The notes under the pieces were generated by a model, which worked only from the letters and a program-made list of their open reading frames with translations, did no database searches and was not told the DNA's origin. A stretch of DNA of 64,000 nucleotides from contig NC_091976.1 of NCBI RefSeq assembly GCF_036711975.1, positions 26,784,001 through 26,848,000 on the forward strand. Direction: 5' to 3'. Position numbers and translations under genes: made by a program. Shown one piece after another: positions 1-64,000 of this stretch; within the stretch, counting starts at the first letter, position 1, and every line of letters starts with the position of its first letter. This DNA is from Onthophagus taurus. Taxonomy: Eukaryota > Arthropoda > Insecta > Coleoptera > Scarabaeidae.

Positions 1-232
1 TGTTTGATACATATATCTCCTCATCCTGGCCGAATACAAAGCCAAAATTGGTAGAGAAAACAAAATGATGATTTTGTATCAGATTCATTTCAGATCTTAA
101 TAGTACCAATACAAAAAAGTATCAGTTATGATGTATATTAAAAAATAAAAATGATCAAAAAATACCTTATACCTGCTCGTATCCAAATCTTGTATAATAA
201 TTTCTTTAAAATATTATTTAATTTTTTTCCCT

Positions 233-2884
233 TTACAATTGATCACATCGTTTACATTTATTCATATCTAAACAACAAATCTTATGGCACCAATGACCAC
301 ATTTTAATCTAATAAATTCATCTAAAATAGGCATTTTTGGTACATCACAGATCGTACAATATTGTGAACTTCCAAGTCCATTCGACATAAACCCACCCAA
401 ATTTTTTTTAGATAAAAACGTTCCAACGATATCACCAATCTAAAAAAAATAATTTTTTTTAAATAAAAGTATTATTTTATTAATTTCATTTCTTACTTTA
501 TCTTCTTTAATTTTTTCAATTAATTTTTCCGTTTTATCTTTAAGAATACTCCCGTTACTTTGCAGACATGATGTTAAAATGCAAGTTTGATAAAAATTTT
601 CATTTAATTCCCCCGATTCGATTTGTAACGAATAACGTGTTAATAAATTAATAGTACTCGTCGCGTTTAACGATTTTAACATAATCCGGCCGAGATGAGT
701 CCAATTTAAATCGGTGCGATTAAAGTCGGGTATTTTTGAATCACAATTTAAACAAAGATTACTTTTTAGTTTGATAAATAACTTACACGCTTCATCCCAC
801 GTATCGTAAGTAAATTCTTTTAAGAAATTTAAAAGTATTTGTATATCTCCGTATTGGATTATTAAAGATAAATTAAATTCTTCGCTTTTACTTAATAAGT
901 ATTTAAACATGTATGGAACGTTTGTTAAAATCTCTTTTTGTTTTGATAAATTATCTGAGTAATTATTTAAAATTTCACAGCCTACATTAAAGTAGTGGCA
1001 TTGAGAGCTTTTTGCTGTTGGAAGTGGGTAAGAACATGAACAGGAATGTTTATCTTCAGATTTATTGATTTCAATAAAAGCGTTTTTTACGAATTCTAAA
1101 ACGTCTTTGTGTTGGAGATTTTCAAAAACTTTTGTTGTGTAATTATTTGACATGTATTTTAGTGTGGAATTAAAGAACCAATGTTTTAATTCAAATTCAT
1201 TTTCGTTTTTCTCTAAAACCATGTAATTTATAAATGGTTCATATAATTTAATGAAATTATTTAAATCATAAATTAACGATAAATATTTTGGTGTATCAAC
1301 GGAATTGTTTATTTTATTTATTTGATATTGGCTATATAAAATCTCAATTGATGATTTATCTTCTCCATTAACTTTTTTTTCATCGTTTTCTGATATAATA
1401 ACGGCGTAATTAGATTTTAGCTCATCTTGTGGTTTAGAATTAACTACATAAATACCATTTTTTAATTTTTGGGAAGTATGATTAATTTTATCATCTCTTA
1501 AATTACTTAAAATCTCTTTTAACCCATCTAATAAAGAATCATCGACGACTTTTTCTTTTAAAACTTTTAATTTATCTAATTTCCCATCACTTATTAATCT
1601 CAAAATATCACTTGTATGATTTGAACAAAATTCAGAACACAATCGATATTGTCTCTTTGATAAAGTGATATGAACAAAATCCTCAATATCAGTTAAATAA
1701 AGCGTTCTTAAGTAATGTTTACCACACCAAATGTAAAGTGAATTATCTAAAATTTTTACATCTTTTATGCCATTGAAATAGTTCGTCCAAAATAATAATT
1801 TTACAGTGTTGATATCAAAGATGTAAATACTATCCTCTTGGAATGATAAAATTAAATTGGAAATCACAAAAATTTTTCCAAAATTAAATCCTGTTGGATT
1901 ACTTTTAGACTTTGATACATTTAGCATTAAATTTTCTTTATTATTGACATGAATAATACTTGAAGTGTTATTATTAAGAGATTCTTTAAATTGGTGAGTA
2001 CAAGTTACAGAGCCATCAAATTTAGCTTCCCAAATTCTACAACCAGGTCTTGCACAATAAATTTTAACATCATCCTGGTTGAAGGAATTTTTATTAAGAT
2101 GAAAAATAGCACCATAATGACCATCACGGGGTTTTTTTCCAATTTGTCTGTATTGTTCTTTATCAGTATCGCATAAATAAGTCTTTGTTCTTGTTGAAGC
2201 TAGTAAATAATTAGAAAATGTATCTAACTGTACTACAGATGAGTCTAAAGTCATTAAAGTTGCACTTGGAATGTTAAATAAAGATTTTGACTAAAAAAAT
2301 TATTAAATTAGAATATAAAATAATTCCTTAATAAATTAATAAACTAACTGTTTTAGAAGGTAATGATATCACAGTTATTTTCCCAAAATCATCCCCAACA
2401 TACAATTCATTAACTTGCCATTTTATAGCAGTAATATTTTTTCCTTCATGTTCCTTATAAATTTGATATTTTAGCCCATTATCTAAAAAACAGTTTTGTA
2501 TGATAACAATAAGGCCTTTTACGGTAGTTATTGCCACTGCACATTCATCTAAAGACACAGAAATGTTTGTAATGCTTCCTTCCTGTTAAAAAAAAAAGAT
2601 TTTTGTGTTTTTTATAAATCAATTTTGAATTTTTATTACCTTATTTGGAAGTAATTTAATAAATTTACTAGGGTATCGATTAAAAATATAAATACCACCG
2701 CTTGTGGCACCAAACACAATATAATTTTGGGATACATCCAACGAAGTGAACTAAAAATTAATGGTTAAATTAAAGTTTATTTTTAAACTCAATCTACCTT
2801 AATTCGTTGCGTTTGTTGTAGTGGTTGCTTTATTACGGTATTTACGTTGCTTAAATATTCTACGAAGAGGTGCTTTTTATTCAT
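233..2884 (-). CDS. HPS5: HPS5 homologue, BLOC-2 complex subunit (5 exons)
   Basis: Spliced minus-strand model: exons 2884–2798, 2750–2640, 2582–2349, 2290–497 and 439–233, all with GT/AG borders and kept phase, giving 810 aa. Introns are only 47–66 bp. HPS5 is a subunit of BLOC-2, which directs cargo to lysosome-related organelles (eye pigment granules in insects). The N-terminal third is a WD/beta-propeller-like region; the stretch encoded at the start of exon 4 (SSVVQLD, then YLCDTDKEQYRQIG, KPRDGHYGA, IYCARPG) is the most conserved HPS5 block and made the identification. The rest is helical and low in recognisable motifs. The last exon encodes a Cys/His cluster (C-x2-C, C-x-H-x2-C-H-x2-C-C, C-x2-C) resembling a RING-like finger. 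The ATG at 2884 is the first in-frame methionine of the exon. It lies head-to-head with the gene starting at 3453. Confidence 0.92.
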
Positions 2885-3452
2885 TTTGTGTTCTACAAAT
2901 ACACATTGAGGTTAAAAAACAAAAATACAAATACATTATTGGATTATACCTCAACAACTATTTACATAATACAAACAAACTATACCCATCTCATTTCTCC
3001 CATTTAAAACGAACTCATCTCTCCTTTTCTAATCATTACATTCAAAAGATACAGCCTCCATATTTATTTAAATCCGTGATAAAATATGACAGTCCTCGAC
3101 CAACATTAAAAATTGAAATTCCCCCAACCGTAAATCCTTTTAAAAAAGAGATAACAAATTGGAAAACGATAAAGATAAAAAGAGATCGATGCATTTTGAA
3201 CAAATAGAGCATCCTATTTAAAAGATGGTAGCTCTTAAAGAAAGTGGAATGGACGGTCGTAGTTGTAAATGTTTTTTGTGTTCTTTACTTACATCAAACT
3301 ACGTTGTTATTTTTGTTTAAAACGTAAGTATTGAAATGTTTGACTTTTCGTAACGAACCAATAATTTTTTTAACCTCCAATTATTTGTTACAGGAAATTC
3401 CGCTTTACTGGCAACAAGTTAATAAACAAATGTGATTAAACCATTGGTTAGA
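2885..3452. promoter_or_regulatory. Shared promoter region between two divergent genes
   Basis: 568 bp separate the start codons of HPS5 (minus) and the SLAIN-like gene (plus). It must contain both 5' UTRs and promoters. I see no convincing TATA box; the divergent layout suggests a bidirectional promoter. An open frame at 2821–3207 on the plus strand overlaps HPS5 exon 1 and looks fortuitous. An intron in the 5' UTR of the plus-strand gene is possible (GTAAGT at about 3323, a pyrimidine run and CAG near 3393). Confidence 0.4.
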
Positions 3453-6400
3453 ATGGAGCTGTCCAGCCAAGTAAACGATATCCTAACCAAAGTTAAACAT
3501 CTCCAGCGGCAAAGCGACGATTCTAGTAGTTGTGGAAAAATCGGGTTATCAAAAGACTATGAAGTCCTTTTATTACAAGATGATGATTTTATCAATGTCG
3601 AAGAAATGGATTTCTCAAACGACGAAACATGGTTCGTAAACAAGTATTTTTATTTACGCTTTTAAGAGTTTATTAAATGTAATTAATGCTGAAATTAATT
3701 AAATAACCCTAATGGGGTTAATGTTTTTATTAACTGTCATTTTGACATTTTTAATTCAACTGTCAAATTGACAGTTAAAAGTTAGGTTAGAATTAATAAA
3801 ATTAAATTTATTTTGGTTATAGATTTTTTTGTGTTAAATAAAACATTACGATGACTCATTAAACCTTATCACCTTTAAAATTCTTCACAATCGTTGTCAT
3901 CAACCTCAAAAAAATCTTATTCATTTTTTAAACATTCCTAAAATTAGAACGTTTTCGTTAATAAACACATTAATTCGTTTTAAAATTTAATAATATTGAA
4001 AGTAAAACTTTCCAATCTTGTGATGTGTGTTAAAATAATAATAAAAAAAACATAAAAATCGTTTCACTTTCATTAAAAAATCACTCAATTAAAATTATCG
4101 TTTTAATACATCATAATTATCTCCCAAAAACACCTTCAAAATATTTATTAACTTTCTATACCTTTTTTTAATTTGGAGGATTAAAATGAAAAGTTAAAAA
4201 AAAGCTATTTTTTGGCGGGAGTTTGAAAACAGGAGAGGATTTTAAGTAAACTGTAGTTAGGAATTTAATTACTTATTTGTTTAATCATAATGAAAGCCGT
4301 ATTTATGAACAAAATAATCGTTTATTTATAACTGTTATGAAACATATTACATATTTTCAATGATTAATAATGATTTAAAATTAAGATCTATACTTCTAGT
4401 AAGATTTAAAAAAGATAACAAAGATAAATTACTTTTTTTGATCGCACGAAAGTGTTCGTACCACGAATTATTAACAAAATAACTGAAGAAAAATCCTATT
4501 AAATAAATAACTAGTATCGTGTCAGTCCACCTTTCTGTTCTAAAATAGTTTTGCATCGACGATACTAAATTTGTAGTAACATCTGGCTTAATATTCTCCC
4601 ATTCTTTCAAAATTAAAGAAGCGTTAAGGGAGGCTTTGCCCATTATCCTATTTTTTTCACACTCTTCTTTCAATTTCGTCCCATAAATGTTCTATGGGAT
4701 TTAGGTCAGGCGACTGAGGTTGAGAATTTAATTGCTTTGGAACATTATACCATATATATTAGGATCATAATCCTGCTGAAATATCCATATCCTTCCTAGA
4801 TTTAATTTATAAACGCTGGCACGCAAATTTCCTTTCAATATATTAAGACCGTCCATAATTTCATCAATAAAAACCACATTCCATACCAAATACACTCTAG
4901 ATGGATATCCTTTCCTCTTTCTTTCAACACCTCTGCTGCCAATATTGGATCACTCAAAATAGGTTCTTTTAATACTTTACGAATAATATTTCGTTTGTCT
5001 CGTGAGTTTAACTTCGAAGGGCGACCTGCGCGAGGTTTATTGCTCACATTATTATTCATTTTGAATTTTTTTATGATATATTGCAATGTAGATTGTGGTT
5101 TACTAACAAGTTTTGCGATTTCCCTTCATTTTTGAATTTACCAATTAAATTTCTTAATTCTTCATTAGTTTCTTTTCTACGGACGCTCATTGTAAATTGA
5201 TGTTGTAAATGTGATGCAATTTTCGCACTGAACATAGGGATGCAACATCGCTCATAAAGATATCGATATTAGAACATCGACGTTTTATACCGATACATCC
5301 ATGTTTAAAAAAAATATTGAGTGGGTGAATTTTTATTATAAGAATGATCATAATAATCAATAATATTTATCATAGTATGATAAAATACGTAGTTATTTAA
5401 ATTTATTTTTAAGTATCGAATTCAAAAACATTAGCTTGGACAACCTGGTGCCTAATATGCGATTCCTTTCCTGACTAATTGTTGCACTAGCTTCTGAGAA
5501 TAATCGCTCGTTGGACTCCGAAGTTGCTAAGAGTGGCAAATATTTGATTGCTCTTTTATACAAACATGGAAATAATGGTCGATTATTTTATCAAACATCG
5601 AAGATAAAATTTCGTTCATAATGAACGATGTATCGATGTTTTATGGACGTCAACATCGATGTTTTCGAAAAATCGATGTATCGTTTGCATCCCTAACTGA
5701 ATTGATATACCAAAGTTAAACGAAATGAACCGATAAACATAATGAAGTAAGAATCAGTGTACGAACATTTTCATGACATCAAAAAACAATATTTTTTTTT
5801 ACTTATTTATTTATTTAAATAGAATATGCTTTAATTTATCCATAAAATGTTATTAACTCTGATTGTAATATAAAAGGGATGAAATTCTCTATATTTCTCA
5901 AATAATTAAAATAATATAGGAAAAAGTAAAAACTTTTTATGAGATATACTAATATATTTAATTCAATTAGTAAACATGTAATGTAAACATGTAAATTAAT
6001 TTACAAATTGATGGAAAAATTTGAAGGTATGTTGGGATTAGGTATAAGTTTAAGTTTTTCTTCTTAAATACAAAATATTTTAAAAATTTACAAAAATTAA
6101 ATAAAAATCCTTAAAAATGTTTTGGAAAATAACCTGTCTAATAGATAGGTTATATTATTTAGTTATTAACTGTTTTATATTATACATTTCATTTATGTCT
6201 AGTATTAGTTCTAGTTTTACACTAGAAGTAACACAAGACCTAGAATTAGAATCATTCGGGTTTAGCCGTCTTGAGAGACGTGCGGCTAAATCCGAACGTT
6301 TCTAGTTCTCGGTCTAGTGTTAGTTCTAGTTTTACACTAGACCTGTTACTACGTAGAACTAACACTATACTTAGATCTAGAATCATTTGGGTTTAGCCAC

Positions 6401-9400
6401 ATGTCTCTAAAGACGGCTAAACCCGAATGATTTTAGTTCTAGGTATAGTGTTAGTTCTAGTTTTATACTTGCACTTTCAATAACACTTCATGATTCAGTT
6501 CTAGGTATAGAGTTAGTTCTAGTTTTATACTTGCACTCTCACTAACACTAGAATCATTTGGGTTTAGCCACACGTCTCTAAAGACGGCTAAACCCGAATG
6601 ATTCTAGTTCTAGGTATAGTGTGAGTTCTAGCTTTACACTTGCACTCACACTAGAACTAACATTAGACCTAGAACTAGAATCATTCGGGTTTAGCCGTCT
6701 TGAGAGACGTGCGGCTAAATCCGAATGTTTCTAGTTCTCGGTCTAGTGTTAGTTCTAGTTTTACACTAACATCTTACTATGTAGAACTAACACTATACTT
6801 AGAACTAGAATCATTTGGGTTTAGCCACACGTCTCTAAAGACGGCTAAACCCGAATGATTCTAGCTCTAGGTATAGTGTTAGTTCTAGTTTTACACTTGC
6901 ACTCTCACTAGAACTAACATTAGACCTAGAACTAGAATCATTCGGGTTTAGCCGTCTTGAGAGACGTGCGGCTAAATCCGAATGTTTCTAGTTCTCGGTC
7001 TAGTGTTAGTTCTAGTTTTACACTAACATCTTACTATGTAGAACTAACACTATACTTAGAACTAGAATCATTTGGATTTAGCCACACGTCTCTTAAGACG
7101 GCTAAACCCGAATGATTCTAGTTCTAGGTATAGTGTCAGTTCATTCGGTCTTCTACATAGTAAGATGTTAGTGTAAAACTAGAACTAACACTAGACCGAG
7201 AACTAGAAACATTCGGATTTAGCCGCACGTCTCTCAAGACGGCTAAACCCGAATGATTCTAGTTCTAGGTATAGTGTCAGTTCTAGTTTTACACTTGCAC
7301 TCTCACTAGCACTAACATTAGACCTAAAACTAGAATCATTCGGGTTTAGCCGTCTTGAGAGACGTGCTGCTAAATCCGAATGTTTCTAGCCGGCCGGTGA
7401 CATCTAATAGCAATTCTTCCTTTTGGCGCTTCAATTTGAAAACACTCCTCCGAATTAAAAAATAGAGTATAGCCATAGTTAAAATTAGACGATAATTAAT
7501 TAAACTTTCTAAATATTGATACAATTATGTAATAAAGTAATTATTTATTATAGGTTATATGAAGCAACAATAAAATCAGAAAAATCTGATATAACGAAAT
7601 GGTTAAATGAAGCTGTACAAAAACCCGCCCAATCTGAATTGTTAGATAAAAAATTTTTAGATACGCGAACGTATACGCGTCCAAAAAAACGTTTCCTAAG
7701 ACCTAGTATAGAACAATTTAACGAACAGTATTCAGAGGCTGTAAAATATGATGATACCCTCCAAGAAACATATTATCATCCTTCCGGAGCAATAACATCA
7801 AATATAATTGATACAACAAAACCATTATATTTTGATTTATCACAACCGGCTTCTTGCACAATTTTTGATAACATAATGAGTTCTTCATTAAATGTGGACA
7901 GTTTTCAAAATATGTCGCCACCGAGTCTTATCAATTCGATGTGTTCATCGACGTTTACGAATTTAATGGAAAATAGTTACATTAAAAATGATCCGGTTTT
8001 AAGAGAGATAAGAGATGCGGATTATTCGGGTGAAGTTTTCTTAAACCACAGTGGTGAAGAAATATTTATGCAAAAGTCGATTTCGGAAAGCTGTAGCAGT
8101 TTAAATTCGGATAGTGCCGAAAATTTCCTCAAACGCACTTTACCGACCCTTCCGAATTATCACGCGACGATTACGAATGATTTTACAATTTCCAATTCGG
8201 ATATGAGCGATACTACGGTTATAATGAGAGAAAGCAGTGACGATACTTTGATTAATTCATCCAACAATTTGAACGCTTCGAATATTATTGAGGGTAATAA
8301 CATGAATAATACTTTTAAGAAGAATATTACTAAGGAATTGAGTTGCGATATGAGCTCGTCTAGTAATTCTGACATACAGAATAACTTAGATGTGCCAAAC
8401 GGAATTAATAAAATGTTAGAAGAAGAGGAATTGATTAAAAAACGATTTTTGGAAAGTAAAATTGCAACCAATGAATCAGAATCGCCTAATATTGTTTATA
8501 ATAGTACTAAAACCGGTAAGAAAGTTTGTTTTTTGTTATTTCGAATTATTTTTATCTTTATGGAATTACAAGTAAATGGGAATATTTTTGTGTAATTGTA
8601 TTGATTGGGTTTAGGTGAGTCATCAAGTAATTTTTATTCACCTCCTCCGGATTATAACAGGATTTTAAAATAATTACATAATCTCATTTAAATTGATATG
8701 TGGCATTATCATTAATTATGTTGATTTAAATAAGTCGGGAGATTTTAATCTTTGGCATTGATTTACTTATAATTCCATAAAGTTTATAAAGGAGTTTATT
8801 GAAATAAAATCTTAATTAATTAGTATCACTATTAAATTAAAAAATTGGTTCACTTCGTCATTCTTAAGTTAGAATCATCTTTTAACCGCCTCTTCCAAGG
8901 AGATAATCAATGGTGGGAGTTAAAGAAATAATAATATTTAATCCATAGTGGCGCAAAATAAATAAGCTATTTCCCCTAATTCAGAATTAATGGCCTTTTG
9001 GAATTTCGAATCGTCTTGGTTCATTCAAGGTCAATACCACTTAAAACCAACAACTTTAATTTAAAATTGTTTTATCATCAAGGATAAAGCTAATTACACC
9101 TTTTAAAATATGTATTGTGTGTATATTATTATATTGGAAGGTCATCAGCTACTGATATTAAAGTGGTTTCAAATTTTCTAATTTGAGTACCACTCACATC
9201 CAAGAACTTTATTTTAAGATCGCCATATGTTCGATTTTGTTCCTCTACCACACTATGTAACCTTGATTATATATGTTCCAGAAGTAAAGTTTCAGATTTA
9301 ATGTTTTCCTTTTTCAGAAACAAGTTTAAAAGTGATACATAATTTTATTTCTAATAACACTAGCTATGTAAGCTTTCACTGCACAACTACTGACGCTGTT

Positions 9401-12400
9401 TCTTATTATGCCCTCTTCAAAGGAAAGGAAGGAACAATAAATGTAGGAAGAAACAAATATAATCTGAATTCATGTACTTTAATCTTTAGAGTACAATTAC
9501 CTAATCCTAGAAAAATGTTTATTAAATGTGATTTAAATCCATGTGCCATTAAAGATGTTCCCCTAAATAATATAAGATCTTACATTAATGTTGTGAAGAT
9601 CTTTTCTAAGTTTATTTTATTACTTATGTTGTTATTTATGACATTATTCGGTCCTTCAAAATGGTGTACAATAAGTAAGCGCAATGTTGCAATCTGCTAG
9701 GGCATATTTAGCCAAGTTGGCAAAACTAAAGAGTAAAGATATGCTATCAGAAAAAATAAAAATTAATATCCATAACCATAAGGAACAATAAAACAAAAAC
9801 CTCAGTTAATTATGTAATATATGCTGATTTGAATGATTATGCTGCCCTAGACGATTAGTAAGACTTCATTGTTTTGCGAGTTACTTTGACATTTATGTTT
9901 TAACTTTATCATCAGTTGTTGTATTCCATTTTTCATCACATACATGTCTCAACTGTATCTAGGTAGGTTTGTATCACTTCATTTCTATTGTCGAACATCT
10001 CACGTTTTCTTATAATTACAACTTCCGCTTCCTCAGATAATTTCTTTTTCACGTTCTTGATTAAATAGATTGCCTCTTATGCAAACTTCACATTACAGGG
10101 TGTCATTAAATCGTGATGAATGAAGTTTTTATTCATGGCAGTGAAGTAGTCAGCTTTCTAATAACACTATCTTTGTTTCAACGATTCGTAATTTCCCAAA
10201 GTTGTCAATTGATGATTTTGCTGATATTTGGCTACTTTGGGCGCTTCCTGATCATGCTCATCTCGTTCCTCATAAACGATCATATGTTGTTTATGCGCAG
10301 AGATCTCCTAATATTAAAAATACTCTACTAATAACTGTTCCAAAAGTTTTTGACGTAATTGAGAGCAGACAGAAAAACAGAGGTTTTTATTTACCTTATT
10401 AATTTTTGCATCATCAGAAGAAGTAGATAATAATCATGTGGAATGTCACAAATACATAAGCGTTCGCAACAAGCGTGTATTGCTCATTGTCAGAAACGAT
10501 TTATTACATAGATTTTGGTTTGTGACAATTCTAATATTTCCGTCTTCACCAGCTTCTTCATTGATATGAATGTCAAAAAGTTTAAGGCTTAGAAATGCAG
10601 AGATTTTAGCTCTATTGGCTACTTGGTGCAGCTGATAATTGCAACTAAATTTCTAGAAATGTTACTTCATTGGCTTTGCTCATACATTTCATCAGTCTTG
10701 CTTTAATATGATATAGTTTTAGGTACAAGTTTTAAAGCTGTGTTCTTTAGATCAATAATTAAGATCGGTTGATTTACATTTTAAATATGATGGGAGTGTG
10801 ATTGCTTTTTACATAATTTTTCAACTGTGGTACAAAGAGTAATCTTGTTCTAATCTAAAGACTTTTCTCAAGGTTGAAATATCTTAATTAAATACACAGA
10901 TACAAATTTAATTTTTAAGATTTTATTTGAATAAATAATAAATTTTTGTTGATAAATTGGTTAATTATAATTTAAAATGTGTGTTAAGAAATTTTAGAAC
11001 AATTTTTTAAGTCTTCTAATTGTTAATAGAATTTTGTAGATATTTAGATTATGACAAAGTAGATTTTTCTATTTTACTTAATTGTTTTTAATTTTAATTA
11101 TTTTAACTTTCATAGACCAGAGTTTGATTTATATTTTTTCCAGAACCCTCAAAACTTTCCCTAGGTTCATTTTGTTTAGTATTAATGCACCTCTATAAGC
11201 TATTCACGTCCTTTTTACACTCACTCAAGGGTATGTATAGTTGAAAAAGACAAAAAAGAGGGTGGTGCGCTTCAAAAGATTAATGTTTATTTGGCTGCAT
11301 ATATCTACGCCACTTTATCATATTGTATCATTGTTTTTTTTATGTTTTCATTTCTAAATTATTATCTCTGTTCTCTCATAATTTTTATTTTTTTAATTTT
11401 CATCTCGAGTAACTTTTCTTTGAATAACTCTAGTAGTTTAGTATTTTTAGTAATAAATATGATCGGTGAATTTTTTGTTTATAAATGTTTTTACGCATGG
11501 TATTTTTCGGGATCGTGAATTTATTTATTTTTAATGTTTTTTTTTTTCTTTCTTGAATTTTTATTTTTCTACCTGATCCAGCAAAAAAGTTTTTCCTGGT
11601 CAGGCCCAACTTTTGGTCTATGTTTATTTAAATTACGGCATATGCATGCAAAATTTTTTCTTACAAACAGTATTTTTGATAAAATTCGCATGCATTTCAT
11701 AGAAACTGATTATAATAAAAAATTATTTCTTTAAATTGAACAAAAACTCCACAAAAACAGCATTCAAACTAAAAAATAAATCTAATATTAACATAATCAA
11801 TTCAGGCTCATCAAAAAACAACGAACCAACATTCGACCATGCTCATTCAGAAAATATCGACCCCAACACAACATTTAATTTACAACAACCACCAGTAACA
11901 ACAACGAAATTAAAATCGAGCGGAACGTTTCGGACTACACCAAAATCAACTCAAAATATGTATGGGACTTATAAAAAATTACCGGGGCGATTTAATAATG
12001 TTACGACGGCTTGTTTAAATGAAACGATTTCTTTAGATGATCCATTAGACGATGTTAAAGATAGAAGTTATATAATTACGGCGGATCGCGATGACGAAAA
12101 TGAAGAAAAAGACGAATTATTAGATCGGATGGTCAATATTAAACGATTTTCCGGAGGATTCGTTTCCGGATCTAATGATAGTTTGGAACACGGAAGTAGT
12201 CGATCGAATAGTAGTGGTGGTTCTAGTCGCGTTTTAAACATGGCCGAAGTCGATGCTATTGTTGAATTTCAAGAAAGAAGTAAGTTTCTAATTCCCCAAG
12301 AAATATTTTTTAGCACAAATCTTTTCTTTAGGTCTACCAATTATGTCTACACCAAAACCCTCAACATCAATGTCAAAACTTTTCCATCACGATATTTCTC

Positions 12401-13303
12401 CAATTTTTCGCCAAAAAGAGCACGTTTCCGACTCGGATTTATCCTCAACTGAAGACTATTTAACGAGTAGATCTACGCTTTCAAAATCATCAGGACATTC
12501 TGATCGGCCGTTAAAGTCACCAGAACGTCCCGTTAAAAGCATGCACAATTTAAAACAAATCGCCGAACCAAAAGCGGAAATGCAACCTCGTTGGGCGTAT
12601 ATTCCTCGCGTTCCTGGACGAGGTTTTACGGGATCGGCGAGTAATTTGAGGATGCCTGAACCGGTTTTGCATGGTTCACGAAGTAATTTGACCACCATTC
12701 GGCCGGTTTTGAAAGGATCTTATACTAATTTAAGGCCAGTAAGTCAAAATTTACCGGTTATTACGTCTGATCCGCCCAGTTTAAATAATACTCAAACTTT
12801 CAACAGAAACGAACAGGTTTGTTTAATAGAAATTAGAGTTTTATGTAGATTTTATTTAATTTTTTATTTTTGGGTAGGGTTTTAAAGTCCCTGCTCTTCC
12901 TGCCTCAAGACAAAGTAGTGCTCCTGTTAATATTGAAAAACCTCAAGCTAGAATTAGTGGTTTGCCAAGACCTGTTACAGGTATTCCTAGACCTGCATCA
13001 AGAATTCCAGGACCTAGAAGTACCAGGTAAAGTTTATTCTATTCTTGGTATTACAAAACATATATATGATGAACTCTTCTCTTGTCCAACAACTATTATT
13101 TACAACCTTACTCACCATTGCTTGGTTAAAATCGTTCATTCAACCCACATCCTTAACTTTGTATATTATTCCAAACATTGCACAAGATCAAAAAATGTCT
13201 TTAAAAAGATGTTTTTAATTGTATTTTTGTTTAAAGACCTCAAGTACAACGTGGAGGTTCTCAACCAGTTAGCAAAGTAAACCTGAACCAAGGAAACTAC
13301 TGA
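3453..13303 (+). CDS. SLAIN-family-like microtubule plus-end protein, long isoform (6 exons)
   Basis: Exons 3453–3631, 7554–8515, 11806–12279, 12332–12816, 12878–13026 and 13237–13303 join in phase to 771 aa. An upstream open stretch from 3432 begins with GTG, so the ATG at 3453 is the likely start. Seen in sequence: a short N-terminal helix with leucines, an acidic patch ending in DETWLYEA (residues ~56–63), a long Ser/Asn-rich low-complexity middle, then Ser/Arg/Pro-rich repeats (SNLRMPEPVLHGSRSNL, YTNLRPV) and a C-terminus with GLPRP, GIPRP and ASRIPGPRS. SRIP is an SxIP-type EB1-binding motif at 12998–13009. The acidic-WLY block and GLPRP tail resemble SLAIN1/2, which recruit ch-TOG/Msps to growing microtubule ends; this family call is inference, and it could be another insect +TIP. 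Intron 1 and intron 2 are packed with transposon debris. Confidence 0.62.
3632..4430. other. Start of SLAIN-like intron 1, no gene seen
   Basis: AT-rich intronic DNA. Apart from short TGTCA/TGACA inverted pairs around 3736–3780 I see nothing supportable here. Confidence 0.5.
4440..5200 (-). mobile_element. Degraded Tc1-like transposase remnant
   Basis: On the minus strand 5086–4835 gives a Tc1-type N-terminal helix-turn-helix (NKPRAGRPSKLNSRDKRNI). Further along, near 4675–4730, the C-terminal signature QPQSPDLNPIEHLWDEIERR appears in another frame. Frameshifts and a missing middle show it is dead. It lies in intron 1 of the SLAIN-like gene, with a hAT insertion just beyond its 5' side. Confidence 0.75.
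5235..5695 (-). mobile_element. hAT-family deletion derivative
   Basis: The ends are inverted repeats (TAGGGATGCAACATCG at the left; CGATACATCG-type subterminal repeats and TGCATCCCTA at the right). Flanks ACTGAACA and ACTGAATT are a decayed 8-bp target duplication, the length hAT elements make. Inside, on the minus strand around 5430–5575, is the conserved hAT C-terminal dimerisation region (YLPLLATSESNERLFSEA, then RNRILG). The N-terminal transposase is absent. Confidence 0.8.
6190..7395. repeat. Array of nine hairpin repeats (CTAG-arm palindrome family)
   Basis: Nine copies of a ~45-bp palindrome, read as TTCGGGTTTAGCC, an ACGTCT/AGACG loop stem, then GGCTAAACCCGAATG, start near 6255, 6386, 6556, 6683, 6813, 6942, 7071, 7210 and 7337. 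Most are ~129 bp apart. Linkers are built from CTAGAACTA, CTAGTGTTAG and ACACTAGAC pieces that are themselves inverted repeats. Loop orientation largely alternates, so the array is head-to-head/tail-to-tail. It ends about 160 bp before exon 2 of the SLAIN-like gene. No coding potential; the overlapping open frames are fortuitous. Confidence 0.9.
8615..8673 (+). other. Alternative terminal exon of the SLAIN-like gene
   Basis: Exon 2 of the SLAIN-like gene ends in phase 1 (ACC G|GTAAGA). An acceptor TTTAG at 8610–8614 opens an exon reading GESSSNFYSPPPDYNRILK then TAA at 8671–8673, in the correct phase. The acceptor at 11804–11805 used by the long form has the same phase. The result would be a 399-aa isoform lacking the Ser/Arg/Pro-rich and SxIP C-terminal half. 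Based on splice signals only. Confidence 0.55.
8674..11805. other. SLAIN-like intron 2, unassigned
   Basis: About 3.1 kb of AT-rich intron. Two open stretches look less random than the rest: 9332–9700 (122 codons, two Cys-containing segments and a hydrophobic C-terminal third) and 10202–10402 (66 codons, containing FADIWLLWALPDHAHLVPH). I recognise neither and cannot tell a decayed element from chance. 10780–11735 shows nothing. Confidence 0.4.
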
Positions 13304-14270
13304 CAAAGACCTTGGAAGTGCGTAAAAAGAACCTTAGTGCCTTACAATGATTCGGTCCTAAATACGATTGAAAAACGAAAAAATGCTCTAAAGAAAAATG
13401 AAAAGATATACGTTTATCATTTAATTGTCATATCATTAACTTGTATCCTATACAATGTAACTTGTGTTTAACTTGCTCATATTTTATATACATATACAAT
13501 TTTATTGACACAAAAAAAAATATGAAAGATGCAATATCTATGTATAAAGAAGAAAAAGTTATTGAAAAATTATTTCGATTCTTGTTGTTTCTTCTTGAAG
13601 TAATTGTTTTAAATAACTTTTTTTTGTTTATTTTCTTTTTTATTTTAATATCTATTGTGATTGAGATATGGATACGACTGAATTTACTAATGAAAATTGA
13701 ATTAACTAATTAAAATATAGGTAAAGGGGCCTAAATGTAATAATGGAATTTATTGTTTTTTCTGTTTTTGCGACCTTTATAGATAGTCCCCATTTTGAGC
13801 TTCTGCAAAATCTAATAGCTATTTATTAATTTATTTAAAAAAAAAAAAGTATTGTGCGTTGTTCGCGTTCTAGTGTATGTAAATATTGATTGTTTTTTTT
13901 AGGGAAAATTAGAAAAGCCAAATATATTATATGAAAAATCTTAAGATCTGTTAAAAAATGATCCTATCCTGAAAAAAAAAAAAATTCGATCATAAAATTG
14001 TTCAAAAAATCGTCTTTTTCGTATATATATAATTATTATTATCAATACACATACTAAAAAATGTTTCTACTAATGTTCTATATATTTTTCATGATGAAAT
14101 AAAAATTTTTATAGCTAAATTTGATTTTATTTTTTATCAATACAAAAAAATGTGTTGCCATAGTATCAAATAATAAATATTTCACAAAAAAAATCAATAA
14201 TCACCAACATCCATCCATCCAAAATAATATTTCTTTCATTAATTAATTCATACATGCAAACAAATTGAAA
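13304..14270. other. 3' UTR of the SLAIN-like gene and intergenic spacer
   Basis: AT-rich. Includes the probable 3' UTR of the upstream gene and, close to 14270, the 5' UTR of the next gene. Several A runs and TATATA stretches (13985, 14020) but no assignable site. Confidence 0.4.
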
Positions 14271-14801
14271 ATGTCTGGCGATGGTTACGATTCGTTGAAG
14301 AAAAACTCGAATTCAAACGATGATGATGACGAGAAATGCATGAAAAACGATTTTCAAGATCAATTCCGTAACCTGTTTAGTTCAGATTCAGAAAGTGACG
14401 TTGATGGGGTGGAATATTCAGATGGAAGAAGTGGTTTTGAAAGTGCAAGTCGCGTTTCAGATTTATCAGGGATTTTGGATAGTTTAGAAAAAACCGGTTC
14501 GAATAAAAGTTTCAGTTCGTATCAAGTGAGGGAAATCGAAAGAAATAATTGCATGTTAATGAATCGAATCGTTTCGCAAAATAACCGAAAAAGTCAATTT
14601 CCGATTACCGACAACAAACCTATGGCTTCTAGTAGTTTCATTAATCGTAAAAAGAAACAACGAGAAATTGATCATAATAATTTAGTAAGTTAAATTTTAA
14701 TTTTTATAATAATGTGTTGTTTTAATGTTTTTTTTTAATAGATTTTGTTAAAGAAAATTCAATCTGTGAAATCTTCTGGATTGAGTCACAGAAAAAAATA
14801 A
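14271..14801 (+). CDS. Hemingway/CFAP97-family axonemal protein (2 exons)
   Basis: Exons 14271–14684 and 14742–14801 (intron 57 bp, GTAAGT…TAATAG) give 157 aa. The first half is acidic and Ser-rich (DSESDVDGVEYSDG). The second half carries the KIAA1430/Hemingway signature: REIERNNCMLMNRIVSQN and, across the splice, INRKKKQREIDHNNL followed by ILLKKIQSV. Proteins with this domain act in cilia and sperm tails (Drosophila hemingway; vertebrate CFAP97/CFAP97D). The length suits the short CFAP97D-like class. Start chosen at ATG 14271; the frame runs a little further up only through a TTG. Strong conservation of the two half-motifs across the splice supports the junction. Confidence 0.82.
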
Positions 14802-14825
14802 TTATTTTAAAAAATTAATGGGGTG

Positions 14826-14960
14826 GAATGGAACTCTTTGGAAGTACAAATCATATTTTTTTTTGTAATATAATCGTGGACCAGTATTTGTTATTTTATT
14901 TTTACTTTATAATCGAATATTTTTTATAATAGATTTATTTAAATATACTTTTTTTCTAAA
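14826..14960. repeat. Left copy of a ~100-bp direct repeat
   Basis: GGAACTCTTTGGAAGTACAA followed by an AT-rich tail ending near ATTTAAATATACTTTTTTTC matches 16836–16935, with about 40 bp extra here. The two copies bracket the RT and Tc1 remnants between them. This copy lies just after the Hemingway-like stop codon, in its probable 3' UTR. Confidence 0.75.
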
Positions 14961-15099
14961 TTTTTTGTGTAATTCAAGTTTAATTAATAAGCGTTTGGTA
15001 AACTTTCTTGAAAACAAACTGATTCTGGATAACAGCCAGATGGTTATAAAAGTGGTAGATCAACAATTACTGCAATTATTAACCTGGTACAAGAAATAG

Positions 15100-15745
15100 T
15101 TGAGAAATATGATAACAATGAAAAGGTTAAAATAGGTTGTTGCTACACCAATGCGCAAACTACATTTTTATGGCGTTCGCCACATGCTCTATTGGCTTCA
15201 TACCTTCAAACCGAAAACAGGTTGTTAGCTGGTCTGAAACTAAATCCAACGTGAAGTCCTGCAGATATGGAATACCACAAGGCTCCATTCTGGGACCTAT
15301 ATTGTTTGCTGCATACATAGATAATATACCTTTTGTGTTGGCGATGTCGCAGCAAGGGTAAGTTCCAACGATCGAGTAAGTGCCAAGCTCGACAGTCATC
15401 AAGACATCAAATAGATTAAATATAAACAAGAACAAGACGCAGATGTTGAGAATAATGAAACAAGAATAGTAAAGTAAAAGCTATTAAGTTCCTTAGAATA
15501 ACTTTAGATTCAACATTGAAATGGTATACTCATATTCAAAACTTGTGTAATAGTCTTTCTGGTGCCGTATATTTGATCCGAAGATTGATTTTGAGAAGGA
15601 ATGCCTATTTTGCCTGTTTTCAGGCCGTTGCGACATACGGACCTGCAGCCTTGGGCTGCTGCATATCTAGTGTTAGTCAACAACTAATACTAAGTCAAGA
15701 TATTAGGCTGGTTTGTTGTCAATTAGTTGTTGACTAACAGTAGAC
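15100..15745 (+). mobile_element. Fragment of a jockey-like non-LTR retrotransposon RT
   Basis: 15203–15360 encodes an RT segment with GIPQGSILGPILFAAYIDNI (fingers/palm, motif B region). 15516–15700 encodes a downstream thumb-like piece, WYTHIQNLCNSLSGAVYLIR followed by AVATYGPAALG. The YADD-bearing middle and both ends are missing, and frames change. It is followed near 15750 by arms of the CTAG hairpin family. Confidence 0.7.
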
Positions 15746-15804
15746 CCAGAACTAGAAACATCCAGGTTTTTTTTGAGGTATTTAGGTATTTTGGCTGTTA
15801 TTGT

Positions 15805-16745
15805 AGCCGACATCGTCATGGCATACTTTCAATTAGAGATCTGATGGTTTCTTGAGGGATATCTTCCCATACGCGAATAAGACTTTGTCGCAGCTCGTTT
15901 AAGCTGTTAGGTGGTGGATGCTGACTTCTAATCCTACGTCCCATTATGTCCCAAAGATGCTCGATTAGGTCTGGACTACAGGCTGGCCACTCGAAGACTT
16001 GAATATTAACATAATTTACATATTCAGTAACAATATGTGCCGCATGTCTCGCATTATCCTGCATAAGAATGAACCCATCGCCAATGTAAGGTGCAAAAGG
16101 TATCACAAAAGATTCTAAAATGTCTGTTATGTATCGTTCAAAATTCAGACGTCCACCATCAAGGATAAAAAGTTCCGTGCAAGCTGTTAAAGATATTCCA
16201 TCACTGAACCGCCTCCGTATAATGTGGTTTCTGGAATGTTACATGTGGAATATCTTTCATTTGGCCTTCTGTACACTCTTGGACGACGATCAGAACTTAC
16301 AAGGCAAAACCGTGACTCATCCGTAAATAACACTTGCTCCCAATGATGGATTTCCTAATCCACGTGCCTTCTTGCAAAAGCCAATCTGTTTCTTCGGTGG
16401 TTTACAGATAATCTGGGACCAGTAGCTGCTGCCCGAGGTCGTAAATTTTGAGTACGAAGTCTTCTTCTTATGGTATCTTGTCATGAACCTCGCTTAGCTG
16501 TATTTGGAGCTAGAAGCATCAAAAATCGATCTTCCACCGCATTTGTAGCTCGTGGCCTGCCTTGGCCACGTCGTCTAGCATAATCGTTGGTCTCTATAAA
16601 TCTCTGCAGAACCCTACCGACCGTTTTATAAGTTGTATAATAGAATAATAGTATGTAAAACTTTGCGATTTGTTAATCCTTCATTGGACAAAGTTACAAT
16701 TTGAACACATTCATCATGATTTAAATTTCGTCTAGCACGCTCCAT
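15805..16745 (-). mobile_element. Tc1-like DNA transposon, inactivated
   Basis: Minus strand from an ATG at 16745 (MERARRNLNHDECVQIVTLS) down to about 15816. The C-terminal half is open at 16106–15816 and shows the second catalytic Asp block (FILMQDNARHAAHIV) and FEWPACSPDLIEHLWDIMG, the DDE-type end of Tc1 transposases. The middle has frameshifts. Unrelated in sequence to the Tc1 remnant at 4.4–5.2 kb. Confidence 0.82.
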
Positions 16746-16835
16746 TATGTATTCCACGAATGACAGTTATCTTATCAATTCGTAAAACAATTAAAAAGTA
16801 TGTAGAAAAAAGTTATTATTAAAAAAAGGAATATG

Positions 16836-16935
16836 AAACTCTTGGGAAGTACAAATCATATTTTTCTTTGTAATATAATCATGAATTTTATAATAGATTT
16901 ATTTAAATATACTTTTTTCCTATTTTTCTAAATTT
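16836..16935. repeat. Right copy of a ~100-bp direct repeat
   Basis: Matches 14826–14960 (GAAACTCTTGGGAAGTACAA, then ATAGATTTATTTAAATATAC). See the left copy. Confidence 0.75.
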
Positions 16936-17854
16936 AATTGTCACTTGACAATTTTGAGGTTTTTTGACAGGTGTGTCAGATCTGTCAGATGTATTTTGAC
17001 AGTTTTTCGAGTGTGAAAATAACTTTTTGGTAAGTTGGGTTGCATACGTTAATAACAATTTAATTCTTATAAATTATTTATTTATTCTTTTATTTAGCCA
17101 TAAAAACAATAAATATAAAGATAAGATTATTAATAATAATTGGTCTAGACTTATTTGTTGTCTGGTTAATTGATATTTCGTTTCGATTATTTTCTTTTAG
17201 TTTGTTTAGAAAATCATTGCCAAATAAATTTTAACATATTTATAAATAATACATTGCACAACGATTTAACTCCACGTAACGGAAGTAAAAAAATATTCTA
17301 TTGTAACATTTTATGATTGTTTTTAATCGTTTAATAATGTTAATGAAGAAAAAACCTTCCATAGATGGGGCTAAGTTCCTTTCGCGTTTCGAACCAATTT
17401 TGCGTTTAATTTGTTTTTATTTAAGTTGTTAGCGGTCGAATAAGAAATACAAAAACCAACAATTATCTAATTAATAAAGTTCAAACAAAGTTTAATTGAT
17501 ACGAATTGGTTTCGAAGTAATCGCGAAAACTTCACGTTAGTCTCGAAAAAGCCGGTATCACAACAAACAAATAAACGAATTCGTAGTAAGAACAAATTGA
17601 CTTTTTTGTTGTACATACAGCATTGAATACAACCTTGAAAAAAAAACCATCTGTAAATTTTACAACAATTTCGGCTGTGAAATGTCACGCGTGGACCGCC
17701 GCGCATCAAACGTTATTGTTATTATGTGAACCGTAAATTTTTTACAAGACTTCTTTTTCGATTTTACTTATAAAACCACCTTATTAATATTATTATTATT
17801 TTCCCATTTACACCCAACTCTACGTTTCGCGGGGGGCTTAAATTTATCACAACC
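16936..17854. promoter_or_regulatory. Upstream region of Stim
   Basis: No gene. A dense cluster of TGACA/TGTCA words lies at 16940–17005. The last 200 bp before the Stim ATG become locally GC-richer (CACGCGTGGACCGCCGCGC near 17690), as often seen around insect promoters. No TATA box placed with confidence. Confidence 0.35.
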
Positions 17855-20800
17855 ATGAAGTGCAGCAAATTAATATTTTGGTTTGTATTTGGAGTGTGTT
17901 GGTTCGACGGAAATTGTGATCAAATTCAACATCAATCCAACACCGAACCGGAAAAACCGAGGAATAATGGAAATATGGGGTACTCATTGCTTTCTAGGTC
18001 TATGTCTAAAGTTGTAGAAGGTTATTTTGATGTGTATTTAGCGTTTAAGATGATTTATACCTAGTTTTTTAGATTCACATGAAAGTTGTTACGTTGATGA
18101 TTTCGATTGCTTATTTGGAGCCTCAAATGATAAACCTGGATTAGAGGCTATTCGAGCTTTACATCAACAATTAGATGATGATGCTAATGGTGACATTGAT
18201 TTAACTGAAACTGGTGATGTATGTTAATTAATTTATATTAAAAGAATAAGAACATAACCTAAAAAAATTCTTAGATAAATGTATTAAAGATGATATTTAG
18301 AATTATGTTGAAGGATTTCATAATCTAAAACCCCCAAATTTAATTGTATTAACAATAAATATTATGTACAGTGAGTGTGTCAAAAGTAATTTGACAAATG
18401 TAACCTTCTTGTGCTATAAATGCGTTGATCAATAGGGAAACTTAGTTAATAATGTTGAGATGAGTTAAATGATAGCTTCATATAATATACAGGGTGGTCC
18501 ATTGAAAATGAGCTGAAGGGCATAACTGCCAAGGATTTTATCAAAAAAAAACCTGAAACCTGTCAAGTTTGTTTCTCAGGGGGATAAATTTTGACGCAAA
18601 AATTGTACCCCAAACTTTACCCTCCTTCAAATTTGGGGGATGACACCCCTCTCAAATTTTTTCAAATTAAAAACATCATTTTGTAAGTCTTGTTTTTATT
18701 GATACAGCATAAAAAAATTTGTTAGAACAATTTATTTTCGAAATATCTGGTTTTAAAGATTCACCAGATACACCCCAATTTGCACTAAACATATTTCTAA
18801 TAAGAAAAATTAAAAAAGAAACATGTTAATCATTGAAGGAACGAGGTTTTAGCCAGATATTAAAAACCTATTACTTAGTATCTTTTTTAGGTGTTGGACA
18901 CTGTAGATAATAATCAACTCCAATAGGACTTTTTTCATTGAATACAACTTCATTTATATCAGGTTTGTCATTAGCAACCTCATTGTAACAATCCCAATAC
19001 GATATATAAAGCCGTTTTGAAAAATCACTTTGAGTTTTTAAACAAAAAATTTTTGAAATGATCGAGAATTTTTTCGAATTTTGCAATTTTCGCCGATTCA
19101 GTTTTAAAAATTCGTATAAAATCGATTTCTTGGAATATGAGTATGAAAATTTCCCAAAATGTTAATAAAAGTGTCCTCTTTCCAATGAACCAACGCGTTT
19201 TGAAAAATAACTTTTAGTTTTTGAGAGAACAATATTTGAAGTTTTGATAAAATTTTCGATGTTGCAATTTTCATCGATAACATTCAAAATTCGCTATAAA
19301 ATTCATTTCTTGAAGGAACCTTGTGAAAATATCACCAATTATTAATTAAAGTATCCTCTTTTTAATGCATAAAGCCGTTTTGAAAAATCACTTTGAGTTC
19401 TTGAGAAATAAATTTTTGAAATCATCGACAATTTTTTCGAATTTTGCAATTTTCGCCAATTAAATTTAAAAAATTCGTATAAAATCCATTTCTTGGAATA
19501 TAAGTATGAAAATTTCCCAAAGTGTTAATAAAAGTGTCCTCTTTCCAATGAACCAACCCGTTTTGAAAAATAACTTTTAGTTTTTGAGAAAAAAAAATTT
19601 GAAGTTTTGAAAAAATTTTCGATGTTACAATTTTCATCGATAACTTTCAAAATACGCTATAAAATTAATTTCTTGAAGGATCCTTGTGAAAATATTACCA
19701 ATTATTAATTAAAGTATCCTCGTTTTAATGCAAAAAGCCGTTTTGAAAAATCACTTTCGGTTCTTGAGAAATATATTTTTGAAATAATCGACAAGTAGTA
19801 GTAGTAGTAAAAGTATTTATTCCGGAATTACAATTATTATACAAACATTGTTTACAATTATATTTTAAATTTATTATATTCTCCGGAACGGGCTCTCGAC
19901 CGAGGTGCTCCTGCCCTTGCTGAACTTTCATCCATATAATAATTATAATTTACTTCATATCCTTCAACAAATAATAACTAATTGACATTCGGTAAAGGGT
20001 TGTTATCCGAAAGAAATAGCGATGTGAGATTGTGGTTTTCAGTTATTTTTAAATTGCTTTTATTAGCAAGTGCAACTATTCGGTCTGTAATTGGTGTTAT
20101 TTTACATTTCTCATAAAGAAGTTGATTCGATGGGTTATAAAGTGGATTTCTAGGGTTTCTTAGTTTTGTTATTTTGTTTGTTTGGCTTGAATTCCTACGT
20201 CGCACAAAATGGATGCTCCATAATCCAAAATCGGTCTGCAGATGGTTTTATAAACGTGGACTGAGCATTTAAAACTGATGCCTCTGTTTTTATATGTTAA
20301 ACATCTAAAATATTTCGCCCTAGCGTTAGATTTCATTTTAGATTTTTTAGTGTGAACATTAAATTTTAATTTGTTATCTAGATCAATCCCTAAATATTTG
20401 CACACCTTAATTGGAGTAATGAACATGTTAGCTATCGATATTTTAGGTGATCTATCAGATATTCTATGGAATGGTAATAATAACTGTGTTTTTTGTGGGT
20501 TAATTTGAATACGCCACGTCCTATACCAGCTTTCTATTTTTTTCGTCAGATTTTGAAGATTTTCTATTGCTCCATTCAAAGTACGGTCATGAGATATTAA
20601 CACCGTGTCATCTGCGTATTGGAGAATGTATGCTTTCTTATTATGTTTTTCAGTCATCATATCAAACACAAAAATGTTGAATAAAATAGGGGATAGTGGA
20701 GAACCCTGAGGGACTCCTTGTTTTGGAAAGAAATATCCGAATATGCGTCGTTCACTCTTACTCTCAGTGTTCTATCCGACAAAAAACCGTTTATTAATAA

Positions 20801-23800
20801 TGTTAGGGTTGGTTTATTTTATTTTGTCATTTTATCGACAATATTTTAAAATTTTGCAATTTTCGCCGATTAAATTTTAATAATTCGTATAAAATCGATT
20901 TCTTGAAATATGAGTATGAAAATTTCCCAAAGTGTTAATAAAAGTGTCCTCTTTCCAATGAACCAACCCGTTTTGAAAAATAACTTTTAGTTTTTGAGAA
21001 AATAATATTTGAAGTTTTGATCAAATTTTCGATCTTGCAAATTTCATCGATAATTTTCAAAATTCGCTATAAAATTCATTTCTTGAAGGATCCTTGTGAA
21101 AATATCACCAATTATTAATTAAAGTGTCCTCTTTTTAATGCAACAAGCCGTTTTGAAAAATCAATTTTAGTTCTTGAGATATAACATTTTGAAATAATCG
21201 ACAATTTTTTCGAATTTTGCAATTTTCGCCGACTAAATTTTAAAAATTCGTATAAAATTCATTTCTTGTAATATGAGTATGAAAATTTCCCAAAATGTTG
21301 ATAAAAGTGTCCTCTTTCCAATGAACCAACCCGTTTTGAAAAATAACTTTTAGTTTTTGAGATAAGTTTCAAAATTCGCTATAAAATTCATTTCTTGTGG
21401 AAATATCGCCAATTATTAATTAAAGTATCCTCTTTTTAGAGTTGCTTCGTTAGTTAAATTAGCATCAAAAAAGTTCATTTTGTATCTTGGGTTCAAATAA
21501 GTTGACATATCTTATTAGCTTTCTTATTAATTTCATTTTTATTCAAATTTCGCAATAATGTGGCAATGTAGGGTATCACTTCAGAAATGCACCAGAAATT
21601 ATAACCATAATGGCCGAATATCCAGTATCCGACTTTTCACAAAATCACTATCCGTTCCATCACTATTATAAACGTTAGCTTCCTCAAGTGTCGCATAGCC
21701 TCTCTGCTATCAGTGCAGATTACAACGATTCTGCCAACCTTTTTGGGGTCGTTGATCACATTAGCTGCTATATTTAATCTCATGATGCTGTTATAAACAT
21801 ATGGAATGTGTCCATGTTGAAGTAGAACAATTATTTGGTCCATCGATGATCTACCTTAACCATACAAAGAATCAACCCAAACCACTTTGGTACTTTTTTG
21901 GCTTTTCTATATAAAGAAGCAGTCTTTTAATTAGTACTTTGGAGAATATTTTCTATGTTGTGTTTAACAACGTGATATCTCTAGAGGTTTCACACTTTAG
22001 CGGGTTTTCCTTCTTATGATTAGTCCGGGTTCAAATATTTCGCAAATATTTGGTGACTCATTATTTTTTCTTTGCTAGTGTTTCATTTGGCACACTATTT
22101 TTCTTATATATTATTAAATTAAAAATATTAAAGAATTGAATGTGTATAAGCTATTTTCCTTTTTTAGTTTTTGCGTCAAGATTTAAAAATTGATTCTGGT
22201 TATGAAAAGCGTCAAAAAGCATTCCATCAAAACGACGATATGCATATTTCCGTTAAAGAGCTTTGGGAATCTTGGTTAAGATCGGAAGTCCACAACTGGA
22301 CTGTTCAGCAAACCGTTGAATGGCTCTCTGTTTGTGTGGATTTGCCGCAATATGTTCCAAATTTTATTCAGAATAAGGTAACTGGAGCTGCACTTCCAAG
22401 GTAAAAACTTTTATTTAATTTTATTTTTACTAAAACGAAACCGATTCTTTGAAGAAATATGAACGATAATAGTAACATAAAAAATATGGTTAAAAATTTT
22501 TACATAAAATAAATATTTTAAGGATTAGTTTTGTTTGGTGGAACTTATTAAACGTAAAATGTGTGTTAAATGCGCATTTGGTATGATGTAAACAAAAAAA
22601 ATTGAGTGGTAATAAACAAATATCACAGGTTTTTGCACATGTTTATAAATTTATAAATTTACAACATATGTTGGGGATTAAAAACATGATTAAATTTTAT
22701 TCTGTCTCAAAAATAAGCTAATTGAATCAATACACGTGTTAAGGTATGAAATACGATCCATTTTATCATAAAACTCAACTAAACACAATCTAAAAATAAA
22801 TTCATGGAGAAATAATCATCGAAATAATATTTCGTATGAGTATTAAAGTTCCAATTTTAAGAAACAATTACAGACTTGTTTGTACAACTCGATTCAACAG
22901 AATAAAAAAAACTTGTTAAATAACATTGAAAGCATGTTAATTTGTACACATTAAATTGCATAATTTGAAAATAATAAAAGAATCCCCGTCATGTTTTGAC
23001 GTAAAAGAACCCAACGAATTAAAAATTACCTATTTAATACAAAGGGGAAATATCATGAAGGTCAATTAATAAAATAAAAATTATTCCGATTTTTATTTGT
23101 TTATGTTAATTTAATTATTTCATTGAAAACGTAGCGAATACTTGAAGTTATTGAAATATTTAAAATATTTATGAGTAATACCGCTTAAAATAATCAGGAA
23201 ATTGTTCCGATTTTTTTTCGAAACGCAATTTTCCACGCAGTTATTGTTCATCAAGCTACCGATTGGTTTTATTTTCAAATCATAACGTGAGTACATATAT
23301 AAAAATCTAATCAAAGTGTTTCTCATTTTAATATTATAAACTTTGCGGTTGATCTTGCAATGATAATTGCTTTGTTTTCAAATTATTATAGAGGTTTTCG
23401 TTTTCATTCTAACAACAATGTTTTTAGTTCCTTATCAGTATATAAATATTTTAATTGTACGACCTGGTTTTTGTGTATTTTACACCGTCATTAAAATCGC
23501 AAAAAGGATAGATACAATAAATTAAAATAAAATATATTAAAGTAAAATTTCGGTATAAAGGATAAACTTAAACGTTAATAACTGTTTGAATGATTAATTT
23601 TAATGTACACAAATTCGAACAATTATCCCCACCATTGCGTTTTTTTATTAGATTAGTTCTACTTTTAGTTCAATAAAAATATACAACAATCTAGCGCTGA
23701 ATAACAGCTAAAACTAGAACTAACATTAACACTAGATCTAGAACTAGAAACATTCGGGTTTAGCCGTACGTCTCTTAAGACGGCTAAACCTGAATGTTTC

Positions 23801-26800
23801 TAGTTCTAATTCTAGTGTTAGTTCTAGTTTTAGTTGTGAAGTAACACTAGACTTAGAACTAGAAACATTCGGATTTAGTCGCACGTCTTTCAGGACGGCT
23901 AAACCCGAATGATTCTAGTTTTATTCTAGCACTGTCACTAGAACTAACACAAGACCTAGAACTAGAATCATTCGGGTTTAGCCGCACGTCTCTCAAGACT
24001 TCTAGTTCTAGGTCTTGTGTTAGTTCTAGTGACAGTGCTAGAATAAAACTAGAACTAACACTAGACCGAGAACTAGAAATATTCGGATTTAGCCGCACGT
24101 CTTTCAAGACGGCTAAATCCGAATGATTCTAGTTCTAGTGACAGTGCTAGTGTAAAACTAGAACTAGCACTAGACCGAGAACTAGAAACATTCGGATTTA
24201 GCCACACGTCTTTCAAGACGGCTAAACCTGAATGGTTCTAGTTCTAGGTCTAGTGTTAGTTAACAACTAAAACTACAACCAACACTCATTCGGGTTAAGC
24301 CGTCCGTCTCTTTAGACGGCTAACAAATATATAACAATCTAACACTGAATAACACTTAAAACTACAACTAACACTAGTATTAAAACTAACACTAGACCTA
24401 GAACTAAAAACATTCGGGTTTAGCCGTCTTAAGAGACGTAGGGCTAAACCCGAATGTTTCTAGTTCTAGATCTAGAGTTAGTTCTACTTTTAGTTCAAAA
24501 AAATATTTAAAAAATCTTAAATATATTTTAACATTAATATGATATATTAACATTTTTTGTATAAATTTGCCATCTATTAGACTTTAACCTGTACAATTAT
24601 AAACTTTCCAGATTTTTTTTAATCCTAAACCTAAAAATGACCTTGAAAAAAAATTACAGTTAGCATTAATTTCTTATTAATTTCGCTTTATTTACACCTC
24701 TTTCGCCATGGTTTCTTTTTCGTGTTAGTAGTGAAAATGATGTTAAAGGTTTCGCTTCACTAAAAAACTGTTTTTGACCTTATTATGCTTAATTACATGA
24801 TTAATGAATCTATGGGAGGAGATTTGATACGCTGATTTTATAACGCGATGATGTTCTCAATGTCAGGTGTTGTGATTCGTGGTCATGTGTTAAATAATAA
24901 AGAGTAAATAGAAGAAAAAGGTAATAAAGTGTTTGTTTTGTGTTTCGTTTTTGATTTACTTTTAATGTTGTTCTTTGAAGATGGAAGAAAATGACGGTTT
25001 TGATGTTAGATTTAAATTTATTCTCTTTTTGGTTTGGTATGTATATTTAAAAATTAAAACAATTTGTTTATCTGATAAGTCAATTAACTAAATCAATCTG
25101 TTCAAGCTAAAAATGTTTTTTATTTATTTTCTTCTTCATTATTTCTATTATTTCTTTACATTGAGTATTGATTGAGTCAATTTCGATGACGAAACTTTTA
25201 CGATAAGAATTAATCGTTTACAATTGTTAACGTTCTTGATATTGGTATAAAGTTTCTTAGTAGGTAACAAGTAAATTTCGTTATAAAACATAAAATGGAT
25301 TTCTTAAAAGTTACAAAAAACCATAATGTAAGTTTTTTAGAATATTTCCTAAGCATGTAAATAGAAAGTTTATATTTATCAAAACAGGTTCAGATTATGT
25401 TCTTTTAACGTTCATATTTCTCCAAAAAATTTCGAACCGAAAAATAAAACTTATATTTTAGGTTGGCTGTAAATAATATGAACTATCTAAGCAGTCTAGG
25501 CATTAAAGATCCAATACACAAGCAAAAAATCTCGCTCAAAGCAATGGATGTGGTATTATTCGGACCGCCTAAAGGTGCATAAACAATTAGTTAAAAAAAA
25601 AAACAATCATTTTCTCATCAAATCCCCTCCAATTCATAAAATTACTTCCCAACAAATAAAAAAATATATTTTTTTCTATCATTTCTAGACGGTCATAATT
25701 CTTGGAAAGATTTCGTTGTAATTTTATTGATTATTGGTGGCGGTATCGGTTTTTGGTACGGTTACCAACAAAACAAACACTTCAAAAAGAACATAACGAG
25801 GATGTGCACGGAAATGGAGACACTTCAAAACGCGGAAACGGCATTAAGAAAACTCCAAAAAGAATTGGAAGAAGCACGACAAGCTCAGGAACATGTTACA
25901 TCAGAAAAACAAAATTTAGAGCGACGTTTACAAGAAAGCGAAGCCGATCCGAATTCTTTACATCACTCGAATTCCGACGGCGAAGTTTCACAACTTAAAC
26001 AAGAAATTGAGGTAAATTAAAAATAATTATTTAAAAAAGAAATAATTTCTTTTCGTTGTGTAGATGTTAAGAAATGAATTATTAATAGCTGAAAGTAAAC
26101 TTCAACAAGCTCCTTGTTGGTCCCCACCGGTTGGGTTACAACAATGGTTACAATTAACGCACGAAACTGAAAATAAAGCTTACGTTAAAAAGAAAATGCA
26201 AGCTGAAAAGCAATTACAGCATGCAAGAGAAGCTGTAAGTTTAATTATTTCATAAATTTTTTTAGGAATTTTATTATTTTGTTTCTTATAGTGTGAAAAA
26301 TTGCGTAAAAAACGATCAAGTTTTGTGGGAGCTTTTGTAAGCACCCATGGTAAATCAATAGACGACGTTGATAGAACGATTGTGGAAGCGAGAACAGCGT
26401 TAAATGAAGTTACCCAAGAATTACAAGAACGAGTTCATCGATGGAAACAAATTGAGAGTTTGTGCGGATTTAATATTATCCATAATAATGGTTTACAATC
26501 GTTGGAAACGGCGTTGTATAAAGGACTAAATGGTCGAGCTTTTGGTTTATTAAGAAGTACGTGTTAATTGTAATAATGTAATGCGGATTTAATTTTTATT
26601 GCAGCATCACTTACAAATATAAGATATCTATTTTTGTTTTATTCTTATTATTTTATTTTATTTTTTTAGATCGAATTAGCAGCCAAGATGATTTGGACGA
26701 TGAAACCAGCTCCGTTTATACTTCTACACCAGGTAAGAATAGTTCTTTTGATGAACTTGATGAATCTCATAATTCCGATTAAAAAATAAGAAATGGTTTG

Positions 26801-29800
26801 TATTTATTTATGTATAAACAGTTATGGAATGATTTTTAAGGTGGATTGAATGGAATCAAAAAAATATTTGTACTGAGCGATCGAAAATGATTGAATTAAT
26901 AGTGAAAATATGAAAGTATTCAAAATTTAAAGCATAAATTTTGAATATCGATCTCAAATAATAATCTCAAATTAAATAGCTTCAAGATTTTCATGGCATC
27001 TCGTTTCAAAAACTAACCATAACTTTATTTCTTTTAAGAATGATGTTCTACTCTGTTTTATGAGTAGTTTTTTTGCATGACGCCATTACACAACGTCTTA
27101 ATAACTTCTTGGTTGTATCTAATCTTCCGCGTCCTTCATCTTCAATTATCAAGAGGCTTCCATGGTCAAATTGATTTCTGCTGGGAATCAGAGACTCTCT
27201 TTACTAAGTCAATGAATAGTCGAAAAATCGCCTCCAAACGTCTTGGCGTTAAAGAGCCTTATAGTATAGCTCTTGCATCTTCCCCTTGCTCAATTACCAA
27301 CTCTAGAGAAGGATGTTTTTCTGCTTCAGTCGTCAAAAACTATTTTAAACACGACCTAACTATGAATATATCGAAAACTTCTCCGACCTCCATCCATGCA
27401 AATTTTGTATAGCCATTTTTTTACCATTGCCAAATACTAGAGAAATTAATATATCAATATCTTGTCCACATGGACAACCAATTAGCCAGTCTAACCAGTC
27501 TTGAGAAACTTTTAATCTAGAATGCTTCCTTGGCCCTTGCTCAAAACTAATAGTACAAATTTTTTATATTGCCATCCTTTGGCACTTACCAAATTCAAAA
27601 CTAATCTTCTACCATATCTTACCTTGTAGTATGATTCTCATATATAAGTTTATACTTTTGAGATTATCCAGGTTTACTGATATAACTAATCACCAACTAG
27701 ATAGGAAGTGTATTGTATTGTATTTTGGCAATGATCAGAAATAAGTGTCTAACACGTGATCACTTAATATGAATAACTCTGAATATATGATATATTTATC
27801 AGCAATTAATCAGAAATTCTCCCCGACCTCCATCTATGTATTACACATCAAATTTTTTCTAATAGTATCTTTTGATAAGCACCAAAACCGGTGCTAAATT
27901 TCAGCTCAATTAATATATACAAGTCTTATCTATATGGACAACCAACCACCTATCCCATTAGAGAAAATCTTAATCCAGAAGACTTCCTCGACTCTTACCC
28001 AAATTAAAAGTGCAAATTTTTTATGTTGCCATCTTGTGGTAGTCATCAGATTCAGTTGCTATAAGCAAAGTTCGAGCAGATAAAGTAAAGTGTCCTTCAT
28101 CCATGCCTAAATCACCAAATTTTTCATTGTGTCATTTTTTGGCAAGCATCAAAAATCGTTGCATATACCGAATTAGTTGAACTGACCTAATTCTGACTAC
28201 AAATACAAGCAATTAGCTATGATATATATCATATCAGCCACAACATATCAAGTCACCATCAGGTTTCAGTTGCTATAAGCAAGGTTCAACCAAATAAAGT
28301 GCAGTATCTTTAGTCCATGTCTGAATAACCCAATTTTTCATTGTGTCATTTTATGGCAAGTATTAAAAATCGTTGCAAACACCAGATTAGTTGAAGTAAC
28401 CTAATTCTGACTATAAAGACAAGCAATTAACTATGATATATGCCATATCAACCACAACATGTCAAGTTACATCAGCAATTAATCAGAAAACATGTTGCAC
28501 CAAAACATGAGACAAAATGTTTAGAAACTTAATCTCTCGACTCTTACCCAAACTAAAAGTGCACATTTTTTATATTGCCATCTTGCGACAGTCATCAGAT
28601 TCAGTTGCTATAAGCAAAGTTCGACCAGATAAAGTAGAGTGTCCTTCATTCATGTCTAAATCACCAAATTTTTCATTGTGTCATTTTTTGGCAAGCATCA
28701 AAAATCGTTGCAAACACCGAATTAGTTGAACTGACCTAATTCTGACCACAAATACAAGCAATTAGCTATGATATATGTTATGTCATATCACCGACAACAT
28801 CTCAAGTTGCCTACACGAAAGCGAATCTTGAAAGGTTTAATTAAGATCTCACCCAAACCATTGCCATCTTTTGGCGCACACCAGATTCTGTTGCTAGAAT
28901 CAAATTCTGGGCAGATAGATGTTAAAGATTTTCATATCGTTATCTTTTGACATACACCAAATTGACGAGTATGCGAGTTATGCAGATATTTCCAGTTATT
29001 AGAAAGAAATCATCCTCCAGCGTGCATCTATATCTAAAAGATCTCCTTTTTCATTAGATCAAATTTAATTTAATCATTTATGATCGTTCAGTATTTTGAT
29101 ACAGGTTTTATGATTATTTTCTGTTGTCATGAATCTTAAAAAAATCTTAAAAACGATTAAGATGGAATGTTACTTAAATAATATTTAACCAATGAAAAAT
29201 ATGGAAAGAAAAAGAAAATAATCTTTAAAGCTTTCCATGATTACAAGAATATTTATTATTTTAGTTGTAGTTATTGTTTCTGTATCTAGTTATTATTTTG
29301 TTTAGTTAGTTTTTTGGGGGATTTAATCTAACAAGGGATTTTTGTAGTTTGATAAAACTCTTCTAAACGGAGTACCCTAGTTCTTTTTAGAATCAGTGTA
29401 ATTGATACTAATTTAGTATTTGAAATCAATTATGCTCAATTCTATTTCGTTCCCTTCTCGTTTCTTTTTGAATGTAGAAGTTATTGTAGTTGAGTCCTTT
29501 AATTATGTTATGTTTTTTCGTCAATTTTTTTATATCACCCCCAGAAAAGTTTCTTAAAAAAAATTAGTTGAGGGAAAAAACGTAAACCGTAGATGGGTAC
29601 TTAATAGCGTCTTAAGACATGTAAGTAATAAGAGTATTTGTATATAATGTGAATTAATATTTACATAAAGGCGATATTTTGAGTTGCATTTTTGTTTTAT
29701 ATCCTTTTTTACCCTTTTAATATTAAAAGTAATTAAGAAAAATCAATCATTTGTTAGTAATGGGTGTTGGAACTAACCAAGTCATTTTTAAACAATTTTA

Positions 29801-30714
29801 TTATTAAGGTAAGCCTTAAAAATTGTTTAGAAATCTTAAAGGTGTATTTCTTTTTTTCTTAAAGAAGTCGATAAGGGTTTAAAACATTTATTTTGGTTGT
29901 TTAAACTTTTTTCTTCGCCTATTTTTTCCATGCATGTCTTCGGGTGTGTTACTAACATGAAAGGTGTAAGATGGCGATGTCTGTGTAGGAGCCGTAGATT
30001 CATGGCCGCAGCACAGTTGGAGAGAGGCGGACTCTTCCGGAAGCGAAGCCAGTAGACAAGACGATGACTATTTCGAACCAAAACAAACTACCAATACAAA
30101 TACTGTTAATTTCATCGTTGGAGGGGACGTGTGAGTAAATCAAATTGGGTTTTTATAAAACGAAGAATGCTTTTTTTTCATTTTCTTCTTTTTTACTCAT
30201 TATACATGTTTTTAGTTTTTAAATTTTTATTTTGGGTTTTCGATATTTTTAGAAAACGATTTCTTTTCCAATTTTTATTTTTAAATTATTTTTTTTAATT
30301 ATTAATTACAATGTTTTTTATCAATTTTTTTTCAGCACTAACTGGTCTGAAGATATTTCACCTTTAGTTCCTAAACATACCCGAATGTTATCTCAACCAG
30401 CATCCCTCCGTAATCCATCTCTTAATAAATCTTTATCGACAATGACACGTTCGTTTTCTCAAGACACCAACGTTGGTAATGTAACTTCCTCTGAAGCCAC
30501 ATTGCCACCATCGAAAACGTCGCATTCAGAACCGTCTTTGGATCATATGGATCGACGGAAACCGAAGAAATTACACCATATTAAACAGCAGACGATTAGG
30601 GAGCATACGGGTTCCACTGATGACGTTTGTTCGACGGATTCTTCGGTTATCGATGAAGAAATTAAGCGGAAAAAGAAGAAATTTTTTTCGTTTGGAAAAA
30701 CCAAAAGCGACTGA
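17855..30714 (+). CDS. Stim: Stim, ER calcium sensor of store-operated calcium entry (10 exons)
   Basis: Exons 17855–18020, 18073–18218, 22168–22400, 25462–25574, 25689–26011, 26064–26234, 26292–26556, 26670–26732, 29989–30130 and 30336–30714 join in phase to 666 aa. STIM senses ER luminal Ca2+ and opens Orai channels at ER–plasma membrane contacts. Domains: signal peptide (1–~20); canonical EF-hand loop DDDANGDIDLTE (90–101) with all ligand positions; SAM domain (~135–205, KELWESWLRSEVHNWTV); one TM (~228–246, VVILLIIGGGIGFW); coiled coil 1 (~250–340); CAD/SOAR (~345–460, LQQWLQLTHETENKAY, RVHRWKQIESLCGF); Ser/Thr-rich tail; polybasic end KRKKKKFFSFGKTKSD that should bind phosphoinositides. 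Length is close to insect Stim. Introns 2, 3 and 8 hold satellite, retroposon and hairpin repeats. Confidence 0.97.
18488..18870. repeat. Unclassified interspersed repeat fragment in Stim intron 2
   Basis: Begins with ATACAGGGTGGTCCATTGAA. ACAGGGTG-type starts recur at about 40160 (reverse) and 41085 (reverse) in this window and are typical of dispersed insect elements. No coding region; leads into the satellite block. Confidence 0.4.
18930..19794. repeat. 181-bp satellite, block A part 1
   Basis: The phrase CCGTTTTGAAAAAT recurs near 19011, 19194, 19374, 19557 and 19737, alternately 183 and 180 bp apart. Two monomer types alternate (TCACTTT…ATCGACAATTTTTTCG versus TAACTTTTAG…TTTTCGATGTTGC), so the higher-order unit is a ~363-bp dimer. 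Interrupted by the retroposon at 19795–20832. Confidence 0.88.
19795..20832 (-). mobile_element. 5'-truncated non-LTR retrotransposon inserted in satellite A
   Basis: Minus strand. 20669–20169 encodes the RT palm and thumb: ILQYADDTVLISHDRT (catalytic YADD), WRIQINPQKTQLLL, CKYLGIDLDNKL, ICRPILDYGASI. Upstream at ~20700–20740, KQGVPQGSPLSPILFNIF is present but joins its own N-terminal side only with a frameshift. The 3' end is a short TAC repeat tail at 19795–19810. Both flanks read ATCGACAA, a target-site duplication, which fixes the borders and shows it landed in pre-existing satellite. Confidence 0.87.
20833..21440. repeat. 181-bp satellite, block A part 2
   Basis: Continuation of the array, with CCGTTTTGAAAAAT near 20967, 21147 and 21330 (180 and 183 bp spacing). 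The last monomer is truncated around 21362–21440. Confidence 0.88.
21600..21960 (-). mobile_element. Non-LTR retrotransposon RNase H fragment
   Basis: Minus strand 21843–21637 contains RIVVICTDSREAMRHLRKL, resembling the central TDS-containing block of the RNase H domain of jockey/R1/I-type retroposons. Too short and decayed to classify further. Confidence 0.5.
22401..23685. other. Stim intron 3, first part, nothing recognised
   Basis: AT-rich intron without a convincing open frame, tandem repeat or element end. Confidence 0.4.
23690..24495. repeat. Array of hairpin repeats in Stim intron 3
   Basis: Seven hairpin cores of the family at 6.2–7.4 kb, near 23756, 23867, 23969, 24081, 24191, 24287 and 24413. 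The third is cut in half at AAGACTTCTAG and the sixth is shortened. The left border carries TTCAATAAAAATATACAACA, seen also (reversed) at 35.65 kb and in variant form at 24.32 and 49.41 kb, so it belongs to the family. Confidence 0.9.
24496..25461. other. Stim intron 3, last part, nothing recognised
   Basis: AT-rich, no convincing feature apart from the acceptor at 25460–25461. Confidence 0.4.
26670..26782 (+). other. Possible alternative Stim C-terminus by read-through of exon 8
   Basis: If the donor at 26733 is not used, exon 8 continues in frame from TSTPG through KNSSFDELDESHNSD to TAA at 26780–26782. The isoform would be about 510 aa and lack the Ser-rich tail and polybasic end. Only the open frame supports it. 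Confidence 0.4.
26783..27440. other. Stim intron 8, first part
   Basis: No recognised element. An open frame at 27077–27412 lacks protein-like features I can name. Confidence 0.35.
27440..28990. repeat. Imperfect large tandem repeats in Stim intron 8
   Basis: A segment containing TATTGCCATCTTGCGACAGT, CAGTTGCTATAAGCAA, TTTTTCATTGTGTCATTTT, GGCAAGCATCAAAAATCGTT and CAAGCAATTAGCTATGATAT recurs at about 28040–28250, 28265–28470 and 28575–28800. More diverged copies lie at 27560–27850 and 28850–28970. Spacing is irregular (230–310 bp), so this is a decayed array or nested duplications. No coding. Confidence 0.7.
28991..29988. other. Stim intron 8, last part, nothing recognised
   Basis: AT-rich intron leading to the acceptor at 29987–29988. 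An open minus-strand frame at 29836–30081 is a shadow of exon 9. Confidence 0.4.
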
Positions 30715-31635
30715 CCTCTGATGATTCGTTTTTTTTGTTGACTTTTTGGTTTATTTTTTGATCTGGTAAAAAATAAGACAAGTACGTTCGGGGTTTTGTG
30801 TTTTTTGTCTTTAAATAAGAATTTGTCTTCCATAAAAAAAAATAATAGCGGCGGATTTATCTTATTATCTATTTATTATTACTGCTTTTATATTTTTCAT
30901 TATTTTTAATGTTTTCGAATATACTTATTAAATCTAGAAAAGCTGCAGTACTTAAAATTTCTAAAAAATTCTTTTTGGTTCTTTTCTTTTAATTTCTAAA
31001 TTGTAGCTGTACATTTATTTCCTTCTTCAAAATTGGGGCCTTCATCTACAAACATCTAGTAATTCAAAGCAATAATAAATCTCAAAAATCCCATAGAAAA
31101 TTTCTTTATTGTATTTTATGCCCTGATTATTTCGATTCGGATTGTTTTAATTCCGGATAAAAATTCCAAAATGTAAACTCATTATGTGGTTGTGAATGCG
31201 AACGGAAATTTTTCAAAAAATTCCAGAAACCCCTCAGTAAAGCAAAAATTTGTACTATTCGTACTTGATGGAGTGAGGGAATTTCGTTGTAAGATCGGGT
31301 AAAAATGATTCATATCGTCTCATTCTTGTTATAGGCCTTAGAAAACGTATTTTTTTAGTTCAGTTAGGAATAAATCTAAGAAAGAAAATAAATTGTATAA
31401 AAATGATTGAGTTTTGTCTTTGACTTAGATTTATTCGAAACTAAACAAACCTGAATAATTTAAATCAATTTTTAACCTTATCCAATGTGATATCTGTGCT
31501 ATAAAGGCAATGTTTTTTTTTTCAATAACTGGATGCGTTAAACACGCACAGGATTAAGAAAATATTAGAGATGTACAATAAACACCCATATTTTTATTAA
31601 TATTGTGGAGTTTTCTTTGCCTCTATTTAATAAGT
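30715..31635. other. Stim 3' UTR and intergenic spacer
   Basis: Probable Stim 3' UTR. Nothing else recognised. Confidence 0.4.
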
Positions 31636-31639
31636 TATC

Positions 31640-32180
31640 CTTTCTTTCCTTTAGAACTGAATTAAGCATTCGAAAGAAATTGAACTAGTGCACCTATCTT
31701 GGCAATGAAATTAAAATCACAAGAGACAACCAGATATTGCGAACTAAGGAGGAGAATAACCCTCTCATAGGCAGCATATGAACTCAAAGATGTGTTTAAG
31801 AGCAACCTATTAATATGTCTAAAAAGAAAAGTGTTCAATCAGTGATGGGGCAGAAACACTGACTTTGACCATAACATCTGCCAACAGGCTTAGAACAACA
31901 CAGCGTAAAATGGAAAGATCAATGCTCGGAGTATCGCTAAGAGATCACGTTGGAAATGAGAACTTTCGCCGAAGAACAGGCGTTACAGACGTCATTTCTC
32001 GCATCGCTAGACTTAAATGGAACTGGGCTGGACACATAGTCTGAAGGGCAGATGAAGGGTGGACGAAAAGGCTGTTGGAATGGAGACCTCGAGCTGACAA
32101 ACGGAGTAGAGGGAGGCCACCAACTCAATGGACGGATGACATCAAGAGATTTGCTAACAGCTTGCAAGAATTTTTAAATT
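31640..32180 (+). mobile_element. RTE-like non-LTR retrotransposon, C-terminal fragment
   Basis: Frames switch between about 31690 and 32180. YLGNEIKITRDN begins it, and the end of the RT ORF (ISRIARLKWNWAGHIV, GRPPTQWTDDIKRFA, then SLQEFLN and TAA at 32178–32180) is of the type found in RTE/BovB-like elements. The piece is 5'-truncated and frameshifted. Its tail is the first unit of the tandem array that follows. Confidence 0.75.
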
Positions 32181-33297
32181 AACATCTTTTTTGACACGTT
32201 TAGGTTATACGAAAATGTAAGTTTTGTTTCAACATTTTTTTTTCAATATTTTTCCAATCTAACCCAACAATTATTATACATCATTTTAAAGAGAAAGCTT
32301 TGAGCTTTAATTTAGAACAAGTCTCATTCCTTAATTTCAATGAATACGGCTTCCAGGAATTTTTAAATTAGCATCTTTTTTGACACTTTTAGGTTATACG
32401 AAAATGTAAGTTTTGTTTCAACATTTTTCTTCTCAATATTTTTCCAATCGAACCCAACAATTATTATTCATCATTTTAAAGAGAAAGCTTTGAGCTTTAA
32501 GTTAGAATAAGTCTCATTCCTTAATTTCAATAAATGCAGCTTCCAGGAATTTTTAAATTAGCATCTTTTTTGACACTTTTAGGTTATACGAAAATGTAAG
32601 TTTTGTTTAACATTTTTTTTTCTCAATATTTTTCCAATCCAACCCAACAATTATTATATATCATTTTAAAGGGAAAGCTTTGAGCTTTAATTTAGAACAA
32701 GTCTCATTCCTTAATTTCAATAAATACAGCTTCCAGGAATTTTTAAATTGGCATCTTTTTTGACACTTAGGTTATATGAAAATGTAAGTTTTGTTTCAAC
32801 ATTTTTTTTCTCACTATTTTTCCAATCCAACCCAACAATTATTATACATCATTTTAAAGAGAAAGCTTTGAGCTTTAATTTAGAACAAGTCTCATTCCTT
32901 AATTTCAATAAATACGGCTTCCAGGAATTTTTAAATTAGCATCTTTTTTGACACTTTAAGTTATACGAAATTGTAAGTTTTGTTTCAAAATTTTTTTTCT
33001 CAATATTTTTCCAATCCAACCCAACAATTATTATACATCATTTTAAAGAGAAAGCTTTGAACTTTAATTTAGAACAAGTCTCATTCCTTAATTACAATAA
33101 ATACGGCTTCCAGGAATTTTTAAATTAGCATCTTTTTTGACACTTTTAGGTTATACGAAAATGTACATAAGTTTTATTTCAAAATTTTTTTTCTTAATAC
33201 TTTTCCCATCGAACCCAACAATTATTATACATCATTTTAAAGAGAAAGCTTTGAGCTTTAAGTTAGAACAAGTCTCATTCCTTAATTTCAATAAAAA
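32166..33297 (+). repeat. 189-bp tandem array derived from the retroposon tail (6 units)
   Basis: CATCTTTTTTGACAC recurs at 32183, 32372, 32562, 32752, 32940 and 33129, a period of 188–190 bp. Each unit opens with CAGGAATTTTTAAATTA, equivalent to the last codons and stop of the RT frame just upstream, so the unit is ORF end plus 3' UTR. Units are highly similar to one another. Confidence 0.9.
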
Positions 33298-34039
33298 TGG
33301 GTACTATCAAGTACCATTATCCCCCTGGAATGGGGGGACTGCATATTTTGCTAAAATTGATTCCAAAGGCCTTTACTGAGTGTGTTTTGATAGCGTTTTA
33401 ATTCTTTCAAAAAGTTTCAAAATTTTTGACTTCGTGGGACATAAAGGGTTAAAGAATGAAATTATTTAAAAAGAAGCGCCATCTCTTGTTCGAAAGTAAC
33501 AATAACTACATTAACTGAGGTTGCACCTCTTTTTGACATTGACAATATAATTTTTGAAATAATTAACAAATATAAAGCAAGAAGAATTAATTTTCACAAA
33601 ACCGTTTCATTCCATTCTAAGAATTAATCAGCATAATAAGATTAATTTAAAATTCCCTCCATCTATAAATTAAGAGTGAAACTATTTAATTTTGTATACA
33701 AATTACATGACGTGAAGTTAGGTACTAAAAAGGACCTTCACTTCATAAGTGGGTTAGATACAAATTTCCCCGCAGATCAACAAATGTAAGTGCTTGGTGC
33801 GAACTTGTCCATTGATTTTTACGTTTGTGTGAGGTGTGGTTTGTGGTGTGTTTAAAAAAAGTTAAAAGAAACAGTTAGTTTTTGTAAATTGTCGAGAATG
33901 TATTGGTGACCGTGCGCCCCCGAAACCGTTCCGAACGAAATAAATAAATCAAAGGGATCGGCTTCGAAACATCCGGGGGATAAAAATGGTTTTGGGGCAG
34001 TCTGTTTAGGCTCTTTAAACGCCCCAAATATAATTGAAA
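33298..34039. promoter_or_regulatory. Upstream region of the RhoGAP gene
   Basis: No gene. GC content rises near 33900–34000 (GACCGTGCGCCCCCGAAACC), a likely promoter/5' UTR. A small inverted repeat (TACTATCAAGTA, CCCCC…GGGGG) sits at 33301–33340. Confidence 0.35.
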
Positions 34040-37000
34040 ATGAGTAGTTGGGCGGCCAGGATGCATAGAAGGGCCGCTACATTCGGCAATGTGGTCACTT
34101 CTTGTGGACATCCCTCAGCACCTTATCCTCGAAGACTGGAAAAAGTTAAATTTGGGGTACCCCTTGAAGAAGTTTGTAAAAACGATATTCCGGGACCATT
34201 ATTAGTACGATTTTAACTTATTAATATTGTTTTTGTTGATTAATTTTTGTTTGTTTAGGTATTAATATTAAAGTTAAATAAAGAAGCTCCCTTGAGGAAA
34301 GATGTTTTTCGTGCCCCTGGTCATCAAGGTGCTATGAAAAAGCTCACGCATTTTTTGCAAACAGGCCGACTGATTAATATGGACAATTTTAGTGTGTATA
34401 CAATTGCTAGTGTTCTTAAAAAGTTTTTGAGAAAAATTCCCGGTGGTGTTTTTGGGAGAGAAGTAGAACATCAATTTTTTGAAATTATTGATATGACAGA
34501 TCTTAAAGCACAGAGAGATAAAATACATAGGTAAGTAAAGGTATAATTCCTTGACCTGTCTCCTAATTGTACCTTTAAGAAAAAATTCCAGAATTTGTTC
34601 ACAAATTTTTAATATTTAAATGTAAGTATATTGTGGGGAGATAAAGTTTTATGTAAATTTCGATATGAAAAGATCTAGAAACAAATTTATCTAAGATATT
34701 TTTATTTATTTATTTCACATTTCTTAAATTTTATGTTTATTAATCAACTATATAGAATTTAGACAGGAAATAATAACCACTACATTAAAATAAAAGAAAA
34801 ATTTGCAAATATTGTTTGAATATTTGTATGACTCATTTTATTCCTAAAAAAAACTTTTCAAGTCAATAACCAAAGTGTTATTGTTATTAATCATTTCATT
34901 TAGAAACATTTGTTTGAAATATTGATAGTTTTTATTATAAACATGAATGTTATGTTTTATTGACCCAATCTCTACTTAATAATTGCATATAGTGTTAAAA
35001 TGTTTTAATGATTAATCTCTTCTGACTCACTTCAACGTGAATAATATTGCTTAAATAATGAATGTACTTCTACAACACAATAAAACCTCGTTTTAATGGA
35101 CAAAATAGCGCTCATAGATAGGATCTAACTTGGGTTATTCCTCAACATGAAATAGACCAATTTCATGTTTATAGATAAACTTGGGGTATTCACAGAGTTG
35201 TCTATATGGTGTATAAATCAAGGATGGTACTTCTAGTTCTTATTGAATTAATAGTAGACCTAGAACTAGAAATCCGAATGTTTCTAGTTCTAGGTCTTCT
35301 GTTAGTTCTAGTGCTAATATTAGTTAACAACTAAAAGTTGACCTAACATTAGATCTAGAACTAGAAATATTCGGGTTTAGCCGCACGTCTCTAAAGACGG
35401 CTAAACCCAAACATACCCTAACATTCGGATTTAGCCGTCTTTAGAGACGTGCGGCTAAATCCGAATGTTTCTAATTCTCGGTCTAGTGTTAATTCTAGTA
35501 TTACACTATCACTAGAACTAAGACAAGACATAGAACTAGAATCATTCGGGTTTAGCCGTCTTGAGAGACGTGCGGCTAAACCCGAATGTTTCTAGTTCTA
35601 AGTCTAGTGTTAGTTTTAGTTTTAATTGTTATTTAGCGTTAGATTGTTGTATATTTTTATTGAACAAAAATCTAAATTAACTAATTATATTAATCCATTA
35701 TATCGAGGTTTTTACTGTATTAACAAAATTTATTTTTTAGTTCAAAGAGTATATGTTGAAAATTTGTAGTTTTCGAATTAATCTAATCTTATCTGAAATC
35801 TTGCCTTATTTGTTAAGATAAAGGATAGATTTACAATTATACACCTTTGGAACGTTCTAAAATTTAACGTCGGTTTTGACCACTTCAATATTTTAATTTA
35901 ATCGCTTGGTGGCAAGATAATAATATAATATAATAAAAAAAGGAAAATTATTTTTTATTGACTACACATTCCATTGAAGACAATTTATTTTGTGTATTAT
36001 GATTGTTGTTTTCCTGTCGACAAAAAGCGTTGTTGCATTGGTATTCAGAGCGTAACTCCCCTTCAAACAATTGGAATAATTACAAAAAGGGGGTCCATTT
36101 ATTTATTTTTTTTTTTGCTTCCGAACAATACTAAATTGACTATTGTCGCACGATCGGGTTCATTTGGCAGTACCGCGTGACTTTAACTTTATTAAAGCAG
36201 GTGTGGATATAATTGTGCCGTGAATGACGCCCGACTTCTTTATCTGTATTACCAAACTGCATATTTTAATTATAATAATAACACGTGTTACTTACGGCAT
36301 GCATACAAATAGAATTGCAATAATTAATATTACGATACACATTTTTGAGTAAGATTTTAATATTTTTTTGTTATTTCTTTTTTTTGCTATATAGAAAGTA
36401 TTCGCACGTGGTGAAATGAAATTAAATTGTGTATATAGATACGGTTTTGAAAGTGGGAGTTGCTGTAATTCTCCTTGGTATGTTGAGAAACGTCGGTTAT
36501 ACTCTGTTAATTTTTGATCTCATCATTGCGATATTTGATTGTATCATGAAAGTCGGTTGTGGTTACTTTTTAAATATATTAATAATTATGAGTACAATTT
36601 TTGTGGGCGGATATCGTTTCAATTTTCATTTTTATTAATCAAGCTATTATGATAATAATTAAAAAAACGATTTCGAATAAAATCACGAATTTTTTAGAAA
36701 GTTATCAAATTAAATGATTTTATATTCAAATTAGATAAGAAAATTTAGTTATAAATAATCACGTTTTCTGTTTAAATTTTTGTATGGGTAGAAAAAATGG
36801 AAAATACTAAATGGTTATGTTTCTTTGTTGGTTTCTCATTCACTATTGAGTCAATATTGAAATAGTACTTTAAAAAAGTTTTTATCTTTATATCGTAGCG
36901 TCTCAATTGGTCCATTTTTTTTGGCACTAAAAAACTATTTCAGAGCCATATTATTAATCTGGAATCTTGAGTGTTTCCGAGAAATCATTCATTGATTTCA

Positions 37001-40000
37001 CTAAGAAAAGGCAAAGAAACATAGTTTTTAAATTCCTGTTGTGCAAAATTCCTGCATGAAATCGTACTGCTTTCTCGTAATTCTTCGGAACTTATTTGTT
37101 TTGATTCCAGACCCGGACAGTTCAGGAAACATTAACAATAAGCGTTTTATTGTTTTTTTTAATATTTACAATTTTCCCTTTAATACATTCTAATATATAT
37201 ATACCTCCAGATCCTCTACCCTCTTCCCCCCTTTCCACACCTTCGCCTTCTCGCCCCCATCACCTCCCTCATCCATCTTGTGCCCTCGCCCCCCTCTCTC
37301 AAAATCTGCTCAATCTCTCCGCTTCATTATCCCCCTTCATCAACAAATACTTTGGAAATTCCTCTGTCACTATCTCCCCATACCTTTCATTGTATCATTC
37401 TTCTGTGACCTTCTTTCCCCCATCACCTCCCTTATCCATTTTTTGCCCTCGCCCCCCTCTCTCAAAATCTGCTTCCTGTCCATTGCCTCCTCCCTTACCT
37501 CACTACACCCTCTCAGCATGTGGTCCAGCGTTTCCCTCTCGCTCTCCCTCTCCCAGTCTTCTCTCTTCCACCTCTCCCAACAATTCCATGAAGTAGGTTC
37601 TCCATTCAGTCATTTGTATATCTCTGCTGATTTCCTCTCTTCCCTTCCTCATCCTCTTTAAGTATCTCCATACCTCATTTTCCTCTTTCAACTCCTTAAT
37701 CTTCTCAGCCTCCCTTTCCGTCAGCTCGCTCTTCTTTTTCTTGCATTCTTCTTTGTATTTTCTCCTGGCCTCTATATATATCTATCTATCTCTACCTCCC
37801 CTCTCTGCCACTGTCCCAATTTCCTTCAAGCTTCTCTCTTGGCCTCTCTGCATTCCCTATCCCACCATTCGTTTTTTCCCAGTCTGATCCCCCGTCGCCC
37901 ACTCTCTTTCTTCAACGTCGCCTCCCTAACCACCTCAATTAATTCATTTAACCTGTCGGCCCCAGCTTGCCAACTTTCCCCTATAATGTTCTATCCCCTC
38001 TTTCGACCAATCTACCCTAATGTATTTTCCACCATGTTTCATTATCTTTCTGTTCCTTCTTCCCCTCGATCCCTTTATGCACACTTCTAGAGGCTGGCGC
38101 CCTAACCCTAAAAGTTTCTATCCTCTCCCACATTCTATGGTCCACTACCACATAATCTATCACGGACGCCCCCCTTGCACCCGTATAGGTATATTCCCAA
38201 TCAGTATCTCCCATCCCCTCTCCTCTACCCACCTCAGAATCTCCCTACCTTCTCCATTCAGAATCTTATCCTTGAATCGTCGGCCTCCTCTTCCCCCTTC
38301 TTCCACTATTTTTACATTAAAGTCGCCTCCAATAATCAGGTATCCCTCCCTCCCCTCCTCTACCATATCTTCCCATTGTCTCATTGTCTCTTTTATTGCA
38401 TTGCTATATACAGTGTGTTAATTAATTATCGTACCCGACATCATCATTGCAAGTATGCAACCAATATCACAGTATTTTTATTGCAATACGGGATTTGCGT
38501 ATGATGCGTATTGCACTGTGATATTGGTTGCATACTTGCAATGATGACGTCGGGTACGATAATTAATTAACACACTGTACTGTGACTATTTATCCCTCTA
38601 GCTTGATTGAATGAACTAACACTAGACCTAGAACTAGATACATTCGGATTTAGCCGCACGTCTCTCAAGACGGCTAAACCCGAATAATTCTAGTTCTAGG
38701 TCTAGGGTTAGTTCTAGTTTTAATTCAATATAGGTATGCAACATAGTGATATCTTATGTTAACTAGGCTACTTACGCCTGTGACTAGAACTAACATTAAA
38801 CCTAGAACTAGAATCATTCAGACATGTTGCATTTTATGTGGGACAAAATAACTAGGTACGCCCTGGTTTCTATGAAAATTTATTTTTGTATATTGCATCT
38901 TAAGTGAAATTAAGAAGTAGAAGTCATATAAGATAATCTGGTGTGAATACTCTTTATTAATGATATATACGAATGTCATTACATTTTGTTCACTACAGGG
39001 GCTGATTGTAAATATTTACTAGATATGTAAAACTGAAAAAAATGTAATCAAATAGCATTCAGCAGGAAAGCGTACTTAAATAGGTTTAATAATTCCCACT
39101 TAAAAATGACATTTCCCTTTGATAAATATTATTGATGAATGTTTTGATATAAATCGAAAACAAACACGTGGATCTCTAAATACAAATAATCACGTCTTGT
39201 TTCACAATTAAACGGAAAAGTGAGATTTAAAATTTTTTTAAAGACGTTTTTATTACTGCTATTTTTGTTGTCCAAGTTTTTTTCGCATTGATGTAACAAT
39301 AGAATTCTTATGAAACAGTTTTCCCATCATTATTTTTACATTTTCTTTGAAAATCTATATTTAATTCGTTGCAATTTTCTAGAAATAATTTTACTAGCTT
39401 TTACTTTTTAATTTTTTAATTCTCAAATCTTGCCTTTTCACCACTAGAAAGTTATAATAACATAAAACACTTTCTTTTTATCATTTTTATCTAATTTTAC
39501 GTTTTAACCCAGTTTAATATGTTTAATTCAAATTTATTTATTTGTTCTTTTAGAATAATAAGTTCGCTTCCAATGTATACCCAAAAACTCCTGGTGCTTC
39601 TTTTCGGTACGTTTCGCGTAATAGCTTCAAATAGCGATTCCGCGGGTACTGGGATGACCAGCGAAGCCCTGGGCGTGAGTGTAGCCCCAAGTTTTTTCCA
39701 CACGTGCGTCAGCGACGGAAAAACGGCGAAAATGGAAGATGTTATGCGTTATAAGGTAAAAATTTGTTTAATTTTTTTCGTGTTACCAAAAAAACTTTAC
39801 AATTTTCAAATTAATGAGTTTCAAACACGATTTATTTTTTGATTATTTATTTACACACTGTTTTAAATATAAACAATTTTTAAATATTCTCGCACTCTTA
39901 TTACCATATACAAGTATGTTTTATAAATCCTAATTTAAATAATAATTACCCTAATTAAATTAGGGTTTAAAAAGAAACAGTTTAGTTTGCTTCATGCTGT

Positions 40001-43000
40001 ACAATGCTTTTCTTTTTTTTTTTTTGGCGTTCATACAGGCTGAGGTCAATGTAAGTTTATATTAATATTTTTTGATTAGAAAAATATACAAGGTGTTTTA
40101 AATAAGACAAAACTTACTTATATTTAATGAAATTTCTGTTTATGTTATTGAAACACCCTGTATTTTAATTGATGTGTGATTTTTTATATTTCTAAGAAAG
40201 TTTTTTATAAAAAAACAATCAATTTCTTTTCTTTAATCAAAAAGCATGTTATTTTTAATGCATTTTGTTTTTATATTTATTTTTTTATTAACAATGACTT
40301 TTTTTTTAACTGTAATTTGTTTAGGTTGCTACAAGGGTGATGAAACATCTCATAGAAGAATTTGCTTCATCCGATTTATTCGGTAGAGATAATTATGAGT
40401 TTTACGCGAGGGTAACCGGTCGTGTGTTACGCGTTCAAGGCGAATGGATATGTTCCTTTAAATATCCGCCGGCAGCGAATTCGAAGGGTCACAGCCAGAT
40501 CTTCCCCGGTGATTACACAGCACTGGAACAGTATTTATTAGGTGAGGAAGAAGATTTTAGACGCACATTTTGAGTCCTTTTAGCTTTATTTAAACAAATA
40601 GTTCATCAAACAAACTCCGTCCCCGCGACATCCTGTAGCTTTATTTCCATTAAAAACAAGTTAGCAATCAAACCATTTGCAAACTTTTTTTAATCGTTGT
40701 CTTGTTGATTTTTGCGCATCACTAACCGCCTAATTACTTTTATTTTTAAAGAAACGTTAAAATGCGCGTCGTATAATTATTTTTTGATGGTTTTGTCGTT
40801 GTAGGACAAGTCTCGTTAGAGGCTGAAAAAACTTGGTTACAATGCGAGTGCGATCGCTGGCGCACAAAATATACTTTAGAAGGTAAAACAGATATAAAAG
40901 TTTATTAAGTTATTGCGTTTGTTAGGTTTATTACGTTTTTATTACGTTTATTATTTTTATATTATGTTCAGGGAGTTACTAAAGTAATGCATATTTAGTA
41001 TAATTCTGAATTAAATTAATTTGGAATTATATAAAATCATAAAAAAACTTATATTAATGTGTTACTTTTCAACACCCTGTATACAACAAATATGTTTAAA
41101 ACTACTACAATTTCACATCCCATTTTTTTTGTTAAGTATCCGTTTCTTAGATTTTTTATAGTTGTTTAATTTAAAATCTTAGCCGTTTCCTCATTTTCGA
41201 AAAAAAAAACAGTTAAAAAGGCAGCTTAACCATCGAATTAACCTTTTTTTAGAGATTAATTTCGATTGGTGTTTTTTCATTTTTTTAAATTATTTAGTGT
41301 TTAGTGTCGAGAAGCATTTTGTACTTAGAAGAGTATTAATCGTTCAAAGAATAATTTAATTCGTAACACATTCTGCGACGCTGTGATATTTTTATACTGA
41401 ATAAAAAAAAAAATAATAATAAATTTATGATTTTCTATAGTGTATGATTAGTTTTTATTTTTTGTGTTTGTTTTAGCATTCGTTTGCATGGTTTTGTGCT
41501 CGTGCTGCATGTCTTACCATTAAAACATAAATCATTTTTATTTCCCAGTAGGAACTCCCAGTTTTTATACCTTATTTGCACGTTTAGTTTATGTTTAAAT
41601 AGAATCTTGCATTAAATTGAAAAAAAAGTAGACATTAAAATCATATCAATCTTTAAGGTAAGTTTAAACAAATATATAACAAAAAATAAACTCATTTTTA
41701 ATCAAAATTAAAAAAAAATAAATCATCTAAATCCCGCCATAGAAAATAAATTATTTCTTTCAGCAATGTCACAAGTGGAAGAATGCCAATCAACTCCGGT
41801 TTTAGCTGAGTCTGGATTGAAAGCACAAACTTTAAATTCAAGTTCTTTGGGGATGATTGCAGAACATACTTTATTGGAAAGTTGTACGCGTTTGAGTATA
41901 TCATTGGAACAAAATGGATTATTTAAGGTTTAAATGATTCAAAAATCTCGTTAAACAAATTTAAAAATATTTTTTTGCTTTAGGGTAATAGCACTTCGAG
42001 ATCTTCGAGTGAAACGCAATCGTCGAAAACGAGCGCGACTCATTCAGCGCTTCGAATGACTTTAGATGAATTACGGGCGGTTAATAGATACGCGGAGAGT
42101 ACAAGAAGTTTAAGTTATCTTCCTCAGGTAACGAACAAAAAATTAATTAATTGTTTTGTTAATTAAAATGATTTTTTAAGGTGCATGAAAGACAAACGGA
42201 AAGAATGAGGACGAGATCCCAGTGGTTTTTAGCACCATCTGTTGAGTGCTCAAGTTGTGGGGGTTCTTTAGAAATTCCTTTAAACAGTGCTGATATGACG
42301 GCTCTAACAAATACGCTTTTAAGAAAACCTTCTTCAGGAACAATAGGTTTGTGGATTGTTAAAACTTATTTTTTAATTTTGTAGTGTTTTATCATCTTTA
42401 TTTCGCTCAGTTTAAATGTGATCACTCTTTTACAATAACAATAACTTAATTAAGAACAATGATACTTGTATACTAATGGCACAACTCCAGGAAAACTCCT
42501 TACTCCCACATTTAGTGATTATCACATGCTCACCAGAGTCCAAACACTGTATAAATCTTGTTGCCATAATTTCGTGGGTTTCAATCAAGCATGCTATAAA
42601 TTAAAGCCAATGTAATAAATTTAGGCACTCCCTAATAAATTATAGTACAATACAAACATGGTCAAACACCTAACCATTGATCTCAGCCTAAGAACCTAAG
42701 TTGTCATAACATGCTTAACCACGAAAGAAAGAAATTCTGCCATATTCAAGATTCAATTTTTGAATATTAGCTAATGGCCTCTTCATACTATATTTAATTT
42801 TAAAATATCTGTCCGTTTTTTGGAAGTGCGTTCAGTTATTGTCTAGGAGATTATGTACCACTGGTATTTGTTTCTTTAAAATTAAATTTCTTGAAGAGAA
42901 AAGCGTAAAAAGTTGACACACACTTGGAAAGAAAATGAATTTATCCAAAAAGATTATCTTGGAGCCATGGGTAAGATAACTTTAATACAATTGCACCCAG

Positions 43001-46000
43001 CTTTATTTGCAATCATAATTTCCTTGTCTCAAGCTATCAATTTTTTATGTATATTCATATACTATTGATAATCCAAACTATAGTCAATTTTGACACTTCT
43101 GCCAATCATATTTTCAATGGATTTAAAAAATTTAAGTGTTACTCCATATTAAGCCCTTGTAAGTAGATGATGTCTTTCAAATTTCTATTTTGAACTGTTA
43201 TCAAAGAATTTCAGATGGTTTTTATTTATTTCTTTCTACACTCTTATTTCTTTTCTGCAAATAGCAGTTGTTGGGACTTGGAGGAATTCAACTTTCAAAG
43301 TGTTTCAAATTCGTTTAGCCATCTCCGAGACTAAAAGAGACAGAAAAAAAGTAGCTTACATGTCATAATCTCGTTTTTCCAGAAACTGCTAATGCCGAAA
43401 ACTCCAAACAGCTATCGTGTTTTGTTTTCATCCTATCTACATCCTGTTCTACGCAGTTCCAGCAAAATATCAAAGAATGTGTTTTAACATAGTAAGATGA
43501 GTAAGAAGAAAAATTAATGAGTAGAAATAATAGAGCAATGAGTTCCAGAAAAGAAAAGTTGAGTTTGGTCAGTTTTTTTACAAATGTCAATCAACTCTGA
43601 CAAAAATATTGGGTAATGTTAGGATAGGTCAGTTTTCTTTTGAACCTCAATTACAGCGTGAAGGAATGTTAAGACAGGTAGTTTTCTTTTATACCCCAAT
43701 TATAGCGTGAAGAAACCCTAATTAAAGCGTGAAGGAATGTTAGGATAGGTCAGTTTTGTTTTGAAACCCAAACATGAAAGAATGTTAGGATAGGTCAGTT
43801 TTCTTTTGAACCCTAATTACAGCGTGAAGCGATGTCGGTTTTTTTATACCCCAATTATAGCGTGAAGAAACCCTAATTAAAGCGTGAATAAGCGAGTTTT
43901 CTTTTGGAATCTCAATTATATCGTGAAGGAATGTTAGAAATGTCAATTTTGTTTCCGCCTGTTAATCATCCCGGAAAAAAATAATGCAGTCAATGGAAAT
44001 ATCGGATTTAGTCAAGTCGACTTCAGACGAAAAGCTTATTTACTATAGACATAATTGACTCTGTATCTTTGATCACTCTTGCTACTTCATCTTCAATATT
44101 TTGAATTAACTTTTGAACGGTTAGCTTGACTTGCTGAGGTTGCTAATACTTTGATATCATTGGGATAACAGAGATGTCGTTAGTTGAAGAGCGGTAATCA
44201 TAAAATTTTGTCCGTTGTGGCTTCCTTGGTATATATCTCAACAAGTAAAAGTGATTTTACAAAACAGATTTTTTCATTGAAAAGTAGATGCTTTGAATTA
44301 TAACTGGTGAAAATTCCATGATGATTTTCCAAGAAATCGATTTTTCCCACATTTTAAAAATTAATACAGAGATACTTAAAATTAACAAAAATTGGGATTG
44401 AAGTAAAAAGTATATATCTCAAGAACCAAAAGTGATTTTTCAAAACTGCCTTTTTCATTGAAAAGTAGATGCTTTAATTTATAATTGGTGAAAATTCCAT
44501 GATGATTTTCTAAGAAATCGATTTTTCCCACATTTTTAAAATTAATACATAGATACTTAAAATTAACAAAAATTGGGATTGAGTTAAAAAGTACATATCT
44601 TAACAAGTAAAAGTGATTTTTCAAAACGGGCTTTTGCATTGAAAAGTAGATGCTTTGATTTATAATTGGTGAAAATTTCATGATGATTTTCCAAGAAATC
44701 GATTTTTCCCAAATTTTTAAAGTTAATACAGATAAACTTAAAAAGATCAAAAACTGGGGTTGAGCTAAAAAGGTTATATCTCAAGAACCAAATGTGGTTT
44801 TTCAAAACGGACTGTTGTATTGAAAACTAGATGCTTTGATTTATAATTGGTGAAAATTTCATGATGATTTTCCAAGATATCGATTTTTCCCAAATTTTTA
44901 AAGTTAATACCGATAAACTTAAAAAGATCAAAAATTGGGGTTGAGTTAAAAAGTATATATCTCAAGAACCAAAAGTGATTTTTCAAAATGGGCTTTTCCA
45001 TTAAAAAGTAGATGCTTTGATTTATAATTGGTGAAAATTTCATGATGATTTTCCAAGAAATCGATTTTTCCCACATTTTTAAAATTAATACAGAAATACT
45101 TAAAATTAGCAAAAATTGGGATTGAGGTAAAAAATACATATCTCAGCAAGTAAAAATAATTTTACAAAACGGACTTTTTCATTGAAAAGTAGATGCTTTA
45201 ATTTATAATTGGTGAAAATTCCATGATGATTTTCCAAGAAATCGATTTTTCCCAAATTTTTAAAGTTAATACAGATAAACTTAAAAAGATCAAAAATTGG
45301 GGTTGAGTTAAAAAGTATATATCTCAAGAACCAAAAGTGATTTTTCAAAATGGGCTTTTCCATTAAAAAGTAGATGCTTTGTTTTATAATTGGTAACAAT
45401 TTCATGATGATTTTCCAAGAAATCGATTTTTCCCACATTTTTTAAAATTAATACAGAGATACTTAAAATTAGCAAAAATTGGGATTGAGTTAAAAAGTAC
45501 ATATCTTAACAAGTAAAAGTAATTTTTCAAAACGGACTTTTTCATTGAAAAGTAGATGCTTTAATTTATAATTGGTGAAAATTCCATGATGATTTTCCAA
45601 GAAATCGATTTTTCCCACATTTTTTAAATTAATACAGAGATACTTAAAATTAACAAAAATTGGGATTGAGGTAAAAAGTACATATCTCAGCAAGTAAAAA
45701 TGATTTTACAAAACGGACTTTTTCATTGAAAAGTAGATGCTTTAATTTATAATTGGTGAAAATTTCATGATGATTTTCCAAGAAATCGATTTTTCCCAAA
45801 TTTTTAATTAATACAGATAAATTTAAAATTACCAAAAATTGGGGTTGAATTAAAAAGTACATATCTTAACAAGTAAAAGTGTTTTTTCAAAACGAACTTT
45901 TTCATTGAAAAATAGATGCTTTAATTTATAATTGGTGAAAATTCCATGATGATTTTCCAAGAAATCGATTTTTCCCAAATTTTTAAAGTTAATACAGATA

Positions 46001-48390
46001 AACTTACATTACCAAAAACTGGGGTTGAGTTAAAAAGTATACAGTCCCTTTCCTGTCTCCATTCTTCTTGTCAAGTCACCTCCTTGCCTTTCCAGTCTCT
46101 GTTCAGTATCTTCTGCAAGCAGTAAGTAATCTTCTGCAAGCAATATCTGCTCTTCTATTAGTAGTATTTAGTGTATATAAGCAATTTTTAGTCCTTTGCA
46201 AGTAGTATCGAGTTTTCTGGTAGTTGCTTAGAAGACCGGCTACTACCAGAGTAGCAAATAGCAGTGCTTAGGCCCACTTTTTCCACCTCTTGATAAATTT
46301 AACCGATAGATAATTACCATGGTTACAGCGGTTTTAAGCGCTCTCATTGGCTAAGGTCCATTACTACCATCTTTTAGTTAAATTATTCTTATAGATAAAC
46401 CCATCTATTAGCCAATCAGAGCGCATAAAATAGCCGTAACCGTGGTAAGAATCCCTTAGATAGCTTAACCAGAAGATGGTAGTAACGAGAATAAGAGCGC
46501 CAATTTATCTATCGGATAAATTTATCAAGAGGTAGTAAAAGTGGGCCTTAGTCTTCTACTAGCTGTATGTAGTCTTCTCTAAGCAGTATTTTGACGACTC
46601 CTTCTGATTTCTAGAAAACAAACAAAAAGTATTTTTTGCTATAAATTAAAAACGCGGATATCTAAGATAAAAGTGGATTGATATCATTAGCTTTATCAGT
46701 ATCACTGCAGTGTATATTAAAGTTCATAAGGGTATCTCCAAATTGCGCAGCATTAACACGCAAGTTTGGACATACCTAAGAATGTTGTTACATAATTTGA
46801 AGAAAAAGTAATTATTTTTAACTTTTTTTCATAATAATATTTTTGTTTTTAGTTGGCGCTATGGGTTTATCTTTAAGTGCTGAATCAATACAAAAAAGAC
46901 CGAGTATTAGACGATCAAATTCAAGAGATAAACGTCATTATTTACACCGTTCGTCAAGTAGAAGGAATAAAGAAAATGGGTCGAGATCAAATAGGTAAAA
47001 AGAAATCATTTTTGTTAATATAAAATACTTTTATCCACAATCACCTTATAATTGAATACTTTTATCCACACTTATGAGCCGTATAAAGTACCACTTTATC
47101 CACTAGTGGAATAAAGTTACTTTTTGTAATTCGCGACGGTAAAGAAAGCTATTACAGTACTCAAACGGGTGCTGTAATGAGACTCCTTACAGCATCCGAT
47201 GCTGTAATGAGATTTTAGTAACATTTTATGGAACCAGTTCAAGTTGGTGATATTGGGTCATTTATTTTTCTAGTGGTCAATGTGACAATTTTTGTCTATG
47301 GATGTTTAAACACGTTCTTAGCATCGAATACAAGGTCTAGAACAATATCTCTTATTTTAGGAGGTGTACATGAAACATTTTTTTTTCAGGTGAATACATT
47401 TTGTGTTTTGACAGTTTCTAATTGTCAATTCAAATTTCTATTTTCAAATGTTACGGTGTTACCAACTGCTACATACCTATTTCCCTACATTGTCAAAATT
47501 TATTTTATTTTTATTAAAAAAAAGGATAAACTCATTCATTAAAAAACTCGTGGCTTCGTCACTCGTTTTTTAACTTGAATTCGTGCATTTCAAGCGTGTC
47601 TTAGGAAACTTGTTTTTTAATATACTATTATTCCACTAGTGGATTAATGAAAAATACTATCTTAAATCAATCACATCCTATTTATTATTTATATTAACAT
47701 TAACATTGGACAGTTGCTTCTTCAGCTTCCTCAAGATCTTGGGAACATAATCACTTTTTTCCATTTTTCACCAACTTTACCTTTATAACTTTAACTTTTT
47801 TACAAATATGTTACAAATGGAGTCGATAAACAATCGAAAATAAATAGGCACAATTCAACATCTCCCAATGTTTTTTTAGTTAATTCCAATTATTTTTGAG
47901 GTGACAGCCGCTGTCAGAGTGAAATGTTAAATCATTTCTTGATAACGTCAGATGAAATGTTGGCAATTGTTGGCAATTCTAATGAGTTTGATTGTGGATA
48001 AAACGTTGTATTGCTTGCGTGTTTTAGATGCATTTTATTCACTTAAAAAAATTAAACATTCTTGCGTGAATAAAATGCTGTCTAAAACACTTACACAATA
48101 AATAACTATTATTAACGATTTGTTATAGTTTTAAAAGTCGCGGTGAAAAGAAATCGACCAATTCCCGTTCGGGTAGTTTCAAAATAAAATACGATGGAGT
48201 TTCGCGTTCGTGCAGCTTCAAAACGAAAACTGAATTGTGCACGTGTCCGTCATCGAACGAAAAATTAGCGGATGATATTCAAGAAATTGAGCAACAACAA
48301 ACGTTCGATTCGGTCGTCGTTGGTGGTTCGCAACCGTTAAGAACTTTTGAGACTATACATGTCACGTTGACGTATAAGCCTCGGATTTAG
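34040..48390 (+). CDS. RhoGAP protein, ARHGAP20/TAGAP-like (10 exons)
   Basis: Exons 34040–34204, 34259–34530, 39554–39755, 40325–40541, 40805–40882, 41764–41927, 41984–42127, 42181–42346, 46853–46994 and 48129–48390 join in phase to 603 aa. RhoGAPs speed GTP hydrolysis on Rho-family GTPases. The GAP domain occupies residues ~48–230: FGVPLEEVCKNDIPGPLL, VFRAPGHQGAMKKL with the arginine finger Arg73, YTIASVLKKFLRKIPGGVF, and LGVSVAPSFF. Wording is closest to the ARHGAP20/TAGAP group. The GMTSEALG segment replaces the usual K-M-x-x-x-N-L-A, so a conserved Lys and Asn are missing. The C-terminal half is Ser/Arg-rich and probably disordered (RPSIRRSNSRDKRHYLHRSS), ending HVTLTYKPRI. Start ATG 34040 is preceded in frame only by a TTG. 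Introns 2 and 8 are large and repeat-filled. Confidence 0.88.
35077..35722. mobile_element. Pogo-like MITE carrying hairpin repeats
   Basis: Left end CAATAAAACCTCGTTTTAAT and right end ATTATATCGAGGTTTTTACTG are imperfect inverted repeats flanked by TA, the pattern of pogo/Tigger-type elements. Between them lie about 130 bp of element sequence and then three hairpin cores of the CTAG family (near 35370, 35424 and 35547). A related element is at 49.13–49.65 kb. No transposase. Confidence 0.65.
35723..37180. other. RhoGAP intron 2, middle, nothing recognised
   Basis: AT-rich intron. An open frame at 36429–36638 is hydrophobic but looks fortuitous. Confidence 0.35.
37185..38400 (-). mobile_element. 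Non-LTR retrotransposon fragment, AP-endonuclease region
   Basis: Minus strand. 38384–38160 encodes the endonuclease with YLIIGGDFNVKIVEEGG (GDFN motif). 38232–38017 continues with YTYTGARGASVIDYVVVDHR (the S-x-I-D motif of APE-type endonucleases). 37691–37503 is the Glu/Arg-rich linker before the RT (MTEWRTYFMELLGEVEE). Frames shift between pieces and the RT core is absent. The coding strand is almost all purine-rich, very unlike the surrounding intron. Proline/serine-rich plus-strand frames here are antisense shadows. Confidence 0.82.
38411..38577. mobile_element. Hairpin MITE of Tc1/mariner type, 167 bp
   Basis: CAGTGTGTTAATTAATTATC at 38411 is mirrored by AATTAATTAACACACTG ending at 38577. 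Arms of about 64 bp are nearly perfect inverted repeats around a ~40-bp loop. TA on both sides is the target duplication. The near-identity of the arms suggests recent insertion. Confidence 0.9.
38610..38830. repeat. Single hairpin repeat of the CTAG family plus a half copy
   Basis: One complete core near 38640–38690 with CTAGAACTA arms, then a half copy ending CTAGAATCATTCAGACATG near 38823. The half copy is bracketed by TATGCAACAT and ATGTTGCAT. Confidence 0.8.
38831..39553. other. RhoGAP intron 2, last part, nothing recognised
   Basis: AT-rich, ends at the acceptor TTTTAG before exon 3. Confidence 0.4.
40039..40050 (+). other. Candidate 12-nt microexon of the RhoGAP gene
   Basis: GCTGAGGTCAAT (Ala-Glu-Val-Asn) sits between a long T run ending GTTCATACAG and a consensus donor GTAAGTTT. 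It lies in the phase-0 intron between exons 3 and 4, so inclusion would insert four residues between MRYK and VATRV without a frameshift. Confidence 0.5.
40087..40163. repeat. Small inverted repeat, ACAGGGTGTTT type
   Basis: ATACAAGGTGTTTTAAATAA and its partner GAAACACCCTGTAT form imperfect ends of a ~77-bp element 37 bp after the microexon. Another half site lies at 41083–41095. Confidence 0.4.
42347..43600. other. RhoGAP intron 8, first part, nothing recognised
   Basis: No supportable feature in this stretch. Confidence 0.35.
43605..43955. repeat. Minisatellite with 50–60-bp units
   Basis: The motif GGAATGTTAGGATAGGTCAG then TTTTCTTTTGAACCCTAATT and ACAGCGTGAA repeats about six times with deletions (starts near 43612, 43662, 43733, 43783, 43830 and 43920). 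Confidence 0.8.
44225..46040. repeat. 181-bp satellite, block B (10 units)
   Basis: AAGTAGATGCTTT recurs at 44281, 44463, 44644, 44825, 45006, 45187, 45368, 45550 and 45731, plus a variant near 45910, a period of 181–182 bp. Each unit contains TGATTTTTCAAAACGG, CCAAGAAATCGATTTTTCCC and TATATCTCAAGAACC. Open minus-strand frames across it are repeat artefacts. It is related in reverse orientation to the satellite in Stim intron 2. Confidence 0.93.
46271..46547. mobile_element. PIF/Harbinger-like MITE, 277 bp
   Basis: GGCCCACTTTTTCCACCTCT with TTGATAAATTTAACCGATAG at the left is mirrored by CTATCGGATAAATTTATCAA and GTAGTAAAAGTGGGCC at the right. TTA on both sides fits the 3-bp TWA duplication of PIF/Harbinger. 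Subterminal inverted pairs (CCATGGTTACAGCGG / CCGTAACCGTGG) add further stem. It sits inside a CTTCT/AGTA-rich degenerate repeat (46050–46610). Confidence 0.85.
47090..47645. mobile_element. Probable MITE with TCCACTAGTGGA ends
   Basis: TTATCCACTAGTGGAATAAA near 47097 and TTATTCCACTAGTGGATTAA near 47628 mark the two ends; each is itself palindromic. Internal repeats include the GATGCTGTAATGAGA type. The 47228–47542 open frame inside shows no domain I recognise. Confidence 0.45.
48018..48090. repeat. Hairpin just before the last RhoGAP exon
   Basis: GTGTTTTAGATGCATTTTAT then TCAC at 48018 is mirrored by GTGAATAAAATGC and TCTAAAACAC ending at 48090: ~24-bp arms, 25-bp loop. It ends 38 bp before the exon 10 acceptor. 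Confidence 0.7.
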
Positions 48391-49130
48391 TTTTTATTAA
48401 ATAAAGAAAAATATGAAAACAACGACAACTAAAAAATGCAGCCCTAAATATTGAAGGTTTTTTAATGTTTTTCGTAAATGGCTGTGGGATTTTGCGGTAT
48501 TAAAAAAAGAAAGAGATAATTACATCACCCAAATTGTGTTGAGGGTTCTTTAATTTTCGTTATTGTGTATTAATAGTTTTTTGGGGGGGAATAAAATATA
48601 AAAGAATAAAAAGAATCCGTCATTTGATACGCTTAATATATTAACTTAATATAAGTATTGATACGAATACTATTTATTATTGAATTTTAAGTTTCTTAAA
48701 GACAAAAAATTATTTAGAATACTTAAAATTTGTAATAATTCGTAAAATTAGTATTTATATGGGATTGCTTAAAACTAAAAAGTGATTTGCTTCATATATC
48801 ATTAATTTTATTCAATCCTATATATTATTATCTAAAAAAAATAAAAAGAATTAATCGTCAAATGCATTTATACATATCTTGACGAAGAAATATTCAATGT
48901 TCAGGGATTTGTCATCATCACTTTTTTAATTTCATTTTTATTAAGAATTATACCCAAAAGTATCTAATTTTCTGTTTATCATTAAAAAAAGAAAGCATTC
49001 CAGATATATTTTAGCATTTATTTTATTTATTTTAATGTTAAAAACATTTTTTTGAGCCTAATATTAAATCATCTTGACTGAAATTGTAATTATTACGTTT
49101 TAATGATTTTTAATAATAATAGGGACAGTA
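48391..49130. other. RhoGAP 3' UTR and flank
   Basis: AT-rich sequence after the RhoGAP stop codon; no convincing feature. Confidence 0.35.
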
Positions 49131-49655
49131 AAATCTTGATGTAACGGATTAATATAGGGAAGGGAGTATCATGTGTGGTTTTATATTTATATCAAGGACG
49201 GTAGAATCCTTGGAACAGATACATAGCTCAAAGGCCCGTTCGTGACGTCACGCCTGGATAGGCAACTACTATTCCACACTTTAAATTAGCAAATGCTTAA
49301 TTTATTCTATTCTTGTTTTGTAATTTTGTTAATTTGAGACTTAAGATTCATAATATAAAATAAAGATGTTTCTAGTTCTAGGTCTACTGTTAGTTCTACT
49401 TTTATTTCAGTGAAAATAGACAACAATTTAGCGCTTAATAACAATTAAAACTAGAACTACACTAGACCTAGAACTAGAAAATATCTAGTTCAATAATCCT
49501 TATATAAATGAATCCTTGATTTATACATCCTATAGACAACTCGGGGAATACCCCGACTTTATTTATCAATATGAAATAGAGGAATAACCCTAATTAGATA
49601 CTGTCTATGTATTAAATAAGTAATATTCCGTTATATTGAGGTTTTACTGTAATAA
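49131..49655. mobile_element. Second pogo-like MITE with hairpin-family arms
   Basis: ACAGTAAAATCTTGATGTAA at the left and TTATATTGAGGTTTTACTGT at the right are inverted ends. The interior has CTAG-family arms at 49370–49490 but no full hairpin core. It then has a segment (GATTTATACATCCTATAGAC, then CCCGACTTTATTTATC) that matches 35.10–35.22 kb in reverse, so the two elements are related. Confidence 0.65.
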
Positions 49656-52600
49656 CTTTTATTATAGAACGCACAAGGGACCAGATATATACCAGATAAA
49701 TCATGAAAGTGAAATTTTGGTTAAATGATTTAATATTGAGTTCTTTCCTTTAATATTTATTATGGTACATCAATCTTATATCCAACATTTTCGTTATAAA
49801 TTATTAATGTTGTGTGTAAAATGTATTCAAAAAGCAACAATTAATAATTAGTTAGAAGATAAAAATGTTTGTTTATAAGTTATATTGAAATCATTCCATG
49901 TTTTTAAATTTTTTTAATTCTAAATATCTATTTAAGGATTTTGAGGTAAAACGATTTAATGTTTTTTTTAATCAATCATAAATATTTAATAAGAATCGGT
50001 AGTTTTATCCAAGAAGAATCGTCGTTAATTATTATTAATAAATAAATAAATGTTTCGAAAACACCAAAAAAGCATAATTACGCTAAAATTTACAATATTA
50101 TATACGAGGAGTTTTTTAAGAAAATTAAAAAAAAAAAACGTACGAATATTATGATATATCCTAAATATAGTACAATTGTTCTTTTTAAATATTTTTGTAC
50201 CTAGTTATTAATTTTATAAAAAAAATATCGTATATTAAATATATTTGTATCACTCACTTCTTTATTAAAAAAAGTGAAGCATTTTTCTACAATTTTTAAT
50301 GTATTTATTTGATAATCGAAAACATTTCGTTTTATAAATGCATTTTTGTGCTATAAATGGCCAAAGAATCGAAAGATAATTTTTTTAGCAGTATTTTTAA
50401 GAGATTCATGCCAAAAAATTAATCGAAACAAAGTAACATTTTCGACTTGTATATATTATTATATAATATGATCTCTATTATATTTCTTTGTGTTCAGGTT
50501 ATTATTATTATAAATGTATTCTATGTATTACAAGTTTTTAAATAAATACTGATGATAATAAAACATTCTTTTCCTTTATTCAAAGAAAATTAAAAATTTA
50601 AATATTAAGAGTAAATTAAATAAGAGTTCAAATAAAAAGTTTCTAATTGAATGAAATAGATTAAAAACAGTTAAAACTTTTCTAAAACTTCCAAAGGAAT
50701 TAAATTTGCAAAAAGGTGGATTTTTTCCGGACGCGGTTTGAATTATTTAGGTTTTCATTGAACAGGAAAAAAACACTAATGAATTATTTGTTAACAAAGT
50801 ATCGAGGTCGAATATTTCAACAAAATGCACTAAATTTTGAACTTGTTAAAATAAATTCGGAAATTTAAATATAGAACCAATTTTCCACCTCAAATCTATT
50901 TATTTATTAAATAAACAAATTCCTATACTTTCCCGATTTTAGTGTGTTTTTAGTTAATATTAATTTTTCACATGGAAAAGAACTTAAATAAATAAATATG
51001 GGCACAAGCCAAATATTTTTTTGATAAAAAATATTTACGCACCTAAAACAATGAAGATAAATCAAGACAATAGGATGACCAACCACATACAGTATCTATC
51101 ATTCCTTGTCTTTGGCAAACTACAAATTACAAAAATTTTGGCTGTATGCGAGGTTGCTCTCGTGGTGTGTAAAAAGCTTGCTTTTCCTTGCAATAATAAG
51201 CAGTACTTTATAAGTTCTGGTCGCAAACTCTCATCTTTCCTCCTACAGTAGATTTTTGCAAAAATATAAACCCAATAAAAATCCCTATGAATGTAAATTA
51301 ATGAGATGTCAGAAACAACTAAGACAATTCTGGGACAAGATTTGAAATAGAAACATTTTTTGGTAACGTATTACCGAAATGTCTAAAACTTTAGAAAAAT
51401 TTGCATTTTGAAAACCCACAAAACAATAATGGGTGTCAAAAAGGATTACCAAATTTCATAATTTTACTAGAAAAGCATCAGGTATTTTCCTGAGGTTGGG
51501 AATATTATCAGTGTAGTTGCAGACATTTCTTGTAGTTTCAAATTTGGGCAGTGTAACTACAAATCTACAAACTACTAAAGACGATACTTATGCTGTTGGG
51601 AGTCGTGAGTCAAAACAACACTTTTTGCACTATTCTTTCTTCTTCCAACTCTTCTTCCGATAAGAATTACTTACTTAGAAGCTTTTCATTCTATGTCCAC
51701 ACCAATAAGTTAAAGATCTAACAATATTGAACATTAAGTATTAAGTATCAAAGTTGTTGGGAACAAGGAAATGCAATATTTTCTTAATTTTTCACCAAAA
51801 AGAAGATGCTTACATTTATGTTCACAAGTCTTAGCCACAATAACTATTAAGATAAAAGAATCCTTACAAAAAACGTCATTCAGAGCTATAGCATAGCATA
51901 AAAAAAAGCTGCACCATTTGGCAAGTTTCATGCCAGGAAAATTAGGTAACAATAGATTGTATTTTATCCAATACTTTGCAGGGTGATCTGCTTGTTTGCA
52001 TGACCTTACACATTAAAGTTGTATCAAGACTCTAAACTTGCTAATAATTTCTAGTAGTAAAGTCCAGTCCCATCTCCCTTAAATAATAAAGACTAAACAT
52101 CTTGAATTGATACATATCTGCCAAAACCATTAAGATTATCGTTTATGTAATATCAACATCATCATTATATCTTTGTATTTTGAAACAGCTTTGGAAATTT
52201 GAATCATGCCTTGGACCAAAAGAGATTAAAGCTCTCCATGTACTTACTTGCCTTATTGTTATTGTGACGGCTGATGATGGTTTGATACTCATTGGTCAAT
52301 TTATATCTCAAGAATTAGGTTTGCCAGAGGCGTTATTGTTGGAAAATATCTGTCATAGTCGTATTCTGTGCTAAATCCTTATCTTTAAGAGTGATTTTTT
52401 GAAGTGGCTAGTTCCCAAACTGACGACGTATTATCTAATAATGTATTTTTTGAGACTTTGAGACTTCTAAAGTATCTCTTCTATTTTCTAAGAGTCTAAA
52501 TTACACAGGGTTTCGTTTGGAGTATTAAGGAGAGCAGTTGATCTTGTAAAACCAAACACATCTGCACCAATCAACAACCAACCAGGTTGTTTTGGAATCA

Positions 52601-52750
52601 AAAGTCGTTTGTAGCACAAAATGTAGCCATACGATTTGATAAAGATATGAATGGAAGCTTTAAATGTTATACTCCAAAGCTGTATATTTACTGTGATAAA
52701 AGTACACGAAATTGAAATTATAGGGGGATGTGTAGGTATTAGTATAGATC
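49656..52750. other. Intergenic, nothing recognised
   Basis: AT-rich to 51 kb, then more even composition. Open frames at 51021–51251, 51734–51952 (minus) and 52180–52374 show no family signature. Could contain decayed elements I cannot name. Confidence 0.35.
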
Positions 52751-52751
52751 A

Positions 52752-52950
52752 ATGTGCGTCTATTAAAACACTCTTTGATGTTTTAGATGCCATGCTTAGT
52801 ACATGGCAAAACCCTTCTTCAGAATCAGAGACAAAATCTGGTTAATAAGTTCACTAACATCTTCCATGTTTATCTGAGTTCCATACGACCCTTTCTGTTG
52901 ATGTTGTTTTTATGGCGATGAACCTTTCTGGTCATTACTTTTTAATAGTT
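52752..52950 (-). mobile_element. Older Penelope-like element end
   Basis: On the minus strand this reads through a diverged version of the end of the element at 53–55 kb: first the C-terminal coding tail (ATGGCGATGAACC and AACATCTTCCATGTT on the plus strand), then CTGAAGAAGG, GCATGGCATC and AGACGCAC. Divergence is far greater than between the arms of the neighbouring element. Confidence 0.65.
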
Positions 52951-53363
52951 GGCTGTATTTCATAAGTTTTGTTGCCTTGTCGAAATCTATTTAATGGAAG
53001 CTAATCTTATTCTTTTATTAAACTAAAACTAGAAACTTTCGGGTTTTGCCGTGCGTCTTTTAATAAAAGGTTTGACGTTTCGGATGCCATGTTGCAACCT
53101 TCTTCAGAAACTGGTTCGAAGTGACGAGATCAAAAATCGGTAACTATATATAAGTCGGAAAAACTAATTAATAATCAGTTAACGCTAATTACAAGCTAAT
53201 TAATGACTAATTGCGTCGCGTCCGGTGTGAGGCGGGAAGAGGTCTTCGTGTTCACCACCATCTTCCATGTTCTGCTAAGCTCCCAGCCATCCTCTCTGTT
53301 AACGTTATTTTTATGTCGGTGGATCTCTATGGCTTCTCTTGTCAGTCTTTGGTAGTATCTGTT

Positions 53364-54869
53364 TTCCCCACAGACAAAATCGTAAGAAAAATGAAGGAAC
53401 TGATAAAAACCACAGGAATTCCAGCAGAACAGCAGAAAGGTTTGTTTGTGCAGGCGCCGGTACCACCAAGAATCTACGGACTACCGAAGATGCACAAACC
53501 AGACGTCCCCCTCCGCCCTATCGTCAGCGCCATCAACTCCCCAACATACCAGCTGGCCAAACATCTTGCAAAGATTCTGTCTCCCTTTACAGGTAACACG
53601 GAATCGTATGTCAGGGATTCTACACATTTTGTGGAATCGGTAAAAGGTGTAAAGCTGGAGGCTGGGGATATGTTGGTAAGTTTCGATGTGGAATCCCTTT
53701 TTACTAGGGTACCAGTTAAGGATGCTGTAGAGGGTTTTCGCCGAAAACTCATTCCGGAGGGTTTACCAGAATACGTGCCAGATCTGGTGGAGTATTGCTT
53801 ATCGTCGACGTATTTCAGCTAGAAAGGAGAATTTTACGAGCAGTTCGAAGGGGCAGCCATGGGATCTCCACTATCGCCAGTTATAGCTAATTTCTACATG
53901 GAATTATTCGAAGAGGACGCTTTGAAGAAGAGCCAGTGGAAACCAAAACTATGGCTACGATATGTGGATGACACGTTTGTGATATGGCAACATGGTCAAA
54001 AACGGCTCCAAGAGTTCTTGGATCACTTGAACTCTCAACATCCTATGATTAAGTTCACCATGGAAACAGAAACTGCCAAAAAACTACCTTTCCTAGATGT
54101 ATTGGTCACCAGGACGACAAATGGAGATATAGAACTTGGTGTATACCGAAAGAAGACCCATACCAACAGGTATTTACAGGCATGTTCACATCATCATCCC
54201 CAACAGAAGAGGTCCGTGATCCGTACATTATTTCAGCGAGCAGCGAGACTATGTGAAGGAGAGAACTTGAAGAAGGAGCAACACTTTCTACGAGGCGTGC
54301 TGCAGAAGAATGGATACACTTCGAGGGACATCAACCAGGCCATCAAGCAGCGAAAGCAGAAAGAGGACACGGTAAGTACAAAACCACTTGGATTTATCTG
54401 TCTTCCATATGTTTCAGGTGTAACGGAACGAATTGCTAGGCACCTCAAGAAGAACGACATCGTAGTGCGGTACGGCACGGTCAGCAAAATTCGGAACACA
54501 CTCCCGATAGCCAAGGACAAACTAACTCCATTAAAAGGAGCGGGAGTCTATCGACTATCGTGTAGTTGTGGGAAGGTTTATGTTGGCCAAACTGGACGCA
54601 ACGTCGAGTGCCGCATGAAGGAGCATGAGAGGGATGTAAGGCTGAAGAAGATCCAGCAGTCGGCGGTTGCGGAACATTGCCATGCAGAGGGGCACCGAAT
54701 AGACTTCGAACAAACAAAGGTGCTGGCTAGGGACAACAGATACTACCAAAGACTGACAAGAGAAGCCATAGAGATCCACCGACATAAAAATAACGTTAAC
54801 AGAGAGGATGGCTGGGAGCTTAGCAGAACATGGAAGATGGTGGTGAACACGAAGACTGACGAAAACTGA
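53364..54869 (+). pseudogene. Penelope-like RT–GIY-YIG ORF, 5'-truncated with one stop
   Basis: Reads from about 53370 to TGA at 54867–54869 in one frame, with a single TAG at 53820–53822. Seen: PPRIYGLPKMHKPDVPLRPI (RT motif), LVSFDVESLFTRVPV (first catalytic Asp), EGAAMGSPLSPVIANFYME, WLRYVDDTFVIW (YVDD), PFLDVLVTR, then the endonuclease core GAGVYRLSCSCGKVYVGQTG and RMKEHERDVR. The N-terminus expected for Penelope RT is lost at the junction with the inverted arm. Apart from the stop the frame is clean, so the copy is young. Confidence 0.9.
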
Positions 54870-54936
54870 TTATTAATTAGTTTTTCCGACTTATATATAG
54901 TTACCGATTTTTGATCTCGTCACTTCGAACCAGTTT

Positions 54937-54992
54937 CTGAAGAAGGTTGCAACATGGCATCCGAAACGTCAAACCTTTTATTAAAAGACGCA
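54937..54992 (+). ncRNA. Hammerhead-ribozyme-like motif in the Penelope arm
   Basis: CTGAAGA (54937–54943) fits the hammerhead core C-U-G-A-N-G-A. A 6-bp stem with one mismatch (GGTTGC/GCATCC) follows, then GAAA (54963–54966), then CGTC…GACG as stem III. The base expected to be U before the cleavage site is C (GACGCA), and I find no stem I. Penelope-like elements are known to carry hammerheads, so this is probably a degenerate one. The mirror copy is in the left arm at about 53064–53119. Confidence 0.4.
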
Positions 54993-55239
54993 CGGCAATA
55001 TCCGAAAGTTTCTAGTGTTAGTTCTAGTTTTAGTTCTAATTTTAGTTTAATTCACACCGGCCGTGAAAGCCTCCGTACTTATATAAATCTTATTCTTTAT
55101 GCAACATTCTAAGTTATGTCCAGTTTGGCCTAAATCGTACTTCCCATACTTGCATGACATTTTTTCAACTCCTGGCTCTTTGAAAAATATTCACAAAAAC
55201 CAGTATTAAAGGAAACATATTAACTAATCACCTATAACT

Positions 55240-55560
55240 GATACCTCATAGAATCTGGGTTATCTCCATTTGATACGAAAGTGGTTACTTAAATTATTAA
55301 GATTTCTGGCTAAGATTGAAAAATTAGAATGTTGGTAACTCATGCGTCATAAAGCTGCAATATACATGTGTATTATCAGCATATAAATGATAAAATAGAA
55401 TCCATAAAGATAGTATCAGTTTGATTCAACAGTGTAGTAGCACAACGAGATTCTTCTAAAGCTGTTCATTAATCACTCTTTCTAGTGACTTGTAGAATGC
55501 AAGAAATAGACCACAAATCCATAAGAACTCTCAAAGATTTTGGTTAGGGACTGAGGTTGC
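55240..55560 (-). mobile_element. Very decayed non-LTR RT fragment
   Basis: On the minus strand a stretch around 55360–55400 reads LYADNTHVYCSF, resembling the YADD motif of retroposon RTs, with several stops upstream. Weak. Confidence 0.35.
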
Positions 55561-55578
55561 TAGTAGACCTTTAAGCAG

Positions 55579-56366
55579 TGTAACAAACCGCATTTTGGGA
55601 TTCGAAAGCGATTAAAAAAAAATAATAAAACGCAATACAGGCAGAACTTTGTAATTTAATTACGAAGTTGCGTCTTGAGAACCGAGGGTCCAGACTAAAT
55701 ACTACGTAGGCGGTTCTGGCAGGAATGTGCCGAGGTGGCAGTTAGAGTAGATGGAGCAGGGGAGAAATGAAGAAAAAATCGGGGAGTCGGTTACGGGATT
55801 GGAACAGAAAAGCATCGGGCGAAACCGGGAAATTAAAGTTTTTGTTGTGTTTTTAAATTCGAGTCGTGCGATTTGAACTTATAGCAATTTAGTTATAAAA
55901 TTCGTTGAATTGGATTCTCTTTCTTCGATGAATATTTTACTTTAACAAACGGGTAAGCGTTATTAAAATCTTAAACTTCCGATTTCTCATTGAACCTGCT
56001 AACCACCTCGGCAAATTTCGTAATGATGTTGTTGAATAGCTTATGTCATGTAATTTTTACTTTTTAAAACCTTTGTCAGTTGTTTTTTTTTATATATAAT
56101 ATAATACGTTCTTGTTCAAAAATAAAGCAAACTTATTCTTTAGCAGTGAAATTTCGTTTTCTTTCAATCTATTTTTATTCTTAATTTCAAATTACTGCCG
56201 TTTGCTTTCAAGTGAACGAATGCAGTGTGCCAAACCCTAACTCAGTCATTGCTAGCTATCAAGAAAACGGTAGTGCGTGGACAGTTGGGTACGCGAGCCG
56301 CTCCGTGGACCTAGCTAGGAAACCCACTACGGGAAACGAGAAGTTCTCGAGAGCTAGTTTGTGACA
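55579..56366 (+). repeat. 5' LTR, 788 bp (inferred)
   Basis: Begins TGTAACAAAC and ends GTTTGTGACA, a 9/10 inverted pair with TG…CA ends. A TATA-like run (TTTATATATAATATAATA, ~56089) is followed by AATAAA at 56121–56126. The end lies 3 bp before the primer-binding site. The start rests on the inverted terminal match, since the 3' LTR is not in the window. Confidence 0.75.
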
Positions 56367-56369
56367 AAC

Positions 56370-56387
56370 TGGTGTCAGGTGTGGGGT
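56370..56387 (+). promoter_or_regulatory. Primer-binding site, probably tRNA-Leu
   Basis: TGGTGTCAG at 56370–56378, starting with the TGG that pairs with CCA. It fits tRNA-Leu 3' ends (…CTGACACCA). The match weakens after nine bases. Confidence 0.6.
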
Positions 56388-56614
56388 TGGCACAATTTGA
56401 TGTAAAAGTAGAAATAAAATCTAATTGTTATTTTTTTATTTTGTTTTTGTTACTATTTCGTGTTTCAAAATTTAAAGATTTCGAGTTAATTTTCTTTAAT
56501 GTTTTGTCAATCATTCTTTTGTTTGTACGTATAAAGTAATAAATTTTGTCGTGCAGGGGTTAGTAGGTGAATATTTTGTGACTATCATTAAAAATAATAA
56601 AAATCTTAATCACT

Positions 56615-57730
56615 ATGAACGCCGATGATAACGTAGCAGAAATTCCGGGCGAAGCTGAAGGTTCTATTCTAACAACACCAATGATGGTTACACCGATTTC
56701 TTTAGGAATGTTAGCAGGAACGGTAGAATCTTTTTCAGGTCGAGAAAATGTTAAACTGTATTTTGAAAGGTTAGAGCAACGTGCGATCTTAGATAATTGG
56801 AATGAAACACAAATGCTTCATATTGTTAGGTATCGATTGAGTGGAGAGGCTTATAAATTTTATAAGGCGGAAACAAACTTACAGAGTAATCAGGTCACAT
56901 ATGTAGAATTACGGGAAAAATTAATTAAAAAGTTTACCCCGCGAAAATTACCGGGAGAAGCACTAGGGAAATTAATGCGCGCGTTCCAAAAACACGATGA
57001 ATCCGTGTCGTCTTACGTAACCAGTATAAAGTCTATCGCGAATGAGATTATCGAGGAGGACAAAGCGAAAGTAACAGCAGCAGAATTACCGGGAGTTATT
57101 ATAAAAATTAATGAATTAGCACTAAGTCAATTTAAAGTGGGAATGAAACGTGAATTAAGCCAAATGGTAGGAACGTTACTTATGCGTGAAACGGATTTAA
57201 CTCTAGATAAAGCGGAAGAGATCGCATCATTTGAAGAATTAAATCAGGCTACAAACCGAAATCGTCCAAATCGAATTAATATAGGAGCGGTGGATACGAC
57301 TACTAGATTATGTTACAGATGCGGAAAGTCAGGTCATTTTGCGAAATTTTGTAATGCACAGACAACCGTGTTTAATTGTTATAATTGCGGGAAACCCGGT
57401 CATATTAGTAAACAATGTAGGTTACCTTCAAATAAAATGCAACCGAACTACGACCAAAGGCGTGACCTCCCACGCCGTGTTAGTTTTCAAGAGGGTCATT
57501 CATCCGATAAGGTAAACAACCGCGACCGAAGAAATTTTTATTACCAACAGCGAGATTATCAAAACGAACCGCGACGTAATGTAAACGATAACAATTATAT
57601 GGGCCGACAATCGCCCCCGCAGGTTACTAGATCACCGCAAATTCCCGCAAATAACAGGTACAATGAGACGAACTCTTTAAACGCATATCGTCCTGCGGTG
57701 AATACCCGAACCGCAGGAGACTCGAATTAA
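56615..57730 (+). CDS. gag: Retrotransposon Gag
   Basis: 371 aa. A helical capsid-type region (FSGRENVKLYFERLEQRAIL, YRLSGEAYKFYKAE) is followed by two CCHC zinc knuckles, CYRCGKSGHFAKFC (from residue 233) and CYNCGKPGHISKQC (from residue 255). A basic, Asn/Arg-rich tail ends it. It packages the element RNA into particles. The last 64 nt overlap the pol frame and contain the frameshift site. The ATG at 56615 follows an AT-rich leader of ~230 nt after the PBS. Confidence 0.93.
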   Translation: MNADDNVAEIPGEAEGSILTTPMMVTPISLGMLAGTVESFSGRENVKLYFERLEQRAILDNWNETQMLHIVRYRLSGEAYKFYKAETNLQSNQVTYVELREKLIKKFTPRKLPGEALGKLMRAFQKHDESVSSYVTSIKSIANEIIEEDKAKVTAAELPGVIIKINELALSQFKVGMKRELSQMVGTLLMRETDLTLDKAEEIASFEELNQATNRNRPNRINIGAVDTTTRLCYRCGKSGHFAKFCNAQTTVFNCYNCGKPGHISKQCRLPSNKMQPNYDQRRDLPRRVSFQEGHSSDKVNNRDRRNFYYQQRDYQNEPRRNVNDNNYMGRQSPPQVTRSPQIPANNRYNETNSLNAYRPAVNTRTAGDSN

Positions 57731-60700
57731 AGGGTTACGATAGGTCAATAAAGTCTGTCGAAAATTATGACCCAACTGTAAATAAGATTATACCGCATAT
57801 GAGACTCATTTTTGAAACACCTTTTTCTATTAAATTGTTCAATAAAAACAAACCAATAACGATGTTAGTAGACACCGGTTCTCCTGTTACGATAATTAAA
57901 CATTCTTGTGTAATTTCGGAAGCAATTAAACCTATGTCGGGAGATTTTAGTATTTCGGGAATAACGGGACACGGAATTGACATGCTAGGTACGACTGAGT
58001 TAAATTTTTCATTGGGGAATGAATCGAATTTAGGAGATTTCTCGTGCTATGTATGTTTGGACAATTTGCCTTTAACCACAGATGGAGTATTGGGACGCGA
58101 TTTTATGGAATTTCACAATGTAATTATTGATTTTAGTAAAGGTAGCCTAAATGTAGGAGGTATCGATGTTAGATTTTCAAGTATCATGAACGTCAATTTG
58201 GGGTCGCAGCGTATTGTGTCTACAGATTCCCTTGAATGTAGAGAATCCACCACATCAGGTTTAGGTGTAGGTCAGGTAGATAATTTGGAACTCGCGAATG
58301 ATTATGTATCAGAATTATCAACGGAAATAAATTTAATCGAACCGCAAGTAACGAGGACGGAGTATCTAATAAAGAAACGTGAAGTCGAAGAAAAGTACGT
58401 AACCGAGGAGACGAATCAACGAACGAGGTTTATGCCACTCGAGGTAAATGTTTTGGTAGAAGAGTTTGGGGAGTTAAGTTCAGATAGCAACGATGACTAT
58501 GAAACCGGGTATCGCCGAATGATCGATGTAAATGTGGACAGGGATTGTCACGATAGAAGAATAGAAGAAGAAGAAAAAAAAACAGAGAAATTAAAGACTA
58601 AAGAAAGTCAAAGGGAGAGCCGAGAAGGCGAAAGTCAAGAAGACCCCAGCGGAAGTAGTGGATTAGTGACGCAGAAGTCACGAATTGTTGCAGAAAATAA
58701 TGAGTTAAGGGAATGCGAAAATGAAGAAGAAATTAAGGATGAAACTGATATGAAAGATACGGAAGAAAACGAAATAAACAATGATAAAAACTGTCAATAT
58801 AATCCTGTTATCACCGTTGAAGAAGATATCGTTGAACCGTTTACAGAGAAGGTGTTAGCGGTTGACGTGCGTAATAATAATAAAAAGAACGACATTGTAA
58901 TTGAATCAAGTAAAACGCCCTTTCATCCAAATATATTAATAGGAAGATGTGCTGTTCCAAGAGGGGAAAAACCACGAGTATTGGTTGCAAACATAGGAGA
59001 AGAATCAATAACGATTCCAAAGCATACAGAGATAGCTAGAGCGTATAGTTGTATAATACCGAATAAGAAGGTTAATCCAGAAGTAAAAAGCGAGATGGTT
59101 GCAATGATAAGAGAAAACGAAGAGACATCAACATTTTTGGAATCGATCTCATTGGTCCACCTATCAGAAACAGACAAAGAGAAAGTTGAAAAATTGTTAC
59201 TAGATTATCGAGATATTTTCGACAATGGTGACGAAAGTTTTACGAAAACTCACAAGGTCAAACATCAAATTATTACTGAGAATGTACCACCAATTAGTAA
59301 ACGTCCATATAGAGTACCAGTTCATCAACGAGAGTTCTTGCAGGAAGAAATAGATAAGCTGTTAAAGAAAAATATTATTAAACCATCTCATTCACCCTGG
59401 TCGGCGCCGGTTGTAATCGTTAACCGGCAGATGTCAGACGGATCGATAAAACCCCGAGTATGTATAGATTACCGAGGACTCAACGCGGTAACTAAGAAAG
59501 ATGTGTACCCGTTGCCGAATCTGCAAGAGACAGTAGATGTGTTAGGGAAGACTAATCTGTTTAGCGTGTTTGATGTAGCGTCGGCGTACCATCAAATAGA
59601 AGTGGAGAAGAATGACCGAGAAAAAACAGCTTTCTCCACGCCGTTCGGGCACTATGAGAGCAACCGAATGATGTTTGGGCTAGTAAATGCCCCCGCGACG
59701 TTTCAGCGCTTCATGAATTTTACATTTTCGGGATTGTTAGGTACTCATTGCCTCGTCTATTTAGATGATATAATAATTTTCAATGGAACGGGTGTCGACG
59801 ATCATTTGAACAAACTACAAACTATTTTTGATAGAATCCGAGATGCAGGACTAAAACTTAAGATGGAGAAAAGCCAGATCGCGGTCCCAAAGGTGTCTTA
59901 TCTTGGTCACATAATATCTGCCCAAGGCGTTCAACCGGATCCGGGAAAAATCAACTCGATACAGAATTTCCCCGTTCCAAAAAACGTTAGGAATTGTAGA
60001 GAATTTTTAGGGCTGGTGGGATGGTATAGGAAATTTATACCGGACTTTACCCGATTAGCGGCCCCAATTACGAAGTTAACGCGCAAAGATGTCGCGTTTA
60101 AATTCGAAAAAGAGCAATTGGAAGCGGTGGAAAGCTTAAAGGCCGCGATAACATCAGAATCGGTATTAATTTTCCCAGATTTCAATGAGCCTTTCATCTT
60201 GGCTACAGACGCGAGTAACACAGGATTAGGTGCTATACTTAGCCAGGTGAGAGAGGGAAATGAACGCCCTGTGGCTTTCGCTAGTAGAGGACTAAAGAAG
60301 GCTGAGCTAAACTATTCGACTACCGAAAAAGAGTGTCTTGCTGTCATATTTGGGATAAAGCAATTTCGGTGCTACTTATATGGACGCCGTTTCACTATCA
60401 TAACAGACCACAGACCATTGAAATGGTTGATGAATATCAAAGACCCGAGCTCGAGACTAGCACGATGGGCTTTAATGCTAATGGAGTATGACTTCGAGAT
60501 TATCCACAGACCGGGCCGAAAGCATGGAAACGTGGATGCTCTCAGCCGAAACAGTATAGTTTCCCTAATCCGAAAGGATGAGAAAGATAAGTTATGCATT
60601 AATGAAGTAGAGGGAAATTTGTTTGATGCTCCCCAAGGTTGGGTATTAGCTCATTGCGTTTCGGCGGATTTTGCGATGGGAGCTGGTATTGCAAAGGAAT

Positions 60701-62745
60701 TTAAAAAGCGATTTGGCTCCGTTGAAAAATTAAGATCCGAGGAGAAAGGAGTTGGTGACATAGTACCGCAAATAGCGGAGAAACGAAAAATATACCATTT
60801 AATTTCAAAGGACGAATACTACCATAAACCAACGTACCACATGTTGAGACAGTGTCTAGAAACGTTACGGGAGGAAATGAATAAATCTGGGGAGAGATAT
60901 TTGGCAATACCCAGAATAGGATGTGGTCTCGATAAACTAAAGTGGAGCCTAGTTAAAGAAGAATTAAGAGAATGTTTTGAGGGAACGAATACCATGATAA
61001 TGGTATATAAATTACCTTTCGTTAAAAATAAAACACTATGTAAAATACAGGAAAATATAGCAACGCCAGTTTGGGATAAAAATGTTATTTTGAAAGAACA
61101 AGATAAGGACGAGTTTTGCATTGAAATACGGGATTCGCTTTCATCAAACAAAGATCTTAGGGATAGTTATTTCATAGATAATGATAAGCTCTTATTTAAA
61201 ACTGATGAGTTAGGAAAAGAAGTACTAGTGTTGCCGAAATCATTTGTGCAGAAGGCTTTGCATGATTACCACGATTTACCATTTGCAGGTCATGGCGGTC
61301 AAGCGAAAACATTAGCTTTACTTAAGGATAGGGTATTTTGGCCGTCTATGACACGTGATGTTAAAAAGTATTGTTCGAATTGTGAGTCATGCAATAGACG
61401 TAAAACTTCCCCCCATATGTCTAGAGCACCCTTGCAAAAATTTACAACTGTTCGAAAGCCATTCGAAAGAAGTTCAATGGACATAGTGGGTCCGTTACCA
61501 ACAACATACAAAGGAAACAAGTATATACTTACGTTCCAGGACTATTTCACCAAATATTTAGAGGCAGTAGCCTTACCTGATCAGAAGGCTGATACTGTGG
61601 CTCGAGCTTTTGTAACGCAAATAGTAAGTCGCCACGGTACTCCTCTGCAGTTGCTCACCGATCAGGGTACAAATTTTGTGTCGTCACTCATGAAGGAAAT
61701 TTGTAAGCTATTAAATATCGACAAAATACAAACCACACCGTATCATCCCGAGTGCAATGGTCTTATCGAGAGAAGTCATCGGGTGATCAAGGACGTACTA
61801 TCTCACTATGTTAAAAAGGACCAAAGAACCTGGGATGAATGGCTACCCTATGTTCTTCTGGCGTACAGATCAACGGTGCATAGTAGTACGGGCTATACCC
61901 CCCACTTTTTGTTATACGGCAGGGAAATGGAATTACCAGTGGATGTTTTTCTCCGACCCTCCAGGTGTAAGTACGACTGTGATGAGAACTATGTGACGGA
62001 ATTGGCAGCGCGAATGAACCACGTGTATGAGACGGTTTTTGAAAGTTTGCAGCTTGCCGCTCGAAGACAGGCTGAGTATTATAATAAAAGAAGTAAGCAC
62101 AGAGATTTTTACGTAGGAGAGTTGGTACTCTTAAAAGACACATCTATAAAACCAGGTCTAAATAGAAAATTAGCCCAACCTTGGATAGGACCGTACATGA
62201 TTACAAAAATTAAAGGACCAGAGAACTACGAAATTACATCAGTAAACGGAAAGCTAAAATCTATTGTACATAGTAATAGATTGAAATCATTTCGAACTAA
62301 TAAAGACTCAACCCCGAAAGAGTGTAAAAGCCTAGATTCGAATGTACACCTCGAAGAAATAAACGAAGACCGGTATGTTGATCCACATATGCCGATAATC
62401 AGTTTACATACACCGGATCTGACTTTTCGAAAAAATACAGGAGTAACAGATTTACTAAATGAGACCCCCTGCCCAAAAATTAATATATGTCCGAGACGAT
62501 TAATTCTAGAAGAGAGTGATGATACTAGTACAGCAGAAAATCTGGAAGGGAAAAATGAATGTATGAGTAAGGAGTTGTTGGAGTCAATAGCTGAACCTTC
62601 TGAAAACCCTTCAGAAATAGAAAGAGAACGTGAGGACGATAGCATTATTATTAAGGCACCAGAATTAATAGATGAACCCCTTGAAGAACCGTTGGCAATA
62701 CGACGGGAGAGGAGAGCCATAAAACTTCCAGCTAGGTATAGGTAA
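57667..62745 (+). CDS. pol: Retrotransposon Pol: protease–RT–RNase H–macrodomain–integrase
   Basis: Open from 57667; numbered here from the ATG at 57799 (1648 aa), though synthesis is probably by frameshift from gag. Protease: LVDTGSPV with Asp25. Acidic spacer ~150–400. RT ~490–700 with LVYLDDIIIF (YLDD 654–657). RNase H from ~795 with LATDASNTGLGAIL (Asp804) to VDALSR (~915). A TARG1-like macrodomain, ~934–1074. Integrase: zinc-binding His1158/His1165 and Cys1192/Cys1195, catalytic Asp1228, Asp1288 and Glu1324 (DD35E), then a GPY/F-type module (KLAQPWIGPYMITKIKG). A charged C-terminal tail of ~150 residues follows. All catalytic residues are in place, so the copy may be competent. Confidence 0.94.
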   Translation, partial: DELFKRISSCGEYPNRRRLELKGYDRSIKSVENYDPTVNKIIPHMRLIFETPFSIKLFNKNKPITMLVDTGSPVTIIKHSCVISEAIKPMSGDFSISGITGHGIDMLGTTELNFSLGNESNLGDFSCYVCLDNLPLTTDGVLGRDFMEFHNVIIDFSKGSLNVGGIDVRFSSIMNVNLGSQRIVSTDSLECRESTTSGLGVGQVDNLELANDYVSELSTEINLIEPQVTRTEYLIKKREVEEKYVTEETNQRTRFMPLEVNVLVEEFGELSSDSNDDYETGYRRMIDVNVDRDCHDRRIEEEEKKTEKLKTKESQRESREGESQEDPSGSSGLVTQKSRIVAENNELRECENEEEIKDETDMKDTEENEINNDKNCQYNPVITVEEDIVEPFTEKVLAVDVRNNNKKNDIVIESSKTPFHPNILIGRCAVPRGEKPRVLVANIGEESITIPKHTEIARAYSCIIPNKKVNPEVKSEMVAMIRENEETSTFLESISLVHLSETDKEKVEKLLLDYRDIFDNGDESFTKTHKVKHQIITENVPPISKRPYRVPVHQREFLQEEIDKLLKKNIIKPSHSPWSAPVVIVNRQMSDGSIKPRVCIDYRGLNAVTKKDVYPLPNLQETVDVLGKTNLFSVFDVASAYHQIEVEKNDREKTAFSTPFGHYESNRMMFGLVNAPATFQRFMNFTFSGLLGTHCLVYLDDIIIFNGTGVDDHLNKLQTIFDRIRDAGLKLKMEKSQIAVPKVSYLGHIISAQGVQPDPGKINSIQNFPVPKNVRNCREFLGLVGWYRKFIPDFTRLAAPITKLTRKDVAFKFEKEQLEAVESLKAAITSESVLIFPDFNEPFILATDASNTGLGAILSQVREGNERPVAFASRGLKKAELNYSTTEKECLAVIFGIKQFRCYLYGRRFTIITDHRPLKWLMNIKDPSSRLARWALMLMEYDFEIIHRPGRKHGNVDALSRNSIVSLIRKDEKDKLCINEVEGNLFDAPQGWVLAHCVSADFAMGAGIAKEFKKRFGSVEKLRSEEKGVGDIVPQIAEKRKIYHLISKDEYYHKPTYHMLRQCLETLREEMNKSGERYLAIPRIGCGLDKLKWSLVKEELRECFEGTNTMIMVYKLPFVKNKTLCKIQENIATPVWDKNVILKEQDKDEFCIEIRDSLSSNKDLRDSYFIDNDKLLFKTDELGKEVLVLPKSFVQKALHDYHDLPFAGHGGQAKTLALLKDRVFWPSMTRDVKKYCSNCESCNRRKTSPHMSRAPLQKFTTVRKPFERSSMDIVGPLPTTYKGNKYILTFQDYFTKYLEAVALPDQKADTVARAFVTQIVSRHGTPLQLLTDQGTNFVSSLMKEICKLLNIDKIQTTPYHPECNGLIERSHRVIKDVLSHYVKKDQRTWDEWLPYVLLAYRSTVHSSTGYTPHFLLYGREMELPVDVFLRPSRCKYDCDENYVTELAARMNHVYETVFESLQLAARRQAEYYNKRSKHRDFYVGELVLLKDTSIKPGLNRKLAQPWIGPYMITKIKGPENYEITSVNGKLKSIVHSNRLKSFRTNKDSTPKECKSLDSNVHLEEINEDRYVDPHMPIISLHTPDLTFRKNTGVTDLLNETPCPKINICPRRLILEESDDTSTAENLEGKNECMSKELLESIAEPSENPSEIEREREDDSIIIKAPELIDEPLEEPLAIRRERRAIKLPARYR
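57676..57718 (+). promoter_or_regulatory. -1 ribosomal frameshift signal between gag and pol
   Basis: Heptamer T TTA AAC at 57676–57682 lies in phase with gag codons TTA and AAC. After an 8-nt spacer a perfect 9-bp stem forms: TCCTGCGGT (57691–57699) with ACCGCAGGA (57710–57718), loop 10 nt. Loop bases ACCC (57704–57707) could pair with GGGT (57732–57735) as a small pseudoknot. Pol is open from 57667, so the shift lands in the pol frame. Confidence 0.87.
60598..61020 (+). other. TARG1/OARD1-type macrodomain embedded in Pol
   Basis: Residues ~934–1074 of Pol do not fit any retroelement domain but read as a complete macrodomain: a GNLF start, LAHCVSADFAMGAGIAKEFK (the MGAGIA ribose/phosphate loop), YHLISKDEYYHKPTYHML, IPRIGCGLDKLKW and a final MIMVYKLPF strand. 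TARG1-like macrodomains remove ADP-ribose from proteins through a Lys and an Asp; here Lys1004 (in LISKD) and Asp1045 (in GCGLD) are 41 residues apart, as in human TARG1 (Lys84, Asp125). The frame is unbroken on both sides, so it would be made as part of Pol. Confidence 0.9.
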
Positions 62746-62978
62746 AGTATAAGGTATACAGGTAAAAAAAAAAAGAAAAAAAAAAATAAATAACTAATAA
62801 ATAAATAAAAATATTAATATTAAAATAAGTAAATTAATAAGTTAAATACTAAAATTAAAAAGAAAATAAATTTATTTATTTTTTTTTAAATAATAAAAAA
62901 AAAATATATAATTAATAGCTTTTATTGTCTATTCTGTTGTTGATTACTAAACACCGGAAAATCGGATTTTTGTTTTTG
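62746..62978 (+). other. A-rich spacer between pol and the envelope-like region
   Basis: Runs of A and TAAATAAATA follow the pol stop codon. No coding potential; the 3' LTR does not begin here, as no copy of TGTAACAAAC is seen. Confidence 0.5.
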
Positions 62979-63990
62979 TTTGTTTCAGCGCTCTTAACTA
63001 CTTTATTGGCGATTGGAGCCTACATAAATATAGGATTAACAATTTATTATCGCATACGATTGTAGCACCCGTAGTGTTAATATTAGTCTCATATCGCTAA
63101 AAAAAAAAAACGTTGGAAATTGTTCACAAATAAGGTCCAATTATGTAGAAAACATGTTACAAGTGCAAATAGTCCAAAGAGCCCGGATTCACCGACAAAT
63201 CGTATATAGAAACACATAAAAATCGCTTATTGTTGGCCCCGTTATCACCAACCACCGTTAGTTTGCTCGCTAAGAATGAAACGAGTTATGTCGGCCGTGC
63301 AATCGGAGAAGTCCTGTACATATTGAAATGTGTACCAAAGAGAGTGCAAGTAAGAAAAACGTATACTTGCTACCATGAACTTCCTGTCTCTGATACGGAT
63401 AACCGGTCCTATTTTGAGTCGCCAATGACACATGTACTCCTGGACTATGCAGACCAGGTTGACCGCAACCTCATTAATTCACCAATGTATCAGATTGAAA
63501 AGCCCTGGGTAGCCTTAACTCCACTGCAGGTATCCCAGACACCTCCTGATGGACTTCTACCTTACGAAGATTCAGAAATCAAAATTTAGTACCATTATGA
63601 ATTTGGGAGTGGCCGAAATTTATAACAACGAAGACGTCAGACAAGCACAAGAACTAGTACAAGTCGGCTTGGAACGATCAGCTATAAACAATGTCATTAT
63701 TAGAAAAATCCAGGGAAAGAAGACAGAAAAATAAGAACTGGATTCAACTATTTCATGCGGAAGAGTTGCGTAAATTTGCTAAGAGCACGTTATCGCACGA
63801 GTGATTGTTTTATTGTGTTTCGTAAAGGGACTCGCTAGCGTGATATTGAATGGCTACGCAATATATAAAACCTTGGGATGCGGTATCGTCATCTTGGCCA
63901 GTTGTGGAAAAATTTTACGATGTGGCTTCTTAATCAGAGGAGGGGTGAGGATCTTGCTTCGCCAGAAACTCCGACTAACATAGTTCCTGA
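62979..63990 (+). pseudogene. Envelope-like remnant downstream of pol
   Basis: A splice-acceptor-like signal (TACTAAAC, pyrimidine run, TTTCAG ending 62988) precedes it. The best part, 63230–63589, has an insect envelope-like block (VLYILKCVPKRVQ, CYHELPVSDTDN, YFESPMTHVLL). A second frame, 63549–63734, continues with DVRQAQELVQ and LERSAINNVI. Layout and wording are closest to the chuvirus-type glycoproteins captured by insect retrotransposons; that assignment is inference. At least two frameshifts or stops separate the pieces (after 63587 and 63732), so no complete product is made. It continues to the window edge. Confidence 0.5.
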
Positions 63991-64000
63991 GGCAACCAAT

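Follow-up and report, generated by a model that had tools for sequence, protein, structure and literature searches.

The window, by which we mean the whole 64,000-nucleotide stretch of the Onthophagus taurus genome that was analysed (NCBI RefSeq assembly GCF_036711975.1, contig NC_091976.1, positions 26,784,001 to 26,848,000 of the forward strand), contains an LTR retrotransposon whose 3' LTR lies past the window end (Table 1). The two LTRs are 100% identical by blastn, they start with TGT and finish with ACA, and a 4-bp target duplication, GCAG, flanks both ends of the element. LTRs, gag, a pol gene with the order PR-RT-RH-IN, a short target duplication and TG...CA ends place the element in Ty3/gypsy (Metaviridae). 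Since the LTRs are identical and the GCAG duplication is found at both ends, we conclude that the window element is a recently inserted Ty3/gypsy-type LTR retrotransposon.

Apart from the element, the window holds a host HPS5 gene and a reverse transcriptase (RT) fragment, which we take to resemble a Penelope-like element with a GIY-YIG-like end. HPS5, through its insect-specific Pfam domain, identifies the host as an insect. In a search for telomere motifs, TTAGG repeats occur at a single internal site and TCAGG repeats nowhere. Within the element, the remnant of a fusion glycoprotein lies between pol and the 3' LTR. No full envelope frame was seen in positions 62746 to 64746, where the longest frame is just 138 aa. 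Mosquito Pao elements are known to have captured chuvirus glycoproteins (PMC7642597), whereas the element that carries the remnant here is Ty3/gypsy-type and not Pao.

Table 1. Features of the window and of the element that runs past its end
Feature	Position in window	Strand	Basis or remark
Host HPS5 gene	440..2254	-	insect-specific TPR domain (Pfam)
RT fragment	53211..54869		Pfam gives only RVT_1, below its cut-off
5' LTR	55579..56366	+	788 bp, blastn LTR pair
Primer-binding site, presumed	56370..56386	+	3 bp past LTR; inferred from sequence
gag ORF	56615..57730	+	371 aa, zinc knuckles
pol ORF	57799..62745	+	1648 aa, uninterrupted
Aspartyl protease, pol 16-104	57844..58110	+	Pfam
Reverse transcriptase, pol 551-706	59449..59916	+	Pfam
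RNase H, pol 794-897	60178..60489	+	Pfam
TARG1/OARD1-type macrodomain, pol 930-1075	60586..61023	+	Pfam, phmmer, predicted structure
Lys1004 codon (= TARG1 Lys84)	60808..60810	+	alignment, structural superposition
Asp1045 codon (= TARG1 Asp125)	60931..60933	+	alignment, structural superposition
Integrase zinc-binding domain, pol 1146-1204	61234..61410	+	Pfam
Integrase core, pol 1220-1317	61456..61749	+	Pfam
Integrase C-terminal domain, pol 1464-1496	62188..62286	+	Pfam
Monjiviricetes (chuvirus-type) fusion glycoprotein remnant	63173..63586	+	profile positions 346-463 of 653 only
3' LTR	64747..65534 (window-equivalent, past window end)		blastn LTR pair

A TARG1-like macrodomain within Pol

The original prediction, made from the sequence of the window, was that this Pol carries an in-frame TARG1-like macrodomain, free of stops and frameshifts, between RNase H and integrase. 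The pol ORF is indeed uninterrupted, and the order of Pfam domains along it (protease, RT, RNase H, Macro, integrase zinc finger, integrase core and C-terminal domain) agrees with the predicted one. The profile search gave a divided result, in that the Macro match (PF01661) on whole pol (E 9.8e-4, 19.5 bits) does not reach the Pfam gathering cut-off of 22 bits, while the phmmer comparison of positions 60538 to 61080 with PDB chains is strong and finds five TARG1/C6orf130 sequences across the whole domain, with E values from 6.5e-34 to 1.3e-33. Identity to TARG1/OARD1 is 44 to 45% across the whole macrodomain. The structure predicted from a 35-row alignment, which was used because the single-sequence prediction is poor (pLDDT 46.7), is a macrodomain whose residues 3..143 superpose onto residues 12..152 of TARG1, a structural alignment of 141 residues. 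The relation to the TARG1 family is thus drawn from the PDB matches and the superposition and not from the Pfam gathering score.

By the same structural alignment, Lys1004 corresponds to Lys84 of TARG1 and Asp1045 to Asp125, which we take to be the partner of Lys84 in the catalytic pair. The two residues are 41 apart, exactly as in TARG1 and as predicted, and TARG1 Lys84 is catalytic (PMC8501950). Identity as DarG, the DNA ADP-ribosyl glycohydrolase antitoxin, was rejected, since the score (49.7 bits) is far under the NCBIfam equivalog cut-off of 250 and the Pol frame lacks a DarT partner domain. Sequence family, the Lys84/Asp125 pair and the predicted fold all agree with membership of TARG1/OARD1, and it is confirmed that this Ty3/gypsy-type Pol carries an in-frame TARG1-like macrodomain with a complete catalytic pair.

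Macrodomain-bearing elements and the number of captures

The 290.8-Mb genome contains 73 matches to the window macrodomain (22 at 98 to 100% identity, one at 67%, seven at 49 to 50%, eleven at 45 to 46% and the rest weaker), which refutes an occurrence confined to this locus. In the window family, 17 of the 22 copies at 98 to 100% are in the same 1692-codon frame, and one of these 17 (L021) has a stop in the macrodomain. The 73 matches correspond to 68 loci examined, and another Pol domain lies within ~1.5 kb at all of these but L052 and L053. L053 is a host OARD1-like gene of two exons, with ~50% identity to an Anopheles OARD1 and only 37% to the element macrodomain over the matched part. L053 and L075 are near-alike copies of the host OARD1-like gene on different contigs, L075 differing near its frame end.

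We grouped the elements by Pol similarity into families with letters of our own (A to H), a set that leaves out L032, L044, L058 and L064. The order RNase H-macro-integrase is found in family A (the window element) and, where enough remains, in families A' (L023, L049, L051 and L056), B (L024-L030, L048 and L050) and D (L045-L047, L054 and L055). In family C (L033-L042, L057 and L059), the macrodomain lies between protease and RT. A degenerate macrodomain is found between RNase H and integrase in families E (L060-L063, L065 and L066), F (L067 and L068) and G (L069), and before RT in family H (L070-L074).

In protein searches, the macro segment of pol as query found three Pol proteins, P0001-P0003, at 38 to 44% identity. 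The RT-RNase H query found 5101 proteins, and the lower bounds that follow rest on 120 of these. A macro profile built here matches at least 13 of the 120 (10 strongly and three, P0223, P0241 and P0243, weakly); with P0001-P0003 added, 16 of 123 match, 13 of them strongly, among the matches listed. Among these listed matches, the strong ones in the RNase H-integrase slot are P0001-P0003, P0184, P0188, P0189, P0191, P0196 and P0197. The macrodomain of P0195 follows RNase H, where the protein ends; that of P0202 precedes RT; and those of P0200, which has a precomputed Pfam Macro label, and P0231 follow the integrase. P0196, a strong match, is a Pol with macrodomain from Leptinotarsa decemlineata; it is annotated as tropomodulin isoform X2 and is probably a mixed gene model. 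In two RT relatives, P0172 (63%) and P0175 (62%), the linker is short and a macrodomain is absent, which suggests that the enzyme is dispensable to some elements. The macrodomain is thus found in three Pol slots (before RT, between RNase H and integrase, and after integrase). Of the original interpretation, the TARG1-like domain, its catalytic pair, its presence in several families and purifying selection on it (see below) stand, but the RNase H-integrase slot was too narrow a description, since related elements carry the domain before RT or after integrase and several lack the catalytic residues or loops.

The RT+RNase H tree has 59 rows, with no named Ty3/gypsy reference clades among them. 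It omits multi-RT proteins, short pieces of RT+RNase H, L044, L058, L069, P0001 (no RT) and P0196 (RT match too short), and family D stands in it by L054, whose macrodomain is broken. Nine RNase H-macro-integrase elements form a 12-row clade (100/100) with the macro-less P0172 and P0175 and the long-linker P0185, and this clade is joined by family C and P0202, which have the macrodomain before RT (98/96). The pair with the macrodomain after integrase, P0200/P0231, is nested in another, otherwise macro-less clade; elements with degenerate RNase H-integrase macrodomains fall in a 16-row clade (99/100) shared with long-linker elements; and family H and P0002/P0003 are distant. To explain which elements have the macrodomain, this tree requires at least 10 changes, among which gain and loss are indistinguishable.

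For the macrodomain tree and its p-AU tests, eight long-branch rows and L075 were dropped. The backbone is poorly resolved, and P0001-P0003 are a clade of their own (100/98). That 14 well-aligned element macrodomains, one of which (L047) has Asn in place of the catalytic Asp, make up one clade is rejected (p-AU 0.017), whereas a single clade of the six O. taurus macrodomains is not rejected, alone (0.065) or with five more (0.088). The groups for these tests were chosen with an earlier macrodomain tree already in view, and the bootstrap of the later tree, described here, had not converged. In the earlier tree P0200 stood beside the window copy on a long branch, a placement that we distrust. 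Based on the separate RT groups of macrodomain-bearing elements and the rejection of the single 14-row clade, we conclude that the macrodomain was captured at least twice and probably more often, and that its history includes moves or independent insertions into three slots as well as losses. Carrying such a domain appears to be a device that these elements have used repeatedly.

Selection and decay

The original prediction implied a domain under constraint, and neutral evolution is refuted for the window copy by comparison with L023, whose macrodomain is 67% identical. We used pN/pS since synonymous sites are near saturation and dS against L023 is not computable for macrodomain and integrase. 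The macrodomain has a pS of 0.78 and a pN of 0.187 (pN/pS 0.240), with 33, 19 and 79 changes at the three codon positions of 141 codons, while 500 neutral simulations matched on total changes average 0.98 and never fall below 0.62. In the same comparison, the integrase core (0.091), the zinc finger (0.161) and the integrase C part (0.177) have lower values and the linker that follows the macrodomain a higher one (0.329); the macrodomain evolves faster than the integrase. Within family A, macrodomain and RT are about equal in pN/pS (0.235 on only 7 variable sites against 0.226 on 12). In families B (0.375), C (0.359), D (0.583), E (0.434) and H (0.678), the macrodomain value exceeds that of every other compared domain, the macrodomain sets of B and C each holding one divergent copy (L024 and L032) that is absent from the sets of the other domains. 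Judged from these pN/pS comparisons, the macrodomain is under purifying selection, though less so than the rest of Pol.

It is therefore very improbable that the domain is a functionless passenger, captured by accident and amplified along with the element. The absence of the domain from P0172 and P0175 and the catalytic decay described below would suit a passenger, but purifying selection against L023, even with synonymous sites near saturation, already disfavours it, and the domain is present in distant elements and in several Pol slots.

Of 26 element macrodomains from separate lineages that were aligned to the profile, 16, among them those of families A, B and C, still have a recognisable Lys, Asp and pair of glycine loops. 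In three others (L067, L069 and P0223), Lys and Asp still occupy their alignment columns but the N-terminal half or loops have been lost, and seven (L047, L060, L070, P0184, P0197, P0202 and P0243) lack Lys, Asp or both; in L047, Asn replaces the catalytic Asp, which its sister L046 retains. Profile comparison nevertheless relates L060 (family E), L067 (F), L069 (G), P0223 and P0243 to the element macrodomains (99.6%, E 3.9e-24) and to cellular OARD1 (99.1%), although their binding loops are gone and, in L060 and P0243, the catalytic residues as well. A recognised macro fold with lost binding loops in the common RNase H-integrase slot was seen in L060-L063, L065-L069, P0223 and P0243. Repeated loss of macrodomain activity has also been published for alphaviruses, including insect-specific ones (PMC10221186).

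Linkers of ~198 to 261 aa with no recognised domain occur in P0215, P0218 (Monomorium pharaonis), P0219, P0230, P0232, P0235, L076 and L078. In the RT tree, elements with such long RNase H-integrase linkers share a clade with those that bear degenerate macrodomains, L077 being cut by its frame end. That the linkers of P0215-P0235, L076-L078, P0206, P0185 and P0238 are themselves degenerate macrodomains is unsupported (best hhalign value, 25.9%).

The macrodomain might instead serve mainly as a binding or structural module (a reader of ADP-ribose, PAR or nucleic acid, or a spacer between RNase H and integrase), with catalysis as a leftover, an explanation that we consider rather unlikely. It would account for a fold still recognised in L060, L067, L069, P0223 and P0243 after loss of the loops, for long-linker elements without a detectable macrodomain in the same RT clade and for the raised macrodomain pN/pS of families B to E and H. 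However, the retention of Lys, Asp and loops in 16 of 26 macrodomains, families A, B and C included, argues against it and disfavours a pure spacer.

Possible role and known systems

The reading that we prefer, with a probability of about 0.6, is that a TARG1-type hydrolase within Pol clears ADP-ribose from the cDNA of the element, from Pol or chromatin proteins modified by PARP-1, or from both. As part of the same polypeptide as RT, RNase H and integrase, the macrodomain would reach the particle and the pre-integration complex. Reverse transcription yields single-stranded DNA and ends within the Pol-carrying particle, so a TARG1 domain joined to RT and integrase would be well placed to clean cDNA. 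There it could strip ADP-ribose off the element's own DNA as TARG1 and bacterial DarG do, both of which take ADP-ribose off thymidine in DNA; TARG1 reverses DNA ADP-ribosylation, and K84A gives no rescue (PMC8501950). On telomeric DNA, PARP1 adds ADP-ribose, with single-stranded DNA as the site, and TARG1 removes it (PMC11102865). Alternatively or in addition, the target may be Pol or chromatin proteins at the integration site that host PARP-1 has modified. In Drosophila without PARP-1, mobile elements, mostly of the gypsy-superfamily LTR type, tend upward, a de-repression that the authors state may be indirect (PMC7712786). With ADP-ribose removed, the new copy could be reverse-transcribed, integrated or expressed without being blocked. 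In lineages in which the target shifted or the pressure ceased, the active site could decay while the fold persisted as a binding or spacer domain.

Counter-defence of the kind seen in coronaviruses and alphaviruses, directed at antiviral mono-ADP-ribosylating PARPs, is an improbable explanation. Structurally close macrodomains do occur in predicted proteins of arthropod viruses, namely Kadipiro virus (VP8) and Frankliniella- and Thrips-associated viruses, but an explanation by vertebrate-type antiviral PARPs fits insects poorly. Since insects are without most vertebrate PARPs (PMC10221186), the parallel with viral macrodomains is weak for them, and we infer that DNA or PARP-1 as target suits the Pol hydrolase better.

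A Pol de-ADP-ribosylase that is kept would suggest that ADP-ribosylation puts reverse transcription or integration under pressure in insects. One small soluble domain makes this question testable, and a natural series is offered by the macrodomains of a single Pol slot, some of them apparently live and others apparently dead. A wider reading, which we offer only tentatively and think doubtful, is that repeated TARG1-type captures by Ty3/gypsy elements, their three slots and their decay are what an arms race has left behind. On this reading, insects, and other animals perhaps as well, would ADP-ribosylate retrotransposon cDNA or integration machinery as an undescribed defence.

The window domain and cellular TARG1/OARD1 (C6orf130), the terminal ADP-ribose glycohydrolase, have the predicted fold and the catalytic Lys and Asp in common, but TARG1/OARD1 is a separate small cellular protein and the window version a domain of Pol. 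DarG differs in the points given above. Alphavirus and coronavirus macrodomains likewise have the macro fold inside a polyprotein, but they are of another subtype than TARG1 and match the window domain less well in structure. Lentiviruses have a captured dUTPase within Pol. LTR elements of bdelloid rotifers have a dUTPase between PR and RT (PMC5408684, in whose main text "macro" and "ADP-ribos" are absent); such elements likewise hold a captured cellular enzyme as an extra Pol domain, although the enzyme is another one. Epsilon-like retroviral sequences of ray-finned fish, also retroelements, may carry macrodomains, there as additional open reading frames (Basta et al. 2009, cited in PMC4977317). 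We found no report of a macrodomain within a Ty3/gypsy Pol in open-licence PMC papers, which is no proof of absence. Captured enzymes in retroelements are already known; what is new here is another captured enzyme, lying within Pol, in three places and acquired more than once.
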